Assembly: GCF_001752365.1 (NCBI RefSeq)
Contig: NZ_MEIY01000001.1
Coordinates: forward strand, 2,162,473 to 2,226,472
From: Marinobacter sp. X15-166B
GTDB taxonomy: Bacteria; Pseudomonadota; Gammaproteobacteria; Pseudomonadales; Oleiphilaceae
Reading direction: 5' to 3'
Length of the DNA: 64,000 nt
The notes beneath the pieces were generated by a model. It saw only the letters and a program-made list of their open reading frames with translations. It was not told the origin of the DNA and ran no database searches. This document shows positions 1 through 64,000 of the stretch, piece after piece (position 1 is the stretch's first letter; every line of letters begins with the position of its first letter). The position numbers and the translations under genes are program-made.

Positions 1-183
1 TTATGAAGGGGAATGACCAAACTTTCACATTTCATGCGCGCCGCGACTGGCGCGGGGGCGGGGCGGTCGTCCCGGGAAAATGGTTAAAACGTAATCATTA
101 CGGGGTGCTGGCGTTTTCCGATTGGTTTAGGGTGATCACCGGCATCGAGAAACCCATCCGCCAATCCCAGCAGGAGAGCCGCT

Positions 184-615
184 ATGAAGTTCGTCGCCAC
201 AGTACTGGTCACCTTGATAACAATGGGAATGCTGACGCCAGCGTTGGCTGAGTCGCCCCGTCAGCAGGATCAGATCGACCGACTGGCTGAACTGGTCGGC
301 CTGAATGATCACCAGCAACAGGATATTCGCGCCATCGTGACTGACATGCAGCACGAGATTCACCAGCTGCAGGACCAGGTGCGGCAACTGCAGCAAGACC
401 TGCTCAGCCAGATCAAACCCCAATATAACGAACGTGCGATCCGGGCCGATGCGGAAAAACTGGGCGACCTGACCGGTGAGATCTCCGCCCTGTCCACGCT
501 GATGCAGGCGAAAGTGGACAGTGTGTTCACCGCCGAACAGCGTGCAACCCTGGCTGAGCAGATGCAGGCAAGGCAGCGCAAAATGCAACAGCAGCGTGAA
601 ATGATGTCGCAATAA
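184..615 (+). CDS. Spy/CpxP-like periplasmic protein
   Basis: 143 aa. Residues 1-22 form a signal peptide (basic start, hydrophobic core, ending in ALA-E), so the product should be periplasmic. The mature part is almost entirely charged, Gln-rich helix (about residues 25-140), with an 'FTAEQRATLAEQMQARQRK' segment that resembles the LTxxQ-type repeats of Spy/CpxP stress chaperones. Length fits that family. An AGGAG Shine-Dalgarno lies 8 bases before the ATG. It converges on lipA. The family call rests on composition and the LTxxQ-like motif only. Confidence 0.7.
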   Translation: MKFVATVLVTLITMGMLTPALAESPRQQDQIDRLAELVGLNDHQQQDIRAIVTDMQHEIHQLQDQVRQLQQDLLSQIKPQYNERAIRADAEKLGDLTGEISALSTLMQAKVDSVFTAEQRATLAEQMQARQRKMQQQREMMSQ

Positions 616-649
616 GCAGGCTCTGCGCCGACACCAGAGCCGGATAAAA

Positions 650-681
650 CAATACCGCCCGGGGTCAGTCAGGCGGTATTG
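650..681. terminator. Hairpin between convergent genes
   Basis: A perfect 10-bp inverted repeat (CAATACCGCC / GGCGGTATTG) lies between the stop codons of the Spy-like gene and lipA. A short T-run follows on the minus strand, so it probably terminates lipA and perhaps both genes. Confidence 0.55.
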
Positions 682-697
682 CTAATTGGCGCTGTGC

Positions 698-1735
698 TCA
701 GTCCAGTACCTTGACCGGGATCTGGACGGCGTTGCTGGTGGGCACTTCCGGCACGGACAGGCCGAGGTTGTTCTTCTCGAACACCCGGTCGGCGCGGTAG
801 CTGGAGCGCACCATGGGGCCGGAGGGCACTTCCATAAAGCCTTTTGCCAGTCCCAGATCACGGTAGCGATTGAACTCTTCCGGGGTTACGTAGCGTTCTA
901 CCGGCAGGTGGTTGGGGGTGGGGCGCAGGTACTGGCCGAGGGTCAGTATATCCACCCCGATACGGCGCAGGTCGTCCATGGTGGCCAGAATTTCTTCATC
1001 GGTTTCACCGAGTCCGAGCATCAGGCTGGTTTTGGTCAGCACCTCCGGGCGGTGGGCTTTGGCATGGGCCAGCACGCTCAGGGTTTTTTCGTAGCCAGCG
1101 CGGGGATCGCGCACGTAATGGGTGAGGCGCTCCACGGTTTCGATATTCTGGGCAAATACATCGAGGCCGGAATCCACCACTTTTTCAACGTCCGTCATCA
1201 CCGCGTCGAAATCCGGCGTCAGTGCTTCCACCGCCACCTCCGGAGTGCGCCGTTTAATGGCGGCGACACAGGCGGCGTAATGGGCGGCCCCGCCGTCGGG
1301 CAAGTCATCCCGATCGACCGAGGTCAGCACTATGTAGCGCAGGCCCATCAGCTCCACCGATTTGGCCGTGTTTTCGGGCTCGTCCCGATCCAGCCAGCCA
1401 TTGGGGTTGCCGGTATCCACGGCGCAGAATTTGCACGCGCGGGTGCACACCGAGCCCATGACCATGATGGTCGCGGTGCCGTTATTCCAGCACTCGCCGA
1501 TGTTGGGGCAGTGGGATTCCTGGCACACGGTGCTGAGCCGGTGCTGCTGCACATTCTCGCGCACGGCCTCAAACCGCTTGCCGCCGGGCATGCGCGCGCG
1601 CAGCCACTTGGGCTTGCGATCGACCGGGGTGTCCGCGTGACTGTTTTTTTTGATGCCATCCTTGATGGCTGAAAAACCGTGCTCGTTGCGGAACTTGGAA
1701 CCACTGGCAATGCGGGCTTTGGCGCCGTCACTCAT
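698..1735 (-). CDS. lipA: Lipoyl synthase
   Basis: 345 aa from the chosen ATG at 1735; the frame stays open a further 42 codons upstream, but conserved LipA sequence starts only after this ATG. Radical-SAM enzyme that inserts two sulfurs into octanoyl-lipoyl domains of 2-oxoacid dehydrogenases. Both cysteine motifs are visible: the auxiliary-cluster motif ([12 protein letters not shown]) and the radical-SAM CxxxCxxC ([10 protein letters not shown]). The '[15 protein letters not shown]' and C-terminal '[11 protein letters not shown]' segments are typical of LipA. No lipB is adjacent, unlike many gammaproteobacteria. Confidence 0.97.
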
Positions 1736-1879
1736 GACAACCGGACTCTTGTTGATGGCTGGGTATAGTACATCGGGCAAGGTTAAAGGGTAATGCTCTG
1801 AGGGCGTGGTGACAAGGGGAGTACGCACAAACACGGCCGCTGCGGGAAGTGCCCCCGGCAACGGCCGTATTCACAGCAC

Positions 1880-3157
1880 TCAGGCGCAGGCAGCGTCCAG
1901 CGCCTGGGAGACGTCGGCGAGTATGTCGTCGATGTGTTCGATGCCGATGGACAGGCGCACCAGGTCTTCACTGGCTCCGGCGTTTTTAAGCTCCTCCGCG
2001 TTCAGCTGACGATGGGTGGTGGAGGCCGGGTGGCAGGCCAGGGACTTGGCATCGCCGATGTTGACCAGCCGGTAGATCATTTGCAGGGCGTCAATGAATT
2101 TGGCGCCGTTGTCGCGACCACCCGTGATGCCAAAACTCAGAATACCGGAGGCGCGGCCGCCACAGATTTTCTGGCAGGTGGCATGGTGGGGGCTGTTGCT
2201 CAGGCCGGCGTAATTGACCCACTCCACGTTGGGGTGCTGTTCCAGAAACTCGGCCACTTGCAAGGCGTTTTCGCAGTGGCGTTCCATCCGCAGCCCCAGG
2301 GTTTCCAGACCTTGCATGATCAGAAAGGCATTGAAGGGCGACAGGGCCGCACCGGTATTGCGCAGCGGCGCTACCCGGCAGCGGCCAATAAAGGCGGCCT
2401 CACCCAGGGCTTCGGTGAAGACCACCCCGTGGTAGGAAGGGTCGGGTTCGCTCATCACCGGGAAGCGCGCTTTGTTGGCGGTCCAGTCAAATTTGCCTGA
2501 ATCCACAATGGCGCCGGCGATGCTGGTGCCATGGCCACCGATGTATTTGGTCAGTGAGTGCACCACGATGTCGGCACCATGGTCAAACGGTCGGCACAAA
2601 AAGGGTGTGGCCACGGTGTTGTCCACGATCAGCGGCACGCCGTGACGGTGAGCGATCTCGGCCCAGCGCTGAATGTCGACCACGTTCCCCGCCGGGTTGC
2701 CAATGGATTCGCAGAACAGCGCCCGGGTGTTGTCGTCAATGGCGCGTTCAATCGCGTCGAAGTCGTCAAACGGCGCGAAGCGGCACTCGATGCCCTGGTT
2801 CGGCAGCGCGTGGGCAAACAGGTTGTAGGTTCCGCCATACAGCTCACCGGTGCTGACGATGTTGGTACCAACGCTGCAAATGGTCTGCAGGGCATAGGTG
2901 ATGGCGGCCATGCCGGAGGCAACCGCCAGCGCACCTATACCGCCTTCGAGCTGGGCAATGCGCTCTTCCAGAATGGCGTTGGTGGGGTTGGTGATGCGGG
3001 TGTAAATGTTGCCGGGGACCTTGAGGTCGAACAGGTCCGCACCGTGCTGGGTGTCATCAAAGGTGTATGACGTGGTCTGGTATACGGGCACCGCCGCCGC
3101 TTTGGTGGTGGGGTCGCCACTGTAACCAGCATGCAGAGCGAGAGTTTCCAGTTTCAT
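1880..3157 (-). CDS. metY: O-acetylhomoserine sulfhydrylase (PLP enzyme)
   Basis: 425 aa, the usual length for MetY. Cys/Met-metabolism PLP family: converts O-acetylhomoserine plus sulfide (or methanethiol) to homocysteine (or methionine) in the cytosol. The Schiff-base lysine is in 'VHSLTKYIGGHG'; the N-terminal 'YTRITNPTNAILEERIAQLE' and 'ASGMAAI' segments are characteristic, and the long C-terminal half fits MetY better than the shorter MetB/MetC/MetZ. Stands alone; no riboswitch fold was recognised in the roughly 90 bases upstream. Confidence 0.93.
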   Translation of the reverse strand: MKLETLALHAGYSGDPTTKAAAVPVYQTTSYTFDDTQHGADLFDLKVPGNIYTRITNPTNAILEERIAQLEGGIGALAVASGMAAITYALQTICSVGTNIVSTGELYGGTYNLFAHALPNQGIECRFAPFDDFDAIERAIDDNTRALFCESIGNPAGNVVDIQRWAEIAHRHGVPLIVDNTVATPFLCRPFDHGADIVVHSLTKYIGGHGTSIAGAIVDSGKFDWTANKARFPVMSEPDPSYHGVVFTEALGEAAFIGRCRVAPLRNTGAALSPFNAFLIMQGLETLGLRMERHCENALQVAEFLEQHPNVEWVNYAGLSNSPHHATCQKICGGRASGILSFGITGGRDNGAKFIDALQMIYRLVNIGDAKSLACHPASTTHRQLNAEELKNAGASEDLVRLSIGIEHIDDILADVSQALDAACA

Positions 3158-3255
3158 AACAAGTAATTCCTTCTATGCTTCAGGTGGTCGGTTGTACTTT
3201 TTGTTGAGGCCTGCAGTATGTCATAAATTAGCGCAAGAAAAGCAGGGTGGGGCTT

Positions 3256-3639
3256 ATGATTACCCGTGAAACGTTAAACTATGTCGAGTTTCCCGCCAAA
3301 GACCTCGCCGCCACCAAACGGTTTTTTACCGCTGTGTTTGGTTGGCGGTTTGTTGATTACGGTGAGGCGTACACAGCCTTTTCGGGGGCGGGGCTGGACG
3401 GCGGGTTTTACCGGGCAGCGTTGGCGTCGACCCCCGCGACCGGAGGCGCGTTGTTGGTATTCTACAGCGCCGACATTGCAGCAACCCAGGCCCGGATCGA
3501 GCGCCATGGGGGCGTGGTAAGCCGCCCGCTGTTTGAATTTCCCGGTGGCTGCCGCTTCCACTTTGTCGAACCCAGCGGCAACGAGCTGGCGGTCTGGTCG
3601 GAGAGCCCTGCGCCTCAGAACGACCGGACACGCGGATAG
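3256..3639 (+). CDS. VOC (glyoxalase/dioxygenase-like) protein
   Basis: 127 aa from the ATG at 3256; a GTG three codons earlier is possible, and GGGTGGGG precedes the ATG. The opening 'YVEFPAKDLAATKRFFTAVFGWRF' and closing 'GCRFHFVEPSGNELAVWS' segments are standard vicinal-oxygen-chelate signatures (paired beta-alpha-beta-beta-beta modules, terminal metal-ligand Glu). Substrate unknown. Small cytosolic enzyme or binding protein, followed by the metallophosphoesterase after 35 bases. Confidence 0.8.
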   Translation: MITRETLNYVEFPAKDLAATKRFFTAVFGWRFVDYGEAYTAFSGAGLDGGFYRAALASTPATGGALLVFYSADIAATQARIERHGGVVSRPLFEFPGGCRFHFVEPSGNELAVWSESPAPQNDRTRG

Positions 3640-3674
3640 TCACACGTCCATTGGCCGGGGTTGCCAGGGGGAGC

Positions 3675-4439
3675 ATGGTGCGCCTGAGAATACTGTCGGA
3701 TCTGCATGTGGAGTGTTTTCAGGGGGGGCGTGAATTGCCGGCGGTGGCCGCGGATGTGGTGATTCTGGCCGGCGACATTCACCGCAAAGCGGAAGGGCTG
3801 GCCTGGGCAGCGGAGCGGTTCGCCGGGCAAACCATTATTTACGTACCCGGCAACCACGAGTTTTACGGCACCAGTATGCCCGAGATGCGGGGTGAGCTGC
3901 GCACCGCCGCTGAGCGATGGGGCATTCACCTGCTCGATAACGACACCGTGACCCTCGACGGGGTGCGGTTTTATGGCACCACCCTATGGACGGACTTTGC
4001 CCTGTACACCGGCCAACCCCATGACGACCCCTGGCTGACCGAGCAGCGGGCGGTGGCGTTCATGCCGGATTTTCGCATCATTGAACAGCCCCGCGGGGAG
4101 ACCTTTACCGTTGCCGCGAGCCGGGTGCTGCATGGTCAGGCACTGCACTGGCTGAGAGCTGCGCTCAAGGAGCCGCACACCGGGCCCCGGGTGGTCATCA
4201 GCCACCATGCCCCGCTACCGGAGTGTATTCCACCAAAATACCATCACGATGCACTCTCACCGGCCTTTGCGTCGAACCTGCGGGCACTGATGGGGCGTAT
4301 GGATGTATGGGTACACGGACACGTGCATGAACCGGTTGACCTGACTGTCGGCGGTACGCGGATCGTCGCCAATCCGGGCGGCTATCCGGGCGAGTATGAC
4401 CCACCCCTGTTTACCGCCGACTGGACAATCGAGATCTGA
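3675..4439 (+). CDS. Calcineurin-like metallophosphoesterase
   Basis: 254 aa. The ATG at 3675, preceded by GGGGGAGC, is preferred to an upstream TTG. All metal-binding blocks of the family are visible in order: 'RILSDLHVE' (DxH), 'VILAGDIH' (GD), 'YVPGNHEFY' (GNHE), 'VISHHAPLP' and 'WVHGHVHEP' (GHxH). The active site should hold two metals; the substrate cannot be told from sequence. Probably co-transcribed with the VOC gene. Confidence 0.88.
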   Translation: MVRLRILSDLHVECFQGGRELPAVAADVVILAGDIHRKAEGLAWAAERFAGQTIIYVPGNHEFYGTSMPEMRGELRTAAERWGIHLLDNDTVTLDGVRFYGTTLWTDFALYTGQPHDDPWLTEQRAVAFMPDFRIIEQPRGETFTVAASRVLHGQALHWLRAALKEPHTGPRVVISHHAPLPECIPPKYHHDALSPAFASNLRALMGRMDVWVHGHVHEPVDLTVGGTRIVANPGGYPGEYDPPLFTADWTIEI

Positions 4440-4484
4440 AGCCTCGCTGCGTGCATGGGCCGTGCGCGCAGCGGGGGCAGCGGG

Positions 4485-5681
4485 TCAGGCTGACAACTGG
4501 TCACACGGCAGTTCGGCGGTGGGACCGAACACCTCAAAATGGAGCTGTTCGTCGTCGAACCCGATGCGGTTGAGGATGTTTTTCAGGGCACCCATAAACA
4601 CCATCGGGCCGCAGAAGTAGACGTGCGCCGTTTTGTCGGTCAACCATTGATCGAGAATGTCGGCGGTCAGGTAGCCGCTCCAGTCGCCACCACCACCAAA
4701 CTCGAAGGCGCGGCGAATGTCCACCCCGGTTGACTCCTGCAGCTCTGCCAGCTCCGCCCGGAAAATCTGGTGCTCGGCGCTGCGGCAGCAATCTATAAAC
4801 TGGAGCTTGTCGGCGGGAATGCCGGACTCCAACGCTTCGTTCAGCATGCTGTACAGGGGGGTGATGCCAACGCCCCCGGAGACGAACACGTGCTTTGGCG
4901 CGTTGTTATTGAGCACAAACTGCCCCTGGGGGGCGCTTAACGCCACCGTATCGCCGACTGCGGATTGATGCAGTTGTTGCGACGCGGCCCCGTGCGCTTC
5001 AGCTTTGACCGAAATCCGGTAGTAATCTTCGGTGCCCCAGGAGGACAGCGAGTACTGGCGGATCTCGTCGTAGCGGTCACCGGTTCCAGTCAGCTTGATA
5101 CCCAGGTACTGGCCGCCGGAATACCCGCAAATGGCGCGACCATCGGTTGGTTTGAAGTAAAACGATTTAACTTCCGGCGTTTCCTCGACAATTTTGTCAA
5201 TGGTGAAGGAGCGAAAGCCGCGCCAGCCGCCCGGCTGTGTTTCTTTTTCGCTGTACAGGCCTTCTTCTGTATCGATAAAAATCTGTGCCAGAAGGCCGTA
5301 GGCTTCTCCCCAGGCGCTTAGTGCGTCGTGGTCATCCGGCAACTGCAACACCTCCTGGATCGCGGCGAGCAGATTCTCGCCGACAATCGGGTAGTGTTCA
5401 GGCTCGATGCCTATGCTGGCGTGCTTGCTGGCGATTCGCATGACGGCGGGTACCAGGACGTCAATCTGGTCAATATGGTTGGCGTACGCGATCACAGCAT
5501 CCGCTAGCGCGGAAGACTGGCCGCCGGCTCCGTCCCGTTGATTAGCCATGTTAAAGATATGCTGCAGGTCAGGGTTGTTCGCAAACAGCTTTCTATAAAA
5601 CACTTGAGTAATAACCTGGCCGTGTTCCGCCAGCAGCGGCACCGTCGACTTGACGGTGGCAATGGTTTGTTCAGAAAGCAT
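4485..5681 (-). CDS. hmp: Flavohaemoprotein (nitric oxide dioxygenase)
   Basis: 398 aa, full family length. An N-terminal globin domain (residues 1-140; proximal haem His87 in 'ASKHASIG') is followed by a ferredoxin-reductase-like half with the FAD motif 'RQYSLSS', the NAD(P)H loop 'GGVGITPLYSML' and 'FCGPMVFM'. It oxidises NO to nitrate using O2 and NAD(P)H, detoxifying nitrosative stress in the cytosol. A perfect FNR/Anr-type dyad lies 77 bases before the start codon, suggesting oxygen- or NO-responsive control. Confidence 0.96.
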   Translation of the reverse strand: MLSEQTIATVKSTVPLLAEHGQVITQVFYRKLFANNPDLQHIFNMANQRDGAGGQSSALADAVIAYANHIDQIDVLVPAVMRIASKHASIGIEPEHYPIVGENLLAAIQEVLQLPDDHDALSAWGEAYGLLAQIFIDTEEGLYSEKETQPGGWRGFRSFTIDKIVEETPEVKSFYFKPTDGRAICGYSGGQYLGIKLTGTGDRYDEIRQYSLSSWGTEDYYRISVKAEAHGAASQQLHQSAVGDTVALSAPQGQFVLNNNAPKHVFVSGGVGITPLYSMLNEALESGIPADKLQFIDCCRSAEHQIFRAELAELQESTGVDIRRAFEFGGGGDWSGYLTADILDQWLTDKTAHVYFCGPMVFMGALKNILNRIGFDDEQLHFEVFGPTAELPCDQLSA

Positions 5682-5757
5682 GGGCTCGCCTTAAGTGGTA
5701 TGTGAAATGAATGTTTAATTTACAGGCTGGAATAAATATCGGTCAAGGGGGCAATTC

Positions 5758-5771
5758 TTGATTAAGATCAA
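5758..5771 (-). promoter_or_regulatory. FNR/Anr-type binding site upstream of hmp
   Basis: TTGATTAAGATCAA is an exact match to the FNR/Anr consensus TTGAT-N4-ATCAA. It lies 77 bases upstream of the hmp ATG and about 65 bases before the divergent chrA start, so it could act on either gene. Hmp is the more likely target on functional grounds. Confidence 0.75.
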
Positions 5772-5835
5772 TTTCCGGGGCAGCATCTTGGACCCCTTTA
5801 CTGCGCAGTCTTTAGGCTGCAGGCGAGCATGACGA

Positions 5836-7098
5836 ATGTGGCATCGAACAAGCGACCGCAAGCCGGGTGACCTGCCAGCGCCCCTGGAACGGGACAATCC
5901 GCCCCCGGCGTCCCGGCCACCCGGAGGGACCGTTGCCGAGGTGTTGTGGGTGTTTCTGAAATTGGGGCTGACCTCCTTTGGTGGGCCGGTGGCCCACCTG
6001 GGGTATTTTCACAAGGAACTGGTGGACAAGCGGGGGTGGCTGAGTGACAGCCAATTTGCCCAGCTGTTGGCGATTTGTCAGTTTCTGCCCGGGCCCGCCA
6101 GCAGTCAGTTGGGTTTTACCCTGGGCTTGCTGCGAGCCGGCTGGCGGGGGGCCGTGGCGGCGTTTGTGGCCTTCACCTTGCCCTCGGCGCTGTTGCTGAT
6201 TGGTTTTGCCGCGGCACTGCCGCTCTTGGCCGGGCGGGGAGCGCAGGCCGCTATCCACGGATTGAAGCTGGTGGCCTGTGCAGTGGTGGCGGACGCGGTA
6301 CTTGGAATGTTCAACAAGCTGTGCCCCGATGCCCGGCGCCGCACCCTCGCAGCAGCGGCTGCGGTGGTGGTGTTGTTGCTGGGAGCAGTCTGGTCCCAGG
6401 TGTTGGTGGTACTCGGGGGTGCAGTGGCTGGGCTGATCTGGTGCCGGGAGCAGCCCGGGCCGGGCAGTTCGGAAGTGCCGCTGCCCTACGGCAGACGCTT
6501 GGGCATTGGGCTGCTGGCGGTCTTCGCAGGGCTGCTGGTGGTGTTTTCCTGGGGACCGGTGAATGGGGGGTTGGGTTCCCTCGCCGGTGCGTTCTATCAG
6601 GCCGGTGCGCTGGTGTTTGGCGGCGGTCACGTGGTATTGCCGTTACTTGAAGAATCGGTGGTGACCAGCGGTTGGGTGACCGATGAGCAGTTTCTTGCCG
6701 GCTACGGGGCCGCGCAGGCGATTCCGGGGCCCATGTTTGCTTTCGCCGCGTACTTGGGCGCGCTTATGCCTGCCCCGCACGGCGGATGGCCGGGTGCGAT
6801 CGTCGCCCTTGGGTTCATGTTTTTGCCCGGGTTTTTGCTGGTCGCTGCGGCGCTGCCACTGTGGCAGAACCTGTGCCGCAGTCCCCGCGCCGTGCAGGCC
6901 ATCGCCGGTGTCAACGCGGCAGTGGTGGGGTTGTTGCTGGCCGCCCTCTATGACCCGATTTTCACCTCAGGCGTCACCTCGGCGACTGAGTTGGCCATCG
7001 CCATTATTGCTTTCGTCATGCTGACGGTGTGGCGACGCTCACCGTTATGGGCGGTGTTGTGGTGTGTGCTGGCGTCCATGGCCACCGCGTATATGTAG
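5836..7098 (+). CDS. chrA: Chromate transporter ChrA, two-domain
   Basis: 420 aa inner-membrane protein with about ten hydrophobic segments. It shows the duplicated CHR architecture: N-terminal 'GLTSFGGPVAHLGYF' with 'ICQFLPGPASSQLGF', and C-terminal 'ALVFGGGHVVLPLL' with 'AQAIPGPMFAFAAYLG'. Long-chain CHR proteins export chromate by a proton-linked mechanism; physiological substrate otherwise uncertain. Divergent from hmp; no chrB or regulator is adjacent. Confidence 0.92.
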   Translation: MWHRTSDRKPGDLPAPLERDNPPPASRPPGGTVAEVLWVFLKLGLTSFGGPVAHLGYFHKELVDKRGWLSDSQFAQLLAICQFLPGPASSQLGFTLGLLRAGWRGAVAAFVAFTLPSALLLIGFAAALPLLAGRGAQAAIHGLKLVACAVVADAVLGMFNKLCPDARRRTLAAAAAVVVLLLGAVWSQVLVVLGGAVAGLIWCREQPGPGSSEVPLPYGRRLGIGLLAVFAGLLVVFSWGPVNGGLGSLAGAFYQAGALVFGGGHVVLPLLEESVVTSGWVTDEQFLAGYGAAQAIPGPMFAFAAYLGALMPAPHGGWPGAIVALGFMFLPGFLLVAAALPLWQNLCRSPRAVQAIAGVNAAVVGLLLAALYDPIFTSGVTSATELAIAIIAFVMLTVWRRSPLWAVLWCVLASMATAYM

Positions 7099-7228
7099 AT
7101 GGCTTGCTGTGTGGGGCGGTTAGCTGGCGCCTGCTCGTAGTAACCAATTGAAGTTGCAAATAAATATCTGGCGGTTAGCATCCGCAGGTGAAGTTGAAAC
7201 TGATCTTCATTTACATAGCGAGGCGGTA

Positions 7229-7780
7229 ATGATCAAAAAGGGAATTAAGGGGTTGTTGGTTGCGGGTGTGCTGATTTCGGGGTCGGCCGCGGCGGAGTTG
7301 AACTACACCTATGCAGAGGGTGGCTTGGGCATACTGAGTACGGATGGCAGCCAGACGCTGGCAGGCTTCGATCTTCGGGGCTCCTACGCGATTGATGAAC
7401 ACATCTTCGCGTTTGGCGGTCTGCGCATGCTGTCCGATGACGTCGATTACACCCACTGGCATCTGGGTGGCGGGTACCGGCACGCGCTGGACGCAAGCAC
7501 CGATGTATGGGGTGGGTTGAGCCTCGAGTATCAGAAGGTGGAGTTCAATTCCTGGAGTGCCAACGACACGGCACCGGCTATCCGGGGCGGCATTCGTCAT
7601 CAGCTGGATGAGCAAATTGAAGTGGGCGCCAGCGCCCGTTTGGTCACCGGTGATTTCGATTATCTGGGCTTGACCGGCCATGGCCGTTACCGCCTGCAGG
7701 ACAACCTGAGCCTGACCGGCGAAGTTGATATCCAGGATGGCGATTTTGGTCTGTTCGCGGGTGCGACTCTGTTCTTCTGA
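7229..7780 (+). CDS. YfaZ-like outer-membrane beta-barrel protein
   Basis: 183 aa from the ATG at 7229 (GAGGCGG upstream; an in-frame ATG 27 codons earlier lacks a signal peptide). Residues 1-22 are a signal peptide ending GSAAA. The mature protein consists of alternating strands with aromatic girdles (WHLGGGYRH, VWGGLSLEYQK, AGATLFF) and ends in Phe, as outer-membrane barrels do. It resembles YfaZ/OmpA-barrel-like porins; function unknown. Confidence 0.7.
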   Translation: MIKKGIKGLLVAGVLISGSAAAELNYTYAEGGLGILSTDGSQTLAGFDLRGSYAIDEHIFAFGGLRMLSDDVDYTHWHLGGGYRHALDASTDVWGGLSLEYQKVEFNSWSANDTAPAIRGGIRHQLDEQIEVGASARLVTGDFDYLGLTGHGRYRLQDNLSLTGEVDIQDGDFGLFAGATLFF

Positions 7781-7800
7781 TCGCCACTGCTTACGGTAAA

Positions 7801-7835
7801 AACCTGCCCTCAATGGTATGACGGCAGGTTTTTTT
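7801..7835 (+). terminator. Rho-independent terminator
   Basis: Stem AACCTGCC / GGCAGGTT with a 14-base loop and a run of seven T, 20 bases after the barrel-protein stop codon. Confidence 0.85.
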
Positions 7836-7854
7836 GGCTCCCGGCATGGTGCCC

Positions 7855-8313
7855 CTATGACGTGGTTGAGCGGGGGTCTGCCGTCATAGCGTCACGGGGG
7901 AGGTCGTCGTCCGGGAAGACCGTGTCGTAACACCAGGTAAATACAAAGGTGTACACCAGATAAAACACCACAAACGCCACGTCGACCAGCAGCGCCTCAA
8001 GCAGCCCGATATTCAGCCACCAGGCCACGATCGGCAAAAACACGAGCATCAGTCCCAGTTCAAAGCAGAGGGCGTGCACCACGCGCGCGCGCAAGGATTT
8101 TTTTGTGGAGCCGGTGCGCGCTTTCAAAACGCGGTCGAACAGCAGGTTGTAGGCATAGTTCCAGCCGGTGGCTATGGAGGTGCCTATTACGCTGAGCATG
8201 CCGAATTCCCCCAAGGGGTATTGGAACATCAACGTGCCCAGAGGAATAACCAGCACTAAGCCGATAGCTTCAAACGCAACAGCCTGGCGGATTCTGTCTT
8301 TGGGGGTGCGCAT
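7855..8313 (-). CDS. PACE-family (AceI-like) efflux transporter
   Basis: 152 aa from the ATG at 8313. The frame stays open another 49 codons, into the tRNA fragment, but that stretch looks non-coding. Four hydrophobic segments form two bacterial-transmembrane-pair modules: 'AVAFEAIGLVLVIPLGTLMF' with 'WNYAYNLLFD', then 'HALCFELGLMLVFLPIVAWW' with 'YTFVFTWCYDTVFP'. The helix-1 Glu (FE) and the (W)NYxYNxxFD motif are family hallmarks. PACE proteins export chlorhexidine, acriflavine or polyamines. Host gene, directly next to the prophage left end. Confidence 0.88.
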   Translation of the reverse strand: MRTPKDRIRQAVAFEAIGLVLVIPLGTLMFQYPLGEFGMLSVIGTSIATGWNYAYNLLFDRVLKARTGSTKKSLRARVVHALCFELGLMLVFLPIVAWWLNIGLLEALLVDVAFVVFYLVYTFVFTWCYDTVFPDDDLPRDAMTADPRSTTS

Positions 8314-8382
8314 GGCGAATCTCCGAAACCTCCGGCCGACCCGCTGCCCGGATTCAGTGGGGTCGTTCCCAGAAGTGCAAGC

Positions 8383-8412
8383 AAAAAAAAGGTTACGACG
8401 CGAATCGTAACC
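8383..8412 (-). terminator. Original tRNA-Met terminator, stranded at attL
   Basis: On the minus strand, GGTTACGA-loop-TCGTAACC is followed by eight T. It begins about 10 bases beyond the CCA end of the tRNA fragment in attL, so before integration it must have terminated the tRNA-Met transcript. It is now about 40 kb from the intact tRNA. Confidence 0.8.
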
Positions 8413-8471
8413 TTTGAAATCTGGTAGCAAGGGGCGGAGTCGAACCGCCGACCCCAGCATTATGAGTGCTG
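8411..8471. repeat. attL (61-bp direct repeat, tRNA-Met 3' part)
   Basis: Identical over 61 bp to 48885-48945; the flanking bases differ on both sides. It carries the tRNA-Met sequence from the anticodon arm to CCA (8422-8471) but no 5' half, so it is a fragment and not a functional tRNA. Confidence 0.97.
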
Positions 8472-8519
8472 CCAGCTAACGTAAGGTACTGATTTACATA
8501 GCGCTGGATTGTACGCTCT

Positions 8520-8579
8520 CGCCCACAAATGTCTATACGTGCTTAACGGTGCCCACAGGGTGCCCACAATATGCCCACA
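8520..8579 (+). promoter_or_regulatory. Integrase arm-type sites, left arm
   Basis: TGCCCACA occurs at 8550, 8561 and 8572, exactly 11 bp apart (one helical turn), with a variant CGCCCACA at 8520. The same octamer occurs twice with 11-bp spacing just inside attR. Position, phasing and presence on both arms fit tyrosine-integrase arm sites. Confidence 0.7.
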
Positions 8580-8659
8580 GCGTGATTTCCAGCCATCCCC
8601 AGAAAACCTCATCTCTGTGATCTCGGTCACGCCAAGCAGAACTTATACGCACAAAAGTA

Positions 8660-8687
8660 TTGCCACCCATAGTTATGTGTGTATAAT
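8660..8687 (+). promoter_or_regulatory. Sigma70-type promoter, left accessory genes
   Basis: TTGCCA (8660-8665), a 16-base spacer and TATAAT (8682-8687), 40 bases before the first accessory gene. Confidence 0.7.
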
Positions 8688-8726
8688 AGTATTCATCAAG
8701 TCGAGACACGCAGAAGGAACGCAGCC

Positions 8727-9113
8727 ATGAACAAGTCCAAACTCTTCAAAAACGCACACAAAGTTGCAAAGGCCACCGTCGCGATTGTTGGTGACTACAT
8801 GATTGCTTTCTCCCTGGCCCTGAAAGCCGCGTACAGCGAGCTGAAAAACAACATGCAACAGAAGCTGGAAAGCCTGGGGCTGAGCGTTTGGGGTGCAGAT
8901 TTCGGCAAGGCGCGCATCTACGTAAACATTGAAAGCCTGGCTGCTGTTTTCGGACTGGACATCGATTTTTACGGAACCGGCAACATCTCAATCGCCCACC
9001 TGAACGGCAAGAAAATTTCAAACAGTGCGGCGCGCCGGCTGATCGAGGATAAAATCTATTTTGATATCGCCCGAAACGAGTTTGTAGGCACAGAGTTGAC
9101 CCCGATTATTTAA
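8727..9113 (+). CDS. Small phage protein, function unknown
   Basis: 128 aa from the ATG at 8727 (AGAAGGA 9 bases upstream). Residues 5-35 ('FKNAHKVAKATVAIVGDY', then 'FSLALKAAY') match a pattern I have seen in several short phage proteins: a basic amphipathic helix, Gly-Asp-Tyr, then a second helix. The remainder contains two alpha/beta-looking segments without known motifs. It is first in a plus-strand accessory group at the attL end, transcribed away from the att site. Confidence 0.6.
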   Translation: MNKSKLFKNAHKVAKATVAIVGDYMIAFSLALKAAYSELKNNMQQKLESLGLSVWGADFGKARIYVNIESLAAVFGLDIDFYGTGNISIAHLNGKKISNSAARRLIEDKIYFDIARNEFVGTELTPII

Positions 9114-9165
9114 ACCCCGCGCTTGGGATAGGCGCTTACAAGAAGAAGCAACACGGAGAATTACC

Positions 9166-9366
9166 ATGACAGACATGATTGGCAAAATCGAAGACGATAC
9201 CACCCGTGCATTCGCAGTGGCCTGTTACGACATGAACACTATCGAGGAGCTAACCAACGTCGAGCCCGATGAAATCGACATGAAGCAGTGGGGTATTACG
9301 GCGGATCAGTGGCGCGAGGCGGTTGAGGCGGCCCGCACTGACCTGATAAGCAAGCAAGACGGGTAA
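9166..9366 (+). CDS. Small acidic protein, function unknown
   Basis: 66 aa with a GGAG site 7 bases before the ATG. Rich in Asp and Glu, with predicted helices and no cysteine cluster or membrane segment. It follows the 128-aa gene by 52 bases and probably shares its transcript. I do not recognise a family. Confidence 0.55.
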   Translation: MTDMIGKIEDDTTRAFAVACYDMNTIEELTNVEPDEIDMKQWGITADQWREAVEAARTDLISKQDG

Positions 9367-9421
9367 ACAAGTCAGCGCCGGCCCGGAGTGTGGGGCCGGC
9401 CAGCAACATATCGGAGTAAGC

Positions 9422-9610
9422 ATGAGTAACGAAAAATCTGCCAAGCGCCCGAGCCATAGGCCCAAAGAAATGGAAGGCGGCAAGCGCCGAAACGTCTACA
9501 TCGATGACGCCAGCTGGGAGATAGCCCGCCAGCTGGGCGGAGAGAAGCGGAACGCCAGCGAGGGCATACGGTACGCGCTGGCCCTGGCCTCCGAGCAACA
9601 GGCTGATTAA
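9422..9610 (+). CDS. Small ribbon-helix-helix-like protein
   Basis: 62 aa, CGGAG 7 bases upstream. A basic N-terminus is followed by 'RRNVYIDDASWEIARQLGG' and 'NASEGIRYALAL', which has the beta-strand/helix/helix spacing of ribbon-helix-helix DNA-binding proteins. It could regulate the accessory group or its own promoter; no target site was identified. Confidence 0.55.
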   Translation: MSNEKSAKRPSHRPKEMEGGKRRNVYIDDASWEIARQLGGEKRNASEGIRYALALASEQQAD

Positions 9611-9879
9611 GCGCCACTATGTCAATGTGACCCCCTCGTCGCAAAAAAATCCCTTAAAATCAGTGGGTTGGTTTAAGAAAGGGTGCATCTAGCGCGGGCG
9701 ACGCAGCCTAGCGCAATCAACAAGTTACGCACTGTATATTACAGCAGTATCCGAAACGTTAGTTCGGGCTAGGTCACATTCTATGACTTGAAGAATTTGG
9801 TGGGATTGCTCACATTTTCACAATTCTTAACAGATGTTTCTTTGCGTATTGGCTATGGTTGACCGCCAAAGGAGGGGGC
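9611..9879. other. Intergenic stretch, no gene seen
   Basis: About 270 bases, lower in GC than the surroundings, between the RHH-like and DUF4124 genes. No ORF with a ribosome-binding site, no clear terminator or repeat. It probably holds the promoter of the DUF4124 gene. Confidence 0.4.
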
Positions 9880-10356
9880 ATGCTCAAAAGGATGTTGTTT
9901 TTATTCGCAATAACCGCACCGGCCTATAGTTATAGCGCGGTATATCAGTGCAAGGTTAACGGTCAGACCGTATTTTCGGATCAGCCTTGCGGAAATGACG
10001 CGAAAAAGATTGAGATAAAAGCGCCGACCACTCAGGGCGGGGCGTCGATGGCCGGGGACGGGGTGCAAGACTTCTTACGGCACCGAGAGAAAAAACAGCA
10101 GGTTGAAAGAATAGACCGGGACATCGATCGGTTGGAAAAGCAGAAGACGAGGGCGCAGCGAAACATGGATAACGCTCTGATCGATTACCAACGGCAACGA
10201 GCACGAGCAAACAACAATTTAGCGGGTGCCATTTGGGAGGGCTCACTGGCAAGCGAGGCGGACGTTATGCGTCAGAGGTATCAAACAGAAATCGATGGTG
10301 CCGACCGCGAAATAAACAGGCTTCGAGAAGAACGAAATCGCATCCTAAGTGAATAA
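9880..10356 (+). CDS. DUF4124-type secreted protein
   Basis: 158 aa from the ATG at 9880 (AAAGGAGGGGG upstream). A signal peptide (residues 1-18) precedes 'VYQCKVNGQTVFSDQPCG', the DUF4124 signature with its paired cysteines. The rest, from about residue 60, is a charged coiled coil. Function of the family is unknown. In a prophage edge it may act in lysogenic conversion of the envelope; the GC content is below that of the late genes. Confidence 0.75.
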   Translation: MLKRMLFLFAITAPAYSYSAVYQCKVNGQTVFSDQPCGNDAKKIEIKAPTTQGGASMAGDGVQDFLRHREKKQQVERIDRDIDRLEKQKTRAQRNMDNALIDYQRQRARANNNLAGAIWEGSLASEADVMRQRYQTEIDGADREINRLREERNRILSE

Positions 10357-10382
10357 TAAATAGTTAAAACAGGGAAAAGTAA

Positions 10383-10790
10383 ATGTCGGCGTTTATCACA
10401 GAATCATTGTCCCGTGATGAGAAAATAGAGCAGATATTCGGGCTGCACTGGTTTGCCTGGGTCCCCGTAATTATTTGGGCAGTTCTAGGTTTCTTCACCT
10501 TTGGAATCACGCTGATCTATGCAGTATATAAAGGGCTGGTATTAAAGAACATGGAGCAGGGGGTAACTAATAAACGAGTTATTCTCAAGCGAGGAATTAT
10601 CAGCCGTAAGACGGATGAAATTAAGCTTTCCGCAATTGAAACGGTTCAGATCGACCAAGGAATATTAGGCAGGGTTTTCGGATTCGGGACTGTCCGCGTC
10701 ACCGGTCGGGGGATCAGCGATCTTAATTTCAAAGGCATCGATGATCCCATGAGCGTTAAGCGTGAAATCGAAAACTCGATATCGGCCTGA
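10383..10790 (+). CDS. Bacterial PH-domain membrane protein
   Basis: 135 aa. An N-terminal cytosolic stretch is followed by a hydrophobic hairpin (residues about 20-50, 'WFAWVPVIIWAVLGFFTFGI'). Then comes a bPH2/YdbS-like domain: 'VTNKRVILKRGIISRKTDEIKLSAIETV' and 'GRVFGFGTVRVTGRG' are typical. It sits 26 bases after the DUF4124 gene and converges on the tail genes. Likely accessory cargo acting at the host membrane. Confidence 0.8.
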   Translation: MSAFITESLSRDEKIEQIFGLHWFAWVPVIIWAVLGFFTFGITLIYAVYKGLVLKNMEQGVTNKRVILKRGIISRKTDEIKLSAIETVQIDQGILGRVFGFGTVRVTGRGISDLNFKGIDDPMSVKREIENSISA

Positions 10791-10910
10791 CTGAAACCAG
10801 GCCAGAGCCGGCAGTAATGCCCAGGCGAACGCGACACCTGCCCAATGGTGTGACTGCAGTGAGAGAGCTGCTCCCCAAGAATAGAGACCTCGGTGCTCTC
10901 ACAGCATCAC

Positions 10911-11144
10911 TCAAACATACTGCGTCGTGGTCGGCAGGTCAGGGGCTTCCCCGATGATCTGTTCACCCTCGACCCACGCTTTTTTACCTGCCTCCACCAG
11001 CCCGCCTTTTAATCGTACCAATTGCCCATCGCGGCGGGTTGCCGAACTGGTGCCGTCGGTGTTGACCTGATCGATGGTCACGGTGTAACGCCCCGCGCGG
11101 GGTAGCAGCTTCTGGAATCGAGCCCAGGGGTTAACGGTTGCCAT
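10911..11144 (-). CDS. Small protein at end of tail operon
   Basis: 77 aa. No membrane segment; beta-rich with a conserved-looking 'ARFQKLLPRAGRYTVTIDQV' start. Its ATG overlaps the end of the preceding 67-aa gene by 14 bases. As the last gene of the late transcript it may be a tail-associated or virion accessory protein. Family not recognised. Confidence 0.55.
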   Translation of the reverse strand: MATVNPWARFQKLLPRAGRYTVTIDQVNTDGTSSATRRDGQLVRLKGGLVEAGKKAWVEGEQIIGEAPDLPTTTQYV

Positions 11145-11334
11145 CTTTCAGCTCCAATTCGAGATTTTCAAGCGTGGTTTTCAGCGCGTCGGTTTTCGGG
11201 CTCAGTCCGTCATACTCGCAGACCGGGCAAACGAAGCAGCTCTCCGGAATGGCCAAGTTCATGCCTTCTATCAAGGCGTCCAGAAAGGCCCGCTCGGCTG
11301 GGGTGCAGCGTTCGGTGCGCTCTTGCTTGCTCAT
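11131..11334 (-). CDS. Small CxxC protein in tail operon
   Basis: 67 aa. It has a 'CFVCPVC' cysteine cluster, which could bind metal, and a C-terminal Leu/Glu-rich helix. The start overlaps the stop of the 633-aa tail gene (ATGA), so translation is coupled. Function unknown. Confidence 0.55.
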   Translation of the reverse strand: MSKQERTERCTPAERAFLDALIEGMNLAIPESCFVCPVCEYDGLSPKTDALKTTLENLELELKDGNR

Positions 11335-13232
11335 TGGTAATGATGCCTCTCTACCTTTATCGTTTGGATCACTCGGCCGGTGCCGGGTTTGCTGACACCC
11401 ACACTGACACTGAGCACGTTGCCGCGCCAGGTGTTGGCGGGCTCCTGCGTGTCGCGGTACTCGATCACCATAGCAGGTTCGATCAGTCCGGGGCTGCCAC
11501 TGGTGGGCAGCACGGTTTCAATGGTGACGATCTCCTGGTCGCCGCCTGCGGCGATGGCGGTCATACCCCGCTCGCGGCACTGGGTGGCCTCCACGTTCAG
11601 ATCGTCGAATATATCGGGGGCGGCTTTGTCGCCCGCAGTGTCGCGGCGCACCACGTCCACGGCCACGCCATCGGTAATGCCGGATACAAACACCGCGTTG
11701 TATTCAGGCTGGGGCTCCCACTGGCTGGCGTAGCTGATGACCAGCGTGTCCTGCAGTATCGCGTCGATAAACTCGATGGGCTGGGCGTCGTAATCCCAGG
11801 GGCCTAGCTGTTTGTACCGGTGTTTGATGTGCAGCTCGTCGGTGTCCTGGTCGGGTACCACGATGGCCCCCTGGGCGCGGGCCAGTTCCGCGACCACTTC
11901 CATGGCGGTCTTGTCGTTCCAGCCCCACGCCCCTGATGGGATGACGTAATCGCTCAGCCCCTGCTGGCGGACGATGGAAAATCCGGTGTACTGCAACTGG
12001 TCGGTCATGACCTGGGTGGCGGTGCTCTGGCTGGTCACTCGTCCGGTCCGCTTGGGGGCGTAGGGGGCCGCCAGCAGCTGGGCGCGGGATACGCCGCTGA
12101 TCTGATACGTTTCGCGGGCAAACGTCCGGTCTAGCCGGTAGCTCTCGACGATGAAGCGCCACGTATGCCCGTTAACGGTCGCGTCCACCTCGGCGGGGCC
12201 GTCAGCGGTCGGGCGGATCTGGTTCATGCTGGCGCGGTTCATAATGGTGCAGCTCATCGACCAGACAAAGCTGTCGGCGTCCAGGCTGATCCGCAAATCC
12301 TTGAAATCCAGCGGGGTGTTGGTGCTGACTTCAATCAGGCTGCTGGCGTTCATAATGATGTACGTCCTTTTGTTCTCGGGTTCCTCGGGCGGCTCGCCCA
12401 GGGGCGCATCGGGCTCAATGGCGCTGGGGAATTCGACCTCGGTGCCGATGCGCGGTTTTCTGTCCCAGGGGTGGACAGTGAGACCGTCGAGCGCGTCCTT
12501 CAGCGACCAAGCCGGTATGTCCGGCTGGCTGTCCACACTGCGGGTCGGGATGATCGGCGCTACCAGTATCGCCTTGGGCACCAGCTCGAAATCCACCACC
12601 AGCGCCCCGGGCGGGGTGTAGGGTGAGCGGTGCAGGTTCAGGGTCTCGGTCTGCTGGAGCTCCACCTTCTCCGGGGGTGGCGGCTGCCAGTTCAGTATGC
12701 TGTCGCTGGCCGTGTGCGGGCTGGCCACGTCGTGGGCCGGGGGCACGTTGAAGCCCTGCACCTCGCCGGTGTCCCGGGCGGGCAGCTTGTCCCAGGCATG
12801 GGCGCCGTAATCGCTGGCATCGTCCTGCGCGGTGTACTCGCCCCATTGCGCCCGCTCGGCGGTCAGGTCGAGGGGGGTGGCGGTGTGGCCACTGAATTGC
12901 CGACCCCGTGCGTCCTTCGGTGGTACTGGCCCCCAGGGCTTGGCATCGGCGGGCAGGGCGAGGCCGTGGGCCTGGGTGCTGCCGAACTGGCGCCCCCGCC
13001 CGTCCCTGGGTAACCCGTCGGCATGCGGCAGCAGTCGCCCCTCCGCCAGCTGCGGGCGAGCCTGGGCGCTCAGGTACCGGTGACCGACCGCCAGCGGCGG
13101 CTTGCGGTAAACGAAGCCGGTGCCCGCTGCGGCCAGGTCAAAGTCCAGCGCCAGCGGGTCGGTTACTGGGCTGTACGGTGTCCCCAGATCGAGGACAACC
13201 GCCAGCGGGTCGGCTTCGGGGGCGTAGGTCAT
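11331..13232 (-). CDS. Tail-tip / baseplate hub-like protein
   Basis: 633 aa. The first 270 residues are Pro/Gly-rich and low in structure; the rest ('YIIMNASSLIEVSTNTPLDF' onward) is compatible with a phage hub fold (gpD/gp27-like): 'SFVWSMSCTIMNRASM', 'ETYQISGVSRAQLLAAPYAP', and a late 'KVERHHYQ' C-terminus. It follows the receptor-binding gene by 3 bases. By position and size it should belong to the tail tip; the exact homologue is uncertain. Confidence 0.6.
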   Translation of the reverse strand: MTYAPEADPLAVVLDLGTPYSPVTDPLALDFDLAAAGTGFVYRKPPLAVGHRYLSAQARPQLAEGRLLPHADGLPRDGRGRQFGSTQAHGLALPADAKPWGPVPPKDARGRQFSGHTATPLDLTAERAQWGEYTAQDDASDYGAHAWDKLPARDTGEVQGFNVPPAHDVASPHTASDSILNWQPPPPEKVELQQTETLNLHRSPYTPPGALVVDFELVPKAILVAPIIPTRSVDSQPDIPAWSLKDALDGLTVHPWDRKPRIGTEVEFPSAIEPDAPLGEPPEEPENKRTYIIMNASSLIEVSTNTPLDFKDLRISLDADSFVWSMSCTIMNRASMNQIRPTADGPAEVDATVNGHTWRFIVESYRLDRTFARETYQISGVSRAQLLAAPYAPKRTGRVTSQSTATQVMTDQLQYTGFSIVRQQGLSDYVIPSGAWGWNDKTAMEVVAELARAQGAIVVPDQDTDELHIKHRYKQLGPWDYDAQPIEFIDAILQDTLVISYASQWEPQPEYNAVFVSGITDGVAVDVVRRDTAGDKAAPDIFDDLNVEATQCRERGMTAIAAGGDQEIVTIETVLPTSGSPGLIEPAMVIEYRDTQEPANTWRGNVLSVSVGVSKPGTGRVIQTIKVERHHYQ

Positions 13233-13235
13233 CGG

Positions 13236-15887
13236 TTAGCCACTCGCCTTTTCCATGAAAAACTGGCGGGCCTCCAGCGTTTCCTCGGGGGTCAGTAGTC
13301 TGTCAATTATCAGCGCGCCGTAAAAACGACCCTCCATCAAGTAGGTTCCGCCGCCGAGAGAAAACAGCTCGTAATCGAACGTCGCATCCCCCGTGTACGC
13401 CTCCAGGGCAAGATTGTATGTGCCGGTGTTTACACCATTGATCTCGTGAGAAACGTCCGGCTCTCGGGCAGTGTTCACCGTTAGTTCAAGCAGGGACGCC
13501 TCCAGTGGGTCAACCTCCGCCGAGTGATGGTAATCCGCATACCGGGAACTATGAGACTGGGATTTCGCCGCGAAATAGCTGAACGTAAAACTGTTGGTTG
13601 ATGGGCTGTCGTTGACGGCCGCGTAATACATTCCTCTGTGCGCACTGGTTCCCTGGTTTGCGCCCAGAAGGCCATGAGTCGTGCCGGCACTTCCGGTGGG
13701 ATCTACCCACACGGACATCATGGTTGTCATGGCGGTTCCGTCATGCAAAAACCGCATGCCACTCTTTGAACCAGCTATAACCATGTAATGTTCGCCGTTC
13801 GCTTCTAGCCAGTGCCGCGTGCCGTCGGTCTGGTACACGGGGCGGCTGGCTTCGTCGTTTTGCAGAGCGTGGTTGTTTTGGCCGGACAGGTCTCTCATTA
13901 GCGCAACCCGCTGTCCGCTACTCGTCACCGGCATGGTTCCGTTGACGTCTTGGAACAGGGTAGACAAGTCGCTTACGTCGTACATGGCCCCTATATCATC
14001 GGCCAGGATAAGCTCCGCAGGCGTCCATACATTACTAACCGGCGCAAAGTTCGGGGACGGCTCTGTCGGTGGGGTGAAATACTCGGTATAGCGAGCCACG
14101 CCCTCGGTAATCCTTACCTCATCGATGTAGCCCTTGAAAACCTCGGACGTATCATGAAAAGCCCCAATCCACCAGGGCGCGGTTCCACTTGTGTCCACTG
14201 CGCTTTGCATACTGGCGACTTCTGAGCCGTCCAACCAGATCTTCGCCACGCCTTGGGCATCCCGGGTCGCCGCTACGTGGTGCCAGGACTGGCCGGTAAC
14301 GTCCACAACACCCGCAGGCGAGTACAGCAACTCATCGTCGCCACCTGCGGCGCTCCGCATGTATAAAAGCAGGGACTGGTCAGAATTCACCCTGAGCACC
14401 AGAATCGGGTTAGGGTTCGATTGCGATTGAGCCGATACGATGCGGCCCGTTTGGGCGCCCTCAACCTTCATAAACGCTTCAAGTGTAAACGGACCGGAAC
14501 CAATATCAGGGATTCGGTCCGTTTCCACCCGCGTGCCATTACTGCCGTCCAAGTGAACAGATCCCCCAAAAACGCCCCCGCTGGGTGAGATCGAGGCGCC
14601 TTTACGCGGTGTTATTACTGCTGGATTTTCCGAGATGTCCTCAAGGGTCGGCCCGTCCATTCTCATCAGAAGTGTAACCTTGCCCCAATGCGGGTCACCG
14701 GCCACGGTTACGGTAACTTCCGGCGCCACTGGCCCATGCACCATCGGGCGATAGAATGGCCGCGCAATCATGGCGGCGGTACCGTAGGGCTGACTGGTCT
14801 CGGTGTCCACGATCCAGACGGGCTCCTCTGCAGGCAGGTTGCCCGCTCCGGTGGTCTCCCAGACGTGGCCGTTCGGGGTGCTCGGATGCACACGGTCACC
14901 TACATTCACGGCCATATCAGGGGTAAATGGCATCCCATAATCGTCGAATGCGACCACAAACACCTCGTCGCCATACCCGCCCAGCAGATCGATCGAATAC
15001 TCGCCGGTCTGCGGGTCGCTGGTGGCGTGGCCCAGGCTTTTGCTCAGATTGATGGTGGCGCCGTCGATGTCGTGAATAGTCGGGTCGTAGCCATAAGCGC
15101 GAACCTCGCGCTCAGCGGGGGTGCCGTCGATCTGAACGATGCCGGAGACCAGGGCGGTTTGGGGCGATACGATGTCTCCCGTCTCCTTCATTTTTTTAAC
15201 ACGTGGCAGACCGTCCACAATTTCCCAATAGTTATCAAAATCAAAATATTCGGGATAATTCGCCGGGTCAGCGGCTTGGGCGACAGTCAGGTTCACACCG
15301 ACGAAGCTAGGTCCAGCGGATGCCCGGGTGGAGTATTCGCTACTCCAAACCCCAGAGTTTCGGTAGAAAGCCCCAGATCCGGAGCCGTTTGAAATGACGG
15401 CTGTCCCCCATGACCCGCTCGGAACAACGACAAACGTTGCGGTCTCACGAAAAATGCCCAGATTGGTCACATAACCCAGTAGGCCGGCGCCCCGGGAGCC
15501 TCCGTGGTTAGCAACACCAATGGCGCAAACGCGTTCAACTACAGCCGACCCATCAACGAGGCCCGCCAAGACGCCCCCATATTTGCTGCTGCTACCTCGG
15601 ACGCCGGACTCGTTGGTGATTAGGTTAAGGTTTCTGACCTCCGCATAGGATAATAACTGGGAAAAAAAGCCATAATGGTCGGCGCCATCGGTGGCGACAA
15701 CTTCCAGGTTGCTTATCGTATGCCCCTTGCCGTCTAACTTCCCATAAAAACGAAGCGGTGCCCAAGGCCCTGGAAGGGTGATGTCAGCGGCCAGTTCGTA
15801 TATAGCGTGAGGGTCATTTACCATCGCAATCAGGTCTTCAGCGGTTGCTATAAGGTATGGACTTTGCGCTGTTCCTTTGCCTTCCAT
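13236..15887 (-). CDS. Receptor-binding/tail-fibre protein with LamG-like domain
   Basis: 883 aa. Residues 1-230 form GLUG-like beta-solenoid repeats ('GKLDGKGHTISNLEV', 'YGGVLAGLVDGSAVVERV'). A middle section is carboxypeptidase-regulatory-like. Residues about 430-600 make a concanavalin/LamG domain ('SWHHVAATRDAQGVAKIWLDG', 'GYIDEVRITEGVARYT'), and a further jelly-roll-like C-terminal region follows. Glycan-binding modules in the last large tail genes point to host adsorption. Part of it shows lower GC than the neighbouring tail genes, compatible with recent exchange of receptor specificity. Confidence 0.75.
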   Translation of the reverse strand: MEGKGTAQSPYLIATAEDLIAMVNDPHAIYELAADITLPGPWAPLRFYGKLDGKGHTISNLEVVATDGADHYGFFSQLLSYAEVRNLNLITNESGVRGSSSKYGGVLAGLVDGSAVVERVCAIGVANHGGSRGAGLLGYVTNLGIFRETATFVVVPSGSWGTAVISNGSGSGAFYRNSGVWSSEYSTRASAGPSFVGVNLTVAQAADPANYPEYFDFDNYWEIVDGLPRVKKMKETGDIVSPQTALVSGIVQIDGTPAEREVRAYGYDPTIHDIDGATINLSKSLGHATSDPQTGEYSIDLLGGYGDEVFVVAFDDYGMPFTPDMAVNVGDRVHPSTPNGHVWETTGAGNLPAEEPVWIVDTETSQPYGTAAMIARPFYRPMVHGPVAPEVTVTVAGDPHWGKVTLLMRMDGPTLEDISENPAVITPRKGASISPSGGVFGGSVHLDGSNGTRVETDRIPDIGSGPFTLEAFMKVEGAQTGRIVSAQSQSNPNPILVLRVNSDQSLLLYMRSAAGGDDELLYSPAGVVDVTGQSWHHVAATRDAQGVAKIWLDGSEVASMQSAVDTSGTAPWWIGAFHDTSEVFKGYIDEVRITEGVARYTEYFTPPTEPSPNFAPVSNVWTPAELILADDIGAMYDVSDLSTLFQDVNGTMPVTSSGQRVALMRDLSGQNNHALQNDEASRPVYQTDGTRHWLEANGEHYMVIAGSKSGMRFLHDGTAMTTMMSVWVDPTGSAGTTHGLLGANQGTSAHRGMYYAAVNDSPSTNSFTFSYFAAKSQSHSSRYADYHHSAEVDPLEASLLELTVNTAREPDVSHEINGVNTGTYNLALEAYTGDATFDYELFSLGGGTYLMEGRFYGALIIDRLLTPEETLEARQFFMEKASG

Positions 15888-17983
15888 CAGTCTGCATCCC
15901 CCCTGTTCTGTGTAGCGAATTGGTCTTCTTCCTCCACCGCTCGGCCTGCAACGATGGTGCGGGCGACCCAGAACGGCGCCTGGCCGCCGTCAGTGTTAAA
16001 CCGCAGGGTATTGCCACTGACCCAGCCGCTGCCCCAGCCCTCTTTGCGGACGGTGAAATAGGGCGCACCGGTGGCCAGGTTGGTGGGTGCCAGGTCGGTG
16101 GCGGTGTTGCCGGTGGCGACCACACCCACGGTTTCGCCGATCACCTCAAAGCCGCTGGAGCTGGTGAAGCGGATGGCCCAGCGTTCCTGTATCGCCCCCT
16201 GGTTGGTGACCTCGATGGGGTGGCTGACCAGATTGTATTTGGCAGTGGTGTCGTTGCCGATCAGTTCGTCAGACCAGACCCCGCTCCAGGCCTGCTGGTG
16301 GAATGTGTTGTGTGCTCGCGCTCTGAGGTCGCCGTAAAGAAGTGCGGCGCTGGCGATGGTGTCGCCTGCGGTGTAGTCCTGGGACAGCGGAATGTTCAGG
16401 CTGATCTGCCCGCCGATCTGCACGTCGGTGGCCAGCCCCATGTCCTCGACGCGGTTGTACACGGTCAGCGGTTCGGTCACGGCGTTGGCCTCGTCGTCCA
16501 CCAGGCTCAGCGGGTCGGCGAGGGTCAGGGTACCGGCGTCGGTGTCCAGGGTGTACTGATCCGCCGCCAGCCGGTTGCCGTTGGCCCCCTCCGCCCACAC
16601 CTCGGCCTGATTGACGCGCCCGAAGTCGATCACCTGGCCGGGGGTGGCGGTGACCACTTCCTGCTGCTGGGTGTTGCTGACGACGATCACGTCGCCCAGG
16701 TTAAACTGCGGCACCCGTCCGTCGCTGGGTAAGCGGGTCGCATCGAGGCCCACCAGCGAAGCGTCCAGCGGCAGAAACGAGTAACTGACCGCGCTATACC
16801 GCACGGTGCCGGGGATGATCGGCTCGCCGCCCCACTCGATGGTTACCAGGCCGGTCTGGGTATCCACGAAACCGGTTACCCCCTCGGCCCCGCTCAGGTT
16901 GCCCGCGGTGTCGGCGTTCAGGATCAGCTGGGCGCCGGTGATGTCGGTGGCGTTGACGATCAGACTGCCCTCGCGCAGCGGCGCGCCCGCGGTGCGGAAT
17001 ATCGTCTGATTGGCCGGGGCCTGGCCCAAGGTCGTCAGGCACGACACCAGCGTGACCGGGGTGCTGGTGGGGGTGCTGGCCGGGTAATCCTCCAGAGTCA
17101 CCAGGCCGGTGGCGTAGTCGATGCTGCCGACCGCGGTGCCGCCGTTGGTGACCGGTGACCAGTCCTTGATGATCGCGCCGTTCTGGTCTCGGTACTCGGT
17201 GCCGCCCAACTCGAAAATCACGCTGTTGGGCACGATGTGCCGGTTGCTGGTCGGGGTCAGGTCGATGGTCAGCCCGGGGATGGGGCGCGTCGTGCTGCGC
17301 ACCTCCACCGGATCGCCCGGGTCGGCCCAGGTGATGCTGGCGCTGGTGTCGGCGTAGGTCTCGGTGGCGGTGCCGGTGTCGTTCTGCCAGTAGTTGCCGC
17401 TGCCGAACCGGGATTTTTCCCTGTAAACCTTGTAGACGTAGCCTTGGCGGGGGTCGAGACTGATGGCGCCGGTGGCGTAGTTCACCGTACCCAGCGACGC
17501 GCCGCCCTTACTGCGCCGCAGGTTGCCCGCGCCGTCGTCGGTCAGTGTGACCTCGATGGCCTCGTGGTTGATTGTGTCCGACTTGCCGGAGCCGCTCAGG
17601 TGAATCCACTTTTCGGTGATCCGCTGCAGAGTGATCTGGATGCTCACCGACCCCTCGCGCATGGCCGCGCTGGGGGTGTAGTCGGTGCTGCCGGGCTCGC
17701 TCAGGGTGAATGAGTCGGCGACCTTGTTGGTGCCCTGCCAGTCCTGGTAATCGATGGTGTAATCGCCGTCGCTGGGCGTCGGGGCCGGGTTGGGGTTGAT
17801 GAAGATCAGCCCCGTTGAATAGCTCACCGTGCCGCTGCCGTCGCCCGTCAGGTTGCCCGCGCCGTCGTCGGTCAACGTGTACGGCTGGCCGCCAGTGTTC
17901 CAGTTAACGACCACGCTGCCCGGGGACAGGCTGCGCTTAATCGAGGCGCTGGCGTAGTGATAGGTTGCTGTTCCCATGCTCAT
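15887..17983 (-). CDS. Large tail protein with repeated beta modules
   Basis: 698 aa. Contains at least four versions of a module of the form 'LTDDGAGNL...G.V.Y.TG.I.', at residues about 35-65, 145-175, 275-300 and 350-375. Each looks like a short beta-hairpin unit. The C-terminal third ('AHNTFHQQAWSGVWSDEL') is unrelated. It overlaps the next gene by one base. Probably a structural component of the tail tip or shaft; I know no confirmed function. Confidence 0.6.
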   Translation of the reverse strand: MSMGTATYHYASASIKRSLSPGSVVVNWNTGGQPYTLTDDGAGNLTGDGSGTVSYSTGLIFINPNPAPTPSDGDYTIDYQDWQGTNKVADSFTLSEPGSTDYTPSAAMREGSVSIQITLQRITEKWIHLSGSGKSDTINHEAIEVTLTDDGAGNLRRSKGGASLGTVNYATGAISLDPRQGYVYKVYREKSRFGSGNYWQNDTGTATETYADTSASITWADPGDPVEVRSTTRPIPGLTIDLTPTSNRHIVPNSVIFELGGTEYRDQNGAIIKDWSPVTNGGTAVGSIDYATGLVTLEDYPASTPTSTPVTLVSCLTTLGQAPANQTIFRTAGAPLREGSLIVNATDITGAQLILNADTAGNLSGAEGVTGFVDTQTGLVTIEWGGEPIIPGTVRYSAVSYSFLPLDASLVGLDATRLPSDGRVPQFNLGDVIVVSNTQQQEVVTATPGQVIDFGRVNQAEVWAEGANGNRLAADQYTLDTDAGTLTLADPLSLVDDEANAVTEPLTVYNRVEDMGLATDVQIGGQISLNIPLSQDYTAGDTIASAALLYGDLRARAHNTFHQQAWSGVWSDELIGNDTTAKYNLVSHPIEVTNQGAIQERWAIRFTSSSGFEVIGETVGVVATGNTATDLAPTNLATGAPYFTVRKEGWGSGWVSGNTLRFNTDGGQAPFWVARTIVAGRAVEEEDQFATQNRGDAD

Positions 17984-17994
17984 GCTGTGATCCC

Positions 17995-19473
17995 TTATGC
18001 GGCGAGTTCGCCGACCTCAAAACGGATGGTGGGGGTGTCGGTGATTGTGGCGCCCGCTTCGATGACCGACCCCTGCTTTTCGCCCCAGGCGATGATGATG
18101 TCCGTACCCGCATCGGGCAGCGCCGCGAGGGTGAACGATGCGGTGCCGGTGGCGAAATCGAGGGTGCCGGTACCGTCGCCCGCCAGCGTCCCGTCGCCGA
18201 CCTCACGCAACAGGTACCAGCTGCCCTGCGCGCGGTATTCCACGGTCAGGGTGGCGGCGATGGCGGCGGGCTCGGTCTGGTACACCCACGTCAGCGAGCG
18301 GGTCTGTTGATTGACCTCCAGCTTCGCCTGCTTGGTCTGCTGGTTGACGGCGGTGCCGGGGGTAAACTCCAGGGTGGTGGAGTAGTTGACGCTGCCACCG
18401 GTGTAGACCGCGCGGATCTCGCCGTTCAGGTAATCGACGACGGACTCGTCCTCGTCCAGCCGGGTGTTGCCGCTCACGTGCTCCAGCCGCCCGCCGCGGT
18501 CGATGTAGGTGCCGTTGCTGCCGGTGATTTTCAGCGTCCCGGGCACAATGGCGCGGCCGGTGTAGTAAATGCCGGCGCCGTTGCCGTCGGTCGTCACTCC
18601 CGTGATGTTGCTGATGGTCACAGTACCGGCGCTGGTGGGCCGGATGATCGCCGCCTGGGCACCGGCCGCTCGGTCGGTGATGGCGTTCTCGGACTGGGCG
18701 CTGGGCACCAGGGGCGAATAAGCGCTTTTCACCGTGATGGTGCGGTCGCCCGACTGCGCCGGAAGCGCTAGCGGGGATGCCCCCATGTACCGGGCAGCAT
18801 CGGCCACCTGCGTTTGCAGGATTTTGGTGTCGGGGTTCCGGTTGCCGGTGGGGTCGGGGTCGCTGCCGGTGATCTCGGCCTGCAGCGGCTGCGCCAGTTC
18901 GATGGTGTAGGCTTTCAGGGTGTAGCGGTGAAAGCTGCTACCGCGGTCCTGAACAAACACCTGATCTTCGATGTCCACGCCGGTGACCCGCACGTATTCG
19001 TTATCGTTGCCGCTGTTCAGCACAAAGATCTGGCCGGGTTCCGGGTCGCGCTGGTTGTGCGGGAACGCGAGCGCCTGAATGGCGCGCTGGCCCTCCAGCT
19101 GACGCCCCCAGATCCAGAACGGCGCCTCGCTGCTGGCGACCACGTAGCTCTCGATCCGGTCCTGGGCGTCCGTGCGCCGGTCGGTGTGGCTGCCGGTGGT
19201 GAATAGCAGGGCGTGAACGTTGGGGTCGGCGGGCAGCTGGCTCAGCACCGTGTGGGCGCCCAGCAGCGTGTCCTGGTTGGCGGCGTTGATGAATAGGTAA
19301 AGTTTGCGGAGGTTCACGCGGCCATAGACCCGATCCACTCGCGATATATCGGGAAAGGTGTTGTTGATCTGGCCGCTGACGACCAGGCGGCCACTCATGC
19401 GCCCGCCGCCGTCGTCGGTGTCGGCCATGGCCTCGGATTCTGCGAGAACGATCTGGTCGCTGGTAATAGTCAC
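17995..19473 (-). CDS. Tail protein related to the following repeat protein
   Basis: 492 aa, using a GTG at 19473 that overlaps the preceding stop (GTGA); longer in-frame starts would run through the upstream gene. Mostly beta. Residues near 440-460 carry 'GDGTLAGDGTGTLDFATGTA', the same module that is repeated in the 698-aa protein, so the two may pack together or share ancestry. Position after the tape measure suggests a distal-tail or tail-tip protein. Confidence 0.6.
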   Translation of the reverse strand: MTITSDQIVLAESEAMADTDDGGGRMSGRLVVSGQINNTFPDISRVDRVYGRVNLRKLYLFINAANQDTLLGAHTVLSQLPADPNVHALLFTTGSHTDRRTDAQDRIESYVVASSEAPFWIWGRQLEGQRAIQALAFPHNQRDPEPGQIFVLNSGNDNEYVRVTGVDIEDQVFVQDRGSSFHRYTLKAYTIELAQPLQAEITGSDPDPTGNRNPDTKILQTQVADAARYMGASPLALPAQSGDRTITVKSAYSPLVPSAQSENAITDRAAGAQAAIIRPTSAGTVTISNITGVTTDGNGAGIYYTGRAIVPGTLKITGSNGTYIDRGGRLEHVSGNTRLDEDESVVDYLNGEIRAVYTGGSVNYSTTLEFTPGTAVNQQTKQAKLEVNQQTRSLTWVYQTEPAAIAATLTVEYRAQGSWYLLREVGDGTLAGDGTGTLDFATGTASFTLAALPDAGTDIIIAWGEKQGSVIEAGATITDTPTIRFEVGELAA

Positions 19474-19865
19474 GGGGTGATCTCCATTAAATTCACGGTG
19501 ATGGCGTAGTAGTGTTCGCTGCCGGGGTTGGCCAGTCGGCGGATAGGCCTGGCTTCTATAGCCGGGCGTCGAAACATTACAGAAAAGCTCCGACCCCATA
19601 GCGCCAGCGTCATAAGCTGACCCGGGGTTTTGGCCAGGTCATACAGGGCCTCGACTGTGGAGCGCTCCACCCACACCTCGCGGCCGCCGTACAGGGTGAT
19701 GGGGCGCCCGTCCTGGCGCTCACCCTCCTGGACCACCAGGTTACCCGCCAGGCTGTAATCGGTGCTGTGCTCGACCGGTGTCCAGTCGAACTCGTCGCGC
19801 CAGTCCAAGTCAGGCGGCAGGTCGATAACGGTCACCCCGTTGGTGATGCTGATTTCGAGGCCCAT
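19470..19865 (-). CDS. Minor tail protein, distal-tail region
   Basis: 131 aa; the ATG overlaps the tape-measure stop (TGATG). Beta-rich, with 'DLDWRDEFDWTPVEHSTDYSLAGNLVVQEG' in the first half. Genes of this size directly after the tape measure in siphophages are usually distal tail or tail-tip starter proteins. No motif fixes it further. Confidence 0.55.
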   Translation of the reverse strand: MGLEISITNGVTVIDLPPDLDWRDEFDWTPVEHSTDYSLAGNLVVQEGERQDGRPITLYGGREVWVERSTVEALYDLAKTPGQLMTLALWGRSFSVMFRRPAIEARPIRRLANPGSEHYYAITVNLMEITP

Positions 19866-22800
19866 CAAATACTCCTTAACCCGGCTTGCTCCAGTATCGT
19901 TAGCAGGCCCTGCTCGTCGTCGGTCAGCACTTCGGTCTGACGACCTCCGGGGGCCTGCAGGACGATAGTCTGGCGAGGGGCGCTGGCCTGGCTGTTCTGG
20001 TTGTTGGTGGTGGTGCTGCGCTGGCGCTCAAACTGCTGCCGCTCCCGCTCGGCTTGCTGTTGCTGGCGGGCCCGGTCTGCGGCGGCTTTCTCGCGCTCGT
20101 TCTCGGCCTCGCGTCGGTTGCGCTGCTCTATCTCGTTGATTTTTTCCAGCTGCTGCAGGGCCTTGTAATAGTCGGCCGCGGCGGCGTCGGCGCCGGCCTG
20201 GCGGGCGGCCTCCAGCTCTTTCTGGAGGCGGCCCCGCTCGGCTTCGTATTGGATCTGTTGCGCCCGTTCGGTGTCGCCCTGAATGTCCGCCAGCCGCTGT
20301 TCCAGCGAGCTCAGGGTGGACTCGGCGCTGGCGTTCAGGCTCTCCATTTTTGAACGGGCTTGATCGATGGCCCCCTGCAGACCCGCCAGGCGCTGGCTGT
20401 CCAGCAGGTTGAATTTATTGGCAGCGGTGGCGGCAATGCGGTTGAGCTGGTCGAGCGAATAACTACCATCGTTTACTCGGCCGGCCAGTTGCTCCATGGC
20501 CACGGCCTGCTCGTAGAACTCCTTTTTCACCTGCGAGGCCGCCAGCGCGGTGTCGGCGAACCATGACGCCAGGCTGCTATTCATGAGGTTGCGCCGGGCG
20601 GCGGCGAGCTCTTCGGTCCGCTGACGGGCTTGCTCCAGGGCCTCGGTTGCGCTGACGCTTTCATCCACAAAAGCATTGCTGCCGATCTTCTCTTCAAACA
20701 GGTTGCGGGCGGCAGCGCTCAGCTGGGTGACGGACTCCCGAGCGGCGGACAGGGCTTTGCCGAAGGCGTTACCTAGTGCCTCTCGGAATTTTTGGGCCTC
20801 TTCTGCAGCCTCTTCCTCAGCGTCTTTAAGCTCGTCAACTTCCTCTGCCAGCCTCTGGGTTTCTTCGGCCAGCCGTCGGGTGCTGTCCGCGGCCTTGTCC
20901 GCCTTGTCGGACAGCATGTCGCCAGCCTCTTCCGCTTGTCCTTTAACTTCGAGCAGCGCATCGCGCAGGCTTAGGTTTGCGGCGGTTACCTCCAGGGCCT
21001 TAACGGCGGCGGAGTCGCCGGAATTGATCACGGAGGTGGCGTAGGCCTGGAATGCTTCCTTTATCTCGCGCTGGGTAGCGGTACCGCTTTGGGTAATTTG
21101 TTCAAACGCGGCTTTGGCTTTTCTGGTGGTCTCTTCCAGTTGGGCCTGACTGGTAACGCCCAGGTCTTTGTAAGCATTAGCGAGCGCTTCCGCGTTGTTG
21201 GTGGCGATTTCAGTCTCTTTTCCTGCCTCTTTGGCATCTTCCGCCAGGCCTAAAATGGCATCACCCGACTTTCGGGCTTGTTCTTCGACTTTCTTTAACT
21301 GCTGCTCGGCAGGGATGAAGGCAGTAACCACGCCTTTGCCCGCTTCCAGGGTTTTGCGACCGTACTCAACTGTTTCTTCAGCTAATGCGGCAGTGGTAGC
21401 TCGAGCCGCTTCTGCCTTGGCCTTTATATTGTTGTATGCCTCGTTACTGACTACCCCTATCTGGTTGAGTGCCCACGTCAAGCCCTGGGCCGCGCTCATC
21501 AGGTTTGAGAAGCTGACAGAAAGGAAGGTAACGAATGTTGCAACAACTGTTCGCAACCCGTTAAACACGGCCATCACGCCACTGCTAACCGATTTAACCG
21601 TATTCCAAACGCCGGTAAATCCAGCAGATATCGACTCGGTGTTACTGAGTAGGCTGGTTGCGAGATCTTCGCCCCATTTAACTAGGTCACTGAACATCTG
21701 GATCAGCTTGTCACCAGATCCGGACTGGTCGAACAACTCCATAACCCGATTAGTGGCTTCACCAACGGCCGGGGCCAGCTCAGCGCCGATTCGACGGGTC
21801 AGGCCGAGGATTTTGGTATTGATCGCGTTATAAACGTCGTTGGCCTTGTTGAGCCTGTCCAGTTCCTTTTCGGAGTAGATCGCGCCTGCCTGCGACGCCT
21901 CTTCAGCAATGGCCCGCAGCCCAGCGGCGTTGTTCTCCAGCAGCGGCTGCATTTTTGCGGCGTCAGCGCCCAGGGTTTTCAGCAGCCCGACCTGATCGCC
22001 TTTGGGCAGTGTTTCAACTGCGGCCGCCAGCTTTATCATCTGCTGGTCCGGGGCCAGGCGGCTGAACTCTTCGATGTCCATGTTCAGGGCGTCGAACACC
22101 TGGGCCGCTCGGCCAGAACCGGTGGCGGACAGGCGGCCCAGGCGCTCGGTTACGCTGCCCAGCATTTTGGCCACGCCGTTGCCGGATATGCCCACCCGGT
22201 CGCCGGCGATCTGCCACGCTTGCAGGGCCTCGCGGTTGACGTCGATTTCGTTTTTCGTATTGGTGAGCTCGTCAGCGACAGCGGCCTGGCTTTTTGAAAA
22301 TATGGTCAGGGTGGCCGCGGATGCACCCACGCCCGCCACAATGCCGGCCGCGGCGGTGGCCACGACTTTTAGGCCAGAGCCCAGCTTGCCCAGCAGGCCG
22401 GCGGACTTTTCGGACTCTTTGCCGAGTTTTTCAGTGCTGTCGGCGGCTTGGTCGGTGCCCCTGCTGACGTCTTCGGCGGATTGTTTGACGTTGCGCAGCT
22501 CGGCGGCCATCTCGGACGCCTGGCCATTAACACCTTCGATCTCTTTATTGATGCGGACCTGTTCACTGGCCAGATCCTTGGTGCTGATGCCGGCACCCTC
22601 CAGTGCCCCGCGCAAGTCGTTCAAGTTGCGGTTGTTTTCGACCCAGGCGGAGCTGGTAGCGGCGGCCGCTTTCTTGGCACGCTCGAACTCCAGGGTCTGG
22701 GCGCGGGTGGGGGCCTCTGTTTCGGATAATGCCTTGCCCAGCTCGGTGGCGCGGGCGCGGGCGGCCTGCTGTTGATCGGCCAGTTCCTTGGTTTCGCGTT

Positions 22801-23047
22801 TGAGCTCGGCGAACTGGGTCACCAGCCCCTGCTGCTCGCGCAGGTCGGTTAGGCGCTCCGCCAGCCCCTGCATCTCTTCTGAGGTTTTCCCCAGGCCGTC
22901 ACGCAGAGCGGCGGAGTTATCGGGCAATTCGACACGGCCGGACTTTTCCAACTCCTGCAGATCGCTGATCAGGCCCTCAACGCTTTTGAGCCCATCGACC
23001 GCTGCAGAAATCAAAAGATTGACGCGCTCGTCGTTTCCTCCGGCCAT
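19865..23047 (-). CDS. Tape measure protein
   Basis: 1060 aa, the longest gene of the phage, right after the tail-tube region. Long coiled-coil segments cover residues 1-210 and 560-1020. A central hydrophobic region contains 'GLKVVATAAAGIVAGVGASA' and 'GLRTVVATFVTFLSVSFS'. A 'KMQPLLENNAAGLRAIAEEA'-type segment resembles other tape measures of lambdoid/P2-like tails. It sets tail length and probably helps DNA cross the inner membrane. No -1 frameshifted chaperone pair was recognised upstream: only 17 bases separate it from the tube gene. Confidence 0.92.
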   Translation of the reverse strand: MAGGNDERVNLLISAAVDGLKSVEGLISDLQELEKSGRVELPDNSAALRDGLGKTSEEMQGLAERLTDLREQQGLVTQFAELKRETKELADQQQAARARATELGKALSETEAPTRAQTLEFERAKKAAAATSSAWVENNRNLNDLRGALEGAGISTKDLASEQVRINKEIEGVNGQASEMAAELRNVKQSAEDVSRGTDQAADSTEKLGKESEKSAGLLGKLGSGLKVVATAAAGIVAGVGASAATLTIFSKSQAAVADELTNTKNEIDVNREALQAWQIAGDRVGISGNGVAKMLGSVTERLGRLSATGSGRAAQVFDALNMDIEEFSRLAPDQQMIKLAAAVETLPKGDQVGLLKTLGADAAKMQPLLENNAAGLRAIAEEASQAGAIYSEKELDRLNKANDVYNAINTKILGLTRRIGAELAPAVGEATNRVMELFDQSGSGDKLIQMFSDLVKWGEDLATSLLSNTESISAGFTGVWNTVKSVSSGVMAVFNGLRTVVATFVTFLSVSFSNLMSAAQGLTWALNQIGVVSNEAYNNIKAKAEAARATTAALAEETVEYGRKTLEAGKGVVTAFIPAEQQLKKVEEQARKSGDAILGLAEDAKEAGKETEIATNNAEALANAYKDLGVTSQAQLEETTRKAKAAFEQITQSGTATQREIKEAFQAYATSVINSGDSAAVKALEVTAANLSLRDALLEVKGQAEEAGDMLSDKADKAADSTRRLAEETQRLAEEVDELKDAEEEAAEEAQKFREALGNAFGKALSAARESVTQLSAAARNLFEEKIGSNAFVDESVSATEALEQARQRTEELAAARRNLMNSSLASWFADTALAASQVKKEFYEQAVAMEQLAGRVNDGSYSLDQLNRIAATAANKFNLLDSQRLAGLQGAIDQARSKMESLNASAESTLSSLEQRLADIQGDTERAQQIQYEAERGRLQKELEAARQAGADAAAADYYKALQQLEKINEIEQRNRREAENEREKAAADRARQQQQAERERQQFERQRSTTTNNQNSQASAPRQTIVLQAPGGRQTEVLTDDEQGLLTILEQAGLRSI

Positions 23048-23064
23048 GCCTTATCCGCCTCCGT

Positions 23065-23835
23065 TTAGATCATCGCCATTTCTTGGAACTTACTCAGACC
23101 GGCGCCGGTGCGGGTCTCGTCCGCCAACACGGTACCGGCGAGGGTGAGCTCGGCGAAATCATCGCCGCCATGGCGCTGGAACCCGGACGTCGGCGACAGC
23201 TTGATGCGGAAATAGGTCGCGTGCATCGGGTTGCCACCATCCACCGCGTTCAGACCTTCCCAGCGCAGTTCGTACAGCTGCTGCGCGGCAGTCAGCGCCT
23301 GGATCAGGTACTGGGGATTCCGCTGATAAGAAACCTTTAGCTGCTTCTCTTCGTTCTCATCGGCAAATGTGATGTTGACCGGCTCGTCCTTGATGCGGAT
23401 GCCGTGAGGGGTCCGGTCGTAATCGTCGCCCTCGACCAAAGAAACCGGGGTCTCCGCGTCGGTCGCGACGGTGATGGCTTGGTCGGGGTCGGGAATGTAG
23501 CGGAGGCCCACTCGGGCTCCTGACCACGCGCTCACCACCTCGTCGTTGACGGCCTGCTCTCCGACCAGATCCGCGTTGGCCAGAAATGCGGCCGCGAGGT
23601 TCTGCGGGGTGACGTCGTTACAGGTGGCCTCGAACGTAAACGAGGTGACGCGCTCGGTTACGTCCAGCTCGCCACCGGCGGCGGTGGTGTAGTCCTGGCG
23701 GGATTGCCGGTCGATCTCGATTGACTCACTGAACCCAGTCACGTTGCCAAGCTCGAACGGGCGACCTCCGCCGATGGGGCGGAGAATGAAACGGCCACGG
23801 CCCTGGTAACCGCGGGTTGTAGACTGTAATGCCAT
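23065..23835 (-). CDS. Major tail tube protein
   Basis: 256 aa, beta-rich. 'RGYQGRGRFILRPIGGGRPF', 'YTTAAGGELDVTERVTSFTFEATC' and 'DFAELTLAGTVLADETRTG' are typical of tail-tube proteins of this phage type. It is located between the tail-completion and tape-measure genes, where the tube gene is expected. Should polymerise around the tape measure. Confidence 0.8.
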   Translation of the reverse strand: MALQSTTRGYQGRGRFILRPIGGGRPFELGNVTGFSESIEIDRQSRQDYTTAAGGELDVTERVTSFTFEATCNDVTPQNLAAAFLANADLVGEQAVNDEVVSAWSGARVGLRYIPDPDQAITVATDAETPVSLVEGDDYDRTPHGIRIKDEPVNITFADENEEKQLKVSYQRNPQYLIQALTAAQQLYELRWEGLNAVDGGNPMHATYFRIKLSPTSGFQRHGGDDFAELTLAGTVLADETRTGAGLSKFQEMAMI

Positions 23836-23847
23836 GGTGAAATCCTC

Positions 23848-24306
23848 TTATGGCTGGGGTTTTGTTGTCAGAACGTAACTGACGGTTACCGTGTGCAGGA
23901 CACCGGCGATGTTTGACCCACCAGCGGGGGGTTGATATTCCCCGCCGGAGATCTCTATATTCATGGTCCCCGGCAGCTCATCGATGCCGGTCAGTCCGGA
24001 CAGGGCGAGCGCGATGTCCTCGTCCAACCCGTCCAGCTCTGGTTCGTAGTCTCGATCAGCCGCATCCACCAGGCCGATGATTTCGAGTTCGCGGGTTTTG
24101 CGAACGGTGCGCGGTTTAACGGCGGCGTTAGCGCTGGACGATGTGCTGACAGCAATCATTGGCAGATCGGTCTGTTCGACCTGCAGCAGCTCGGCCCGTC
24201 CCCGGGTTACCCTCAGTCCGGCGTCGGTGTGGAACCCACCGGCCATGGTGATCGCCTCCAGCGCCTGGATTACCCGGTCGGAAATCTCGGTACCCCGTGC
24301 GATCAT
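23848..24306 (-). CDS. Tail terminator/completion-like protein
   Basis: 152 aa. 'RGTEISDRVIQALEAI' at the start and a strand-rich end 'GVLHTVTVSYVLTTKPQ' match the shape of gpU-like tail terminators. The gene lies between the GPZ-like protein and the tube gene, and overlaps the former (ATGA). Assignment by position and size. Confidence 0.6.
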   Translation of the reverse strand: MIARGTEISDRVIQALEAITMAGGFHTDAGLRVTRGRAELLQVEQTDLPMIAVSTSSSANAAVKPRTVRKTRELEIIGLVDAADRDYEPELDGLDEDIALALSGLTGIDELPGTMNIEISGGEYQPPAGGSNIAGVLHTVTVSYVLTTKPQP

Positions 24307-24914
24307 CGTTTGTTCTCCTGCTGGTTGGCGTAGGCCAACTGGCTTTTGTACTCCGTCACCAGATTTCGACGTATATCTGGCCGCAAATCATCCCGCACAC
24401 CCCGGAACACTTGATCGACTGATGGGCCATACAGGTGCTTGATGTCCTTGCGGCCGGGGCCAGTCCGAACGAACACCCCCATCTGGCCGGACCCCTGCAG
24501 CGGAACCATGAACGCTTTGCGCATTTTTTTGCGCCCGCCAGCCCGCCGGACTGCTACAGAGACCCCCGCCTGCTTTCTTCCCGGGGCGATAGCGCGAACA
24601 CCGTCACCACGGGCCCCGGCTGCAGCTCGGGCCATTTGCTTGGACCCGTACCGAGCTAAGCGGGTGGGGCGCTTGCGCCCGGAGATCACCGCCTCGGGGT
24701 TTTTGGCGGTGGCTTTCTGGGTGATGGTCAGATTCTGGTTAACGTAGGCGGCGGGCAAGCGCACCTGTTCGCGCACGGCCTTGCTGGCCGCGGTGCGGTA
24801 TTTCGAGGCCACCCGGTTCACGGCGCGAAACTGCGCCCGCTCGGCCGCGCGGACCGTGCCCTGTAAGAACTTGCGGGCCTGGCTGAACTGGCGGCGGTCT
24901 ATCGTTAGGCTCAT
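24303..24914 (-). CDS. Minor tail protein Z (GPZ)-like
   Basis: 203 aa, very basic. 'ARKFLQGTVRAAERAQFRAVNRVASKYRTAASKAVREQ' (residues 12-49, cited in part) is characteristic of prophage minor tail protein Z, and 'HLYGPSVDQVF' near the C-terminus also fits. GPZ acts in head-tail joining or tail completion. Start overlaps the preceding stop by 4 bases. Confidence 0.8.
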   Translation of the reverse strand: MSLTIDRRQFSQARKFLQGTVRAAERAQFRAVNRVASKYRTAASKAVREQVRLPAAYVNQNLTITQKATAKNPEAVISGRKRPTRLARYGSKQMARAAAGARGDGVRAIAPGRKQAGVSVAVRRAGGRKKMRKAFMVPLQGSGQMGVFVRTGPGRKDIKHLYGPSVDQVFRGVRDDLRPDIRRNLVTEYKSQLAYANQQENKR

Positions 24915-25198
24915 CTCAGCACCAGTTTTATCATTACGCGCTCGTCCTCGCGGCCAGGCAGCTGATAGTCCACCCGGTAATCCTTACCACCGACATGGAC
25001 CAGGGCGCCGGGCTTGATGGGCGGATACTCACCCACCAGCACGCTGATGGTCATACGGGTCTCGACCACTTGGTCGTATCCGGGCAGCTCGACAACCTCC
25101 ATAGAGGGGATGGCCCGATGGTCGGCGCCGTTGTACTGGATCGGCTCGCCGAATGCCTCCATACAGCTCTCAGCGGTCAGTCTTGCAACATCGATCAT
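24911..25198 (-). CDS. Head-tail joining protein
   Basis: 95 aa. Strand-rich with a central 'RMTISVLVGEYPPIKPGALVHVGGKDYRV' segment, as in gpFII-like or similar small connectors. It is placed between the lysis insertion and GPZ and overlaps both neighbours by 4 bases. Assigned on size, order and fold pattern. Confidence 0.6.
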   Translation of the reverse strand: MIDVARLTAESCMEAFGEPIQYNGADHRAIPSMEVVELPGYDQVVETRMTISVLVGEYPPIKPGALVHVGGKDYRVDYQLPGREDERVMIKLVLR

Positions 25199-25476
25199 CG
25201 GTTTATGCTCTCTATAAGCCGGTCCAGCTTGCCGCTTATCAGCCGCAGGTCGGTTTTCATGTCGTCCAGCTGCTTTTCGGTGCGCAGCTGGTCACGGGCT
25301 TGTGCCTGCCGGATGCTCTGGATTGAAGTTTCATTCAGAGAGATCCGCTCGTCCTGGCGGGCCTGATCCTTGGCGGCAGTCCAAGCTAGGCCCAGTAATG
25401 TTACGAATATTACGGCGGGCAGCCTCTTGTCCACGTACCAGCCGCTTGGGCTTTCTGTTGCTTGTTCTCCGCTCAT
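25195..25476 (-). CDS. Small single-span membrane protein next to endolysin
   Basis: 93 aa from the ATG at 25476, which overlaps the endolysin stop (ATGA). Residues about 18-35 form one transmembrane helix ('LPAVIFVTLLGLAWTAAK'); the rest is a charged coiled coil. Topology fits an accessory lysis protein (holin- or spanin-like), but holin and spanin candidates also exist at 33.2-34.1 kb. May be an antiholin or a second membrane lysis factor. Confidence 0.55.
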   Translation of the reverse strand: MSGEQATESPSGWYVDKRLPAVIFVTLLGLAWTAAKDQARQDERISLNETSIQSIRQAQARDQLRTEKQLDDMKTDLRLISGKLDRLIESINR

Positions 25477-25892
25477 GAATACACCTTGCCCGACTGCATG
25501 ATGCTGGCCAGTTCGACGGATCTGTTCCCGACCTGAGCCGCCCATTTTGAATCAAGCATCTCGCGTGCAGCGGCGGCGTAATCCCTGCGTCCAATGGCGC
25601 GCCACATGCGGCGGAACCCCATCAGGCCGTTAAATCCGAGGTTAAAACACATATTCGCGATTACGGTCTGGCGCACCGGGTCCAGCCCCCGGTATTCGGC
25701 GACCGTGACCAGGTAGCGCTCCACCTCGTCGATGTCGTTTTTCAGCATCAGCTCGGCCTCGTCCTGGCGGATTCCGATGTCATCCAGGTTGCGTCCGTAG
25801 CCGACCGTAAGCTTGCCCACCGTGTCGAGATAGGGCTTATATTTCAGGCCCTCATGGCGGGCCAGTTGGTCTTTCAGCAGTGCTCGATTCAC
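25473..25892 (-). CDS. Endolysin, T4-type lysozyme (GH24)
   Basis: 139 aa. The catalytic triad is at the T4 spacing: Glu14 (HEG), Asp23 (PYLDT) and Thr29 (TVGYG). It cleaves peptidoglycan between MurNAc and GlcNAc. No signal peptide or SAR helix at the N-terminus, so it needs a holin to leave the cytoplasm. It lies inside the head-gene block, not beside the holin/spanin genes. Confidence 0.93.
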   Translation of the reverse strand: MNRALLKDQLARHEGLKYKPYLDTVGKLTVGYGRNLDDIGIRQDEAELMLKNDIDEVERYLVTVAEYRGLDPVRQTVIANMCFNLGFNGLMGFRRMWRAIGRRDYAAAAREMLDSKWAAQVGNRSVELASIMQSGKVYS

Positions 25893-25922
25893 CGGATCCC
25901 CCTCGTGATTGGTGGTCTTTGT

Positions 25923-25950
25923 CCAACGCCCTGCCGAAGCAAGGCGCTGG
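25923..25950 (-). other. Strong RNA hairpin with UUCG tetraloop
   Basis: On the minus-strand RNA, a 12-bp stem (CCAGCGCCTTGC / GCAGGGCGTTGG, two G-U pairs) closes a UUCG loop, between the decoration-protein stop and the endolysin start. No U-run follows, so it is unlikely to be a simple terminator. It may partly attenuate or protect the capsid mRNA 3' end. Confidence 0.65.
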
Positions 25951-25963
25951 GAAAAACCACGTA

Positions 25964-26287
25964 TTAGGCGCTGAGCCGCACCAGCCCGGTGCCTGATGGG
26001 TTGACCGCCGCTGCGGCAGCGTGACCGATGAGCGTGTTATCCGTGGAAACGGTCGTGGCTTTGCTGCCGTCCCAGTAGATTTTTGCGCCTTCGGTCCACG
26101 CCTGCGCCGAGGTTTTCGGCAGGCTCCATACACCGGTAAGCTGGCCCTCGAAAGCATCGCCCGCCTCGGCCTTGTGCAAGGCCACCGCGAACAGATCACC
26201 GACGAGGTACCCGCCACCGGAAACGACACCGCCGGCCGGGGCGGTGAGGGTCAGCACCTGACCCGGTTGGATGAAATTGTTGGCCAT
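25964..26287 (-). CDS. Capsid decoration protein (DUF2190-like)
   Basis: 107 aa. 'FIQPGQVLTLTAPAGGVVSGGGYLVGDLFAVA' near the N-terminus and the terminal 'NPSGTGLVRLSA' are typical of DUF2190 capsid-cement proteins. It directly follows the capsid gene (12 bases apart). Likely binds the outside of the expanded capsid. Confidence 0.85.
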   Translation of the reverse strand: MANNFIQPGQVLTLTAPAGGVVSGGGYLVGDLFAVALHKAEAGDAFEGQLTGVWSLPKTSAQAWTEGAKIYWDGSKATTVSTDNTLIGHAAAAAVNPSGTGLVRLSA

Positions 26288-26299
26288 GGTCTGATCCTC

Positions 26300-28318
26300 T
26301 TATTTGCCAGCGTTAAAAGCGGCGCCACGGTAGTCCAGGGCGGCCACACCAAAATCGTGGCGGACTTTGTACTTGGTGCCGTCTACGTCGAAGCCCTGCT
26401 GCATCTCCAGGTAGGGCTCCTGGTTGCCATCGAGGAAAGCAACCTCGATTACCGGCGCCTCGTCAGGGGATGCGAAGGCGTAATAACCGGTACCGGCCAG
26501 GCGTGGGGTGTCGATCACGTCGGAGAACAGACCGCGCACCATGTTGGGCTTTTGAATCTTGCCGCTGGTGTCGGGGTCGTACTCGGCGCTATTGATCACG
26601 CGCGCCGTGCCGCCCAGCCCCATCGGGACCAGCAGGTTCGCCGGGCGCAGGTCGAGGAAATCGTGGTCGCCGATGTCTTTCTGGCTGGCCATCAGCACGC
26701 GCAGGGCCTCCAGGCTTTCCACGGACAGCGCGGCGCCGGTGCCGATGTTGTTGTGATCCGCATGGAACAGGCTCTTTCCGTCGTCCATGGTCGGGCCTTT
26801 CCCGCCATTTTCCGCCAGCAGGGCATAAACGGCGGCCTCGATGGTGCGAGCGGCCGCCCGGCCCAGCATATTGGACAGCCCGATGAAGGCGCCCAGGTCG
26901 TCGTTTACGATGGCCTTGCGGGTCAGCGCGATGATGTTGCCCACGGTGTCGGCCTGAATGCTGGCCTTTTCACCGTCGGGGATGGCTTTTTGCTTGAACT
27001 CGCCGTGCTCGTTCAGGGCGTCCAGGTTGCCCAGACTGCCCACGCGGTAACGGCTGTGCGCGCGGAAATCGCTTACTGAACCGGTGGCGCAGAAACGCGA
27101 CCAGGTATCAGAGGCGGAGGCGTAGGCGGTTTGGAGGGTTTTGTGCATGGCGTCTTCCAGAATCACCGGGAAATCGCTGGTGCCCTGGGTGAATGCGTTG
27201 GCCACAATTTCCATCTGATCCAGGCCGCGGGTGCGGGACCCGGACGCCTCCAGCGAATCCTTGGCGATGTCGAGCAACTTATACCCGCGGTATGGGTTGT
27301 TGCGGTCGGCTTTGACCCCGGCAATACCGGCCCGGGCCACGATGGCCTCGACCGCCGCGGCGCGTTTTACGTCGCGCTCATCCTCGACCACGGTCACGCG
27401 GCCCTGAATGGGGGCGGCGTCTTCCGCCAGCTTGGCCAGGATCTTTTCGCCGGCCTTCTCGGCAGTAATGCTGAAATCATCGAGACAGGCGGCTTTTAGC
27501 TCGTCCAGATCGTCGCGACCTTTGAACATGTCAAACTTGGCGTTGATTCCGGCACGGCGCGCGGTCTCTTCCTGCTGCAGACGGGCGCGGATCTCGTCCT
27601 CGGTTTGGGCTTTGGCCTGCGGCTCAACCGCCGGCTGGTTTACGGGATCAGGCATAGCTGGTTCCTCTGGTTTACGTGCGGCGGTTACCGCGGTTTGGGT
27701 TTGTTTGGCGAATCTCGGAAAGCGGGACAGATCGAAAACTTTTTCGATGCTGGCCGCGATGGGTAGGGCTTCGGTTACCTGGTTGACGTAGCCGGCGGCT
27801 TCAGCTTCAGCGGCTGTAAACCAGTGATCTTTCCCGTCTTCCATCAGCGCCATAAACTCTTCGGGATCCTTGCCTGTTCCCTCGGCATAGGCGGCGGCCA
27901 TGGCCTGAGCGTGCTTGTCCATAACGTCGGCCATCTCGCGCATGTCGGCGGCGTTGCCCATACTGAAGCCCCAGGGCGCATGGATCATGAACAGGGCATT
28001 GCTGGCCATGTTCACAACGTCGCCGGCCATGGCGATCAGGCTGGAGATACTGGCGGCAATGCCGTCGATCTCAGTGGTGACGGTGGCGGGGTGGCGCTTG
28101 AGGGCGTTATATATGGCCAGGCCGTCAGAAACCGACCCGCCGGGAGAGTTTATGCGCAGAGTGATAGCGTCGGCATCGAGCGCCGCCAGATCCTTGACGA
28201 ACGTGGCGGCTGTTGTGCTTTCGTCGTCCCAGCTGTCGCCAATGTCGCCATAAATAAATATCTCGACGGCATTGTCGGCGCGGGCCTTGATTGAAAACGG
28301 GTTGTGCTTGGTGGACAT
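26300..28318 (-). CDS. ClpP-like prohead protease / major capsid fusion
   Basis: 672 aa. Residues 1-200: ClpP/S49-like protease with 'INSPGGSV' (57-63), nucleophile Ser90 in 'GIAAS' and His113 in 'MIHAP'. Residues about 210-310: charged linker, probably the scaffold or delta domain. Residues about 320-672: major capsid protein with Mu-like I/T features. One polypeptide thus encodes protease, scaffold and shell, and must be processed during assembly. Such fusions are known in databases; the frame is uninterrupted here. No start inside the capsid part has an obvious strong ribosome-binding site. Confidence 0.88.
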   Translation of the reverse strand: MSTKHNPFSIKARADNAVEIFIYGDIGDSWDDESTTAATFVKDLAALDADAITLRINSPGGSVSDGLAIYNALKRHPATVTTEIDGIAASISSLIAMAGDVVNMASNALFMIHAPWGFSMGNAADMREMADVMDKHAQAMAAAYAEGTGKDPEEFMALMEDGKDHWFTAAEAEAAGYVNQVTEALPIAASIEKVFDLSRFPRFAKQTQTAVTAARKPEEPAMPDPVNQPAVEPQAKAQTEDEIRARLQQEETARRAGINAKFDMFKGRDDLDELKAACLDDFSITAEKAGEKILAKLAEDAAPIQGRVTVVEDERDVKRAAAVEAIVARAGIAGVKADRNNPYRGYKLLDIAKDSLEASGSRTRGLDQMEIVANAFTQGTSDFPVILEDAMHKTLQTAYASASDTWSRFCATGSVSDFRAHSRYRVGSLGNLDALNEHGEFKQKAIPDGEKASIQADTVGNIIALTRKAIVNDDLGAFIGLSNMLGRAAARTIEAAVYALLAENGGKGPTMDDGKSLFHADHNNIGTGAALSVESLEALRVLMASQKDIGDHDFLDLRPANLLVPMGLGGTARVINSAEYDPDTSGKIQKPNMVRGLFSDVIDTPRLAGTGYYAFASPDEAPVIEVAFLDGNQEPYLEMQQGFDVDGTKYKVRHDFGVAALDYRGAAFNAGK

Positions 28319-28365
28319 GACGGCATCCCTAGATTTTTGGATGCTGTCAGGTTCTCAGATGGGAC

Positions 28366-28400
28366 GCGACATTTTTACCGGGGACATGTCGCGATCTGCA
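28366..28400 (-). promoter_or_regulatory. Repeated dyad site 1, upstream of capsid gene
   Basis: Contains CGACATTTTTACCGGGG (plus strand 28367-28383) flanked by an inverted repeat GCGACAT / ATGTCGC, about 50 bases before the protease-capsid ATG. The 17-mer recurs exactly at 30203-30219, and a related dyad is at 38243-38267. Possible activator, promoter or RNA signal. Confidence 0.55.
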
Positions 28401-29927
28401 TTAATCGTCGTCGTCCGCGTGCATATTCTCGCTGATCGTCTTCCATGCCGCGTCAGAGTCGAACACCAGGCCGCGGGCCTTAGCGTCCTGGCGGAATTTA
28501 TCGATCTGATCAAGCACGTCCAGCGGGTTTACGCCACGCTTGCGCATAACCTCGGCCTCCGAGGCAAAGCCCGCACGTACCAACTCCGTCCAGGCCTTCG
28601 CTTCTTTAAGCGGATCGATCCACGGCATGGACTGGCCAATAAACAGCGCATCGTTGGCGGATTCGGGGCTCATGCCGCGCGGGATCGGGACCACACCGGA
28701 CAGATCGGCAGCCCTCACGAAACCCTCCCAGATGGGCTGGACCATGTTGCCGACGAACTCGTCGGTCAGAGTGGCGTAATTCACCCACTGCTCGACCAGT
28801 TCCTGTCGCTGCGACGAGAATGTGCCGTTGTAGTCACGGGCTACGCTGCTGTAGGTAGCACCCACGCCGGCGGCGAGCGCCTTTAGCTGGCCCTGACGGA
28901 ATGTGATCAGGTTGGGGTTCGGGCGTTTCGAGTCGATCATACCGATCTCTTCGCCGATCTCCAGGGTGTCGATTATCGTCCCGGGCTGCATGCTGATCTC
29001 GCGGGGCTCGATGTTGCCCTCGATGTCCCTGGGCAATGTGTCAGGATCGAGCATCTCAGGATTGCCGCGCTTGACGTAGGCGGTCAGCAGGGCGGAGATC
29101 TTGGCGGCGACGCGCTCCGATTCCTCGTAATCCTTTATATCCTCCAGGCGAGTGATCACACTGGCGAATTCGGACACGCCACGCACCTGGCCGATACGGT
29201 CGGTCGATGCAATGTGCAGGACTTTATCGGCGGTGATCCGCTTCATGTCGTCCCGACTGCTGGACAGCATGACGATGCCGTCGGTGGGGTGGTTTTTGTG
29301 AACCCAGTAGGCGCGAGGCCTGCCCCATGCACTCAGCTCTATGCCCTGACGGACCCCCAGCCTCGTGTCGTTAAAAAACGGCACCATGTCCGGCTCGAAC
29401 ATCTCCAGCGAAAACGGCACGCTTGACCCGTGGGTAAGCGCCGGCACCGGGCCGGTGAGCATCTGCGCGAAACTTTCGCCATCCCTGATCCATGTGTTTG
29501 CCAGTAACCGCTGGACCCGGGCCCAGTGGTATTGACCGGTCACCTCGGGTTTCATCTGCCACTCGCGCCATGCGTCCAGCAGGGCCTTGGCGTAATCCTT
29601 GTGAACCTTGCCGTCGCTGCTGCGGGGCTGGGGCTCGATGCCAATGCCCTTGGGGCCGACGATGTTGGTGGTCAGGGTGCGCAAAATACCGCGGGTGATG
29701 TCGTGGTTTTGCTCCAAGTGGCGCACCTGATTGCGGATGGCAACCGCGCCCTGGAATACTTGCACGTTGGGGCCGCCAGAATCGCGGCGGAATTTTCGCG
29801 TGCGCGACGGCTTTGCGGCTTCGTAATAGGCCTGGATCCGGCGGGCATTCATGCGCCTGATGCCCTTTTCGGGGCTCAGCCAATTGACAAGGCGATCAGG
29901 GAGGGTGGGGGTTACTGGGTCGGCCAT
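28401..29927 (-). CDS. Portal protein (lambda gpB type)
   Basis: 508 aa from the ATG at 29927, which overlaps the gpW stop (TGATG); a longer frame upstream is not needed. 'ARRIQAYYEAAKPSRTRKF' at the N-terminus, 'HDITRGILRTLTTNIVGPKGIGIEPQ' and 'VGATYSSVARDYNGTFSSQRQELVEQW' are clear lambda-like portal signatures. Dodecameric DNA channel and packaging motor dock at the capsid vertex. Acidic tail 'ADDDD'. Confidence 0.93.
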   Translation of the reverse strand: MADPVTPTLPDRLVNWLSPEKGIRRMNARRIQAYYEAAKPSRTRKFRRDSGGPNVQVFQGAVAIRNQVRHLEQNHDITRGILRTLTTNIVGPKGIGIEPQPRSSDGKVHKDYAKALLDAWREWQMKPEVTGQYHWARVQRLLANTWIRDGESFAQMLTGPVPALTHGSSVPFSLEMFEPDMVPFFNDTRLGVRQGIELSAWGRPRAYWVHKNHPTDGIVMLSSSRDDMKRITADKVLHIASTDRIGQVRGVSEFASVITRLEDIKDYEESERVAAKISALLTAYVKRGNPEMLDPDTLPRDIEGNIEPREISMQPGTIIDTLEIGEEIGMIDSKRPNPNLITFRQGQLKALAAGVGATYSSVARDYNGTFSSQRQELVEQWVNYATLTDEFVGNMVQPIWEGFVRAADLSGVVPIPRGMSPESANDALFIGQSMPWIDPLKEAKAWTELVRAGFASEAEVMRKRGVNPLDVLDQIDKFRQDAKARGLVFDSDAAWKTISENMHADDDD

Positions 29928-30166
29928 CAGTCCAGCCTCGCGACGGAGAAGCCCAGGCCGCCAATGGTCGGAGCCCGTGACGCGCGGCTGCGCTCGGCGT
30001 TTACTCGCTGCTCCCACTCTTTCCGGCCCCGGATGATGTCGGGCAAGTCTGACATCGATACCCGCCGGCCTTCAAACTGGAATTCCCGGCCCTGCAGCAC
30101 GGCGGCCTCAGCGGCAAGATATTTGGCAAGCATTTCTGTGGCGGTTGGGGTCGTCATATTCGGCAC
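29927..30166 (-). CDS. gpW-like head-tail connector
   Basis: 79 aa, the size of lambda gpW. 'AEAAVLQGREFQFEGRRVSMSDLPDIIRG' gives the helix-beta hairpin-helix pattern of the family. In lambda this gene also sits between terminase and portal genes. It stabilises packaged DNA and provides the platform for tail attachment. Confidence 0.8.
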   Translation of the reverse strand: MPNMTTPTATEMLAKYLAAEAAVLQGREFQFEGRRVSMSDLPDIIRGRKEWEQRVNAERSRASRAPTIGGLGFSVARLD

Positions 30167-30187
30167 CTATCAACGGAGGGTTTCACA

Positions 30188-30535
30188 CTATCGCGCCCCG
30201 ACCGACATTTTTACCGGGGCGGTGTCGTTGTTTTGCACAATGCGCTCCACTTGGCGGCGGCTCAGGCTGTACTTTCTCGCCAGTTCGTCCAGGTTGTTGC
30301 CCCTGAACGCGGCGCGAATGGCCCGGTTCCTGACGCTCAGATTCGGCCCCGGTATGTAGACGTGGCCGCCGCCGGCCTCCCGGCGAACCTCGGCGGCTAA
30401 CTGGTCCGCCAGCGCCGCGGCTGCTGATTCCGTCAGCGAGAATCCCCGGATAATTGCGGCCGTCAATATGCGGTGCAACTCCACGGCGGTATCAGTGTCG
30501 CGGTTGAGGTCGCTAATCATAGCCGTCCACTCCAT
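30188..30535 (-). CDS. Mor/C-family transcription regulator
   Basis: 115 aa. The second half has the Mor pattern: 'GGGHVYIPGPNLSVRNRAI' (dimer and beta-strand region) followed by an HTH, 'NNLDELARKYSLSRRQVERIV'. Mu Mor and C activate middle and late promoters. The start lies inside the terminase gene end (19-base overlap), an unusual site for a regulator. The last codons contain repeated dyad site 2. May control late genes; target unknown. Confidence 0.8.
   Translation of the reverse strand: MEWTAMISDLNRDTDTAVELHRILTAAIIRGFSLTESAAAALADQLAAEVRREAGGGHVYIPGPNLSVRNRAIRAAFRGNNLDELARKYSLSRRQVERIVQNNDTAPVKMSVGAR
30203..30236 (-). promoter_or_regulatory. Repeated dyad site 2, upstream of gpW
   Basis: Exact second copy of CGACATTTTTACCGGGG (30203-30219), inside the 3' end of the Mor-like gene and about 37 bases before the gpW ATG. 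A shorter dyad (CGACA / TGTCG) flanks it. Confidence 0.5.
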
Positions 30536-32607
30536 TCAGATTTCCCAATGGCTCGGGGCTTGGGCGCCCTTCGTGCTCTAGTACCGGGCTTTCTCGCCCG
30601 TCGTTCGTCAGTGCTTTCTCGTTCGGAGTTATGCTCGATCGGTCTGGCCCAGGGCTGCGTCGGGGCATCCCAGTTGATCCGATCCGCACCCAGGTGCAGG
30701 GCGCCCGCCCAGATCATGGCGCACAAGTCGATGGCTTCGTTCCGGCGGCGTACCTTCCGCCACTTTCCGTTAGCCTCGCGCACCTCGGCGCGCATCTCGT
30801 CCCAGAACGCCGCGCCCAGCCAGGTGGGAAAGTGCAGGCGGGCGGGGCCGCTGGTGGCCCGGCGGCTGGCGTTGTAAACGGCGTCTTTCAACAGGTTCGG
30901 ATTGCAGAGCAGCTGGTGAACGTCTTTGCGGGACTCGTCACCAATGCGGGTGCGGCGCAATATCGCCGCGGACGGGGCGCTGCCGCCCTTGTATAGCCTC
31001 GCCTTGTCGCCCAGGCCCTGCCGGCGAAGACGGCGCCACCAGCGTTTCGCGTTCTCGGTCACGCCGTCCTCTCCGCCGGAGTCGCACACCAGCAGCCGCA
31101 CGCGGAGCTCTTGGCGGTCCTGGGTGGTCCGATAGGTGGAACCCAGCACCCGCTCGGTGAGCACGTCCCAGTCTTCCGGGTAGCTGGCCGGATCGATGGG
31201 GGCCATCTCGCCACCCACGCCGGTGCGGGCGCTCTCGGTGATGTCGAAACGGTCCACCAGCCACTGCTCCATCTGTGGCCCGAAGGCGTGAACCTGGACG
31301 ACGAAGCGGGCGCTCTGACCGCCTTGCACGTCAGCGCTGGCAACCAGAAAGCGGGCCTGCTCCGGCACCACGTAGCGCGGGAAATCTTCGGCCATGTCCG
31401 CCAGCTCGCCGCGTCCGGTCTCTTCACGCACCGCCATGGGCAAATAGGGCATAGCCTGGTCGGTGTTGATGGTGACGCGCAGTGATTCCTCGTCGCCGGC
31501 GGTGGAGTAGCTGCGCAGGGCCTGCAGGTAGCGCAGAAGCAGGTTTTCCCATGACTGATAGGCCGCGGCGGCCCCGCCCAGCCAGAAACTGGCGATGTTT
31601 GACTGGATACCGCCGTCGGATTTCAGGCCGCTCTTGCTGATCTCCTGGCCGTCGCGCAACCAGTCGCCGGCCACCAGCATGCGGTGTTTTTCGCGGGCGT
31701 CGGAGCCGCTGCCGCAGTGGGGGCAGAACACCACCGCGTGCTCGACGGCCAGGGCGTTCAAGTCGGCAGAGCGGACGGTTTTTAATAGGTCGTTTTCGCT
31801 GGGCAGGCTGGCGAACAACTCCAGCCCGGGTTTCACTTGGAAAAACTCGCCACAGTGCCCGCAGGGCCAGTAATAGCGGCGGCGGTCGCCACGGTTGTAA
31901 ATTCCCAGGATGCCGCCGGCGGGCGGGGCTTCGTGCTCGGTTTCCAGCCTGAAATTCGGGTCAGTGATCGGCTTGCCGGGTGACGACTCCACCATGCACA
32001 TGCCGCGTGACAGGTAGGTGGTGGTCCGCTTTAATCCCAAGGCATAGGCGGAGCCTTCGCCGTCCACGTTGTCGGGCATGCGGTCGTAGTCCGTCAGGGC
32101 CACATAACGATAATCACTACCGGACAGCTGCGAGGCAGACGGCCAGCCGATTTTCAACCACATGCCATGCCGGAAAAGTTTGTCGTGGGTGTTGTCGTCG
32201 TGACCGCGTGCGCTCATCAGATCGGACATTTTCGGGCTGTTACGGATGGCCCGGTCGATCCTGGTTTTCGAGTAATCGCGGGCCTTGTCCTGGGTCATCT
32301 GCACGACGAGCATATCGCCGGGGTCGCAGGTGACCGCGTAGGTAACCCAGGCATCCAGCAACCCCATGGTTTTGCCGGATCGGGCAGGGCCGACGAATAT
32401 CACCGCTTCGTGTTTGCGGCTGGCCAGGGTGTCCATGGGCTCGACCATGTAGGGCGTTTCGGCGGCGGACCAATAGCCGGTATACCCGCCGGGCTGGACA
32501 ATCCGCAGCGACGAAGCGGCACCATCCGAAACCGACACCCGTTTCGGGGGCCTGAAGGCCTCCGCGGCACTGGTGATGATCGGCAAAGCCGTGCCAAAAC
32601 TGCCCAC
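30517..32607 (-). CDS. Terminase large subunit (lambda gpA family)
   Basis: 696 aa. Starts with GTG immediately after the small-subunit stop. ATPase Walker A 'VGPARSGKT' at residues 72-80; Walker-B-like 'YRYVALTDYDRMP'; a cysteine pair set (CGHCG ... CPHCG) typical of gpA; the C-terminal half carries the nuclease that cuts cos. With the small subunit it forms the packaging motor. Confidence 0.95.
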   Translation of the reverse strand: MGSFGTALPIITSAAEAFRPPKRVSVSDGAASSLRIVQPGGYTGYWSAAETPYMVEPMDTLASRKHEAVIFVGPARSGKTMGLLDAWVTYAVTCDPGDMLVVQMTQDKARDYSKTRIDRAIRNSPKMSDLMSARGHDDNTHDKLFRHGMWLKIGWPSASQLSGSDYRYVALTDYDRMPDNVDGEGSAYALGLKRTTTYLSRGMCMVESSPGKPITDPNFRLETEHEAPPAGGILGIYNRGDRRRYYWPCGHCGEFFQVKPGLELFASLPSENDLLKTVRSADLNALAVEHAVVFCPHCGSGSDAREKHRMLVAGDWLRDGQEISKSGLKSDGGIQSNIASFWLGGAAAAYQSWENLLLRYLQALRSYSTAGDEESLRVTINTDQAMPYLPMAVREETGRGELADMAEDFPRYVVPEQARFLVASADVQGGQSARFVVQVHAFGPQMEQWLVDRFDITESARTGVGGEMAPIDPASYPEDWDVLTERVLGSTYRTTQDRQELRVRLLVCDSGGEDGVTENAKRWWRRLRRQGLGDKARLYKGGSAPSAAILRRTRIGDESRKDVHQLLCNPNLLKDAVYNASRRATSGPARLHFPTWLGAAFWDEMRAEVREANGKWRKVRRRNEAIDLCAMIWAGALHLGADRINWDAPTQPWARPIEHNSERESTDERRARKPGTRARRAPKPRAIGKSEWSGRL

Positions 32608-33132
32608 TTAATTCGTTTCCTCTGTCGCCGGCTCCAGTGAGCCCAGTTCGGTTAATTTGTCCGCCAGCGCTTCCATCTCGGCATCGAGGGCGAGGTCGAT
32701 GGCCTCAACAATATCCGGGCTGCACCCGGTGCGCCGCTCGATGTTGTCCGGCAGGCTGCGCAGACCCTGCGCGATAGCGCTGAACGCGGTGGCCACGACT
32801 CGCTCGACTTCCTCGGTGGGGATCAGTTCACGGTCCATAACCTGCAGCGCGCGCCGCTTGGTCTCGGACTCGTACCAGGCCTTTCGGTCAGAGGGCAGCA
32901 TCTCGTCCGGATCCACACCCTCCGGTTCTGTGCCGGCCCCGAAGCGCCATCGGGCAACCTCTACCGCGTCAAACACCCAGGGGCGGCCAGGCGCACCGCG
33001 CTCGACAACCGGGCAGTTTCTACGGCACCAGGCGTCAACCGACTGGACCGAAACGTCGAAGAACTCCGCCAACTCGCGCTTGTTTAGTCGGCGCAATTGC
33101 TGAGCTTTTGACAGCTGCGCTACTTTCGTCAC
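32608..33132 (-). CDS. Terminase small subunit (Nu1-like)
   Basis: 174 aa. The N-terminal winged helix 'LNKRELAEFFDVSVQSVDAW' is followed by 'GRPWVFDAVEVARW', the Nu1/DUF1441 pattern; the C-terminal helices should contact the large subunit. It binds cosB-type sites. The putative cosN lies 46 bases upstream. Confidence 0.88.
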   Translation of the reverse strand: MTKVAQLSKAQQLRRLNKRELAEFFDVSVQSVDAWCRRNCPVVERGAPGRPWVFDAVEVARWRFGAGTEPEGVDPDEMLPSDRKAWYESETKRRALQVMDRELIPTEEVERVVATAFSAIAQGLRSLPDNIERRTGCSPDIVEAIDLALDAEMEALADKLTELGSLEPATEETN

Positions 33133-33177
33133 AGACCAGACCCCAACAACAACCCATAGGGCACAGAAAAACTCTCG

Positions 33178-33203
33178 AAACCCGCGGTTCCGCGCCCCCG
33201 TAC
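33178..33203 (-). other. Putative cosN (packaging end site)
   Basis: Minus strand reads GGGGGCGCGGAACCGCGGGT, with the dyad CGCGG-AA-CCGCG. It resembles lambda cosN (GGGCGGCGACCTCGCGGGTT) in sequence and context, immediately before the terminase small-subunit gene and after the lysis genes. Exact nick positions cannot be read. Confidence 0.6.
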
Positions 33204-33207
33204 CGTT

Positions 33208-33537
33208 CTATCTCCCAGGAGGACCCGCGCGTTTTTTATTTCGCGAGGCCTTGGCGTCGGCAGCCCACTCGCGCAGCAGCTCTTTGTCGGTGTTGCACCG
33301 CTCGAGCGCCGAGTGGACACGAACGCAGTGGGCCGACACGTCGCCCCAGAAATCCCCGGCGTATACTGGGACAGGCGTATGCTGAAGGCGGGCTGGCGGA
33401 GGGTATACATACTCAGTCGCCGTTCTCGTTATTACTGGTTGAGTAGGCGCGCAAGCTGTCGCCAACAGCGAGAGGGTGGCGAGCGTTAGCGCAGCCATCA
33501 GCTTGCAGCGCAAGCCGTAAGCGTTCGGTGATTTCAT
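33208..33537 (-). CDS. Rz1-like outer-membrane spanin lipoprotein
   Basis: 109 aa from the ATG at 33537 (GAGAGAAAGG upstream). A signal with lipobox-like 'LLATAC' around residue 29 is followed by a Pro-rich stretch 'EYVYPPPARLQHTPVPVY', as in Rz1/LysC o-spanins. The first 125 bases lie out of frame inside the Rz-like gene, the classic nested arrangement. Longer than most Rz1 proteins. Confidence 0.75.
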   Translation of the reverse strand: MKSPNAYGLRCKLMAALTLATLSLLATACAPTQPVITRTATEYVYPPPARLQHTPVPVYAGDFWGDVSAHCVRVHSALERCNTDKELLREWAADAKASRNKKRAGPPGR

Positions 33538-33814
33538 CGGCCTTTCTCTCCGCATGTTGTTGCGCCACCTGGGCGCGAGTGGCGAGGGCGTCCCGGCGGT
33601 CCAGTTCGGCCTGCAGGTCGGCGTACTCTGCCGCGTTCTCTCTGATGGTTTCGGCGTGCTGTAGGTTTACCTGGCTGAGCTCACCCAACCGCTGGCTGGT
33701 TCTGTCACGATCGATTAGCAGCAGGCAGATCGAACCGGCCATCGCAATCACCAGCAATGCGGTGGCGCCAGCCACGTAGGGCAGGGCCCTCCCTGTCAGT
33801 GCCTTTAGTATCAT
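33413..33814 (-). CDS. Rz-like inner-membrane spanin
   Basis: 133 aa from the ATG at 33814, which overlaps the holin-candidate stop and has GGGGGAGG just upstream. One N-terminal transmembrane helix ('YVAGATALLVIAMAGSICLL') leads into a long periplasmic coiled coil. With the nested lipoprotein gene it forms a two-component spanin that fuses inner and outer membranes at lysis. Confidence 0.8.
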   Translation of the reverse strand: MILKALTGRALPYVAGATALLVIAMAGSICLLLIDRDRTSQRLGELSQVNLQHAETIRENAAEYADLQAELDRRDALATRAQVAQQHAERKADEITERLRLALQADGCANARHPLAVGDSLRAYSTSNNENGD

Positions 33815-34065
33815 TGCCTCCCCCATCGAGCTTTCGCTACTTCCTGCGCCATATTGCCGCCGTAGTAGCTGACTATCAGCGTGCCGCTGATTCCGTATGA
33901 CCAACCGATGACCGGCCCCAGTGCCTCAAGGGCGGCGGGGTTCAATACCGCTACCAGCAACCAGATAGGCGTCTGCCCAAACGCCCAAGCCATGCCGTAG
34001 TAGTACCCGCGGCGGCGGTGCGTCCAGTAGCGCTCGGGGTTTGGGTGCTGGTCAGCTGCCATCAT
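33811..34065 (-). CDS. Putative holin
   Basis: 84 aa from the ATG pair at 34062-34065. Two hydrophobic segments ('MAWAFGQTPIWLLVAVL' and 'VIGWSYGISGTLIVSYYGG') are separated by a short turn, with charged ends. It lies directly ahead of the spanin pair. Size, topology and neighbours fit a holin, but the sequence family is not recognised. Confidence 0.65.
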   Translation of the reverse strand: MMAADQHPNPERYWTHRRRGYYYGMAWAFGQTPIWLLVAVLNPAALEALGPVIGWSYGISGTLIVSYYGGNMAQEVAKARWGRQ

Positions 34066-34334
34066 CTGCTCCGCTTGCTGTTGAAGATGTCCCGGGCGGC
34101 CCTCTCGTCCGCCTCGTCCAGACCTGACAGCCACGCCTCTAGGTCTACCCGAGTGGTGCGCCTCTCCCGGTATTCAATCCAGCGAATGCCGGCCTCGACC
34201 TCCAGCGGCATGGGTGCGAACCCCTCGAACCGGTTGCCGAACCGATCGCGGCAACTCTCCGCGGCCTCGTCCAGTGTGCGGCCAGTAAGCACGGTACTGG
34301 CGGTGCCTTTCACGATGGCGGTTAGCTGGATCAT
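34062..34334 (-). CDS. Small protein ahead of holin, function unknown
   Basis: 90 aa from the ATG at 34334 (TAATG overlap with the preceding stop). 'LTAIVKGTASTVLTGRTLDEAAESC' then 'WIEYRERRTTRVDLEAWLSGLDEADERAAR'. Soluble, no known motif. Translationally coupled on both sides. Confidence 0.5.
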   Translation of the reverse strand: MIQLTAIVKGTASTVLTGRTLDEAAESCRDRFGNRFEGFAPMPLEVEAGIRWIEYRERRTTRVDLEAWLSGLDEADERAARDIFNSKRSR

Positions 34335-34705
34335 TAGGCGAACGGGGCAGACTCGACGCCGCCCGCCTCCAGCTCTACCTCGCCCAGAAACATCAGGCAG
34401 CACACTGCATGGGCGGCGTGATGCAGGCCTGTCTCATCGTCGTATGTAATGCCCTGCTGCAACGCATTGATGTGTCGTCGGGCGGCTGAAATGTAGCGAC
34501 GGCGTAGATCGGGCACTCTGCGCCAGTTGTCCGGGCTGTACTTCTGAGCGCCGACAGTCAGCACTTTTGCGACCTCCAGTTCCATCAGCGGTGGAATCAG
34601 ATCAAACTCCGGCTTTTCTGCGTCGTACTTCACGCCATCTTCGTAATGGTCGCCGTCGTTGCCGTTCTGTCCAATGATGTCCATGCGAGTCTCGTCGAAA
34701 CCCAT
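34334..34705 (-). CDS. MazZ-like dATP/dGTP diphosphohydrolase (DUF5664 type)
   Basis: 123 aa from the ATG at 34705 (AAGGGGG upstream). 'KYDAEKPEFDLIPPLMELEVAKVLTVGAQKYSPDNW', cited in part, and 'HHAAHAVCCLMFL' follow the phage family annotated as dATP/dGTP diphosphohydrolase, an all-alpha MazG-related fold. It would trim purine dNTP pools. No PurZ-like gene is present, so base substitution is not implied. Confidence 0.65.
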   Translation of the reverse strand: MGFDETRMDIIGQNGNDGDHYEDGVKYDAEKPEFDLIPPLMELEVAKVLTVGAQKYSPDNWRRVPDLRRRYISAARRHINALQQGITYDDETGLHHAAHAVCCLMFLGEVELEAGGVESAPFA

Positions 34706-34851
34706 CACAGCCCCCTTGATAGCAGTATGTTTCCGAGAGCCGTCACGGCGAGTCCGCACGTCAGCATCACGTCCGCCAGATCTCCCGTTGACTGGGCGAT
34801 CCGGGCCCCGACGACTACCCATAGCGCTGAGCTGGCAATCAAATGAATCAT
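34705..34851 (-). CDS. 48-aa membrane microprotein
   Basis: Very short gene read directly from the sequence. Its ATG overlaps the YbcO stop (ATGA) and its TGA overlaps the next ATG (TGATG); AAGGGGG precedes the start. The product begins MIHLIASSALWVVVGARIAQ and has two hydrophobic stretches. The tight coupling on both sides argues that it is translated. Function unknown. Confidence 0.6.
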   Translation of the reverse strand: MIHLIASSALWVVVGARIAQSTGDLADVMLTCGLAVTALGNILLSRGL

Positions 34852-35234
34852 GCGGCCCCCTTGATAACGATCAGCCCCTCATCGACCATTAACGGCTGCG
34901 ACCTGATGACGCCCTCAAGGTGCAGCAGGTCGCGGTAATGCCGCGTGACCGTCTGCGTGTAGCCACCATCAAGCCATGAGTGGCACGCGCTGCACGCATA
35001 CGCCGCCTGCCAGTCAGGGTTTTTCATACCCACGCCGGCACCGTTCAGGTGTGCCAGCACCACAGTATCCGGGTCGCGGTTGCACACTCCCGGTACCCGC
35101 ACCTGGCACTCCATACCCCGGGCGCTCTGGCGAATGCGGCTGGACTTTGGGCGTGTCGCCCTCATCGGGGCTTTTGACTTCAATGGCCCGCCAGCTTTGA
35201 ATGGGGTTTTTCGTGCAAGACTGGATCGCTTCAC
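34848..35234 (-). CDS. YbcO-like nuclease-domain protein
   Basis: 128 aa. 'SSRIRQSARGMECQVRVPGVCN' and 'TVVLAHLNGAGVGMKNPDWQAAYACSACHSWLDG' (cited in part) match the DUF1364/YbcO family of lambdoid phages, with His and Cys residues in an HNH-like arrangement. Such genes occupy the nin/Rap region and are probably recombination or structure-specific nucleases. Confidence 0.8.
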   Translation of the reverse strand: MKRSSLARKTPFKAGGPLKSKAPMRATRPKSSRIRQSARGMECQVRVPGVCNRDPDTVVLAHLNGAGVGMKNPDWQAAYACSACHSWLDGGYTQTVTRHYRDLLHLEGVIRSQPLMVDEGLIVIKGAA

Positions 35235-35431
35235 TTGATACCCTCCATCGCGACGTTCGTATAGTTAGCCCAAGTGGGCAGCTTTCCAGAGCCCAGATTG
35301 TCTGGCAGTACGCGGATCTCTCCGCCTGCCTTTTCAAATTCGGCGGTGTCGCGCTTGATCTTTTCCCGCAGTTCATCCTTTTCGCGTTTCGTCACTTCAA
35401 TCTCCGTGGTACCGCTTTCCCATGTAGCCAT
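35231..35431 (-). CDS. Small charged protein, function unknown
   Basis: 66 aa; Lys/Glu-rich helix in the first half, no motif. The stop overlaps the YbcO start by 4 bases, and the start lies 35 bases inside the preceding gene. Shine-Dalgarno is weak, so translation may depend on coupling. Confidence 0.45.
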   Translation of the reverse strand: MATWESGTTEIEVTKREKDELREKIKRDTAEFEKAGGEIRVLPDNLGSGKLPTWANYTNVAMEGIK

Positions 35432-35702
35432 ATCCGCGGGCGTCTTGTGCTTTTAGAAGGTTTACCTGCTCTTGCAGATTCCGGTTACTCTCCCGGGCCT
35501 CTCTAAGTCTCAGCTGCAACTGAAGAATCAGTTCCTCAGCCGGCAGGGTGGCGCCGGTTTCCTTGTCTACAATCCCCGAAGCCAGGCAGTGGTCGCAGGG
35601 CAGCTCATAAAACATCGGCCTGACCAGCCCGCGACCATTGCACTCCCCGCATACCCCCAGCGGTTTCTTTTGCTGCTTGAGCGGGGGCCCGGACCGCTTC
35701 AC
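35397..35702 (-). CDS. DnaJ-type zinc-finger protein
   Basis: 101 aa. 'CGECNGRGLVRPMFYELPCDHCLASG' (cited for its Cys pairs) has two CxxC(x)G knuckles 15 residues apart, the DnaJ-like zinc-ribbon pattern common in small phage proteins and Q-like antiterminators. A C-terminal coiled coil ('LQLRLREARESNRNLQEQ') could mediate oligomerisation. Position just upstream of lysis and late genes makes a regulatory role possible, but unproven. Confidence 0.6.
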   Translation of the reverse strand: MKRSGPPLKQQKKPLGVCGECNGRGLVRPMFYELPCDHCLASGIVDKETGATLPAEELILQLQLRLREARESNRNLQEQVNLLKAQDARGYGYMGKRYHGD

Positions 35703-35953
35703 GCGCCAGACCCCGACTCAGCCCGCCGGTGGCAGCCCGCGCAGGCCGGATCGCTGGCTCGGTATGAGTGGCCGCACGCAATTGGTAGCCACTCGGTTGT
35801 GAGGGGGCGCATAATGCGACGCCCGTCGTCTGTCCATCCGTCCTGCATCCGGTAATCAACCGTCGTACCGACCTTGTTGCTGTTGCAGCCGTAGCGGTGC
35901 CCGGGGTCCAGGTGCTGGGTGTGGGCCATTGGTGCTGGCGTGTAGCTGGTCAA
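35699..35953 (-). CDS. Small Cys/His-containing protein
   Basis: 84 aa. The TTG start at 35953 overlaps the preceding stop and has AGGGGA upstream; the ATG at 35929 lacks a ribosome site. Contains 'HRYGCNSNKVGTTVDYRM' and 'CGHSYRASDPACAGCHRR', a possible zinc site. Function unknown. Confidence 0.5.
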   Translation of the reverse strand: MTSYTPAPMAHTQHLDPGHRYGCNSNKVGTTVDYRMQDGWTDDGRRIMRPLTTEWLPIACGHSYRASDPACAGCHRRAESGSGA

Positions 35954-36246
35954 GCCATCGTCCCCTGATCTTTGCGCTCCCGCTCCAGCGCCTCCCGCAT
36001 CCAGCTGGGAATATCCGCCAGCTGGTAGCGATGCACGACCTTGCCGGACGCACTCTTAAATGTCCGGGCTGGCGGAACCACGCAGCCCAGCGATTCGGTG
36101 TCGCGCAGCTCCCGGACGCGAGCGGTAACCTCGGCGTCGGGGTGCATACCTGCCTTCCTGCGAATCTCACCCGCAGTCATCCACCGGCCGCCCTGCATGG
36201 CTCGCAGTACCCGGCCCAGATTGGTGTTATTCGGTGGTACCCTCAT
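35950..36246 (-). CDS. Winged-helix-like DNA-binding protein
   Basis: 98 aa. 'GRVLRAMQGGRWMTAGEIRRKAGMHPDAEVTARVRELR' (cited in part) has the spacing of a winged helix-turn-helix as found in nin-region phage proteins. May bind DNA in replication or late control. Couples to both neighbours by 4-base overlaps. Confidence 0.55.
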   Translation of the reverse strand: MRVPPNNTNLGRVLRAMQGGRWMTAGEIRRKAGMHPDAEVTARVRELRDTESLGCVVPPARTFKSASGKVVHRYQLADIPSWMREALERERKDQGTMA

Positions 36247-36458
36247 GCCGCACCCCCGAATGTATAAGGGGCTGGCTTTCGGGCCGCTGGTTGATACCAG
36301 GTGTCGCGATGGGGGCGCTCCGTCTCCATTGGCTCTAGTGCAAGGGCAGGGCGCTTGCAGAGCACCATCTCGAACTCGCCCATGTGGATTCCCAGTTGCT
36401 TTGGGACGCCCTTCAGGCAGTGCTTGCAGTAGCTAGTGCGCTGATATTTATTGTCCAC
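36243..36458 (-). CDS. Small CxxC protein following gpP-like gene
   Basis: 71 aa using a GTG at 36458, inside the 3' end of the P-like gene. The frame is open much further upstream, but that part is the shadow of P. 'YCKHCLKGVPKQLGIHMGEFEM' could be half of a metal site. Function unknown. Confidence 0.5.
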   Translation of the reverse strand: MDNKYQRTSYCKHCLKGVPKQLGIHMGEFEMVLCKRPALALEPMETERPHRDTWYQPAARKPAPYTFGGAA

Positions 36459-36963
36459 GCCGGTCCTCAATGAAGCTGGCCTTGCCTCGCATGACGGCCA
36501 TTGCTGTTTGGCTGGCAAGCAGTCCGACTTGCCGGCGCTGCTCTTTACGCCACTCGGGCTCTGGAAGGGCCTTGGCAAACTCTTTGTGTGCCGGGTTGGT
36601 TTGTGGTGATTTGGCCAGGCCAATGATCTTGGGCACGTCGGGCCACTTGTATTCAGGGTCACCGGTGGCCAGGCGATCTTTAAGTCTGGCGAAGATAACC
36701 TCAGCCTGATCGAGCGATATGCTGCCAATGACGCCAGCCCACTCTCGCCGCATGAGCCTGAACTGGTCAGCGGAGTCGCCCCACAAGGTTTTTGCACGTG
36801 AGCGCCCGTAGATCGTGACAATGCGAGCGAAGAACGCAGTAGTCTTCTCGATCTGCTCGTCAGTGAAGCCAGAGTCATCAGAAGTTTCTCCGCGCGTATT
36901 CAAAGTCCGTGAGTTGCCTGTCGAGGGCACCACCAGCTCGAGAACCTGTCCGATATGAGTCAT
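36448..36963 (-). CDS. Replication protein P-like (helicase loader)
   Basis: 171 aa from the ATG at 36963. 'TDEQIEKTTAFFARIVTIYG', 'GDSADQFRLMRREWAGVIG' and 'KWPDVPKIIGLAKSP' match lambda gpP-type proteins, which bring host DnaB helicase to the origin-bound O protein. Overlaps the O-like gene by 86 bases in another frame, so the two are co-expressed. Confidence 0.82.
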   Translation of the reverse strand: MTHIGQVLELVVPSTGNSRTLNTRGETSDDSGFTDEQIEKTTAFFARIVTIYGRSRAKTLWGDSADQFRLMRREWAGVIGSISLDQAEVIFARLKDRLATGDPEYKWPDVPKIIGLAKSPQTNPAHKEFAKALPEPEWRKEQRRQVGLLASQTAMAVMRGKASFIEDRRGQ

Positions 36964-37678
36964 TTCTGTCACCACTGATTGTTGGTAAGGGGGTATTGAG
37001 TTGGCCAACGTAGTTGTTAAACTTTTCGGCATTGAACAGGGTGGCAGGGCGTAGATACTGCTCGCGCTTGGCGTCGCCCAGCCACTCCGCACACTTGCGA
37101 TCAACCACCGCTTTGATGTCGTCCAGCGTATGGCCCTCGGCGATCCTGCCGTTGATCAGCCTGGTGCTGCTTTGGACGGGCTTGAAGTTGCGGCCCGCTT
37201 TCTCGTTCAGATACTCAATCGCCTTAACCGCAACGTCGGGCACCAGCTCGACAGAGGGGTTAGGTTCATTGACTGATTCACTGACTGGTTCAAAAGAGTG
37301 ACTGATTCCGGGTGCAGAATTTTCACCAGGGGGTGGTGCAACGGTTTCACCAGCTGGTGCAGATTTTTCACCACCTAGTGCAGAATTTTCACCAGGGGGT
37401 GCATTAGTTTCACCACCCAGCGTCACGACATAGAAATTCGTTGAATTCCCCTTCGGTCCCTTGCGGGTGCGTTTTTGGACTAACCCGGCAGCACACAGAG
37501 CATCGATGTGCATCATGGCGCTGCGGCGGCTGATCTCGCACTGGTCAGCTATGTACTGGTAAGACGGCCAGCACTCGCCCTGGTCGTTCGCATTGTCCGC
37601 CAGCTTGAGCAGCACCAGCTTGCGTGCGGCGTTTCCCACCTGCACACCGAATGCCTGGGCCATCAGCATCATGCTCAT
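36878..37678 (-). CDS. Replication initiator, lambda O-like
   Basis: 266 aa from the ATG at 37678 (GGAGG upstream). N-terminal winged helix (residues 1-80, 'WPSYQYIADQCEISRRSAMMHIDAL'), then a low-complexity linker (residues about 88-125) encoded by the iterons, then the conserved phage C-terminal domain ('AIEYLNEKAGRNFKPV', 'KCAEWLGDAKREQYLRPATLF'). It should bind the iterons in its own gene and recruit the P-like loader. Confidence 0.85.
   Translation of the reverse strand: MSMMLMAQAFGVQVGNAARKLVLLKLADNANDQGECWPSYQYIADQCEISRRSAMMHIDALCAAGLVQKRTRKGPKGNSTNFYVVTLGGETNAPPGENSALGGEKSAPAGETVAPPPGENSAPGISHSFEPVSESVNEPNPSVELVPDVAVKAIEYLNEKAGRNFKPVQSSTRLINGRIAEGHTLDDIKAVVDRKCAEWLGDAKREQYLRPATLFNAEKFNNYVGQLNTPLPTISGDRNDSYRTGSRAGGALDRQLTDFEYARRNF
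37311..37415. other. Phage replication origin: five 18-bp iterons
   Basis: Five copies of GGTGCA-N4/5-TTTCACCA start at 37311, 37335, 37356, 37377 and 37398, spaced 24, 21, 21 and 21 bp (two helical turns). Each has partial dyad symmetry (GGTG...CACC). They lie within the O-like gene, as lambda ori does. Short repeats of TGACTGATTC follow at 37271-37308. Confidence 0.8.
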
Positions 37679-37809
37679 TGCACTGCCTCCGGGCCCGTGC
37701 TCGGGCCCTTTACGTTGTTGATGCTTAACTTCAATTCGGTCATAATTGCCTCGTTGTTTGGTTACCCGCCGATGGTGTTGCCGCACCGCTTGAGGCGGGT
37801 TTCTTCGTT

Positions 37810-38217
37810 TTAGGCCTCTGGCCCGCTTGTCGTTACTACCACTCTCACCATTCCGCCCTTTACTGGCTCATCACGTCGAAAGATCGGATGAGTTCGAAAA
37901 TGTCTGTCATCAATCTGTAGTGCATCCGCCAGCCCATCACGTCCGCTTTTGAAACTGCCCGTCGTGTTATCGTCGTCACGATGGCGGCGGTCGGGTGGGT
38001 AAAAGTCGATAAACACGTGAATCTGTCCGCCATCGGCCACTTGATCCCGCAACGCCGGAACATCCCAGCCGCCCGCACGGATCGCCTGCAGCGTTTTGAT
38101 CCTGCAGGCGTAGCGGTAGCGCTTGGCGACTCTGGATTTTTTAGCCCAGTGAGCCCGAGAGTTCGGGCTGAGCTCCTTTTCTGGCCAAGGAAGAATTACC
38201 TCCCACTGCTTCGGCAT
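37810..38217 (-). CDS. RusA-type Holliday-junction resolvase
   Basis: 135 aa from the ATG at 38217 (GGAGCAGGAA upstream; an ATG four codons earlier is possible). 'DDDNTTGSFKSGRDGLADAL' followed by 'QIDD' carries the conserved acidic residues and Lys of RusA. It resolves branched DNA before packaging. Here it precedes the replication genes, whereas lambdoid phages usually keep it downstream. Confidence 0.87.
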   Translation of the reverse strand: MPKQWEVILPWPEKELSPNSRAHWAKKSRVAKRYRYACRIKTLQAIRAGGWDVPALRDQVADGGQIHVFIDFYPPDRRHRDDDNTTGSFKSGRDGLADALQIDDRHFRTHPIFRRDEPVKGGMVRVVVTTSGPEA

Positions 38218-38611
38218 TTCCTGCTCCATTCTGCAAAACCACTAACCGTGACATGTCACGATTCTGCTTAATGTGTCGGGCCAGTTTTCCGCCATCCCGA
38301 CTTGTCCAGCATCTGAGATGAGCCTGGCCGTTGCTCAGGGCCGCTGCATGCTTCTCACTGCTTAGCCCCGCGTGACCATGGGCAGTCCTTCGGGGTACCA
38401 AGCTCATCTCAGGTACTGACTGGTTACGCCAGTCACTCGCCACGTCACCCAGGGCTGCCAAGGAGTACGGTTCGATCAAACCGTGTGGATGCTTCGGGCC
38501 GTGTTGCTGCTGATTCTCTGACCGGCGCCCATCGCCAGCTGCATACTTCACCCTCAGTCAGCACAGGTGTCCGCCTACTACCGCCGGCGGCTGGCGGGCG
38601 TTCAATTAACT
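38218..38611. other. Apparently non-coding stretch with a dyad
   Basis: About 390 bases between the RusA and Cro-like genes. A 136-codon minus-strand frame crosses it but has no ribosome site and no recognisable sequence. It contains the 14-bp palindrome CGTGACATGTCACG (38247-38260), related to the repeated dyad sites, and several GC-rich inverted repeats. It could be an antitermination leader or a small RNA. Confidence 0.45.
38243..38267 (-). promoter_or_regulatory. Repeated dyad site 3, upstream of rusA-like gene
   Basis: Minus-strand GCAGAATCGTGACATGTCAC aligns with dyad site 1 (GCAGATCGCGACATGTCCCC) with one gap. It lies 30 bases before the RusA start codon. Confidence 0.5.
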
Positions 38612-39013
38612 TCAGCTGCGCCTCTCAGCTTTGCGCCGCTCCTGTTTGCGCCTTTCTGCCTCCCGTCGTTCTTTCTCGCGCCGTTCTTTGCACTCATCAC
38701 TGTATAAATAACCACTACCAGAAGTCCGGGTACCCTCGTCTGCCGGATTTGGCTTAATGACACCACTGGCGATCAAGTCAGCCAGCCGGTCAGTGGGGAG
38801 GCCATCAGACGGGTTCGGGTAAATGTCGGGGCGTAGTTCGTGAGGGGTGACCTTCCAGTTAGTTGCCTCGCAGATAGCTAGAGCCCGCGTTGGCGGAATA
38901 GGGCGAATCCCCCTTACCATTTGGTAGAGGTATGCGGGAGAGGCGCCGATATGCTTTGCAAAGTCGGATCGCCCACCTGGTGGCAGCTGACTAAGGAACG
39001 TTGTGAGTTTCAT
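38612..39013 (-). CDS. Cro-like repressor (YdaS-type HTH)
   Basis: 133 aa from the ATG at 39013. HTH 'GRSDFAKHIGASPAYLYQMVRG' in the first 40 residues fits Cro/YdaS proteins. A long Arg/Glu/Lys-rich tail (residues about 105-133, repeated ERR/KER units) is unusual and may add nonspecific nucleic-acid contacts. Divergent from cI over a 73-bp operator region; no Shine-Dalgarno is visible. Confidence 0.82.
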   Translation of the reverse strand: MKLTTFLSQLPPGGRSDFAKHIGASPAYLYQMVRGIRPIPPTRALAICEATNWKVTPHELRPDIYPNPSDGLPTDRLADLIASGVIKPNPADEGTRTSGSGYLYSDECKERREKERREAERRKQERRKAERRS

Positions 39014-39020
39014 GGTCAAG

Positions 39021-39080
39021 AATGTAGCTTTTGCTATCGATTACGTCAATAGCCAATGCGATACTAGCAGGCGCTATACT
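39021..39080. promoter_or_regulatory. Divergent cI/cro promoters with three operators
   Basis: Operator-like dyads TAGC-N4-GCTA: TAGCTTTTGCTA (39025-39036), TAGCCAATGCGA (39050-39061, imperfect) and TAGCAGGCGCTA (39065-39076). Minus strand: TTGACG, 17 bases, TACATT, directing cro. Plus strand: TATACT at 39075-39080, 6 bases before the cI ATG. Same dyads recur at 42482 and 42507. Confidence 0.75.
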
Positions 39081-39086
39081 CCTGCT

Positions 39087-39893
39087 ATGGATAGAGCTAA
39101 AGCCCTTAGGGCGTTGATCGATGAAAAATATGGCGGGAATCAAGCTGATTTCGCGCGAGCGATAGGGCGATCTCCTGCTTCCGTTTGGCAGTGGTTAAAT
39201 GGGCACAGGAACATCGGGGAGAAGGTCGCGCGCGAGATTGAGCGCAAGCTCAGGCTCCATGATGGATATCTTGATCATAACCCCGAGAAGTTGGCAAAGG
39301 ACCTTCTCGACCTTGTGAGCAGGGTTAAAGGGTCGTCCGACTACGAGAGACTCGATCCGCGCATAAGGAAAATTGCTGAGCAGATGGAAGGTGCGCCTGT
39401 CGATATCCCGCATGAGCTGCAGTTTGCCGGGCACATGGACGTCTGGGACAGCAAAACCCCGCTTGATGAAGACGAGGTGGAAGTGCCCTTATTTATGGAA
39501 GTCGAGCTGGCAGCGGGGGCGGGCCAGACTCAGGTAGAAGAGCGTATCGGCCCCAAACTGCGGTTTGCCAAGTCCACCCTGTCAAGGGCAGGGGTTCTGC
39601 CGGAATACGCCGCCTGCGCGTTCGTGAAGGGCAATTCCATGGAGCCAGTCATGCCGGACGGCACCTGTGTTGGCGTAAACACCGCTGACAAGGGCATCAA
39701 AGACGGCGAAATCTACGCCATGGACCACGAAGGCATGCTGCGGGTGAAGTACCTGCACCGCAGACCCGGTGGCGGAATCAAGATCGTCAGCCAGAACAGC
39801 AGCGAGCACCCCGTTGAAGAGCTAACCGCCGAGGAAATGGCGCAGCAAGTGAGGGTGATAGGGCGGGTGTTCTGGTGGTCGGTGTTGAGGTAA
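39087..39893 (+). CDS. CI-like prophage repressor (HTH + S24 peptidase)
   Basis: 268 aa from the ATG at 39087. N-terminal HTH ('NQADFARAIGRSPASVWQWLNG'), a linker with possible Ala-Gly cleavage sites ('LQFAGHM', 'ELAAGAGQ'), and a LexA-like peptidase with the catalytic Ser in 'GNSMEP' and Lys in 'LRVKYL'. It should hold lysogeny and self-cleave with RecA after DNA damage. No Shine-Dalgarno and a -10 box just 6 bases upstream suggest a leaderless mRNA, as for lambda cI. Confidence 0.92.
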   Translation: MDRAKALRALIDEKYGGNQADFARAIGRSPASVWQWLNGHRNIGEKVAREIERKLRLHDGYLDHNPEKLAKDLLDLVSRVKGSSDYERLDPRIRKIAEQMEGAPVDIPHELQFAGHMDVWDSKTPLDEDEVEVPLFMEVELAAGAGQTQVEERIGPKLRFAKSTLSRAGVLPEYAACAFVKGNSMEPVMPDGTCVGVNTADKGIKDGEIYAMDHEGMLRVKYLHRRPGGGIKIVSQNSSEHPVEELTAEEMAQQVRVIGRVFWWSVLR

Positions 39894-40024
39894 GTGGTAG
39901 GAACGGCCGTATAGCATCGCTGCGGGCAATTTTGCGCCGAAACTTCAGTACTGCTCTCTCAAATTGGTACGAAACAGGGTGCGGGTCAATAAGACAGTGG
40001 AAATCCAACAAAAAGGAGTAGTAA

Positions 40025-40879
40025 ATGGCCGCGCGGACGGTAAATCTTTCCATTAGTTACGATGGAAAGGCGCATGAACAGCACGAGATAGAGATTTCAG
40101 AGCTGGCTACAAGCCTCAAAGGTCTTGGGGAACTGGTTCAGGTGTCCAACAAGCTCATTAATGGAATTGACTCTCCGATAGAGATTAAAGTTACAGGTTT
40201 CGAGCCCGGCTCATTTGAATACCTCGTAGAAATTGCCCAAGTTGCGGCGCAGTATAAGGATGTGCTTCCATACATAGGGCTTGCTGGAGGGACGGTGGCC
40301 GCAGGATCCTTGCTTGAAATCTTAAAGAAGCTGCGGGGCCGGAAAATTGATCTTGTTGAAGAGCTGGAAGGTTCGGAGACTGTTGTTCTACATGTTGATG
40401 GCGAAGAGGTTGAGTGCTCTAAAGAAGTTGATCAGCTCCTTGCGTCCAAAGCAGTTAGGGCTGCTGTGCAGGATCTAATTTACAACCCGACTCGGAAAGA
40501 AGGGACGGAAACTTTCAAGATCAAGGACAAGAATGGAAAAGTGCTTCTTCAAGAGTCAAAAAATGGAGCCTCCAACTATAAAGCTCCAGGGGCGTTGTAT
40601 GCAGAAAGGAAGAACAGTGAAGATGTTGAGGCCCAAGTTAAGTTCCTGACAGCTCACGCTGATAAATCCAATCAGTGGCGAATCGAATACCTCGGACAGG
40701 CCCATAATGTTAAAATCAAGGATGACCTTTTTTTGGAGTTGATCCATAGTCAAGAGAGCCCGACTCTATTTGGGCAAAAGTATAAGGTGAAGCTAGAAAA
40801 GGTGGTTAAAGAGGCTCGAGGGCGAGACCCAATAACCAGCTATGTAATCCAGAAGGTCTATCATAAGTCCCTCAAATGA
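40025..40879 (+). CDS. Unknown protein, first gene of Rex-position cassette
   Basis: 284 aa, AAAAAGGAG 7 bases before the ATG. The N-terminal module ('VNLSISYDGKAHEQHEIEIS', 'LATSLKGLGELVQVSNKLIN', 'GFEPGSFEYLVEIAQ') resembles a DUF7946-like family, by memory only. A short hydrophobic helix follows (residues 80-100, 'VLPYIGLAGGTVAAGSLLEIL'). The C-terminal half is a strand-rich lysine-rich domain. It follows cI by 131 bases and is notably AT-richer than the phage core. RexA is 279 aa and sits at the same place in lambda; no sequence similarity to RexA was noticed. Confidence 0.6.
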   Translation: MAARTVNLSISYDGKAHEQHEIEISELATSLKGLGELVQVSNKLINGIDSPIEIKVTGFEPGSFEYLVEIAQVAAQYKDVLPYIGLAGGTVAAGSLLEILKKLRGRKIDLVEELEGSETVVLHVDGEEVECSKEVDQLLASKAVRAAVQDLIYNPTRKEGTETFKIKDKNGKVLLQESKNGASNYKAPGALYAERKNSEDVEAQVKFLTAHADKSNQWRIEYLGQAHNVKIKDDLFLELIHSQESPTLFGQKYKVKLEKVVKEARGRDPITSYVIQKVYHKSLK

Positions 40880-40912
40880 GGCGGGTGCGCTGCACCAAGC
40901 GAGATAGTAAGT

Positions 40913-41161
40913 ATGCAGACAAATCTAATCGTGACCTTAGCTTTTTTGGCTATGCTCCCGGCTTTGTTCGTGGTTTCTCGCGCTATAACTCGCCTGATTA
41001 CGGATTCGGTTATGGATGACCGTGTTCAGATAACATTCACAGCATCTGATGGTCGTGTCTATCGTCGACAAATTAGAGTTTCGCGAGACCAAGAACTCGA
41101 TAAGCTTCTGACGGATATAGCATCTCAATCAAAGAAAAATAAAAAGGCTGAGGGGCATTGA
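40913..41161 (+). CDS. Small single-span membrane protein, cassette gene 2
   Basis: 82 aa. An N-terminal helix ('LIVTLAFLAMLPALFVVSRAI') is followed by a soluble basic domain with 'ITFTASDGRVYRRQIRVSRDQELDKLL'. Ribosome site weak (GCGAGA). Its stop overlaps the next gene's TTG start. Low GC. Function unknown; likely acts with its neighbours at the inner membrane. Confidence 0.6.
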   Translation: MQTNLIVTLAFLAMLPALFVVSRAITRLITDSVMDDRVQITFTASDGRVYRRQIRVSRDQELDKLLTDIASQSKKNKKAEGH

Positions 41162-41559
41162 GCAATCAAGTTCAAAGTGTTCAGGTCGGAAATAGGTTTG
41201 TTGAAGGCTCGGGTGGCGGGGCGCTCGGGGTTGTCCTGATCCAGGCGCTCCAGCTGATTGGGGATCACACATATCGGGATCTGGCGATTTCTGCTGTCCC
41301 GATTGTTTCCGCTCTCTCAGGATACCTGATCCACGCTTGCTACCTTTTCTTAGCTAAGGACTGGCCTCTAATAAAAATGAATCGAGCGTATGACAAAATG
41401 GAAAAAAGGCTTAGACGCCAAATAAATAAACAAAATATTTCCGAGGAAGAGCGAAGGTTAATCAATGAGAAGCTGGTTGTTCTTCAGGAGGTTCGTAGCG
41501 ACTCGGAGATCTCAAGAATAACCAAAATTATTGAGGCTGCGCCCGAGTCGAATGCTTAG
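41158..41559 (+). CDS. Two-span membrane protein, cassette gene 3
   Basis: 133 aa from a TTG start (AGGGG upstream) overlapping the previous stop. Residues about 20-65 hold two hydrophobic helices ('ALGVVLIQALQLIG', 'AISAVPIVSALSGYLIHACYLF'); a charged coiled coil makes up the C-terminal half. Size and topology recall lambda RexB (144 aa, membrane), again without visible sequence similarity. Last gene of the low-GC cassette. Confidence 0.6.
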   Translation: MSNQVQSVQVGNRFVEGSGGGALGVVLIQALQLIGDHTYRDLAISAVPIVSALSGYLIHACYLFLAKDWPLIKMNRAYDKMEKRLRRQINKQNISEEERRLINEKLVVLQEVRSDSEISRITKIIEAAPESNA

Positions 41560-41618
41560 CCTTGCTTGCTATTGGCCTTCACAGGCTTTTTATTATTATT
41601 CGCAACAATCCGCCAGCA

Positions 41619-42002
41619 TCACGCCTCCACCATCAAATCATCCATATCCACCTGCAGCGCTTCCGCCAGCGCTCTTAGCACCTTGGCTGAGCCTGACTTG
41701 CTGCCGGCTTCAATCTGACTGATGTAAGACTTGCCAACATTGGCGGAGTTGCCCAGAGCCTCTTGAGTCAGGCCACGGTATTCACGCCAGACTTTAAGTG
41801 GGTGATCGTCTCCCGCTATAAGGCGGGCAGCCACATCACTTGGTATCGCCTCATCCTCACCGCTGACCAGTTCCTGCATGGCTGCGCTGGCATCCGCTGC
41901 GTCCCGCACATCTTCCGCCAGCGCCAATAGGTTCAGGTATTCGTCGTAGGGCAGCACGGCATACTCCGGCTTTCCCTCGCGTTCAATAATTTGTACGTTC
42001 AT
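41619..42002 (-). CDS. Antitoxin, HTH (HigA/XRE-like)
   Basis: 127 aa. N-terminal 'EYAVLPYDEYLNLLALAED' antitoxin-like segment, then an XRE HTH ('WREYRGLTQEALGNSANVGKSYISQIEAGSKSG'; cited in part). Its ATG overlaps the toxin stop (ATGA). It should bind both toxin and their promoter. Orientation is opposite to the flanking early genes. Confidence 0.85.
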   Translation of the reverse strand: MNVQIIEREGKPEYAVLPYDEYLNLLALAEDVRDAADASAAMQELVSGEDEAIPSDVAARLIAGDDHPLKVWREYRGLTQEALGNSANVGKSYISQIEAGSKSGSAKVLRALAEALQVDMDDLMVEA

Positions 42003-42256
42003 TTGTAAACATCTCCTCTTGAACCAACCTTCAGCACCAAAACCACCAGCTCGCCATCATCAATGCTGCAAATGGCCCGGTAGCTACCTTGCCGCAAACG
42101 CCAATACGGTTCGCCCTTCATAGGCTTCCAGTCACCTTGATAGGTGTACGGGCTCCTGGCCATCGCTTCCAGCTCCCTCTGCAGCTTTTGCGCCTGCGCT
42201 TTGGGCATCTTCAGGATCGCCTTCAGGGCTGATTTCTTGTAGGTCAGTTTATGCAT
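41999..42256 (-). CDS. Toxin, RelE/ParE superfamily
   Basis: 85 aa. 'YKKSALKAILKMPKAQAQKLQREL', 'GEPYWRLRQGSYRAICSIDDG' and the terminal 'VLKVGSRGDVYK' are typical of RelE-type mRNA interferases. Upstream of its antitoxin (toxin first, as in higBA). Likely maintains the prophage or acts in defence from within the immunity region. Confidence 0.88.
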   Translation of the reverse strand: MHKLTYKKSALKAILKMPKAQAQKLQRELEAMARSPYTYQGDWKPMKGEPYWRLRQGSYRAICSIDDGELVVLVLKVGSRGDVYK

Positions 42257-42481
42257 GGGTGTAGTTTACTAGCTGGGTTTACTGATCGTCAACTTGTAGC
42301 AAGGCCATTCTCATGGCGTTTCCGCTCTCCAGGGCCTTGGGGAGCCTCCACCGCACAACTCTATAGACAGCCACCCAAAGAGCCGGGCTCAACGACTATC
42401 CAAGAGCCGGTGGTGTTTCCTCTCTGCAGGGCACCGTACCGACCAATTTGCGTGGGTCCGCAAAAAGGTTTAAACAAACAA

Positions 42482-42522
42482 TAGCAAAAGCTATTGACTA
42501 GCAGTATAGCCATTGCTATTGT
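42482..42522 (+). promoter_or_regulatory. Rightward early promoter with two operators
   Basis: TTGACT (42494-42499), 17 bases, TATTGT (42517-42522). The dyads TAGCAAAAGCTA (42482-42493) and TAGCCATTGCTA (42507-42518) flank the -35 and cover the -10. Their centres are 25 bp apart, exactly as for the first two cI/cro operators. Confidence 0.8.
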
Positions 42523-42555
42523 TTGGCCATGATTAACGCACACGGAGTCGAAATC

Positions 42556-42945
42556 ATGGGACGCAAAACAAGAATTTCATTTCCCCGCCTGGAAGTTGAG
42601 CTGGCGGACACGTCAACACTGCCAGCCCGCAGAGGGTTGGTTCTCAAGCTGGCCGCACGCGGCAAAAGCTCCAAAGAGATTGCCCGGGTGATGGGTATCT
42701 CTGCTGACACGGTCGAGTGGCACCTCAACGAACTGAAAGACCAGTTTCACGCTCGCAGCCGCCTGGACCTGATTAGCCAGGGCTGGATGCACGGCATTCT
42801 CCAGGTCCGGTCTGCAGTGTTGATCGCTGTATTCAGTATGTCGCTGGCGTCCCTGATGCCGACCGTTCGCTCACGCATACCTTCAAGACCGACCGCCAGC
42901 GCCGTACGCATTGGCAGAGACGGTTCTGCCAGCTTTTACGCTTAA
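42556..42945 (+). CDS. LuxR-type HTH regulator with hydrophobic tail
   Basis: 129 aa from the ATG at 42556 (GGAG 8 bases upstream); an ATG at 42529 is at the predicted transcription start. Residues 22-75 form a LuxR/GerE-like HTH ('RRGLVLKLAARGKSSKEIAR', 'MGISADTVEWHLNELK'). A hydrophobic segment follows ('SAVLIAVFSMSLASLMP'). First gene of the repressor-controlled early operon, so probably an early activator. Confidence 0.7.
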   Translation: MGRKTRISFPRLEVELADTSTLPARRGLVLKLAARGKSSKEIARVMGISADTVEWHLNELKDQFHARSRLDLISQGWMHGILQVRSAVLIAVFSMSLASLMPTVRSRIPSRPTASAVRIGRDGSASFYA

Positions 42946-42966
42946 TCGAATAAAGGAGCAGGGGCA

Positions 42967-43137
42967 ATGAGCACCATCGAACGTCTTACCTTCAATGGAA
43001 ACAAGCGCCCAATCATCGGCGCGACTAAATCCCGCCAGCTGGTGTCTGTTGAACTTGCAGGTATAGAAACCCGCACCAACGCCCAGCGCTTGGCGGACTA
43101 CGTTGCAAAGCGCACCAACATGGAGCAGTCGGCATGA
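42967..43137 (+). CDS. 56-aa early protein, function unknown
   Basis: Read directly from the sequence: GGAGCAGGGGCA precedes the ATG, and the TGA overlaps the next ATG (ATGA). Product begins MSTIERLTFNGNKRPIIGAT. Basic, no membrane segment. Part of a tightly packed early operon. Confidence 0.55.
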   Translation: MSTIERLTFNGNKRPIIGATKSRQLVSVELAGIETRTNAQRLADYVAKRTNMEQSA

Positions 43138-43322
43138 GCGTTAGCGGTTTGGGGCAGTTGAAAGAGCTGACAGATAGGGCGCGCAAGTCGCCGGTGTTGA
43201 TCGCATCGCAGGGCGGCGTATCGGTAATCATCAGTCACGGAGCGCCGGTCTACTTTGCAGGGTTCAGCGAAGTTAAGGCCACAGAGGCAGCGGCTGAGCT
43301 GGGCAAGCAGGAGGCGGCATGA
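43134..43322 (+). CDS. Small early protein, function unknown
   Basis: 62 aa. 'LKELTDRARKSPVLIASQGGVSVIISHGAPVYFAG' (cited in part) has the helix-strand-strand outline of Phd/YefM-type antitoxins, but without enough residues to assign it. Overlaps both neighbours by 4 bases. Confidence 0.5.
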   Translation: MSVSGLGQLKELTDRARKSPVLIASQGGVSVIISHGAPVYFAGFSEVKATEAAAELGKQEAA

Positions 43323-43621
43323 GCATCGTAGCAAAACTAAGTCAGGCGCACTGGCGGTCAGTCGGGCTGAAGTCAATCGTCGGCCTGGTGGATGAGATAA
43401 ACGAACTGGGCACTGGTGACACCCTGGCCCTGCGCCTCGACCCCAAGGGCGTGATCGTGTCCAGCTACGACTGCCACCAGCGCCAGTATTGGCAAGAAAG
43501 CGTGTTCTGGGACGACCCGCAATATCCGGCAAGGCTTTCTCAGCTGGTGGATCGGCTCGCGCAGATCAGAAGTGAAATGGAGCTCAACATGGAGAGCAAG
43601 AATGCTTGTGCTAACCCGTAA
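43319..43621 (+). CDS. Early protein, function unknown
   Basis: 100 aa. 'DTLALRLDPKGVIVSSYD' and an acidic C-terminal helix; no motif recognised. Its last 20 bases overlap the csrA-like gene, whose ribosome site lies within it. Confidence 0.5.
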   Translation: MSIVAKLSQAHWRSVGLKSIVGLVDEINELGTGDTLALRLDPKGVIVSSYDCHQRQYWQESVFWDDPQYPARLSQLVDRLAQIRSEMELNMESKNACANP

Positions 43622-43919
43622 GCGGGGCGAAACGGTGATGATTAAAGCGCCCGGGGTTGGGCTGATTACCCTGTCCGTTCTCTGGATTGGCGAAGATGCC
43701 CGGATTGACGTGAGCGGACCAGAAGAGGTGGTAGCTCCAAGGCGGGGCAGGTACCAGGTGGGCGATGTTATGGAGATCAGAGTGCCGGGGCAAGAGGTGA
43801 TCGAAGTGGTGGTTATGGAAATTAGCGGAAGTGTTCGCATCGGGTTCGATGCAGCGCCGGAAATTGCCATCGATCGGGAAGAGATCTACCGCAGGAAACT
43901 GGAAGAGGTGCAGGCGTGA
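43602..43919 (+). CDS. Single-chain tandem CsrA-like RNA-binding protein
   Basis: 105 aa from the ATG at 43602 (GGAG upstream); CsrA is normally about 61 aa. Residues 1-52 match a full CsrA ('MLVLTRKRGETVMI', 'RIDVSGPEEVVAPRRGRYQ'), and residues 53-101 match it again from strand 2 onward ('VGDVMEIRVPG', 'VRIGFDAAPEIAIDREEIYR'). CsrA works as a strand-swapped homodimer, so this looks like a fused dimer with one good RNA site (first-repeat beta1 with second-repeat 'DREEIY') and one degenerate site. It may redirect host Csr control during infection. Confidence 0.85.
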   Translation: MLVLTRKRGETVMIKAPGVGLITLSVLWIGEDARIDVSGPEEVVAPRRGRYQVGDVMEIRVPGQEVIEVVVMEISGSVRIGFDAAPEIAIDREEIYRRKLEEVQA

Positions 43920-44374
43920 AACAGACTCTGGTGATTCTTCGGGCGCTGAGAGTCCACGGAGAACTGAAAGCGGAGCAGCTGCTGGGGCTGCTGGCGGATG
44001 AGTTTGATAACCGCAAGCACCTGTCCGCAACCCTGGGGAACATGAAAAACGAAGGGCTGATCGTAAAAAGCAACCCGGGATTGTGGTCGATGACCGGGAA
44101 GGGCCGGGATCTTCTGGAGTCAGTGCCGACGATTGCCCAGAGCCTGCACCCGAGAGCCGAGGCGAAGCTCGAACCGGTGCCGGAGGCAGAGACACCCAGA
44201 CCCACCGATCTGCTGAGCCAGCTGCAGCAGCTGCTACCCGATGACAGCTCCCTGGTGGTTGAGGCGAGCGAATGCTTCTTTGTGTTTGCCCGTCAGCGGT
44301 TCGCCGTGGGCAGCAAGCGCGATCTGCAAACGCTGGTGGATGCCGCCAGCTTGTGGATTGGCGAGGTGGCGTGA
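43916..44374 (+). CDS. Winged-helix-like early protein
   Basis: 152 aa, GTG start overlapping the csrA-like stop. Residues 1-65 ('LVILRALRVHGELKAEQLLG', 'HLSATLGNMKNEGLIVKSNPGLWSMTGKG'; cited in part) form a winged helix. A Pro/Glu linker leads to a C-terminal domain with 'FFVFARQRFAVGSKRDLQTL'. Possibly a transcriptional regulator of the early operon. Confidence 0.55.
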   Translation: MKQTLVILRALRVHGELKAEQLLGLLADEFDNRKHLSATLGNMKNEGLIVKSNPGLWSMTGKGRDLLESVPTIAQSLHPRAEAKLEPVPEAETPRPTDLLSQLQQLLPDDSSLVVEASECFFVFARQRFAVGSKRDLQTLVDAASLWIGEVA

Positions 44375-44967
44375 TGGCCAAGCCTAAAAAACGCAGGACG
44401 AAAAAGCACAGCAACTGGGCGCGAGATCAACGGCTGTTTTCATCCAGCCATCTTTTCACCTGGGAGGGCCTGCTGAGCCCGGCTGACGGTTACCAGTACA
44501 CCACGGCGCAGGCGTTCATGCGCATGGGCGGCTGGTGCCCAATGGGTGAGGATCTGGCGCGCCACCTGCTGAATTACCCGCGTAACTGGATGATCGGCGT
44601 CAGAGCGCTGTGCAGAACCCCGGGCGGGGCCATGTGGATGGAGAGCCAGACATTCGATCTGCCGTCCCATCGCCTGTCAGACATCGATGACGCCTATCAC
44701 AAGTTACGGGCTGACGTGCTCAGCGCACAACGGACCGACCAGGTGTTCGATATGGGCTGGATTGCCCAGACGTGGAGAGGCGAGAAACCCCGCGACGATG
44801 TGGAGCTCTGGCACTACTACTACGCACCGCCAGCGATCATTGCCGAAGTGTGCAGCGATGAGCGCACCATCCGATCCATGGCAGGGCCGGGCTACAGCGT
44901 AGAGCGCTATGAAACGTGGCAACAGTCGAACCGGGATTATCTGGAAGAACGAAGGAAAGAATCTTAA
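44374..44967 (+). CDS. Early protein, function unknown
   Basis: 197 aa from the ATG at 44374 (TGATG overlap). A basic N-terminus (KPKKRRTKKHSNW) is followed by a Trp/Tyr-rich soluble domain ('LFTWEGLLSPADGYQYTTAQ', 'VELWHYYYAPPAIIAEVCSD'). No known motif. It directly precedes and is coupled to the methyltransferase. Confidence 0.55.
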   Translation: MAKPKKRRTKKHSNWARDQRLFSSSHLFTWEGLLSPADGYQYTTAQAFMRMGGWCPMGEDLARHLLNYPRNWMIGVRALCRTPGGAMWMESQTFDLPSHRLSDIDDAYHKLRADVLSAQRTDQVFDMGWIAQTWRGEKPRDDVELWHYYYAPPAIIAEVCSDERTIRSMAGPGYSVERYETWQQSNRDYLEERRKES

Positions 44968-45881
44968 TGGACGTAATCGATTTATTTTCAGGGGCTGGCG
45001 GATTCTCGACCGGCGCAGCGCTGGCCGGGTGCAACGTGGTCTGGGCGGCCAACCACTGGCCAGAGGCGGTGGAGTGGCACGCCAAGAACCACCCGGACAC
45101 CCAGCACTTGCTACAGGATCTCCACCAAGCGGACTGGTCACTGGTACCAGAGCACGACTTGATGCTGGCCTCTCCTTGCTGCCAGGGTCACAGCCGGGCG
45201 CGAGGCAAGGCCCACGGCAACCCGCAGCACGATGCTAGCCGGAGCACGGCCTGGGCGGTGGTGTCCGCCGCAGAATACCACCAGCCGCAGGTCGCAATTG
45301 TCGAGAATGTGCCGGAGTTTCTGGACTGGCGACTGTATCGCCCATGGAAGCTGGCCATGAAAGCCCTGGGATATTCGGTCAGCCCGCACGTTGTGGACGC
45401 CGCCGACCTGGGCGCGCCTCAAAATCGGGTGCGCATGTTCCTGGTACTCACAAAGACAAAGACCCCGCTGGTTCTGGATCTGCCCAAAATGGACCACAAG
45501 CCCGCCAGCAGCTTCATCGATTTTGACGCGGGCAACTGGTCGCAGATCGACAAACCAGGTCGGGCAAAGGCCACGCTTGAGCGGGTCAGGTCAGGCCGCG
45601 AGGCGTTCGGGGACCGGTTTTTGATTTCCTACTACGGAAACACAAAGACCGGGCGCAGCCTGAACCGACCCATCGGCACGATCACAACCCGGGACCGTTG
45701 GGCAATCATTGACGGTGGTCGCATGCGCATGCTGTCCCGGTTCGAGTGTCGGGACGCGATGAGCTTCCCCGATACCTACCAGCTGCCGGACAACCACCGG
45801 CTGGCCGTTCACCTGATGGGCAATGCGGTGTGCCCCGAGCCGGTAAAACGGATCATTCAGGCCGTCAAGGAGGCCGCGTAA
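44967..45881 (+). CDS. DNA (cytosine-5) methyltransferase
   Basis: 304 aa from the ATG at 44967 (TAATG overlap, AAGGAAAG upstream). Motif I 'DLFSGAGGFSTGA', motif IV 'SPCCQGHS' (catalytic Cys71), motif VI 'VENV', motif VIII 'QNRVRMFLV' and motif X 'GNAVCP' are all present. The target-recognition region (about residues 180-260) is short. No restriction enzyme is adjacent, so it is an orphan, probably protecting phage DNA from host restriction. The double Cys in motif IV is a variant. Confidence 0.9.
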   Translation: MDVIDLFSGAGGFSTGAALAGCNVVWAANHWPEAVEWHAKNHPDTQHLLQDLHQADWSLVPEHDLMLASPCCQGHSRARGKAHGNPQHDASRSTAWAVVSAAEYHQPQVAIVENVPEFLDWRLYRPWKLAMKALGYSVSPHVVDAADLGAPQNRVRMFLVLTKTKTPLVLDLPKMDHKPASSFIDFDAGNWSQIDKPGRAKATLERVRSGREAFGDRFLISYYGNTKTGRSLNRPIGTITTRDRWAIIDGGRMRMLSRFECRDAMSFPDTYQLPDNHRLAVHLMGNAVCPEPVKRIIQAVKEAA

Positions 45882-46183
45882 TGGCCATGACACCGGCAGA
45901 GCGGAAGCGCCGCCAGCGGGAGCGGGATAAACGTCTGGGCATGGCGACCTTTCAAATGGAGCTGGCCGAGAGTGAACGCCACAGCATCCGGAAAGGCGCG
46001 TCACGAATGGGCTTTGTGGATCAGACCGAATACCTGCTCTCCTTGGTGTATGCGGATTTAAAACGACCGGCAAAGCTGTCCTGTAACTATCCGAGCTGTG
46101 ATTGCCCGTTCGATTTGCCAGAGGGCGCGGCGTGTATGAAGGGCTATGAGATGAATGGAGTTACCGATGGATCCCAGGGTTGA
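45881..46183 (+). CDS. Small Cys-rich basic protein
   Basis: 100 aa from the ATG at 45881 (TAATG overlap). 'ERKRRQRERDKRLG' basic N-terminus, then a helical region, then 'CNYPSCDCPFDLPEGAACMKG' with four Cys, possibly a metal site. Function unknown. Confidence 0.5.
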   Translation: MAMTPAERKRRQRERDKRLGMATFQMELAESERHSIRKGASRMGFVDQTEYLLSLVYADLKRPAKLSCNYPSCDCPFDLPEGAACMKGYEMNGVTDGSQG

Positions 46184-46571
46184 AATTATTTATCGCATGG
46201 ACGACCTGCGGCGCGAAGCGATCGCAGAGCTGGCCAAAGTCACCGCGAAAGAGAGCGCTGCACGAATTGGGGTTCCCGTGCTGAGAGTGATAAACGCCCG
46301 GGCGGGCCGGCCTACCAGCTTGAACGACAAGCAGTTGGCCGAGGTCAAAAAAGATCACGACATCATGAAGGCGGCCGCCTTGAAGCGGCGCGAAAACTCC
46401 GTCGAGCAGATGTGCAAAGTTGCGCGTATGGGCTTCAACAAAGTTCACCGGATCATCAACACACGCGAGATCAGCGAAGAACAGGCTCAGGGGTTCTCTA
46501 ATACGCCCGCGTTTCGGTTCCTGACCATGCCGGCCCCTAAATCGGCTTGCCGTAATTCGAGGTACTACTAA
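46167..46571 (+). CDS. Small HTH-like protein, paralogue 1
   Basis: 134 aa from the ATG at 46167 (GGAG 7 bases upstream). Two helix-turn-helix-like segments ('ESAARIGVPVLRVINAR', 'QMCKVARMGFNKVHRII') precede the ending 'FRFLTMPAPKSACRNSRYY'. The next gene encodes a protein with the same plan and the same kind of ending, so this is a tandem duplication. Function unknown, probably DNA-binding. Confidence 0.6.
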   Translation: MDPRVEIIYRMDDLRREAIAELAKVTAKESAARIGVPVLRVINARAGRPTSLNDKQLAEVKKDHDIMKAAALKRRENSVEQMCKVARMGFNKVHRIINTREISEEQAQGFSNTPAFRFLTMPAPKSACRNSRYY

Positions 46572-46993
46572 TGCGCAGAAAATTGAAGGTAGGCGACATC
46601 GATCTGGAACTGCTGCATCGGCTTGATGATGTCCGCCAGCAAGCACGGGCTACGGTTGCGAGATACTCCGCAGCCAGAACCGCAAAGCGGCTCGGTGTGT
46701 CAGAGCAGATCATTGTCAGGGCGAGGGCCCGGGAGGCGACCAGCCTAACCGCTCAGCAGCAGGCTATCGTCGAAGCTGAGTATGAAATTGTACAAGCGGC
46801 GGCCGAAACCGCGGGGAACCACACCGCAGCAAAGATAGCGCAGATGGTGGGCTGCAGTGTCAGCCGTGTTAACCATGAGTCGAGGAAACGGCGAAAGGCG
46901 GTCGAGCTGGACGAGTTGCCAGCATCACCGGTGACCCGGTTTCTAACCCAGCCGGCCCCGCCGTCGGCGTGTTTTGAGTCGAGGTATTACTGA
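46571..46993 (+). CDS. Small HTH-like protein, paralogue 2
   Basis: 140 aa. 'AARTAKRLGVSEQIIVRARA' and 'AAKIAQMVGCSVSRVNHESR' correspond to the two helix-turn-helix-like parts of paralogue 1, and it ends 'TRFLTQPAPPSACFESRYY'. The two are much diverged in the middle. Start and stop overlap both neighbours. Confidence 0.6.
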   Translation: MRRKLKVGDIDLELLHRLDDVRQQARATVARYSAARTAKRLGVSEQIIVRARAREATSLTAQQQAIVEAEYEIVQAAAETAGNHTAAKIAQMVGCSVSRVNHESRKRRKAVELDELPASPVTRFLTQPAPPSACFESRYY

Positions 46994-47388
46994 TGAGTGT
47001 TAACAGAAAAGCTTTTGAGGCGTGGGCCGCATCTGAGCTACAGGTGAATAGTTTCGAGAGATATGGCAGCGGCCAGTATATGAGCGACATTGCTGAATAC
47101 GCTTGGCGCGGGTGGCAGGCCAACCATTTTGCGGAGGTCAGCAATATGGTTGAGCCAGATGGTGCCCTCACTGATGAGGGTACCAGTGCACAGGGTGCGG
47201 ATCCGGAGGGAGGGGCGAAAACTGAGGCGTTAATATTTAACAAGCAGGCAGAAATCATAGAGCTCGCAGCCAGTGAGTGCTTGCGATTGAAAAAGGTTTT
47301 TGGCGCTTCTAGTTTCGATGTTCTGCGGGAAATGGCGTGCATGCTGCGTGAGCGTGCCGACAAGGCGGGAGGTGAGCGAGGTGAGTAA
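46993..47388 (+). CDS. Early protein, function unknown
   Basis: 131 aa (TGATG overlap). N-terminal 'FEAWAASELQVNSFERYGSG' and 'AWRGWQANH' resemble small phage proteins of unknown role in recombination regions. An acidic Gly-rich linker leads to a C-terminal helix. No catalytic motif. Confidence 0.5.
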   Translation: MSVNRKAFEAWAASELQVNSFERYGSGQYMSDIAEYAWRGWQANHFAEVSNMVEPDGALTDEGTSAQGADPEGGAKTEALIFNKQAEIIELAASECLRLKKVFGASSFDVLREMACMLRERADKAGGERGE

Positions 47389-47545
47389 ATGGGTTAAAGC
47401 GTTTAAGTCTGTCGCCGCCTTTGTGGTCCTGGCGTATATAGGCGGCACCATGTTTGCGTTTGGCGCATATCGAGCAGCTGAAATCGTTGGCGTGATTGTC
47501 GTCGTTGACGAGTCCGGCTGGAATGTTAAGAGAGGTGATCAGTGA
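47381..47545 (+). CDS. 54-aa membrane protein
   Basis: GTG start at 47381, 8 bases before the previous stop (GGGAGG upstream). One helix, 'VAAFVVLAYIGGTMFAFGAY', and a second hydrophobic stretch 'AAEIVGVIVVVD'. The TGA overlaps the next GTG. Function unknown. Confidence 0.5.
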   Translation: MSKWVKAFKSVAAFVVLAYIGGTMFAFGAYRAAEIVGVIVVVDESGWNVKRGDQ

Positions 47546-47871
47546 AGGTAACACTTCAACCCAGAATCGTGCGGGCGGGCCAGGCGCCCGCGTATTGCGG
47601 CATGGGCCGGGATATCTTTTCTAATGAAATCCGCCCGTTTATCAGTGAAATAGAGATAGGCGAGCAGGGTATTGGGTTTTGCCGGCTTGAATTGGACCGG
47701 GCACTGGACGAATATATTTCTCGGCGAGGGCGTGCTCCAGCCCGAGAATGGAGCAAGGAATTATGTCAAAAAACATCAGCGGGCTCACCCTTCGGGGTGG
47801 TGTCTGGCACATCGAGAAACGAATTAACGGACGGAGGCTTCGAGAAAGCACTGGCACGGGCAATCGGGTAG
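47542..47871 (+). CDS. Excisionase-like (AlpA/Xis-type) protein
   Basis: 109 aa from a GTG. 'RIVRAGQAPAYCGMGRDIFSNEIRPFISEIEIGEQGI' (cited in part) is the winged-helix pattern of phage excisionase-like proteins. The end 'FGVVSGTSRNELTDGGFEKALARAIG' resembles the tails of such proteins found before integrases. It overlaps the integrase gene by 109 bases, linking their expression. Confidence 0.65.
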   Translation: MKVTLQPRIVRAGQAPAYCGMGRDIFSNEIRPFISEIEIGEQGIGFCRLELDRALDEYISRRGRAPAREWSKELCQKTSAGSPFGVVSGTSRNELTDGGFEKALARAIG

Positions 47872-48953
47872 AGGCTGAGCAGTATCTCATCCGGCGGCTT
47901 GAAGAGATCCGCCAGGCTTCGGTGTACGGCGTGCGGCCGAACCGAATCTGGCGGGAAGCAGCTCTCAAATATGTGCGGGACCATGCACACAAGCGCAGTA
48001 TAAAACGAGACGTGCAAGACTTGAAGGCGTTGGACTCGTATATCGGCAAAATGCCTTTGAATCATGTGCACTCGGGATCGCTGCAGGAATTTGTCGAGGC
48101 TCGTAAAAAAGAGGGCGTGAAATCATCGACGGTCAACCGGTCGCTCGCAGTGGCCCGGCGCATACTGAGATTGTGCGCGGAGTTGTGGCGGGATGAATAC
48201 GGCATGACCTGGCTGGAGACGGCACCCATGATTCCGGATGTGGAATGGCAGGACGCCCGGGCACCGGCACCCATCACCTGGGCGGAGCAGGGCAGGCTGC
48301 TACAGGAGCTGCCGGACCACGTCAGGGAGATGGCCGAATTCGCGGTGCACACCGGTTGCCGGGAAAGCGAGATCTGTGCGCTGCAGTGGGGCTGGGAGGT
48401 AACACTGCCGAATAAGGGGTTCGGGTTCATTCTGCCCGCCAGCATTACGAAGAACGGCTGTGACCGCCTTGTGGTGCTCAATACAACGGCGCGAGCCGTG
48501 GTGAACCGCCAGCGAGGGCGACACGAAGAAAGCGTGTTCACGTTCTCAGGGAGGCCGGTAGCGTCGATCTTCAACAACGCCTGGAGGAAGGGCAGGAAAA
48601 AAGCGGGCCTGGTGCACGTCCGCGGTCACGATTTGCGGCACACGTTTGGACGACGGTTAAGAGCCGTAGGGGTGAACGAGGAAACGCGGGCCGAACTGCT
48701 GGGCCACAACCGGGGATCGGTCACCACTCATTACTCGTCGGCAGAGGTTGCCGAGCTGGCGAATGCAGTGGAGCTGATCGCCGAAAAACGGGGGCCGGAT
48801 TCGGACGGGGTGGCGGTGGTGAAATTCCGCAGTGCCCACAATATGCCCACAGTCGAAAAAAAGGCCTACAGGGTAAGCTGTAAGCCTTTGAAATCTGGTA
48901 GCAAGGGGCGGAGTCGAACCGCCGACCCCAGCATTATGAGTGCTGTGCTCTAA
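47763..48953 (+). CDS. int: Tyrosine integrase
   Basis: 396 aa from the ATG at 47763 (AAGGA 5 bases upstream). N-terminal arm-binding and core-binding domains, then the catalytic set: Arg in 'HTGCRESEI', 'HDLRHTF', His in 'ELLGHNRG', and nucleophile Tyr in 'TTHYSS'. The 3' end runs through attR into the tRNA-Met gene; the last two codons and the stop come from the chromosome. Recombines attP with the tRNA-Met 3' part. Confidence 0.95.
   Translation: MSKNISGLTLRGGVWHIEKRINGRRLRESTGTGNRVEAEQYLIRRLEEIRQASVYGVRPNRIWREAALKYVRDHAHKRSIKRDVQDLKALDSYIGKMPLNHVHSGSLQEFVEARKKEGVKSSTVNRSLAVARRILRLCAELWRDEYGMTWLETAPMIPDVEWQDARAPAPITWAEQGRLLQELPDHVREMAEFAVHTGCRESEICALQWGWEVTLPNKGFGFILPASITKNGCDRLVVLNTTARAVVNRQRGRHEESVFTFSGRPVASIFNNAWRKGRKKAGLVHVRGHDLRHTFGRRLRAVGVNEETRAELLGHNRGSVTTHYSSAEVAELANAVELIAEKRGPDSDGVAVVKFRSAHNMPTVEKKAYRVSCKPLKSGSKGRSRTADPSIMSAVL
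48833..48851 (+). promoter_or_regulatory. Integrase arm-type sites, right arm
   Basis: TGCCCACA at 48833 and 48844, 11 bp apart, inside the 3' end of int. The stretch TGCCCACAATATGCCCACAG is identical to one in the left arm (8561-8580). Confidence 0.7.
48856..48887 (-). terminator. Phage-supplied terminator for tRNA-Met
   Basis: On the minus strand, AGGCTTACAG-loop-CTGTAGGCCT (one G-U pair) is followed by a run of T, starting about 10 bases after the tRNA CCA end. It replaces the host terminator displaced to attL. It is encoded within the int coding sequence on the other strand. Confidence 0.75.
48885..48945. repeat. attR (61-bp direct repeat)
   Basis: Identical to 8411-8471. It forms the 3' part of the intact tRNA-Met gene. 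Confidence 0.97.
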
Positions 48954-48972
48954 CCAACTGAGCTACCTTGCC
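48896..48972 (-). tRNA. tRNA-Met (CAT), elongator type
   Basis: 77 bases with encoded CCA. Anticodon CAT (plus-strand 48936-48938) in loop CTCATAA, D-loop AGCTCAGTTGG and T-loop GTTCGACTC all read correctly. Acceptor GGCAAGG pairs with CCTTGCT (one G-U pair); it lacks the C1-A72 mismatch of initiators. Prophage attachment gene, still complete. Confidence 0.96.
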
Positions 48973-48982
48973 AAATCGTTCC

Positions 48983-48996
48983 GGACAGCGCTGTCC
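48983..48996 (-). other. Palindrome in tRNA-Met leader
   Basis: GGACAGCGCTGTCC, a perfect 14-bp palindrome between the tRNA promoter and the tRNA 5' end. It could form a hairpin in the precursor or a protein site. Confidence 0.4.
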
Positions 48997-49010
48997 CAAA
49001 CGAGGCGCGT

Positions 49011-49039
49011 ATATTAGGCCTGGACGCATAGCCTGTCAA
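49011..49039 (-). promoter_or_regulatory. tRNA-Met promoter
   Basis: On the minus strand: TTGACA (49034-49039), 17-base spacer, TAATAT (49011-49016), then a GC-rich discriminator. Near-consensus and stringent-type, as expected for a tRNA gene. Confidence 0.85.
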
Positions 49040-49363
49040 GGGTCGGACTGCTAACTTGTTCCCTTTAGCCGGTCGGTACAATCACTTTCTCTTTGTTTTG
49101 CAATTAAAATCAGTTGCTTGCGTGTCATGTTCGCAAGAGCTGGTGGGTCGGATTTTCTGTGCGCGGGCACTCTGCCTGGCCGTATTCAGTGCGCACGCCA
49201 GCACCGGTGATAGATGCATGCTGTGCTCATCCTTGGGCGCCTGGTGACGTTAAATCGCAATATTCTGTCGAAATTTATTAAGTGCGAATTTGCAGGCACT
49301 GTCAGTATGGGTTCAGGCGGTTACACACTGCTACACAATAATAAGTACTTTAGTGAGGTTGCC
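49040..49363. other. Intergenic region before catabolic operon
   Basis: About 320 bases without a convincing gene. Presumably holds the promoter of the rightward operon. No clear operator or hairpin was recognised; GC drops toward the first start codon. Confidence 0.4.
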
Positions 49364-50977
49364 ATGCTGCAGACACGTCCACAGAGCGCCGGCGAAGCCC
49401 TGGTTGCGCTGCTCGAAAACTACGGTGTAGACACCGTCTTTGGAATCCCCGGGGTGCACACGCTGGAACTATACCGTGGCCTGCCCGGCAGCTCGATCCG
49501 GCACGTCCTCACCCGGCACGAGCAAGGGGCCGGTTTTATGGCCGACGGCTACGCCCGTGCCAGCGGCAAACCCGGGGTATGTTTTGTTATCAGTGGGCCG
49601 GGGCTCACCAATGCGGCCACCGCCATCGGCGAGGCGTACGCAGACTCGGTCCCCATGCTGGTGATCAGCAGCGTAAATCACGTGGAAACCCTTGGCAAAG
49701 GCTGGGGGGAGCTGCATGAAACACAGGATCAGCGAGCCATCACGGCACCGCTGACCGCTTTCAGTGCCACCGCCTATTCGACCGAAGACATTCCCCATCT
49801 GATCGCCCGGGCCTTCAGCGTGTTCAACAGCGAACGGCCACGACCGGTCCATATCGAAATCCCCATGGATGTGCTGGCCGAACCGGTCACCCGGGACTGG
49901 ACCCAGCCGGTGACCACCCCCGCCCGGCGGCCGGCCGCCACCCAACAGGATATTGCGGCGGCGGCAGGCCTGCTCCAGCAGGCCAGCCAGCCGGTCATTA
50001 TTGCCGGTGGTGGTGCCATAGCCGCCAGTGCGGAACTGGTGCAGCTGGCGGACCAGCTGGGTGCTGCCGTATTCACCACGGTCGCGGGCAAAGGCGTGCT
50101 GCCCCAGTCGCACCCGCTGTGTGCCGGCGCGGTGCTGTGTCTGGAGCAGGGGTGGCAGTTTGTCGAGCAGGCGGATGTAGTGCTCGCCATCGGTACCGAA
50201 CTGGCGTCCACCGATCTGTGGCGGGACAAACTGACCCTGACCGGCCGGTTGGTGCGCGTCGATATTGACACCCGCAAGTTGCATGATCGCCATCCCGCCA
50301 CCCTGGGAATCCTGTCCGATGCGGCCTCGTTTGCCCGCCAGTTGCTGATGGCCCTGGCGGGTACGAGCGCCAATCCCGAGTACCCCCGGGTCGTGGCGCA
50401 ACTGGCCGGTTTGCGCAGCCAGATAACCGAGAGCTATGAACCCCTGCAACAAACACATACCCGGGTGCTGGATGTATTGCACTCGGTGCTGCCGGACAAT
50501 GCCTTCATCGCCACCGACATGACACAGATTGCCTACACCGGTAACCATTATTACCCGGTAGAGCAAGCGCGGACCTGGCTGCACCCGGTGGGCTTCGGCA
50601 CCCTGGGCTACGGACTGCCGGCCGCCATAGGTGCCAAACTGGCGGCGCCAAACCGCGTCGGCGTGGTGCTGGCGGGTGACGGAGGGTTTCTTTACACCCT
50701 GCAGGAACTGGCGACCGCGGTTGAAGAACTGGACCGTCCGTTGCTCGTACTGCTGTGGAACAACGACAGTCTGGGACAGATCCGTGACGACATGGTCGAC
50801 CTCGACATCCCGCCCATTGGAGTGACACCGCGTAATCCCGATTACCTCAAAATAGCCGCAGGGTTTGGCTGTCGCGTGGCCCGGCCCGACTCCATGGACG
50901 CGCTAAGGCAGGCGCTCAGCGAAGCCCTGGGTGTTCCTGGTGTGACGCTGATTGAAGTGCATGAGAGCGTGGTGTGA
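49364..50977 (+). CDS. ThDP-dependent 2-oxoacid decarboxylase (AruI-like)
   Basis: 537 aa from the ATG at 49364 (GAGG upstream; an in-frame ATG 50 codons earlier adds non-conserved sequence). Acetolactate-synthase fold: catalytic Glu in 'HVLTRHEQGAGFMADGYAR', ThDP-binding 'LAGDGGFLYTLQELATAVE' to 'LLWNNDSLGQI'. It looks closest to 5-guanidino-2-oxopentanoate decarboxylase or related decarboxylases, since catabolic dehydrogenases follow and no small ALS subunit is present. Probably converts a 2-oxoacid to an aldehyde. Confidence 0.75.
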   Translation: MLQTRPQSAGEALVALLENYGVDTVFGIPGVHTLELYRGLPGSSIRHVLTRHEQGAGFMADGYARASGKPGVCFVISGPGLTNAATAIGEAYADSVPMLVISSVNHVETLGKGWGELHETQDQRAITAPLTAFSATAYSTEDIPHLIARAFSVFNSERPRPVHIEIPMDVLAEPVTRDWTQPVTTPARRPAATQQDIAAAAGLLQQASQPVIIAGGGAIAASAELVQLADQLGAAVFTTVAGKGVLPQSHPLCAGAVLCLEQGWQFVEQADVVLAIGTELASTDLWRDKLTLTGRLVRVDIDTRKLHDRHPATLGILSDAASFARQLLMALAGTSANPEYPRVVAQLAGLRSQITESYEPLQQTHTRVLDVLHSVLPDNAFIATDMTQIAYTGNHYYPVEQARTWLHPVGFGTLGYGLPAAIGAKLAAPNRVGVVLAGDGGFLYTLQELATAVEELDRPLLVLLWNNDSLGQIRDDMVDLDIPPIGVTPRNPDYLKIAAGFGCRVARPDSMDALRQALSEALGVPGVTLIEVHESVV

Positions 50978-51008
50978 GTCAGTGGTCAGCGCACCGGGAG
51001 ATAAAGCC

Positions 51009-52385
51009 ATGACGGATCTGGTTATGGAGTTGCAAGCGCTTTTGGGGCCGCAGGGGGTGTTAACCGGCGACGACGTGCGCAGCCGGGCCAGTACCTACTG
51101 GAATCCCGAACCCATGCAGGCGGCGGCGATTCTGCGGCCCCGGTCGGTGGCCGAAGTCTCGGCCTGTTTGCGCAGCTGCCATGAGCGGGGCATGTCGGTG
51201 GTGCCTCTGGGCGGCAATACCGGACTGGTTGAAGGCACTGCCTGCGGGCCTGACGGGGTGATGTTGTCCCTCGAGCGCATGGCCGCGATTGACAGCGTGG
51301 ATGAGCTGGGACGCACCATGACGGTGGAAGCCGGAGCCATTCTGCAAACGGTGCAGGAACGGGCGGTCAGTCATCAGCTGATGTTTCCGGTTGATTTGGG
51401 GGCCCGAGGCAGTTGCACCATCGGTGGCATGATTGCCACCAATGCCGGCGGTTTCGGGGTGATGCGTCACGGCATGATGCGTGAACGGGTGTTGGGGGTG
51501 GAAGTCGTGCTGGCCGACGGCACGGTGGTGACAGCGCTCAACGGTTACCTCAAAAACAACACCGGCTATGACCTCAAGCAGCTGTTCATCGGCAGTGAGG
51601 GCACCCTGGGGGTCGTGACCCGGGCCGTGCTGCGTCTGGAGGAGCTGCAAAGCGCCGAGACAACCGCCTTGGTTGCCTGCCAGTCGTTTGCCCAGGTCAC
51701 CGGATTATTGAAGCACCTGGATCGGTCGTTGAGTGGCAGTCTGAATGCCTTTGAGGTGATGTGGGGCGACTTTTTTGCCCTCAATACCGGCGCATTGTCA
51801 AAACTTGAGTCGCCGTTTGCCGCCCCTTACCCCTTTTATGCGCTGGTGGAGTGTCAGGCGAACCAGGCCGATGCCTTGCGCCAGCATTTTGAGGTGGCGC
51901 TGGAGCAGGCGCTGGAAGCCGGATTGCTGGACGACGCGGTGGTTGCCCAATCGGCGGCGGAACGGGCCGCCCTGTGGGCGATCCGGGAGACCTCCGAACC
52001 GGAAGAACGGTGTTTTACCACCACGCTGGGGTTTGATGTCAGCCTGCCCATTCGGGATATGGATGCCTATGTCCGTCAGTTGCAGGCCCGGCTGGCGGAG
52101 GTGAGCGGTGACGCGGTGCTGCTGGTGTTCGGGCATCTGGCCGACGGCAATCTGCATCTGACCGTGGGGTTGCATGACCGGGTTGCCCGCGACCGGATCG
52201 AGCGCGTCGTCTATGACTGTCTGCAGCACTATCGGGGCGCCGTATCGGCGGAGCACGGCATCGGGCTGGAAAAGAAAGCCTATCTGCCGGTCAGCAGAGA
52301 GCCGGCAGAGTTGGCCTTGATGCGGCAACTCAAGGCCCTGCTGGACCCTGACAATATTCTGAATCCGGGCAAGATTCTCGGTTAA
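51009..52385 (+). CDS. FAD-linked D-2-hydroxyacid dehydrogenase
   Basis: 458 aa from the ATG at 51009 (GGGAGA upstream). VAO/GlcD-type: PCMH FAD-binding region with 'VVPLGGNTGLVEGT', 'GSCTIGGMIATNAGGFGVMRHGMMRE' (cited in part), 'LFIGSEGTLGVVT', and C-terminal 'FGHLADGNLHLTV' and 'SAEHGIGLEKKAYL'. It oxidises a D-2-hydroxyacid to a 2-oxoacid, the likely substrate of the decarboxylase 31 bases upstream. Confidence 0.88.
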   Translation: MTDLVMELQALLGPQGVLTGDDVRSRASTYWNPEPMQAAAILRPRSVAEVSACLRSCHERGMSVVPLGGNTGLVEGTACGPDGVMLSLERMAAIDSVDELGRTMTVEAGAILQTVQERAVSHQLMFPVDLGARGSCTIGGMIATNAGGFGVMRHGMMRERVLGVEVVLADGTVVTALNGYLKNNTGYDLKQLFIGSEGTLGVVTRAVLRLEELQSAETTALVACQSFAQVTGLLKHLDRSLSGSLNAFEVMWGDFFALNTGALSKLESPFAAPYPFYALVECQANQADALRQHFEVALEQALEAGLLDDAVVAQSAAERAALWAIRETSEPEERCFTTTLGFDVSLPIRDMDAYVRQLQARLAEVSGDAVLLVFGHLADGNLHLTVGLHDRVARDRIERVVYDCLQHYRGAVSAEHGIGLEKKAYLPVSREPAELALMRQLKALLDPDNILNPGKILG

Positions 52386-52417
52386 AAAAGCGATAACAAC
52401 AAACGGGGGGTGACTGA

Positions 52418-53875
52418 GTGCACTACCAAACGCAGCTTTTTATAGACGGTCAGTGGGTGGCGCCAGTCAGGCAGGGCACCCTGGAGGTGATCAACCCGGC
52501 CACAGAAGAGGTGATTACCACGGTGGCCGCCGCGACCGCTGAAGATGCGGAGCGGGCGGTGCAGGCAGCCCGGCGCGCGTTACCGGCATGGCGGAGTCTG
52601 AGCGGGGGGGAGCGAGGGGGCTATCTGCGCCGGATCTCGGAGGCGGTGCAGCAACGCAAGGACCGGCTGATCCCCCTGCAAACGCTCAATAATGGCAAAA
52701 CCCTGGCCGAGGCAGAGTATGACATGGATCTGGTCAGCGCCTGTTTTGCCTATTATGCAAAGCTTGCCGAGCAACTGGAGCAGCGCCAGAACCAGCCGGT
52801 GGTGTTGCCGAGCACCGAATTCACCTCGCGGACCCGGTTTGAATCCGCCGGAGTGGCAGGTCTGATTGTCCCCTGGAATTATCCGCTGGTGACCACCTCC
52901 TGGAAGCTTGCGCCGGCGCTGGCCGCCGGTTGTACCGTTATTGTGAAACCCTCCGAGATCACGCCCCTGATCGAGTTGGAGTTGGGGGACATAGCGCGGG
53001 AGGTTGGCCTGCCGGCCGGTGTGCTCAACATAGTGACCGGCACCGGACAGGGCGTGGGAGCGCCTTTGTGTGAGCATCCGGGGGTCGACAAGCTGTCGTT
53101 CACCGGCAGCACCGCCACGGGCACCCGGATCATGGCCACCGCCGCTCAAAGCGTGAAGGGCGTCAGTCTTGAGTTAGGGGGCAAGTCACCCATGCTGGTG
53201 TTTGACGATGCCCGGATCGATGCTGCCGTAGAGTGGATCTGTGGCGGCATATTCGCCAATGCCGGACAAATGTGTTCTGCCACTTCGCGTCTGTTGGTGC
53301 AACGCAGCATCTACCCGCAATTGCTGGATGCCCTGGTGCAGGCGGTCGCGGGCATTCAGGTGGGCGACCCGTTCGAGCCGCAGGTCGCCATGGGGCCGCT
53401 CACCAGCCGGGATCAGTACGACAAGGTGCTGTCGGCTATCGCCCAGGGCAAACAGTGTGGCGCCACCCTGGTCGCCGGCGGTGGTTCCGTGCCCGGTCAG
53501 GAGCGGGGTTATTTTGTGCAGCCCACGGTTTTCACCGAGGTGCCGCTGGACAGTGCCCTCTGGTGTGAAGAAATATTCGGACCGGTCTTGGCGGTCCGTG
53601 CCTTTGATACCGAAGAGGAAGCGCTTGCCCTGGCCAATGACAGTTGTTTCGGGTTGGTCGCGGGGGTGATTACCGAGGATGAGCAACGTATTCAACGTTT
53701 GTCTGCATCCCTGGAGGTGGGACATGTGTTCATTAATGGGCCGCAGGAGTTGTTTGTGGAGACCTCTTGGGGCGGTTTCAAACAGAGTGGTATAGGTCGT
53801 GAACTGGGCCCCTGGGGGCTCGATGAGTTTCTGGAAGTCAAACATATAACCCGCGGAGCCAAACAGCCTGGCTGA
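52418..53875 (+). CDS. Aldehyde dehydrogenase, NAD(P)-dependent
   Basis: 485 aa, GTG start with GGGGGG upstream. Catalytic Glu in 'LELGGKSP' and Cys in 'NAGQMCSATSRL'; cofactor segment 'FTGSTATGTRIM'; typical of BADH/PatD-like enzymes. Would oxidise the aldehyde made by the decarboxylase to an acid, completing hydroxyacid to oxoacid to aldehyde to acid. Confidence 0.93.
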   Translation: MHYQTQLFIDGQWVAPVRQGTLEVINPATEEVITTVAAATAEDAERAVQAARRALPAWRSLSGGERGGYLRRISEAVQQRKDRLIPLQTLNNGKTLAEAEYDMDLVSACFAYYAKLAEQLEQRQNQPVVLPSTEFTSRTRFESAGVAGLIVPWNYPLVTTSWKLAPALAAGCTVIVKPSEITPLIELELGDIAREVGLPAGVLNIVTGTGQGVGAPLCEHPGVDKLSFTGSTATGTRIMATAAQSVKGVSLELGGKSPMLVFDDARIDAAVEWICGGIFANAGQMCSATSRLLVQRSIYPQLLDALVQAVAGIQVGDPFEPQVAMGPLTSRDQYDKVLSAIAQGKQCGATLVAGGGSVPGQERGYFVQPTVFTEVPLDSALWCEEIFGPVLAVRAFDTEEEALALANDSCFGLVAGVITEDEQRIQRLSASLEVGHVFINGPQELFVETSWGGFKQSGIGRELGPWGLDEFLEVKHITRGAKQPG

Positions 53876-53920
53876 CCGGTCTGCGCGGTGGACAATTAAA
53901 ACAAAAACAGAGGTGTGACA

Positions 53921-55507
53921 ATGAACAATATCGTGGATCGTAGCGGCAAACCGTTTTCCCGTCGCAATTTTCTGAAGCTGAGCGCAGCGGCCGGCGTGGT
54001 GGGCGCGGGCGCAGCCATGGGGTTACCGGCGGCCGGTTGGGCGGCGACTTCCCAACCCAAAAAGGGGGGCACCCTGAAGCTGGGACTGGCCGGTGGCAAC
54101 ACCACCGACTCCTACGATCCGGGCACCTGGAGCGACACCTTCACTTTTGTTGGTTTCTCGGCGGTGTACAACACGCTGGTGGAAATTGACGTAGACGGCC
54201 GGGCCATTCCCGAACTGGCGGAGTCCTGGAGCTATTCACCCGACGCCCGCATCTGGACCTTCAAAATCCGTCCGGGGGTGGAGTTTCATAACGGCAAAAC
54301 CCTGACAGCGGCCGATGTCCTGGCGTCCATCAACCACCACCTGCGCACCGATTCAACCTCAGCGGCCAAAACCGTGCTCAGTGAAGTGCAGACCGTGCGT
54401 TCACCGGACCCCAGCACGGTGGTGATCGAGTTGAAAGCCGGGAATGCCGACTTCGCCTACATCATGGCGGACTACCATCTGGCGATCATGCCCGCACAGG
54501 GCGACGGCATTGACTGGCAGGCAGGTGTCGGCACCGGCGGCTATGTCATCAAGAGTTTCGAGCCCGGGGTGCGCATGGTTCTGGAACGCAACCCCAACTA
54601 CTGGAAACCGGACCGCGCCCACTTTGACCGCGCTGAACTTCTGGGGATCACCGACGGTGCAGCGCGGGTCAACGCCCTGGTAACCGGCGAAGTCGACGTG
54701 ATCAACAAGGTCGATGTCAAAACCATCGCCCTCCTTAAGCGCAATCCCAGACTGGTGATCGAGGAAACCAAGGGGGCGCAGCACTTTACCTTCCCCATGC
54801 TGGTGAACAGCGCGGAATTCAAAGACAACAACGTGCGCCTGGCGATGAAACACTCCATCGACCGGGAAGCGATTCTGGACAAAATATTGCGGGGGTATGG
54901 CAGCGTCGGTAACGACCACCCGATTCAGCCGGGCAACCGGTACTTCAATCAGGCACTGGCTCAGCGTCCCTATGATCCTGAAAAAGGGCGGTTTTACCTT
55001 CGCAAGGCGGGTCTCGATAATCTCAGGATCAAACTGCATGCCTCGGAAGCTGCTTACACCGGTGCGGTCGACGCCTCGGTGATGTTCAAGGAGCATGCCC
55101 GGTCAGCGGGCATCGACATCGATGTGGTGCGCGAACCGGCGGATGGTTTCTGGTCCAGCGTGTGGATGCGCCAGCCCCTGACCACGTCGTTTTTCTACAG
55201 CAGCCTGACTGCCGATCGCATGTTCAGTCTCGGTTACGCCAAAGCGGCGGCCTGGAACGAAACCTACTGGGCCAACGAGCGCTTCAATCGACTGCTGACC
55301 CAGGCCCGCGGTGAGCTTGACGATGGCTTGCGCCGGGAAATGTACAACGAGATGCAGCAATTGTGCTGCGATGACGGCGGCTCCATCATCCCGGTCTTCG
55401 CCAGTTCCGTGGCCGCCCGCTCGACACGCGTCACCCATGGCGGCACCACCGCGCCGTTTGGCGAGCTGGATGGTCTGCGTGTCATTGAGCGCTGGTGGCA
55501 GGCCTGA
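53921..55507 (+). CDS. Peptide/opine-type ABC binding protein, Tat-exported
   Basis: 528 aa from the ATG at 53921. A twin-arginine signal (SRRNFLK, then a hydrophobic Ala-rich stretch to about residue 42) sends it folded to the periplasm. SBP family 5 fold: 'YNTLVEIDVDGRAIPELAESW', 'WTFKIRPGVEFHNGKTLTAADV'. Tat export of a family-5 binding protein is less common. It should capture the substrate degraded by the enzymes encoded just upstream. Confidence 0.92.
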   Translation: MNNIVDRSGKPFSRRNFLKLSAAAGVVGAGAAMGLPAAGWAATSQPKKGGTLKLGLAGGNTTDSYDPGTWSDTFTFVGFSAVYNTLVEIDVDGRAIPELAESWSYSPDARIWTFKIRPGVEFHNGKTLTAADVLASINHHLRTDSTSAAKTVLSEVQTVRSPDPSTVVIELKAGNADFAYIMADYHLAIMPAQGDGIDWQAGVGTGGYVIKSFEPGVRMVLERNPNYWKPDRAHFDRAELLGITDGAARVNALVTGEVDVINKVDVKTIALLKRNPRLVIEETKGAQHFTFPMLVNSAEFKDNNVRLAMKHSIDREAILDKILRGYGSVGNDHPIQPGNRYFNQALAQRPYDPEKGRFYLRKAGLDNLRIKLHASEAAYTGAVDASVMFKEHARSAGIDIDVVREPADGFWSSVWMRQPLTTSFFYSSLTADRMFSLGYAKAAAWNETYWANERFNRLLTQARGELDDGLRREMYNEMQQLCCDDGGSIIPVFASSVAARSTRVTHGGTTAPFGELDGLRVIERWWQA

Positions 55508-55564
55508 GCCATGCGCTCAGGTCTGTGACCCCAGCGGAAGCGTTCGGCCCACAGGAGTCAGGTC

Positions 55565-56524
55565 ATGGTAAGTATTGTTCGATTGTTATCGCAGCGGGTC
55601 GCTCTGGGTCTGCTGTCGTTGCTGGCGGTGTCGGTCATCATCTTCATGGCCGTTGAGCTGCTGCCGGGAGATCTCGCGCAGGCCATGCTGGGACAGGCCG
55701 CCACTGCGGATACGGTGGCGGCCTTCCGGGCCCAGTTGGGCCTGGATCAGCCACCGGTGCAGCGCTTTATCGGCTGGATGGCGGGCGTGTTGCAGGGTGA
55801 CTTTGGCACCTCGCTGGCCAATCAACGGGAAATCGGCGAGCTGGTGTCGGCCCGGCTGGGCAACACCCTGCGTCTGGCCGGACTGGCCGCGTTGATCTCG
55901 GTGCCCGTCGCGTTGGTGCTGGGGATGCTCGCGGCCCTGTATCGCAACTCCTGGTTTGACCGCATGCTCAACACCACCGCCTTGAGCACGGTGTCCTTCC
56001 CGGAGTTTTTTGTGGCCTACATTCTGATTTTGTTCCTCTCGGTGAAATTGGACTGGCTGCCCAGTATCGCCAACATCACCCCGGAGGACTCGTTTCTGAC
56101 CGTTCTGGAGCGCTCGTTATTGCCGGTCCTCACCCTGAGTCTGGTGGTGATCGCCCAGATGATGCGCATGACCCGGGCGGCGCTGATCAACCTGTTGGCC
56201 AGCCCGTACATCGAGATGGCGCGCCTCAAAGGGGTTAAAAAATCCCGCATCATCTATTACCACGCTCTGCCCAATGCCCTGGCGCCCATTGTGACCGTGG
56301 TGGCCTTGAACCTGGCCTACCTGGTGGTGGGTGTGGTGGTGGTTGAGGTGGTATTCGTGTACCCCGGACTGGGGCAGTTGCTGGTCGATTCGGTCGCCAA
56401 ACGCGATATTCCGGTGGTGCAGGCCTGCAGCCTGATATTCGCGGTGACCTATATCGCCCTGAATACCCTGGCGGACGTTCTGGCGATCGCCACCAACCCA
56501 CGTCTGATGCATCCGAGGGGCTGA
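55565..56524 (+). CDS. ABC transporter permease, DppB-like
   Basis: 319 aa, six predicted transmembrane helices. N-terminal 'VRLLSQRVALGLLSLLAVSV', the inner loop 'EMARLKGVKKSRIIYYHALPNALAPIV' (EAA motif, cited in part) and 'VVEVVFVYPGLGQLLVDSV' are typical of the B-type permease of dipeptide/opine importers. Confidence 0.93.
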   Translation: MVSIVRLLSQRVALGLLSLLAVSVIIFMAVELLPGDLAQAMLGQAATADTVAAFRAQLGLDQPPVQRFIGWMAGVLQGDFGTSLANQREIGELVSARLGNTLRLAGLAALISVPVALVLGMLAALYRNSWFDRMLNTTALSTVSFPEFFVAYILILFLSVKLDWLPSIANITPEDSFLTVLERSLLPVLTLSLVVIAQMMRMTRAALINLLASPYIEMARLKGVKKSRIIYYHALPNALAPIVTVVALNLAYLVVGVVVVEVVFVYPGLGQLLVDSVAKRDIPVVQACSLIFAVTYIALNTLADVLAIATNPRLMHPRG

Positions 56525-56526
56525 TC

Positions 56527-57354
56527 ATGAAATCACTGGTTAAACAGATTTGGCAGGCACCCCTGAGTGCGCAATTCGGCCTGGCGGTCATTGCCCTGTA
56601 TATTTTTGTGGCCGTGTTTGCCCCCGCGCTGGCGCCATATGGCGAAACCGAGGTGGTGGGGGAGGGGTTCGCGCCCTGGAGTGGCGACTACTGGCTGGGT
56701 ACCGACAATCTGGGGCGTGATATGTACAGCCGGTTGCTGTACGGGGCCCGCAATACCGTGGGGATCGCGTTTATAACCACCGCGCTGGCGTTTCTGATCG
56801 GCGGACTGGCGGGGCTGGTCGCGGCCGTAAAAGGCGGTTGGGTGGATCAGGGGTTGTCGCGCATCGTCGACGTGCTGATGGCCATCCCCCAGCTGATCTT
56901 TGCGCTGCTGATCCTCAGTGTGGTGGGCACCACCGCCACCTCGTTGATTCTGGTAATTGCCTTGCTGGACGCCACCCGCGTGTTTCGTCTGGCGCGGTCG
57001 GTAGCGATGGGGGTGGTGACCCTGGACTTTGTGGAAGCCGCCAAGTTGCGTGGCGAGGGCCTGTGGTGGCTGATCACCCGGGAAGTTCTCCCCAACACCA
57101 TCGCGCCGCTGATTGCCGAGTTCGGCTTGCGGTTCTGCTTTGTATTTCTGTTCATCAGTGCGTTGTCCTTCCTGGGACTGGGCATTCAGCCGCCCACCGC
57201 CGACTGGGGCAGCATGGTGCGGGACAACGCCATACTGATTACCTTTGGTGACATCTCGCCGCTGTTGCCGGCTGCCGCGGTAGCCATTCTGACGGTGGGC
57301 GTGAACTTTGTCGTGGACTGGATGTTGCACAAATCGAGCGGATTGAAGGGGTGA
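56527..57354 (+). CDS. ABC transporter permease, DppC-like
   Basis: 275 aa. 'YWLGTDNLGRDMYSRLLYGARNT' and the EAA loop 'FVEAAKLRGEGLWWLITREVLPNTIAPLI' (cited in part), then 'LSFLGLGIQPPTADWGSMV', define the C-type permease. Two bases after dppB-like; pairs with it in the membrane. Confidence 0.93.
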   Translation: MKSLVKQIWQAPLSAQFGLAVIALYIFVAVFAPALAPYGETEVVGEGFAPWSGDYWLGTDNLGRDMYSRLLYGARNTVGIAFITTALAFLIGGLAGLVAAVKGGWVDQGLSRIVDVLMAIPQLIFALLILSVVGTTATSLILVIALLDATRVFRLARSVAMGVVTLDFVEAAKLRGEGLWWLITREVLPNTIAPLIAEFGLRFCFVFLFISALSFLGLGIQPPTADWGSMVRDNAILITFGDISPLLPAAAVAILTVGVNFVVDWMLHKSSGLKG

Positions 57355-57359
57355 GCCAA

Positions 57360-59006
57360 ATGACCATAACGCAGAACAATGACAAGACCGACCTGCTGCT
57401 TGAAATCCGCGACCTCCGCATCGCCGGCCACAGCGAGGATGCGTGGCAGGACATCGTCAAGGGCATCGACCTGACCCTTCACCGGGGTGAAATCCTGGGT
57501 CTGATTGGCGAGTCCGGTGCGGGCAAGTCCACCCTGGGGCTGGCGGCGATGGGGTATTGCAAGGACGGCTGCAAAATCACCGGGGGGCAAGTGCGCTTCG
57601 ACGGTGAGGACCTGGTGGGGGCCAGCGAAGAAACCCTGCGCCGGTTGCGCGGGGTGCGCATTGCCTACGTGGCCCAGAGTGCTGCGGCCTCATTCAATCC
57701 GGCGCACCGGCTGATCGACCAGCACATCGAGGCTGCGTTGCATCACGGGGTAAGTGACAGAGCCACCGCGCGTGCCGGGGCCATCGAGCTATACCGCAGT
57801 CTGAACATGCCCGACCCGGAGCACATCGGTGAACGATACCCGCACCAGGTCTCCGGTGGCCAGTTGCAGCGGGCGATGACCGCCATGGCGATGGCCTGCC
57901 AGCCGGACCTTATCATCTTTGACGAACCCACCACCGCGCTGGACGTGACCACCCAAATAGAGGTGTTGGCGTCTATCCGTGCAGTGGTCGAAAAGTTTGG
58001 CACCGCCGCGCTATACATTTCCCACGATCTGGCGGTGGTTGCGCAAATGGCTGACCGCATCATGGTGTTGCGTCATGGCAAGCTGGTGGAAGAGGCTGAA
58101 ACCCGCCAGATGCTGGCCGCGCCCCAGGAAAGTTACACCCAGTCGTTGTGGGCGGTGCGCCTGTTCCAGACGGCGCCCAAGCCCCGTCCGGACGCGGAGG
58201 TGCCACTGGTGGAGTTGCGTAACGTCACCGCCGGTTACGGTGCCAAGCAGGTGCTCGAGGATGTATCGTTCAGCGTCTATAAAGGGCAAACGGTAGCGGT
58301 GATCGGTGAGTCGGGCAGTGGCAAAAGCACCACCGCGCGGGTCATCAGCGGCTTGTTGGCGCCGGGTAGCGGTGAGGTACGTTACAACGGTGAGGTTCTG
58401 CCGGGCGATTACCGCAAGCGCGACAAGGACATGCTGCGCAAGGTGCAGATGATTTACCAGATCCCCGATACCGCGATCAACCCGCGCCAGACCATCGGCG
58501 AAATCATCGGGCGACCCATGAAGTTTTACCACGGGCTTGGCGGCAGTGCGGTGCGCACCAAGGTAAAAGAGCTGCTGCAACTGGTGGAACTGGATCCGGA
58601 CCGGTTCATTGACCGCCGCCCGGCGGAGTTGTCAGGAGGGCAGAAGCAGCGCATCTGCATCGCCCGGGCGCTGGCTGCCGAGCCGGATTTCATCATCTGC
58701 GATGAAGTCACCTCGGCGCTGGATCAACTGGTGGCCGAAGGCATATTGAAGTTGCTGAACCGGGTGCAGGAGCAGTTCGGGGTGTCTTACCTGTTTATTA
58801 CCCACGATGTGGCCACGGTCAGGGCCATTGCCGATCAGGTGGTGGTCATGCAGGCCGGACAAGTGGTGGACAGCGGCTGCCGGGCCACCATCTTCACGCC
58901 CCCCCATCAGGATTACACCGATCTGCTGTTGTCCTCCGAACCGGAGATGGATCCGGATTGGCTGGACAAGTTACTGGAACGCCGCGCGGTGGTGGCGGGC
59001 GCCTAG
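57360..59006 (+). CDS. Fused ABC ATPase (DppD-DppF-like)
   Basis: 548 aa from the ATG at 57360 (AAGGGG upstream; a GTG overlapping the previous stop is alternative). Two complete ABC domains in one chain: Walker A 'GESGAGKST' and signature 'VSGGQLQRAM' (first), then 'GESGSGKST' and 'LSGGQKQRICIARAL' (second). Drives import through the two permeases. Last gene of the operon; a terminator follows. Confidence 0.93.
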   Translation: MTITQNNDKTDLLLEIRDLRIAGHSEDAWQDIVKGIDLTLHRGEILGLIGESGAGKSTLGLAAMGYCKDGCKITGGQVRFDGEDLVGASEETLRRLRGVRIAYVAQSAAASFNPAHRLIDQHIEAALHHGVSDRATARAGAIELYRSLNMPDPEHIGERYPHQVSGGQLQRAMTAMAMACQPDLIIFDEPTTALDVTTQIEVLASIRAVVEKFGTAALYISHDLAVVAQMADRIMVLRHGKLVEEAETRQMLAAPQESYTQSLWAVRLFQTAPKPRPDAEVPLVELRNVTAGYGAKQVLEDVSFSVYKGQTVAVIGESGSGKSTTARVISGLLAPGSGEVRYNGEVLPGDYRKRDKDMLRKVQMIYQIPDTAINPRQTIGEIIGRPMKFYHGLGGSAVRTKVKELLQLVELDPDRFIDRRPAELSGGQKQRICIARALAAEPDFIICDEVTSALDQLVAEGILKLLNRVQEQFGVSYLFITHDVATVRAIADQVVVMQAGQVVDSGCRATIFTPPHQDYTDLLLSSEPEMDPDWLDKLLERRAVVAGA

Positions 59007-59015
59007 CACAGCAAA

Positions 59016-59042
59016 CAGCCTCCCGAAGGAGGCTGGTGGTTT
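59016..59042. terminator. Terminator between ABC operon and PEP-CTERM gene
   Basis: Perfect stem CAGCCTCC / GGAGGCTG with a CGAA loop, followed by GTGGTTTT. Lies between convergent stop codons. Confidence 0.75.
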
Positions 59043-59058
59043 TCCCCGGGCGACAGCC

Positions 59059-59916
59059 TCAGCTGTGCAGTCGACGCCGGTTGGCCAGCAGGCCGCCCAG
59101 GCCCAGCAGCATCAGTGCCAGGCTGCCCGGCTCCGGAACCGTGCTGACGGGAGGCGGCGCATCCGTGAAGCTGCCCCCTTGCAGAAAGACTGCAGAATCC
59201 CAGGAAGAATCGCCGGTGTCGGCGATGGCGATTTTCATGGAATGGGTGGCCTCGGGATCCAGGCCAAGTACGGAGGCGGTGAACACGTCGGTGAAGCCGT
59301 CGTACTCTATATCAAAAACGCCTGTCTCGTTGTTGTTGTAAAAATCGCAATTCGGACCGGCACCCGAAAAAGGATTTCCGCAGTTGACGTTGTTGATACT
59401 GACCGGCTGGCCGTCGGGCGCCTCGGCGATGTTGACGCCGTTGACAAAGAACGCAAAGACATCGTTAAACTGTGTGCCCACAAACTCGTTGTATTCCTCG
59501 GAAGCAAACACGTAATTGAAAAACAGGTCACCCGTGGTGGTGGTGAAATCGAAGGTCAGCACCGCGGCGTCATTGGTAGTCGCTCCGCCAATCAGCGCGC
59601 TCAGATCGGCATCACCGGCACCGCCAACAACCGTGGTGGTGCCGCCGGCGGAATTCGGCCCGGGTGCGTCGGTGGCGTCGCCGGTGGTCATGATCAGGCC
59701 TTCATCAATGTTCAGCACCGCAGCCCCGTCGGAAAAAAAACCGGACTGATTCGGGCCGCCGATGTAATTGGCGTTGCTGATGGTGACACCCGATCCCAGC
59801 AAGGCATTCGCCATGGCGGTACCGTCGGTTGAGGTGGCATCAATCACCAGTGCGGAAGCGGTCTGGCAGACCGCTGCGGTGGAGACTAGGGCTACGCCCT
59901 GCAGGAGTTTTTTCAT
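59059..59916 (-). CDS. PEP-CTERM secreted protein (choice-of-anchor L type)
   Basis: 285 aa. Signal peptide (1-22), a beta-rich domain with 'LFFNYVFASEEYNEFVG' and 'DVFAFFVNGVNIA' (choice-of-anchor L-like), then the sorting tail 'VPEPGSLALMLLGLGGLL' and a basic end. Such proteins are processed by exosortase and exported to the surface or extracellular matrix. No exosortase gene is in the window. Confidence 0.88.
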   Translation of the reverse strand: MKKLLQGVALVSTAAVCQTASALVIDATSTDGTAMANALLGSGVTISNANYIGGPNQSGFFSDGAAVLNIDEGLIMTTGDATDAPGPNSAGGTTTVVGGAGDADLSALIGGATTNDAAVLTFDFTTTTGDLFFNYVFASEEYNEFVGTQFNDVFAFFVNGVNIAEAPDGQPVSINNVNCGNPFSGAGPNCDFYNNNETGVFDIEYDGFTDVFTASVLGLDPEATHSMKIAIADTGDSSWDSAVFLQGGSFTDAPPPVSTVPEPGSLALMLLGLGGLLANRRRLHS

Positions 59917-60151
59917 TATTGGAGCTCCAGTTTCAGCACAGTTGTGGATGTGTCGCCTTCCTCAGGAAGGGGCGACCACCCCCCATGGTGAAACCCAAGC
60001 AAACCCCGGGCCATCGTTTAAAGCGTCTTTATTTCAACCGGTTATATTTTCGTTGCGGCGCATGTGTAAAATTACCGGACAGTTCAGCTCCGAGTCACTG
60101 CCGGCCCCTGAGCCTGCTTTCCCTCTGTGCTGAATAGCATGGCTGCCCCGC

Positions 60152-60634
60152 TCAGGCTGTCGGGCGGCCATAGTCGATGGAGACAATGGTCCAGATGACG
60201 GTGCCGGCTTCGGTGGTGACTTCGGCTTCGTCCCCCACTTCTTTCTTCAGCAGCGCCCGGGCCATGGGTGAGTCGATGGAGATGTAATCTTTGCGATTGA
60301 AAATTTCGTCGTAGCCCACAATACGGAAGTTCAACGTCTGGCCGTCTTCGTTTTCTATCTCGACCCGGGCCCCGAAAAACACCTTGCCTTCCTGCTGCGG
60401 GTGGTATTCGACCACCTTCAGGTTTTCCAGGCACTTGCGCAGGTAGCGCACCCGGCGGTCAATTTCGCGCAGCCGTTTCTTGTTGTACTGGTAATCGGCG
60501 TTTTCACTGCGATCGCCCAGACTCGCCGCCCAGGTCACTTTTTTGGTGATTTCGGGGCGCTCCACCCGCCACAGAGTGTCGAGTTCGGTGCGCAGGTCTT
60601 CGTAACCCTGCTTGGTAATAAGGGGAGTCTTCAC
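60152..60634 (-). CDS. greB: Transcription elongation factor GreB
   Basis: 160 aa. N-terminal coiled coil with the acidic tip 'SLGDRSENADYQYNKKRLRE' that enters the RNA polymerase secondary channel, and a C-terminal 'FRIVGYDEIF' FKBP-like domain ending 'TIVSIDYGRP'. It rescues backtracked polymerase by stimulating transcript cleavage. The 'RRVRYLRKCLENLKVVE' segment fits GreB rather than GreA. Confidence 0.95.
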   Translation of the reverse strand: MKTPLITKQGYEDLRTELDTLWRVERPEITKKVTWAASLGDRSENADYQYNKKRLREIDRRVRYLRKCLENLKVVEYHPQQEGKVFFGARVEIENEDGQTLNFRIVGYDEIFNRKDYISIDSPMARALLKKEVGDEAEVTTEAGTVIWTIVSIDYGRPTA

Positions 60635-60691
60635 ACATGCTCCTTCTGCGGTGTTGGATTGGCCGCCCGGTTAGAGAGAACAAATGCGGTG

Positions 60692-60723
60692 CCGGTGCCC
60701 ACCCCCGCCGGGACGGGCACCGG
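60692..60723. terminator. Hairpin between ychF and greB
   Basis: Stem CCGGTGCCC / GGGCACCGG, 14-base GC-rich loop; no T-run on the minus strand, so termination is uncertain. Confidence 0.35.
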
Positions 60724-60738
60724 AGCGAATGCGACCGC

Positions 60739-61830
60739 TTAGACGTTGAACCGGAAGTGGATGACGTCGCCATCCTGCACAATATAATCCTTGCCTTCCA
60801 GACGCCATTTACCGGCCTCTTTGGCACCGGCCTCACCACCGTACTGGATAAAATCATCGTAGGCGATCACTTCGGCGCGAATAAAGCCCCGTTCGAAATC
60901 GGTATGAATGACCGCCGCTCCCTGGGGCGCGGTGGCGCCCACTCTGACCGTCCAGGCCCGCACTTCCTTGACGCCTGCGGTGAAGTAGGTCTGCAGGTCC
61001 AGCAGCCGGTAACCGGCGCGGATCACCCGGTCCAGGCCGGGTTCTTCCATGCCCATTTCGTCAAGGAACATGCTCTTTTCGTCATCGTCCAGCTCGGAAA
61101 TTTCCGATTCGATCTTGTTGCAGATGGGCACCACCACCGCATTCTCGGCGGCCGCGATCTCGCGCACAGTGTCCAGATAGGGATTGTTGTCAAAGCCGTC
61201 TTCGCTGACATTGGCGATGTACATGGTGGGCTTGATGGTCAGCAGGCACAGCTCGCGGATCAGCAGCAGGTCGTCGTCATCCAGCCCCATGCTGCGCACC
61301 GGTTTGCCTTCGTTCAGTACCGGCAATAGGCGTTCGAAGACTTCCAACTGGGCTTTGGCGTCCTTGTCGCCACTCTTGGCCACCCGCTGCACCCGTTTGA
61401 TGGCTTTTTCCACCGTGTCCATGTCGGCCAGTGCCAGTTCGGTGTTGATGATCTCGATGTCGGCCGCAGGGTCGATCTGATTGGCTACGTGAATGACGTT
61501 GGGGTCATCAAAGCAGCGCACCACGTGGGCGATGGCGTCGGTCTGGCGGATGTTGGCCAGAAACTGGTTGCCCAGGCCTTCCCCTTTGGAGGCGCCCGCC
61601 ACCAATCCGGCAATGTCTACGAATTCCATGGTGGTGGGCACGGTGCGTTCCGGTTTGACGATGGCGGCCAGTTTGTCCAGACGCGGATCGGGCATGGCAA
61701 CGACCCCCGCATTGGGCTCGATGGTGCAAAACGGGAAATTTTCGGCACCGATGCCGGCCTTGGTCAATGCGTTGAACAGGGTGGATTTGCCGACGTTGGG
61801 CAGGCCGACGATGCCGCAGTTAAAACCCAT
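60739..61830 (-). CDS. ychF: Redox-regulated ATPase YchF (Obg family)
   Basis: 363 aa from the ATG at 61830; upstream in-frame codons are not conserved. P-loop '[17 protein letters not shown]', switch '[20 protein letters not shown]' (cited in part), and C-terminal TGS domain '[17 protein letters not shown]'. Hydrolyses ATP rather than GTP; binds ribosomes. Follows pth, the usual gammaproteobacterial order. Confidence 0.97.
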
Positions 61831-61922
61831 GGAAAAGCCTCTGCTGAATGCGAAACGAGTGTGTGAAAATGCCGGAATTATACCGGCGACCAATGTCTGG
61901 TGCGAGTGTGCCGGGCAGGGCG

Positions 61923-62513
61923 CTAGGGCACAGGGGTATAGCTGTGGAGCCGGTTCATGGCCGCCGCCAGTTTACCGTTGGCCGCGTCTGGCAACACCCG
62001 GATGACCTCGTCAATCAGGTCGTCCAGTTGTTCGGTTTCCCGCTTGCCCAGTCGTCCGAGCACGTAGCCCGTAACCTGCCGGCTGTCGCCGGGGTGGCCT
62101 ATGCCGAGGCGCAGACGCTGAAACTGGTTACCGCCGAGATGGGCAATGGTGTCCCGCAGGCCGTTATGACCGCCGTGGCCGCCGCCTTTTTTGAATTTGG
62201 CGGTACCCGGGGGCAGGTCAAGCTCGTCGTGGGCAACCAGGATATGTTCGGGAGAGATCTTGTAAAAATCCGCCAGCGCCTTGATCGCCTGGCCGCTGCG
62301 GTTCATGAAGGTGGTGGGGTTGAGTAAATGCAGATCAAGCCCCTGCCACTGGATGCGGGCATAGTGGCCGTGGTATTTCTTCTCGGGGCGCAGCACCTGA
62401 CCCGCATGGCGGGCCAGGGCTTCGACGAACAGCGCGCCGGCGTTGTGACGAGTATTCTCATAATCAGAGCCGGGGTTACCCAGCCCAACCACCATGACAA
62501 TATCCTGTGTCAT
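61923..62513 (-). CDS. pth: Peptidyl-tRNA hydrolase
   Basis: 196 aa. '[20 protein letters not shown]' with catalytic His23, '[12 protein letters not shown]', '[20 protein letters not shown]' and 'GHNGLRD' are all hallmarks. Recycles peptidyl-tRNA dropped from ribosomes. 21 bases after rplY on the same transcript. Confidence 0.97.
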
Positions 62514-62534
62514 CTACCGTCACCCTGAGAGGTT

Positions 62535-63188
62535 TTAGGCCTCTTTCTCGCCTTCTTCGCCGCCTTCTTCTTCAGCGTCTTCTGCTTCTTCATCAACCTG
62601 CGCGCCACGTGGCTTGTTGATGCTGACGACGGCCTGGTCGTGCTCCAGATCGTGCTGGATAGCAACTATCTGTACGCCCTCGGGCAGCTGCAGATCGCTC
62701 AGGTGAATGACCTGATCCATCTCCACATCCATCAGATCCACTTCGATGAACGATGGCAGGTCTTTTGGCAGACACACGACTTCGACTTCGGTCAACAGGC
62801 GGAAAGCCACGCCACCGTAGGTCTTGATCGCCGGGGCGGCGTCTTCGTTGAGCAGATGAATCGGCACGTGAACGTGGATTACTTCGTCCTGGCTGATGCG
62901 CTGGAAGTCTGCGTGGTTCAGCAGCGGCTTGTACGGGTGACGCTGCAGGTCCTTGATGATGACGCTTTCTTTTTTGCCATCGAGGTTGATGGTCAGAACC
63001 TGGGAGAAGAAGGATTCATTCTCGATGGCCTTGCTCAGCTCGTTGTGCCAGATGGACACGGACACAGCGTCCTTGCCACCACCGTAAATAACGGCAGGGA
63101 TCTTCTTTTCTTCGCGACGCAGGCGGCGGCTCGCACCTTTCCCCTGGTCATCACGAAGGAATGCTTCAATAACAAATTCCTGGGACAT
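62535..63188 (-). CDS. rplY: 50S ribosomal protein L25 (Ctc form)
   Basis: 217 aa from the ATG at 63188 (GAGGTAATAATC upstream). N-terminal 5S-rRNA-binding L25 domain ('RDDQGKGASRRLRREEKKIPAVIYGG', cited in part), C-terminal Ctc/TL5 domain and a very acidic tail. Longer than the 94-aa E. coli L25. Confidence 0.95.
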   Translation of the reverse strand: MSQEFVIEAFLRDDQGKGASRRLRREEKKIPAVIYGGGKDAVSVSIWHNELSKAIENESFFSQVLTINLDGKKESVIIKDLQRHPYKPLLNHADFQRISQDEVIHVHVPIHLLNEDAAPAIKTYGGVAFRLLTEVEVVCLPKDLPSFIEVDLMDVEMDQVIHLSDLQLPEGVQIVAIQHDLEHDQAVVSINKPRGAQVDEEAEDAEEEGGEEGEKEA

Positions 63189-63287
63189 GATTATTACCTC
63201 AATCGTCACCTGAGCTGTCCGCGACCAGACCTGGCTGCAGGCGAGCATGGTTTAAAAGCCGGAACCAAAATTCCCGGCGGGTTAAAC

Positions 63288-63317
63288 AAACCAGGAGCCG
63301 TGCAGGGCTCCTGGTTT
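63288..63317 (-). terminator. Hairpin between prs and rplY
   Basis: Perfect 12-bp stem AAACCAGGAGCC / GGCTCCTGGTTT with a 6-base loop, followed by GTTTAAC on the minus strand. It probably separates or attenuates prs and rplY transcription. Confidence 0.7.
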
Positions 63318-63353
63318 GAATGCGTGTGTCCGTGTGCGCCTGTCCAACCGACG

Positions 63354-64000
63354 TTATTCGAACAAGGCGCTGATGGACTCTTCATTGCTGACACGGCGAA
63401 TGGATTCGGCCAGCAGGCCGGCCATGCCAAGGGGGCGGATTTTATCACACTGCTGCGCTTTGTCACTGAGCGGAATGGTGTCACAGACCACCAGTTCGTC
63501 AAGAATGGAGTTGTTGACGTTGTCGATGGCCTTGCCGGACAGTACCGGGTGGGTAATGTAGGCCACGACCCGCTCGGCCCCGCGCTCCTTCAGAGCGTCG
63601 GCCGCTTTGCACAGGGTGCCGCCGGTATCGACGATGTCGTCCACCAGGATGCAGGTTTTGCCTTCGACGTCACCGATAATGTGCATGACCTGGGACACGT
63701 TCGCTTTGGGGCGACGCTTGTCAATAATGGCCAGATCGGCGTCGTTCATGCGCTTGGCAATGGCGCGGGCGCGCACTACGCCGCCCACGTCCGGGGAAAC
63801 CACCACCACGTTTTCAAAACGCTGCTTGTCGATGTCTTCCAGTAACACCGGTGTGGCGTAAATGTTGTCCACGGGGATGTCAAAGAAGCCCTGAATCTGA
63901 TCGGCATGCAGGTCGACCGTGAGCACGCGGTCAACGCCGATGCTGGCGATCATGCCCGCAACAACTTTGGCGCTGATGGCCACTCGGGTCGAGCGCACGC
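63354..64000 (-). CDS. prs: Ribose-phosphate pyrophosphokinase, 3' part
   Basis: Partial: the 5' third lies beyond the window edge; about 215 of some 315 aa are visible. '[21 protein letters not shown]' (cited in part), '[20 protein letters not shown]' and the PRPP loop '[14 protein letters not shown]' identify it. Makes PRPP from ribose-5-phosphate and ATP for nucleotide synthesis. Confidence 0.97.

What the first reader, a model, noticed from the sequence alone, without database searches (positions are those of the whole stretch)
40025..41559. Candidate undescribed exclusion/defence cassette at the rexAB position
Directly behind the CI-like repressor, and read in the same direction, are three coupled genes: 284 aa mostly soluble, 82 aa with one membrane helix, 133 aa with two membrane helices and a coiled coil. 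Lambda has rexA (279 aa) and rexB (144 aa, membrane) in just this place, for superinfection exclusion, but I see no sequence similarity. The cassette is clearly AT-richer than the phage core, which suggests separate acquisition. A soluble sensor with two membrane partners, expressed in the lysogen, is a plausible anti-phage module. Function is inference.
Basis: partly seen in the sequence, partly recalled or inferred. Interest (0 to 1): 0.75.

Follow-up and report, generated by a model that had tools for sequence, protein, structure and literature searches.

The report
Three-gene prophage anti-phage defence cassette
Behind the repressor of a dormant virus in this bacterium sits a small three-gene set whose main protein is a distant relative of one that mycobacterial viruses use to protect their host from other viruses; the same three genes travel together on several unrelated viruses and a plasmid, so it is probably a little-studied antiviral defence.

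Summary
In detail: three tightly packed genes (284, 82, 133 aa) follow a CI-type repressor in a prophage, at 44-47% GC against 59.5%. "Undescribed" does not hold for gene 1: it belongs to PADLOC defence candidate PDC-S42, NCBIfam LAPAL_fam and phrog_3243, and is a full-length relative of gp29 of mycobacteriophage MichelleMyBell, half of a prophage abortive-infection pair (PMC6426606 passage). No sequence relation to lambda RexA or Phrann gp29 was found. Genes 2 and 3 of the window match no family significantly, and their profiles do not match MichelleMyBell gp30. The trio recurs in 13 of 13 close-clade loci examined (nine distinct) and in one E. coli prophage. Nine more distant relatives lack the small gene pair. 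Best reading: an abortive-infection module that works like RexAB without being one, a three-component variant of the MichelleMyBell gp29-gp30 kind: a cytosolic protein (predicted ferredoxin-like plus OB-like domains) with two membrane partners. No function was tested here.

The parts
39003..39893 (+). CI-like repressor (HTH + peptidase S24), upstream neighbour
   Evidence: Peptidase_S24 1.6e-21; phrog_4 transcriptional repressor 3.9e-40
40013..40018 (+). AAGGAG, likely ribosome-binding site of gene 1
   Evidence: read directly from the sequence
40025..40879 (+). gene 1, 284 aa, PDC-S42 / LAPAL_fam / phrog_3243 protein, relative of MichelleMyBell gp29
   Evidence: PADLOC 1.6e-41, NCBIfam 179.8 bits with cut-off 60, phrog_3243 2.2e-58, hhalign to gp29 prob 97.7 and 96.9
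40025..40594 (+). gene 1 N-terminal domain (residues 1-190), predicted ferredoxin-like fold split by an insert
   Evidence: AlphaFold2 pLDDT 80.6, pTM 0.80; VIA-align best Z 6.5, a weak, common level
40256..40336 (+). Gly/Ala-rich hydrophobic stretch followed by basic residues (about residues 78-104) inside the N-domain insert
   Evidence: holds the most hydrophobic 19-mer in 18 of 23 homologues, membrane-grade (>= 1.6) in 9 of 23, 1.28 in the window protein
40601..40876 (+). gene 1 C-terminal domain (residues 193-284), predicted OB-like fold
   Evidence: VIA-align: single-strand-binding proteins, Rim1 Z 7.3 over 83 residues, rmsd 2.9
40913..41161 (+). gene 2, 82 aa, one N-terminal membrane helix
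   Evidence: hydropathy; 65% identical in L003 under purifying selection; counterparts in all close-clade loci examined
41158..41559 (+). gene 3, 133 aa (TTG start), two hydrophobic segments and charged tail
   Evidence: hydropathy; 64% identical in L003; counterparts in all close-clade loci examined

Best explanation
The cassette is a prophage-carried abortive-infection module. SHOWN by sequence: gene 1 belongs to the gp29 (PDC-S42) family, and in its close clade it travels with two small membrane genes. INFERRED: all three are made in the lysogen by read-through from cI. Gene 1 is a two-domain cytosolic sensor/effector kept silent at the inner membrane by gene 2 and/or gene 3. Infection by another phage disturbs this complex, perhaps when the OB-like domain meets phage nucleic acid or a phage protein bound to it. 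Gene 1 (through its hydrophobic insert) and/or gene 3 then damages membrane function and stops growth before the intruder matures. Trigger and effector are the least certain steps.
For: Gene 1 is PDC-S42 and a full-length homologue of MichelleMyBell gp29; the MichelleMyBell prophage system is described as typical abortive infection (PMC6426606 passage), with a toxic gp29 and a putative membrane gp30 (PMC11856565 passage). Trio conserved in 13 of 13 close-clade loci and in E. coli UPEC85, in places typical of accessory genes: behind cI (L003), between Rz-type lysis gene and terminase, among baseplate genes, on a Pseudomonas plasmid. Purifying selection on all three. Two wider-family members lie beside defence genes: PglX 3.1e-136 and MkoC 1.2e-270. 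RexAB-type precedents for a cytosolic plus membrane pair (PMC12894663 passages).
Against: No functional data. Genes 2 and 3 show no detectable similarity to MichelleMyBell gp30 (prob 0.7 and 0.3). Window gene 1's hydrophobic stretch is below membrane grade (1.28). OB-like and ferredoxin-like readings have Z of 7.3 and 6.5, reachable by unrelated models, and Foldseek found no PDB match under 0.001. No defence family was found among the scanned neighbours of L035 or L003. NCBIfam names the family a putative phage structural protein.
Confidence: 0.55

Rival explanations
1. Superinfection exclusion at the envelope: genes 2 and 3 block DNA entry of some phages, gene 1 being a cytoplasmic stabiliser.
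For: Two of three proteins are predicted membrane proteins; another prophage of the same mycobacteriophage cluster, Charlie, uses a single membrane protein that likely prevents DNA injection (PMC9262239 passage).
Against: The conserved and wider-spread component is the cytosolic gene 1, which also occurs without the pair; the MichelleMyBell system acts after DNA injection (PMC6426606 passage).
Confidence: 0.15
2. Toxin-antitoxin-like or addiction module: gene 1 toxic, membrane genes neutralise it, benefit is prophage or plasmid maintenance and not defence.
For: MichelleMyBell gp29 is described as toxic (PMC11856565 passage); tight gene packing; presence on plasmids.
Against: Relatives exist without partners, which a strict toxin would not allow; the tested relative defends against phages.
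Confidence: 0.12
3. Lysogeny regulation or lysis modulation: the cassette tunes the repressor switch or the lysis proteins of its own phage.
For: Position behind cI; RexA can bias the lambda switch (PMC11077077 abstract start in a search listing). Sets lie beside lysis genes in Proteus (holin and endolysin), near them in E. coli UPEC85, and gp29-gp30 follows lysin/holin genes in MichelleMyBell.
Against: In the window the recognised lysis genes are on the other strand at about 33.4-34.8 kb; the set also occurs behind cI in L003, among baseplate genes and on a plasmid.
Confidence: 0.1
4. Phage structural protein, as NCBIfam names the family.
For: NF053583 'LAPAL motif-containing putative phage structural protein', 179.8 bits with cut-off 60.
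Against: Portal, terminase and tape-measure genes are on the - strand at 19.9-32.6 kb while gene 1 is in the immunity region on +; relatives lie on plasmids and in bacterial defence neighbourhoods.
Confidence: 0.03

Closest known systems
MichelleMyBell (MMB) gp29-gp30, prophage abortive-infection system of mycobacteriophages (DefenseFinder name MMB_gp29_gp30)
   Same: Gene 1 and gp29 are homologous end to end and share PDC-S42 and phrog_3243; a small membrane-protein gene lies directly behind in both; both are carried by temperate phages.
   Different: Three genes instead of two; neither small protein resembles the 67-aa gp30 by profile comparison; Gammaproteobacterial elements instead of actinophages; activity untested.
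PADLOC PDC-S42 (phage defence candidate) / NCBIfam LAPAL_fam / phrog_3243
   Same: Gene 1 scores as a member.
   Different: The nine more distant proteobacterial relatives inspected have no such pair behind them; here gene 1 has two constant partners.
Lambda RexAB
   Same: Place and layout behind cI: about 280-aa soluble gene, then membrane gene(s).
   Different: No RexA/RexB family match in the window proteins although the lambda proteins match theirs; no profile similarity (prob 0.6 and 1.8); two small membrane genes instead of one.
Phrann gp29-gp30 (RelA-like abortive infection)
   Same: Same gene numbers and genomic place in a related mycobacteriophage; also called abortive infection (PMC6426606 passage).
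   Different: Phrann gp29 has a RelA_SpoT domain (2.2e-12); gene 1 and MichelleMyBell gp29 have no such match and the gene-1 profile does not align with it (prob 0.3).
Other RexAB-type systems: Sbash gp30/31, CarolAnn gp44/43, Butters gp30/31, P. putida RexAB
   Same: Cytosolic plus membrane protein in a prophage (PMC12894663 and PMC6426596 passages).
   Different: Not compared by sequence here; their cytosolic proteins are described as RexA-like or DUF4747, which gene 1 does not match.

Membership tests
PDC-S42 / LAPAL_fam / phrog_3243 protein family (gene 1) | Profile match over the whole protein, above the curated cut-off where there is one | tested here: met
   PDLC05015 1.6e-41 over residues 6-279; NF053583 179.8 bits, cut-off 60; phrog_3243 2.2e-58 over 4-281
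MichelleMyBell gp29-gp30 system | gp29 homologue | tested here: met
   hhalign prob 97.7, 96.9; negative comparisons RexA 0.6 and Phrann gp29 0.3
MichelleMyBell gp29-gp30 system | gp30 homologue | tested here: inconclusive
   profiles of gene 2 and gene 3 against gp30: prob 0.7 and 0.3; short membrane proteins diverge fast. Gene 3 and gp30 both have two hydrophobic segments (gp30 judged by eye)
MichelleMyBell gp29-gp30 system | Two-gene operon | tested here: not met
   three genes in the window and in the close-clade loci examined, so filed as a variant and not as a member
MichelleMyBell gp29-gp30 system | Protects the lysogen from other phages | not testable with these tools
   needs plating experiments
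Lambda RexAB | RexA family match (PF15969) | tested here: not met
   no match for gene 1 up to E 1, lambda RexA 1e-97; hhalign prob 0.6
Lambda RexAB | RexB family match (PF15968), four membrane helices | tested here: not met
   no match for genes 2 and 3, lambda RexB 8.5e-92; gene 3 hhalign prob 1.8; one and two hydrophobic segments. RexB's four helices are from PMC6426596 (passage)
Lambda RexAB | Position directly behind cI, same strand | tested here: met
   window and L003 compared with lambda
Phrann gp29 (p)ppGpp synthetase | RelA_SpoT domain | tested here: not met
   none in gene 1; present in Phrann gp29, 2.2e-12
OB-fold nucleic-acid-binding proteins (C-terminal domain of gene 1) | OB fold | tested here: inconclusive
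   VIA-align Z 7.3 and below, mostly single-strand-binding OB proteins, but no Foldseek PDB match under 0.001 and a model of pLDDT 73.1

The most novel reading that the evidence does not exclude
A three-component, membrane-coupled abortive-infection system of Gammaproteobacteria and their mobile elements, not catalogued as a unit, in which a ferredoxin-like/OB-like cytosolic protein reads phage nucleic acid (or a phage protein bound to it) and is restrained or deployed by a one-helix and a two-helix membrane partner; it arose from a solo defence gene that gained membrane partners on separate occasions, two in proteobacterial elements and one in actinophages.
Probability: 0.25. Interest if true: 0.7.

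Novelty: new variant of a known kind. Interest (0 to 1): 0.5.

Why it matters
It links a catalogued proteobacterial defence candidate (PDC-S42), for which I found no functional paper, to a mycobacteriophage system that has been tested, and shows that in one clade the gene travels with two constant membrane partners. That gives a concrete unit of about 1.5 kb to clone and test in ordinary laboratory hosts, and a way to ask how RexAB-like defence arises from unrelated proteins. DefenseFinder's gp29-gp30, reported in 2023 only from Actinobacteria (PMC10482375 passages), would then have relatives in Proteobacteria, their phages and plasmids.

Tried and rejected
RexAB homology: not met by Pfam and hhalign. 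(p)ppGpp synthetase: not met. Phage structural protein: unlikely from position and strand.

Structure: no solved relative by sequence, the best of two hits being E 0.52 to a ribosomal protein. Foldseek gave no PDB match under 0.001 for the whole protein or the N-domain. The OB-like and ferredoxin-like readings rest on VIA-align Z values of 7.3 and below, and 6.5 and below, which the tool warns are common. RexA was not among the rows shown; that says nothing either way.

Searches that gave little: gene 1 in 124 genomes of the genus, only the window's own; gene 3 in 369 class-level genomes, only the own; LAPAL_fam in the same class sample, 14 of 369, 7 over the cut-off; gene-1 profile in 398 phylum-level genomes, 11. 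Genome-contig scans: 0 relatives among 54 candidate stretches, then 1 locus. Viral-contig scans with the Pseudomonas and Vibrio proteins: 0 relatives. Promoter- and terminator-like sites were no more frequent than in shuffles.

Papers: 'PDC-S42' 0; LAPAL with phage, 72 papers, 20 listed, none about such a protein by title; PADLOC with 'phage defence candidate', 4 listed, none opened; six family names, 4 papers, matching on gp29-gp30 only; a six-term search for a three-gene OB-fold system, 0. The primary paper on the MichelleMyBell and Phrann systems (Dedrick et al. 2017, recalled) is not held, so its findings are taken from passages of later papers; no paper was read whole.

Full report
OBSERVATION. 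The three ORFs are present as described. They follow an HTH-S24 repressor in a prophage with integrase, replication initiation, spanin/endolysin-type, portal, terminase and tape-measure matches. An IMG/VR record of 40,227 bases holds the same gene 1 at 100% identity; by arithmetic it would span about window 8727-48953, though only its stretch L002 was looked at. The cassette has 44-47% GC in a prophage of 59.5%. No promoter- or terminator-like site was listed between cI and gene 1, and such sites overall were no more frequent than in shuffles.

ARE THEY GENES AND A UNIT? In prophage L003/L022 a block from cro to gene 3 is kept at 68% DNA identity (window 38688-41563) and ends four bases after the gene 3 stop. 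Behind it the window has an HTH/ParE-type pair and L003 a GmrSD_C-type nuclease. dN is 0.125, 0.239 and 0.242 for the three genes; dS is 2.83 for gene 2 and not computable for the others.

CONSERVATION OF THE TRIO. I looked behind gene 1 in 13 loci of the close clade, chosen by gene-1 similarity alone. All 13 carry a 79-104 aa ORF with an N-terminal hydrophobic segment and then a 127-171 aa ORF (lengths by first possible start). The second small protein has two hydrophobic peaks in the ten sets measured, though the weaker one falls to 0.92-1.2 in some. Several loci are duplicates or near-duplicates (L037/L027, L039/L038, L044/L026, L043/L042), leaving nine distinct sets besides the window: L003; Vibrio phage 10N.286.45.F8_PE001, whose record notes a PM2-type capsid protein; L023, between a baseplate hub and a baseplate wedge gene; a Pseudomonas megaplasmid; Proteus mirabilis, before a holin and endolysin; L038; L040; L041; L042. 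L047 from a genome search is a further copy of the L023 set. E. coli UPEC85, the only hit in 5,426 genomes, has the set between a lysis protein gene and nohD/terminase; its gene 2 is unannotated but readable. Of 36 plasmid-collection records that match gene 1, 30 of them Pseudomonas, only one Pseudomonas and one Proteus record were opened. By contrast nine relatives outside the clade (L005-L008, L048-L052) have no such pair directly behind them on the same strand. In a tree of 26 gene-1 proteins the trio members fall in two clades (99/97 and 93/92); one origin is not excluded. The three actinophage proteins form another clade (100/100). Where genes 2 and 3 are better represented they fall in PHROGs of unknown function: L023 gene 2 in phrog_15510 (8.9e-36), L023 gene 3 in phrog_15878 (6e-55), Proteus gene 3 in phrog_35868 (3e-8). 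The window's gene 2 touches phrog_36230 and phrog_15510 only at 0.015-0.018, and gene 3 matches none.

WHAT GENE 1 IS. It matches PADLOC PDC-S42 (1.6e-41), NCBIfam LAPAL_fam (179.8 bits, cut-off 60), phrog_3243 (2.2e-58) and, over residues 8-78, Pfam DUF7946 (1.8e-7). The depositors of the Vibrio phage labelled its homologue 'MMB_gp29_gp30__gp29'. I tested that lead. MichelleMyBell gp29 matches PDC-S42 (1.6e-16) and phrog_3243 (7.3e-81) and aligns end to end with two gene-1 profiles (prob 97.7, E 1.8e-12; prob 96.9, E 1.5e-10). The same test gives 0.6 for lambda RexA and 0.3 for Phrann gp29. The small proteins fail it: profiles of genes 2 and 3 against gp30 give 0.7 and 0.3. Foldseek places a 184-aa Pipsqueaks protein among the four BFVD matches under 0.001 (3.3e-6 over 94 columns). 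By its length and place it is gp31, the C-terminal part of that phage's gp29 homologue.

PREDICTED ARCHITECTURE. Whole-protein model: pLDDT 73.1, pTM 0.59. N-domain alone: pLDDT 80.6, pTM 0.80. The last 90 residues resemble OB-fold single-strand-binding proteins (Rim1 Z 7.3; RPA, Teb1 and SSB lower). The N-domain resembles ferredoxin-like folds (best Z 6.5); I read residues about 75-155 as an insert. These Z values are within what unrelated models reach, so the fold names are leads. The insert holds a Gly/Ala-rich hydrophobic stretch. It has the protein's most hydrophobic 19-mer in 18 of 23 homologues and is membrane-grade in 9 of 23, but not in the window protein (1.28). G62, G85, W218 and D233 are invariant in 23 of 23 (the three far rows L053-L055 were left out of these counts).

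FUNCTION. PMC6426606 (passage) calls the Phrann and MichelleMyBell prophage systems typical of abortive infection: adsorption and DNA injection proceed but phage production is thwarted. PMC11856565 (passage) describes a toxic gp29 and a putative membrane gp30. Wider-family members can sit beside defence genes: L028 beside a PglX-like methylase (3.1e-136), and L034 (PDC-S42 model PDLC05016, 4.5e-111) beside MkoC (1.2e-270). The scanned neighbours in L035 and L003 gave no PADLOC match, and the other loci's neighbours were not scanned. From this I infer an abortive-infection module with a cytosolic sensor/effector and two membrane partners. Which protein senses and which kills is open: in lambda, Sbash, CarolAnn and P. 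putida systems the membrane protein is the effector, in Butters the cytosolic one (PMC12894663 passages).

VERDICT. Gene 1 is a member of a known defence-candidate family with a tested relative. The three-gene form was not found described as a unit in the searches made, which cover open-licence full texts only. Novelty: a new variant of a known kind.

Noticed in passing
window 41619-42256, - strand: Convergent HTH antitoxin-like gene (41619-42002) and ParE-like toxin gene (41999-42256) directly behind the cassette; in L003 this place is taken by a GmrSD_C-type nuclease gene, so the spot behind gene 3 looks exchangeable.
   Followed up: partly
window 9859-10790, + strand: A second AT-rich + strand pair near the left prophage end (GC 0.512 and 0.458): DUF4124 protein and bacterial PH-domain (bPH_2) protein; possibly another accessory insertion.
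   Followed up: partly
L020 and L059 (MichelleMyBell and Phrann gp29): Papers call DefenseFinder's gp29-gp30 a (p)ppGpp synthetase (PMC10482375, PMC12363180 passages), but only Phrann gp29 has a RelA_SpoT domain; MichelleMyBell gp29, which the name MMB_gp29_gp30 points to, has no such match. The two unrelated systems seem to have been mixed up.
   Followed up: yes
Mycobacterium phages Pipsqueaks, Melville, Tapioca, Fulbright (L060, L024): The gp29 homologue is broken into pieces or shortened in several close phages; Pipsqueaks and Fulbright keep its C-terminal part and the small gene behind it.
   Followed up: partly
L035:3593-6204, - strand: A distant gp29-like protein (318 aa) is followed by a 292-aa gene and a 209-aa gene with four hydrophobic segments, neither matching Pfam or PADLOC at the limits used: possibly another soluble-plus-membrane arrangement.
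   Followed up: partly
L034:243-4301, - strand: A PDC-S42 protein of a second model (PDLC05016) lies beside a MkoC match; it could be a companion of that defence system.
   Followed up: no
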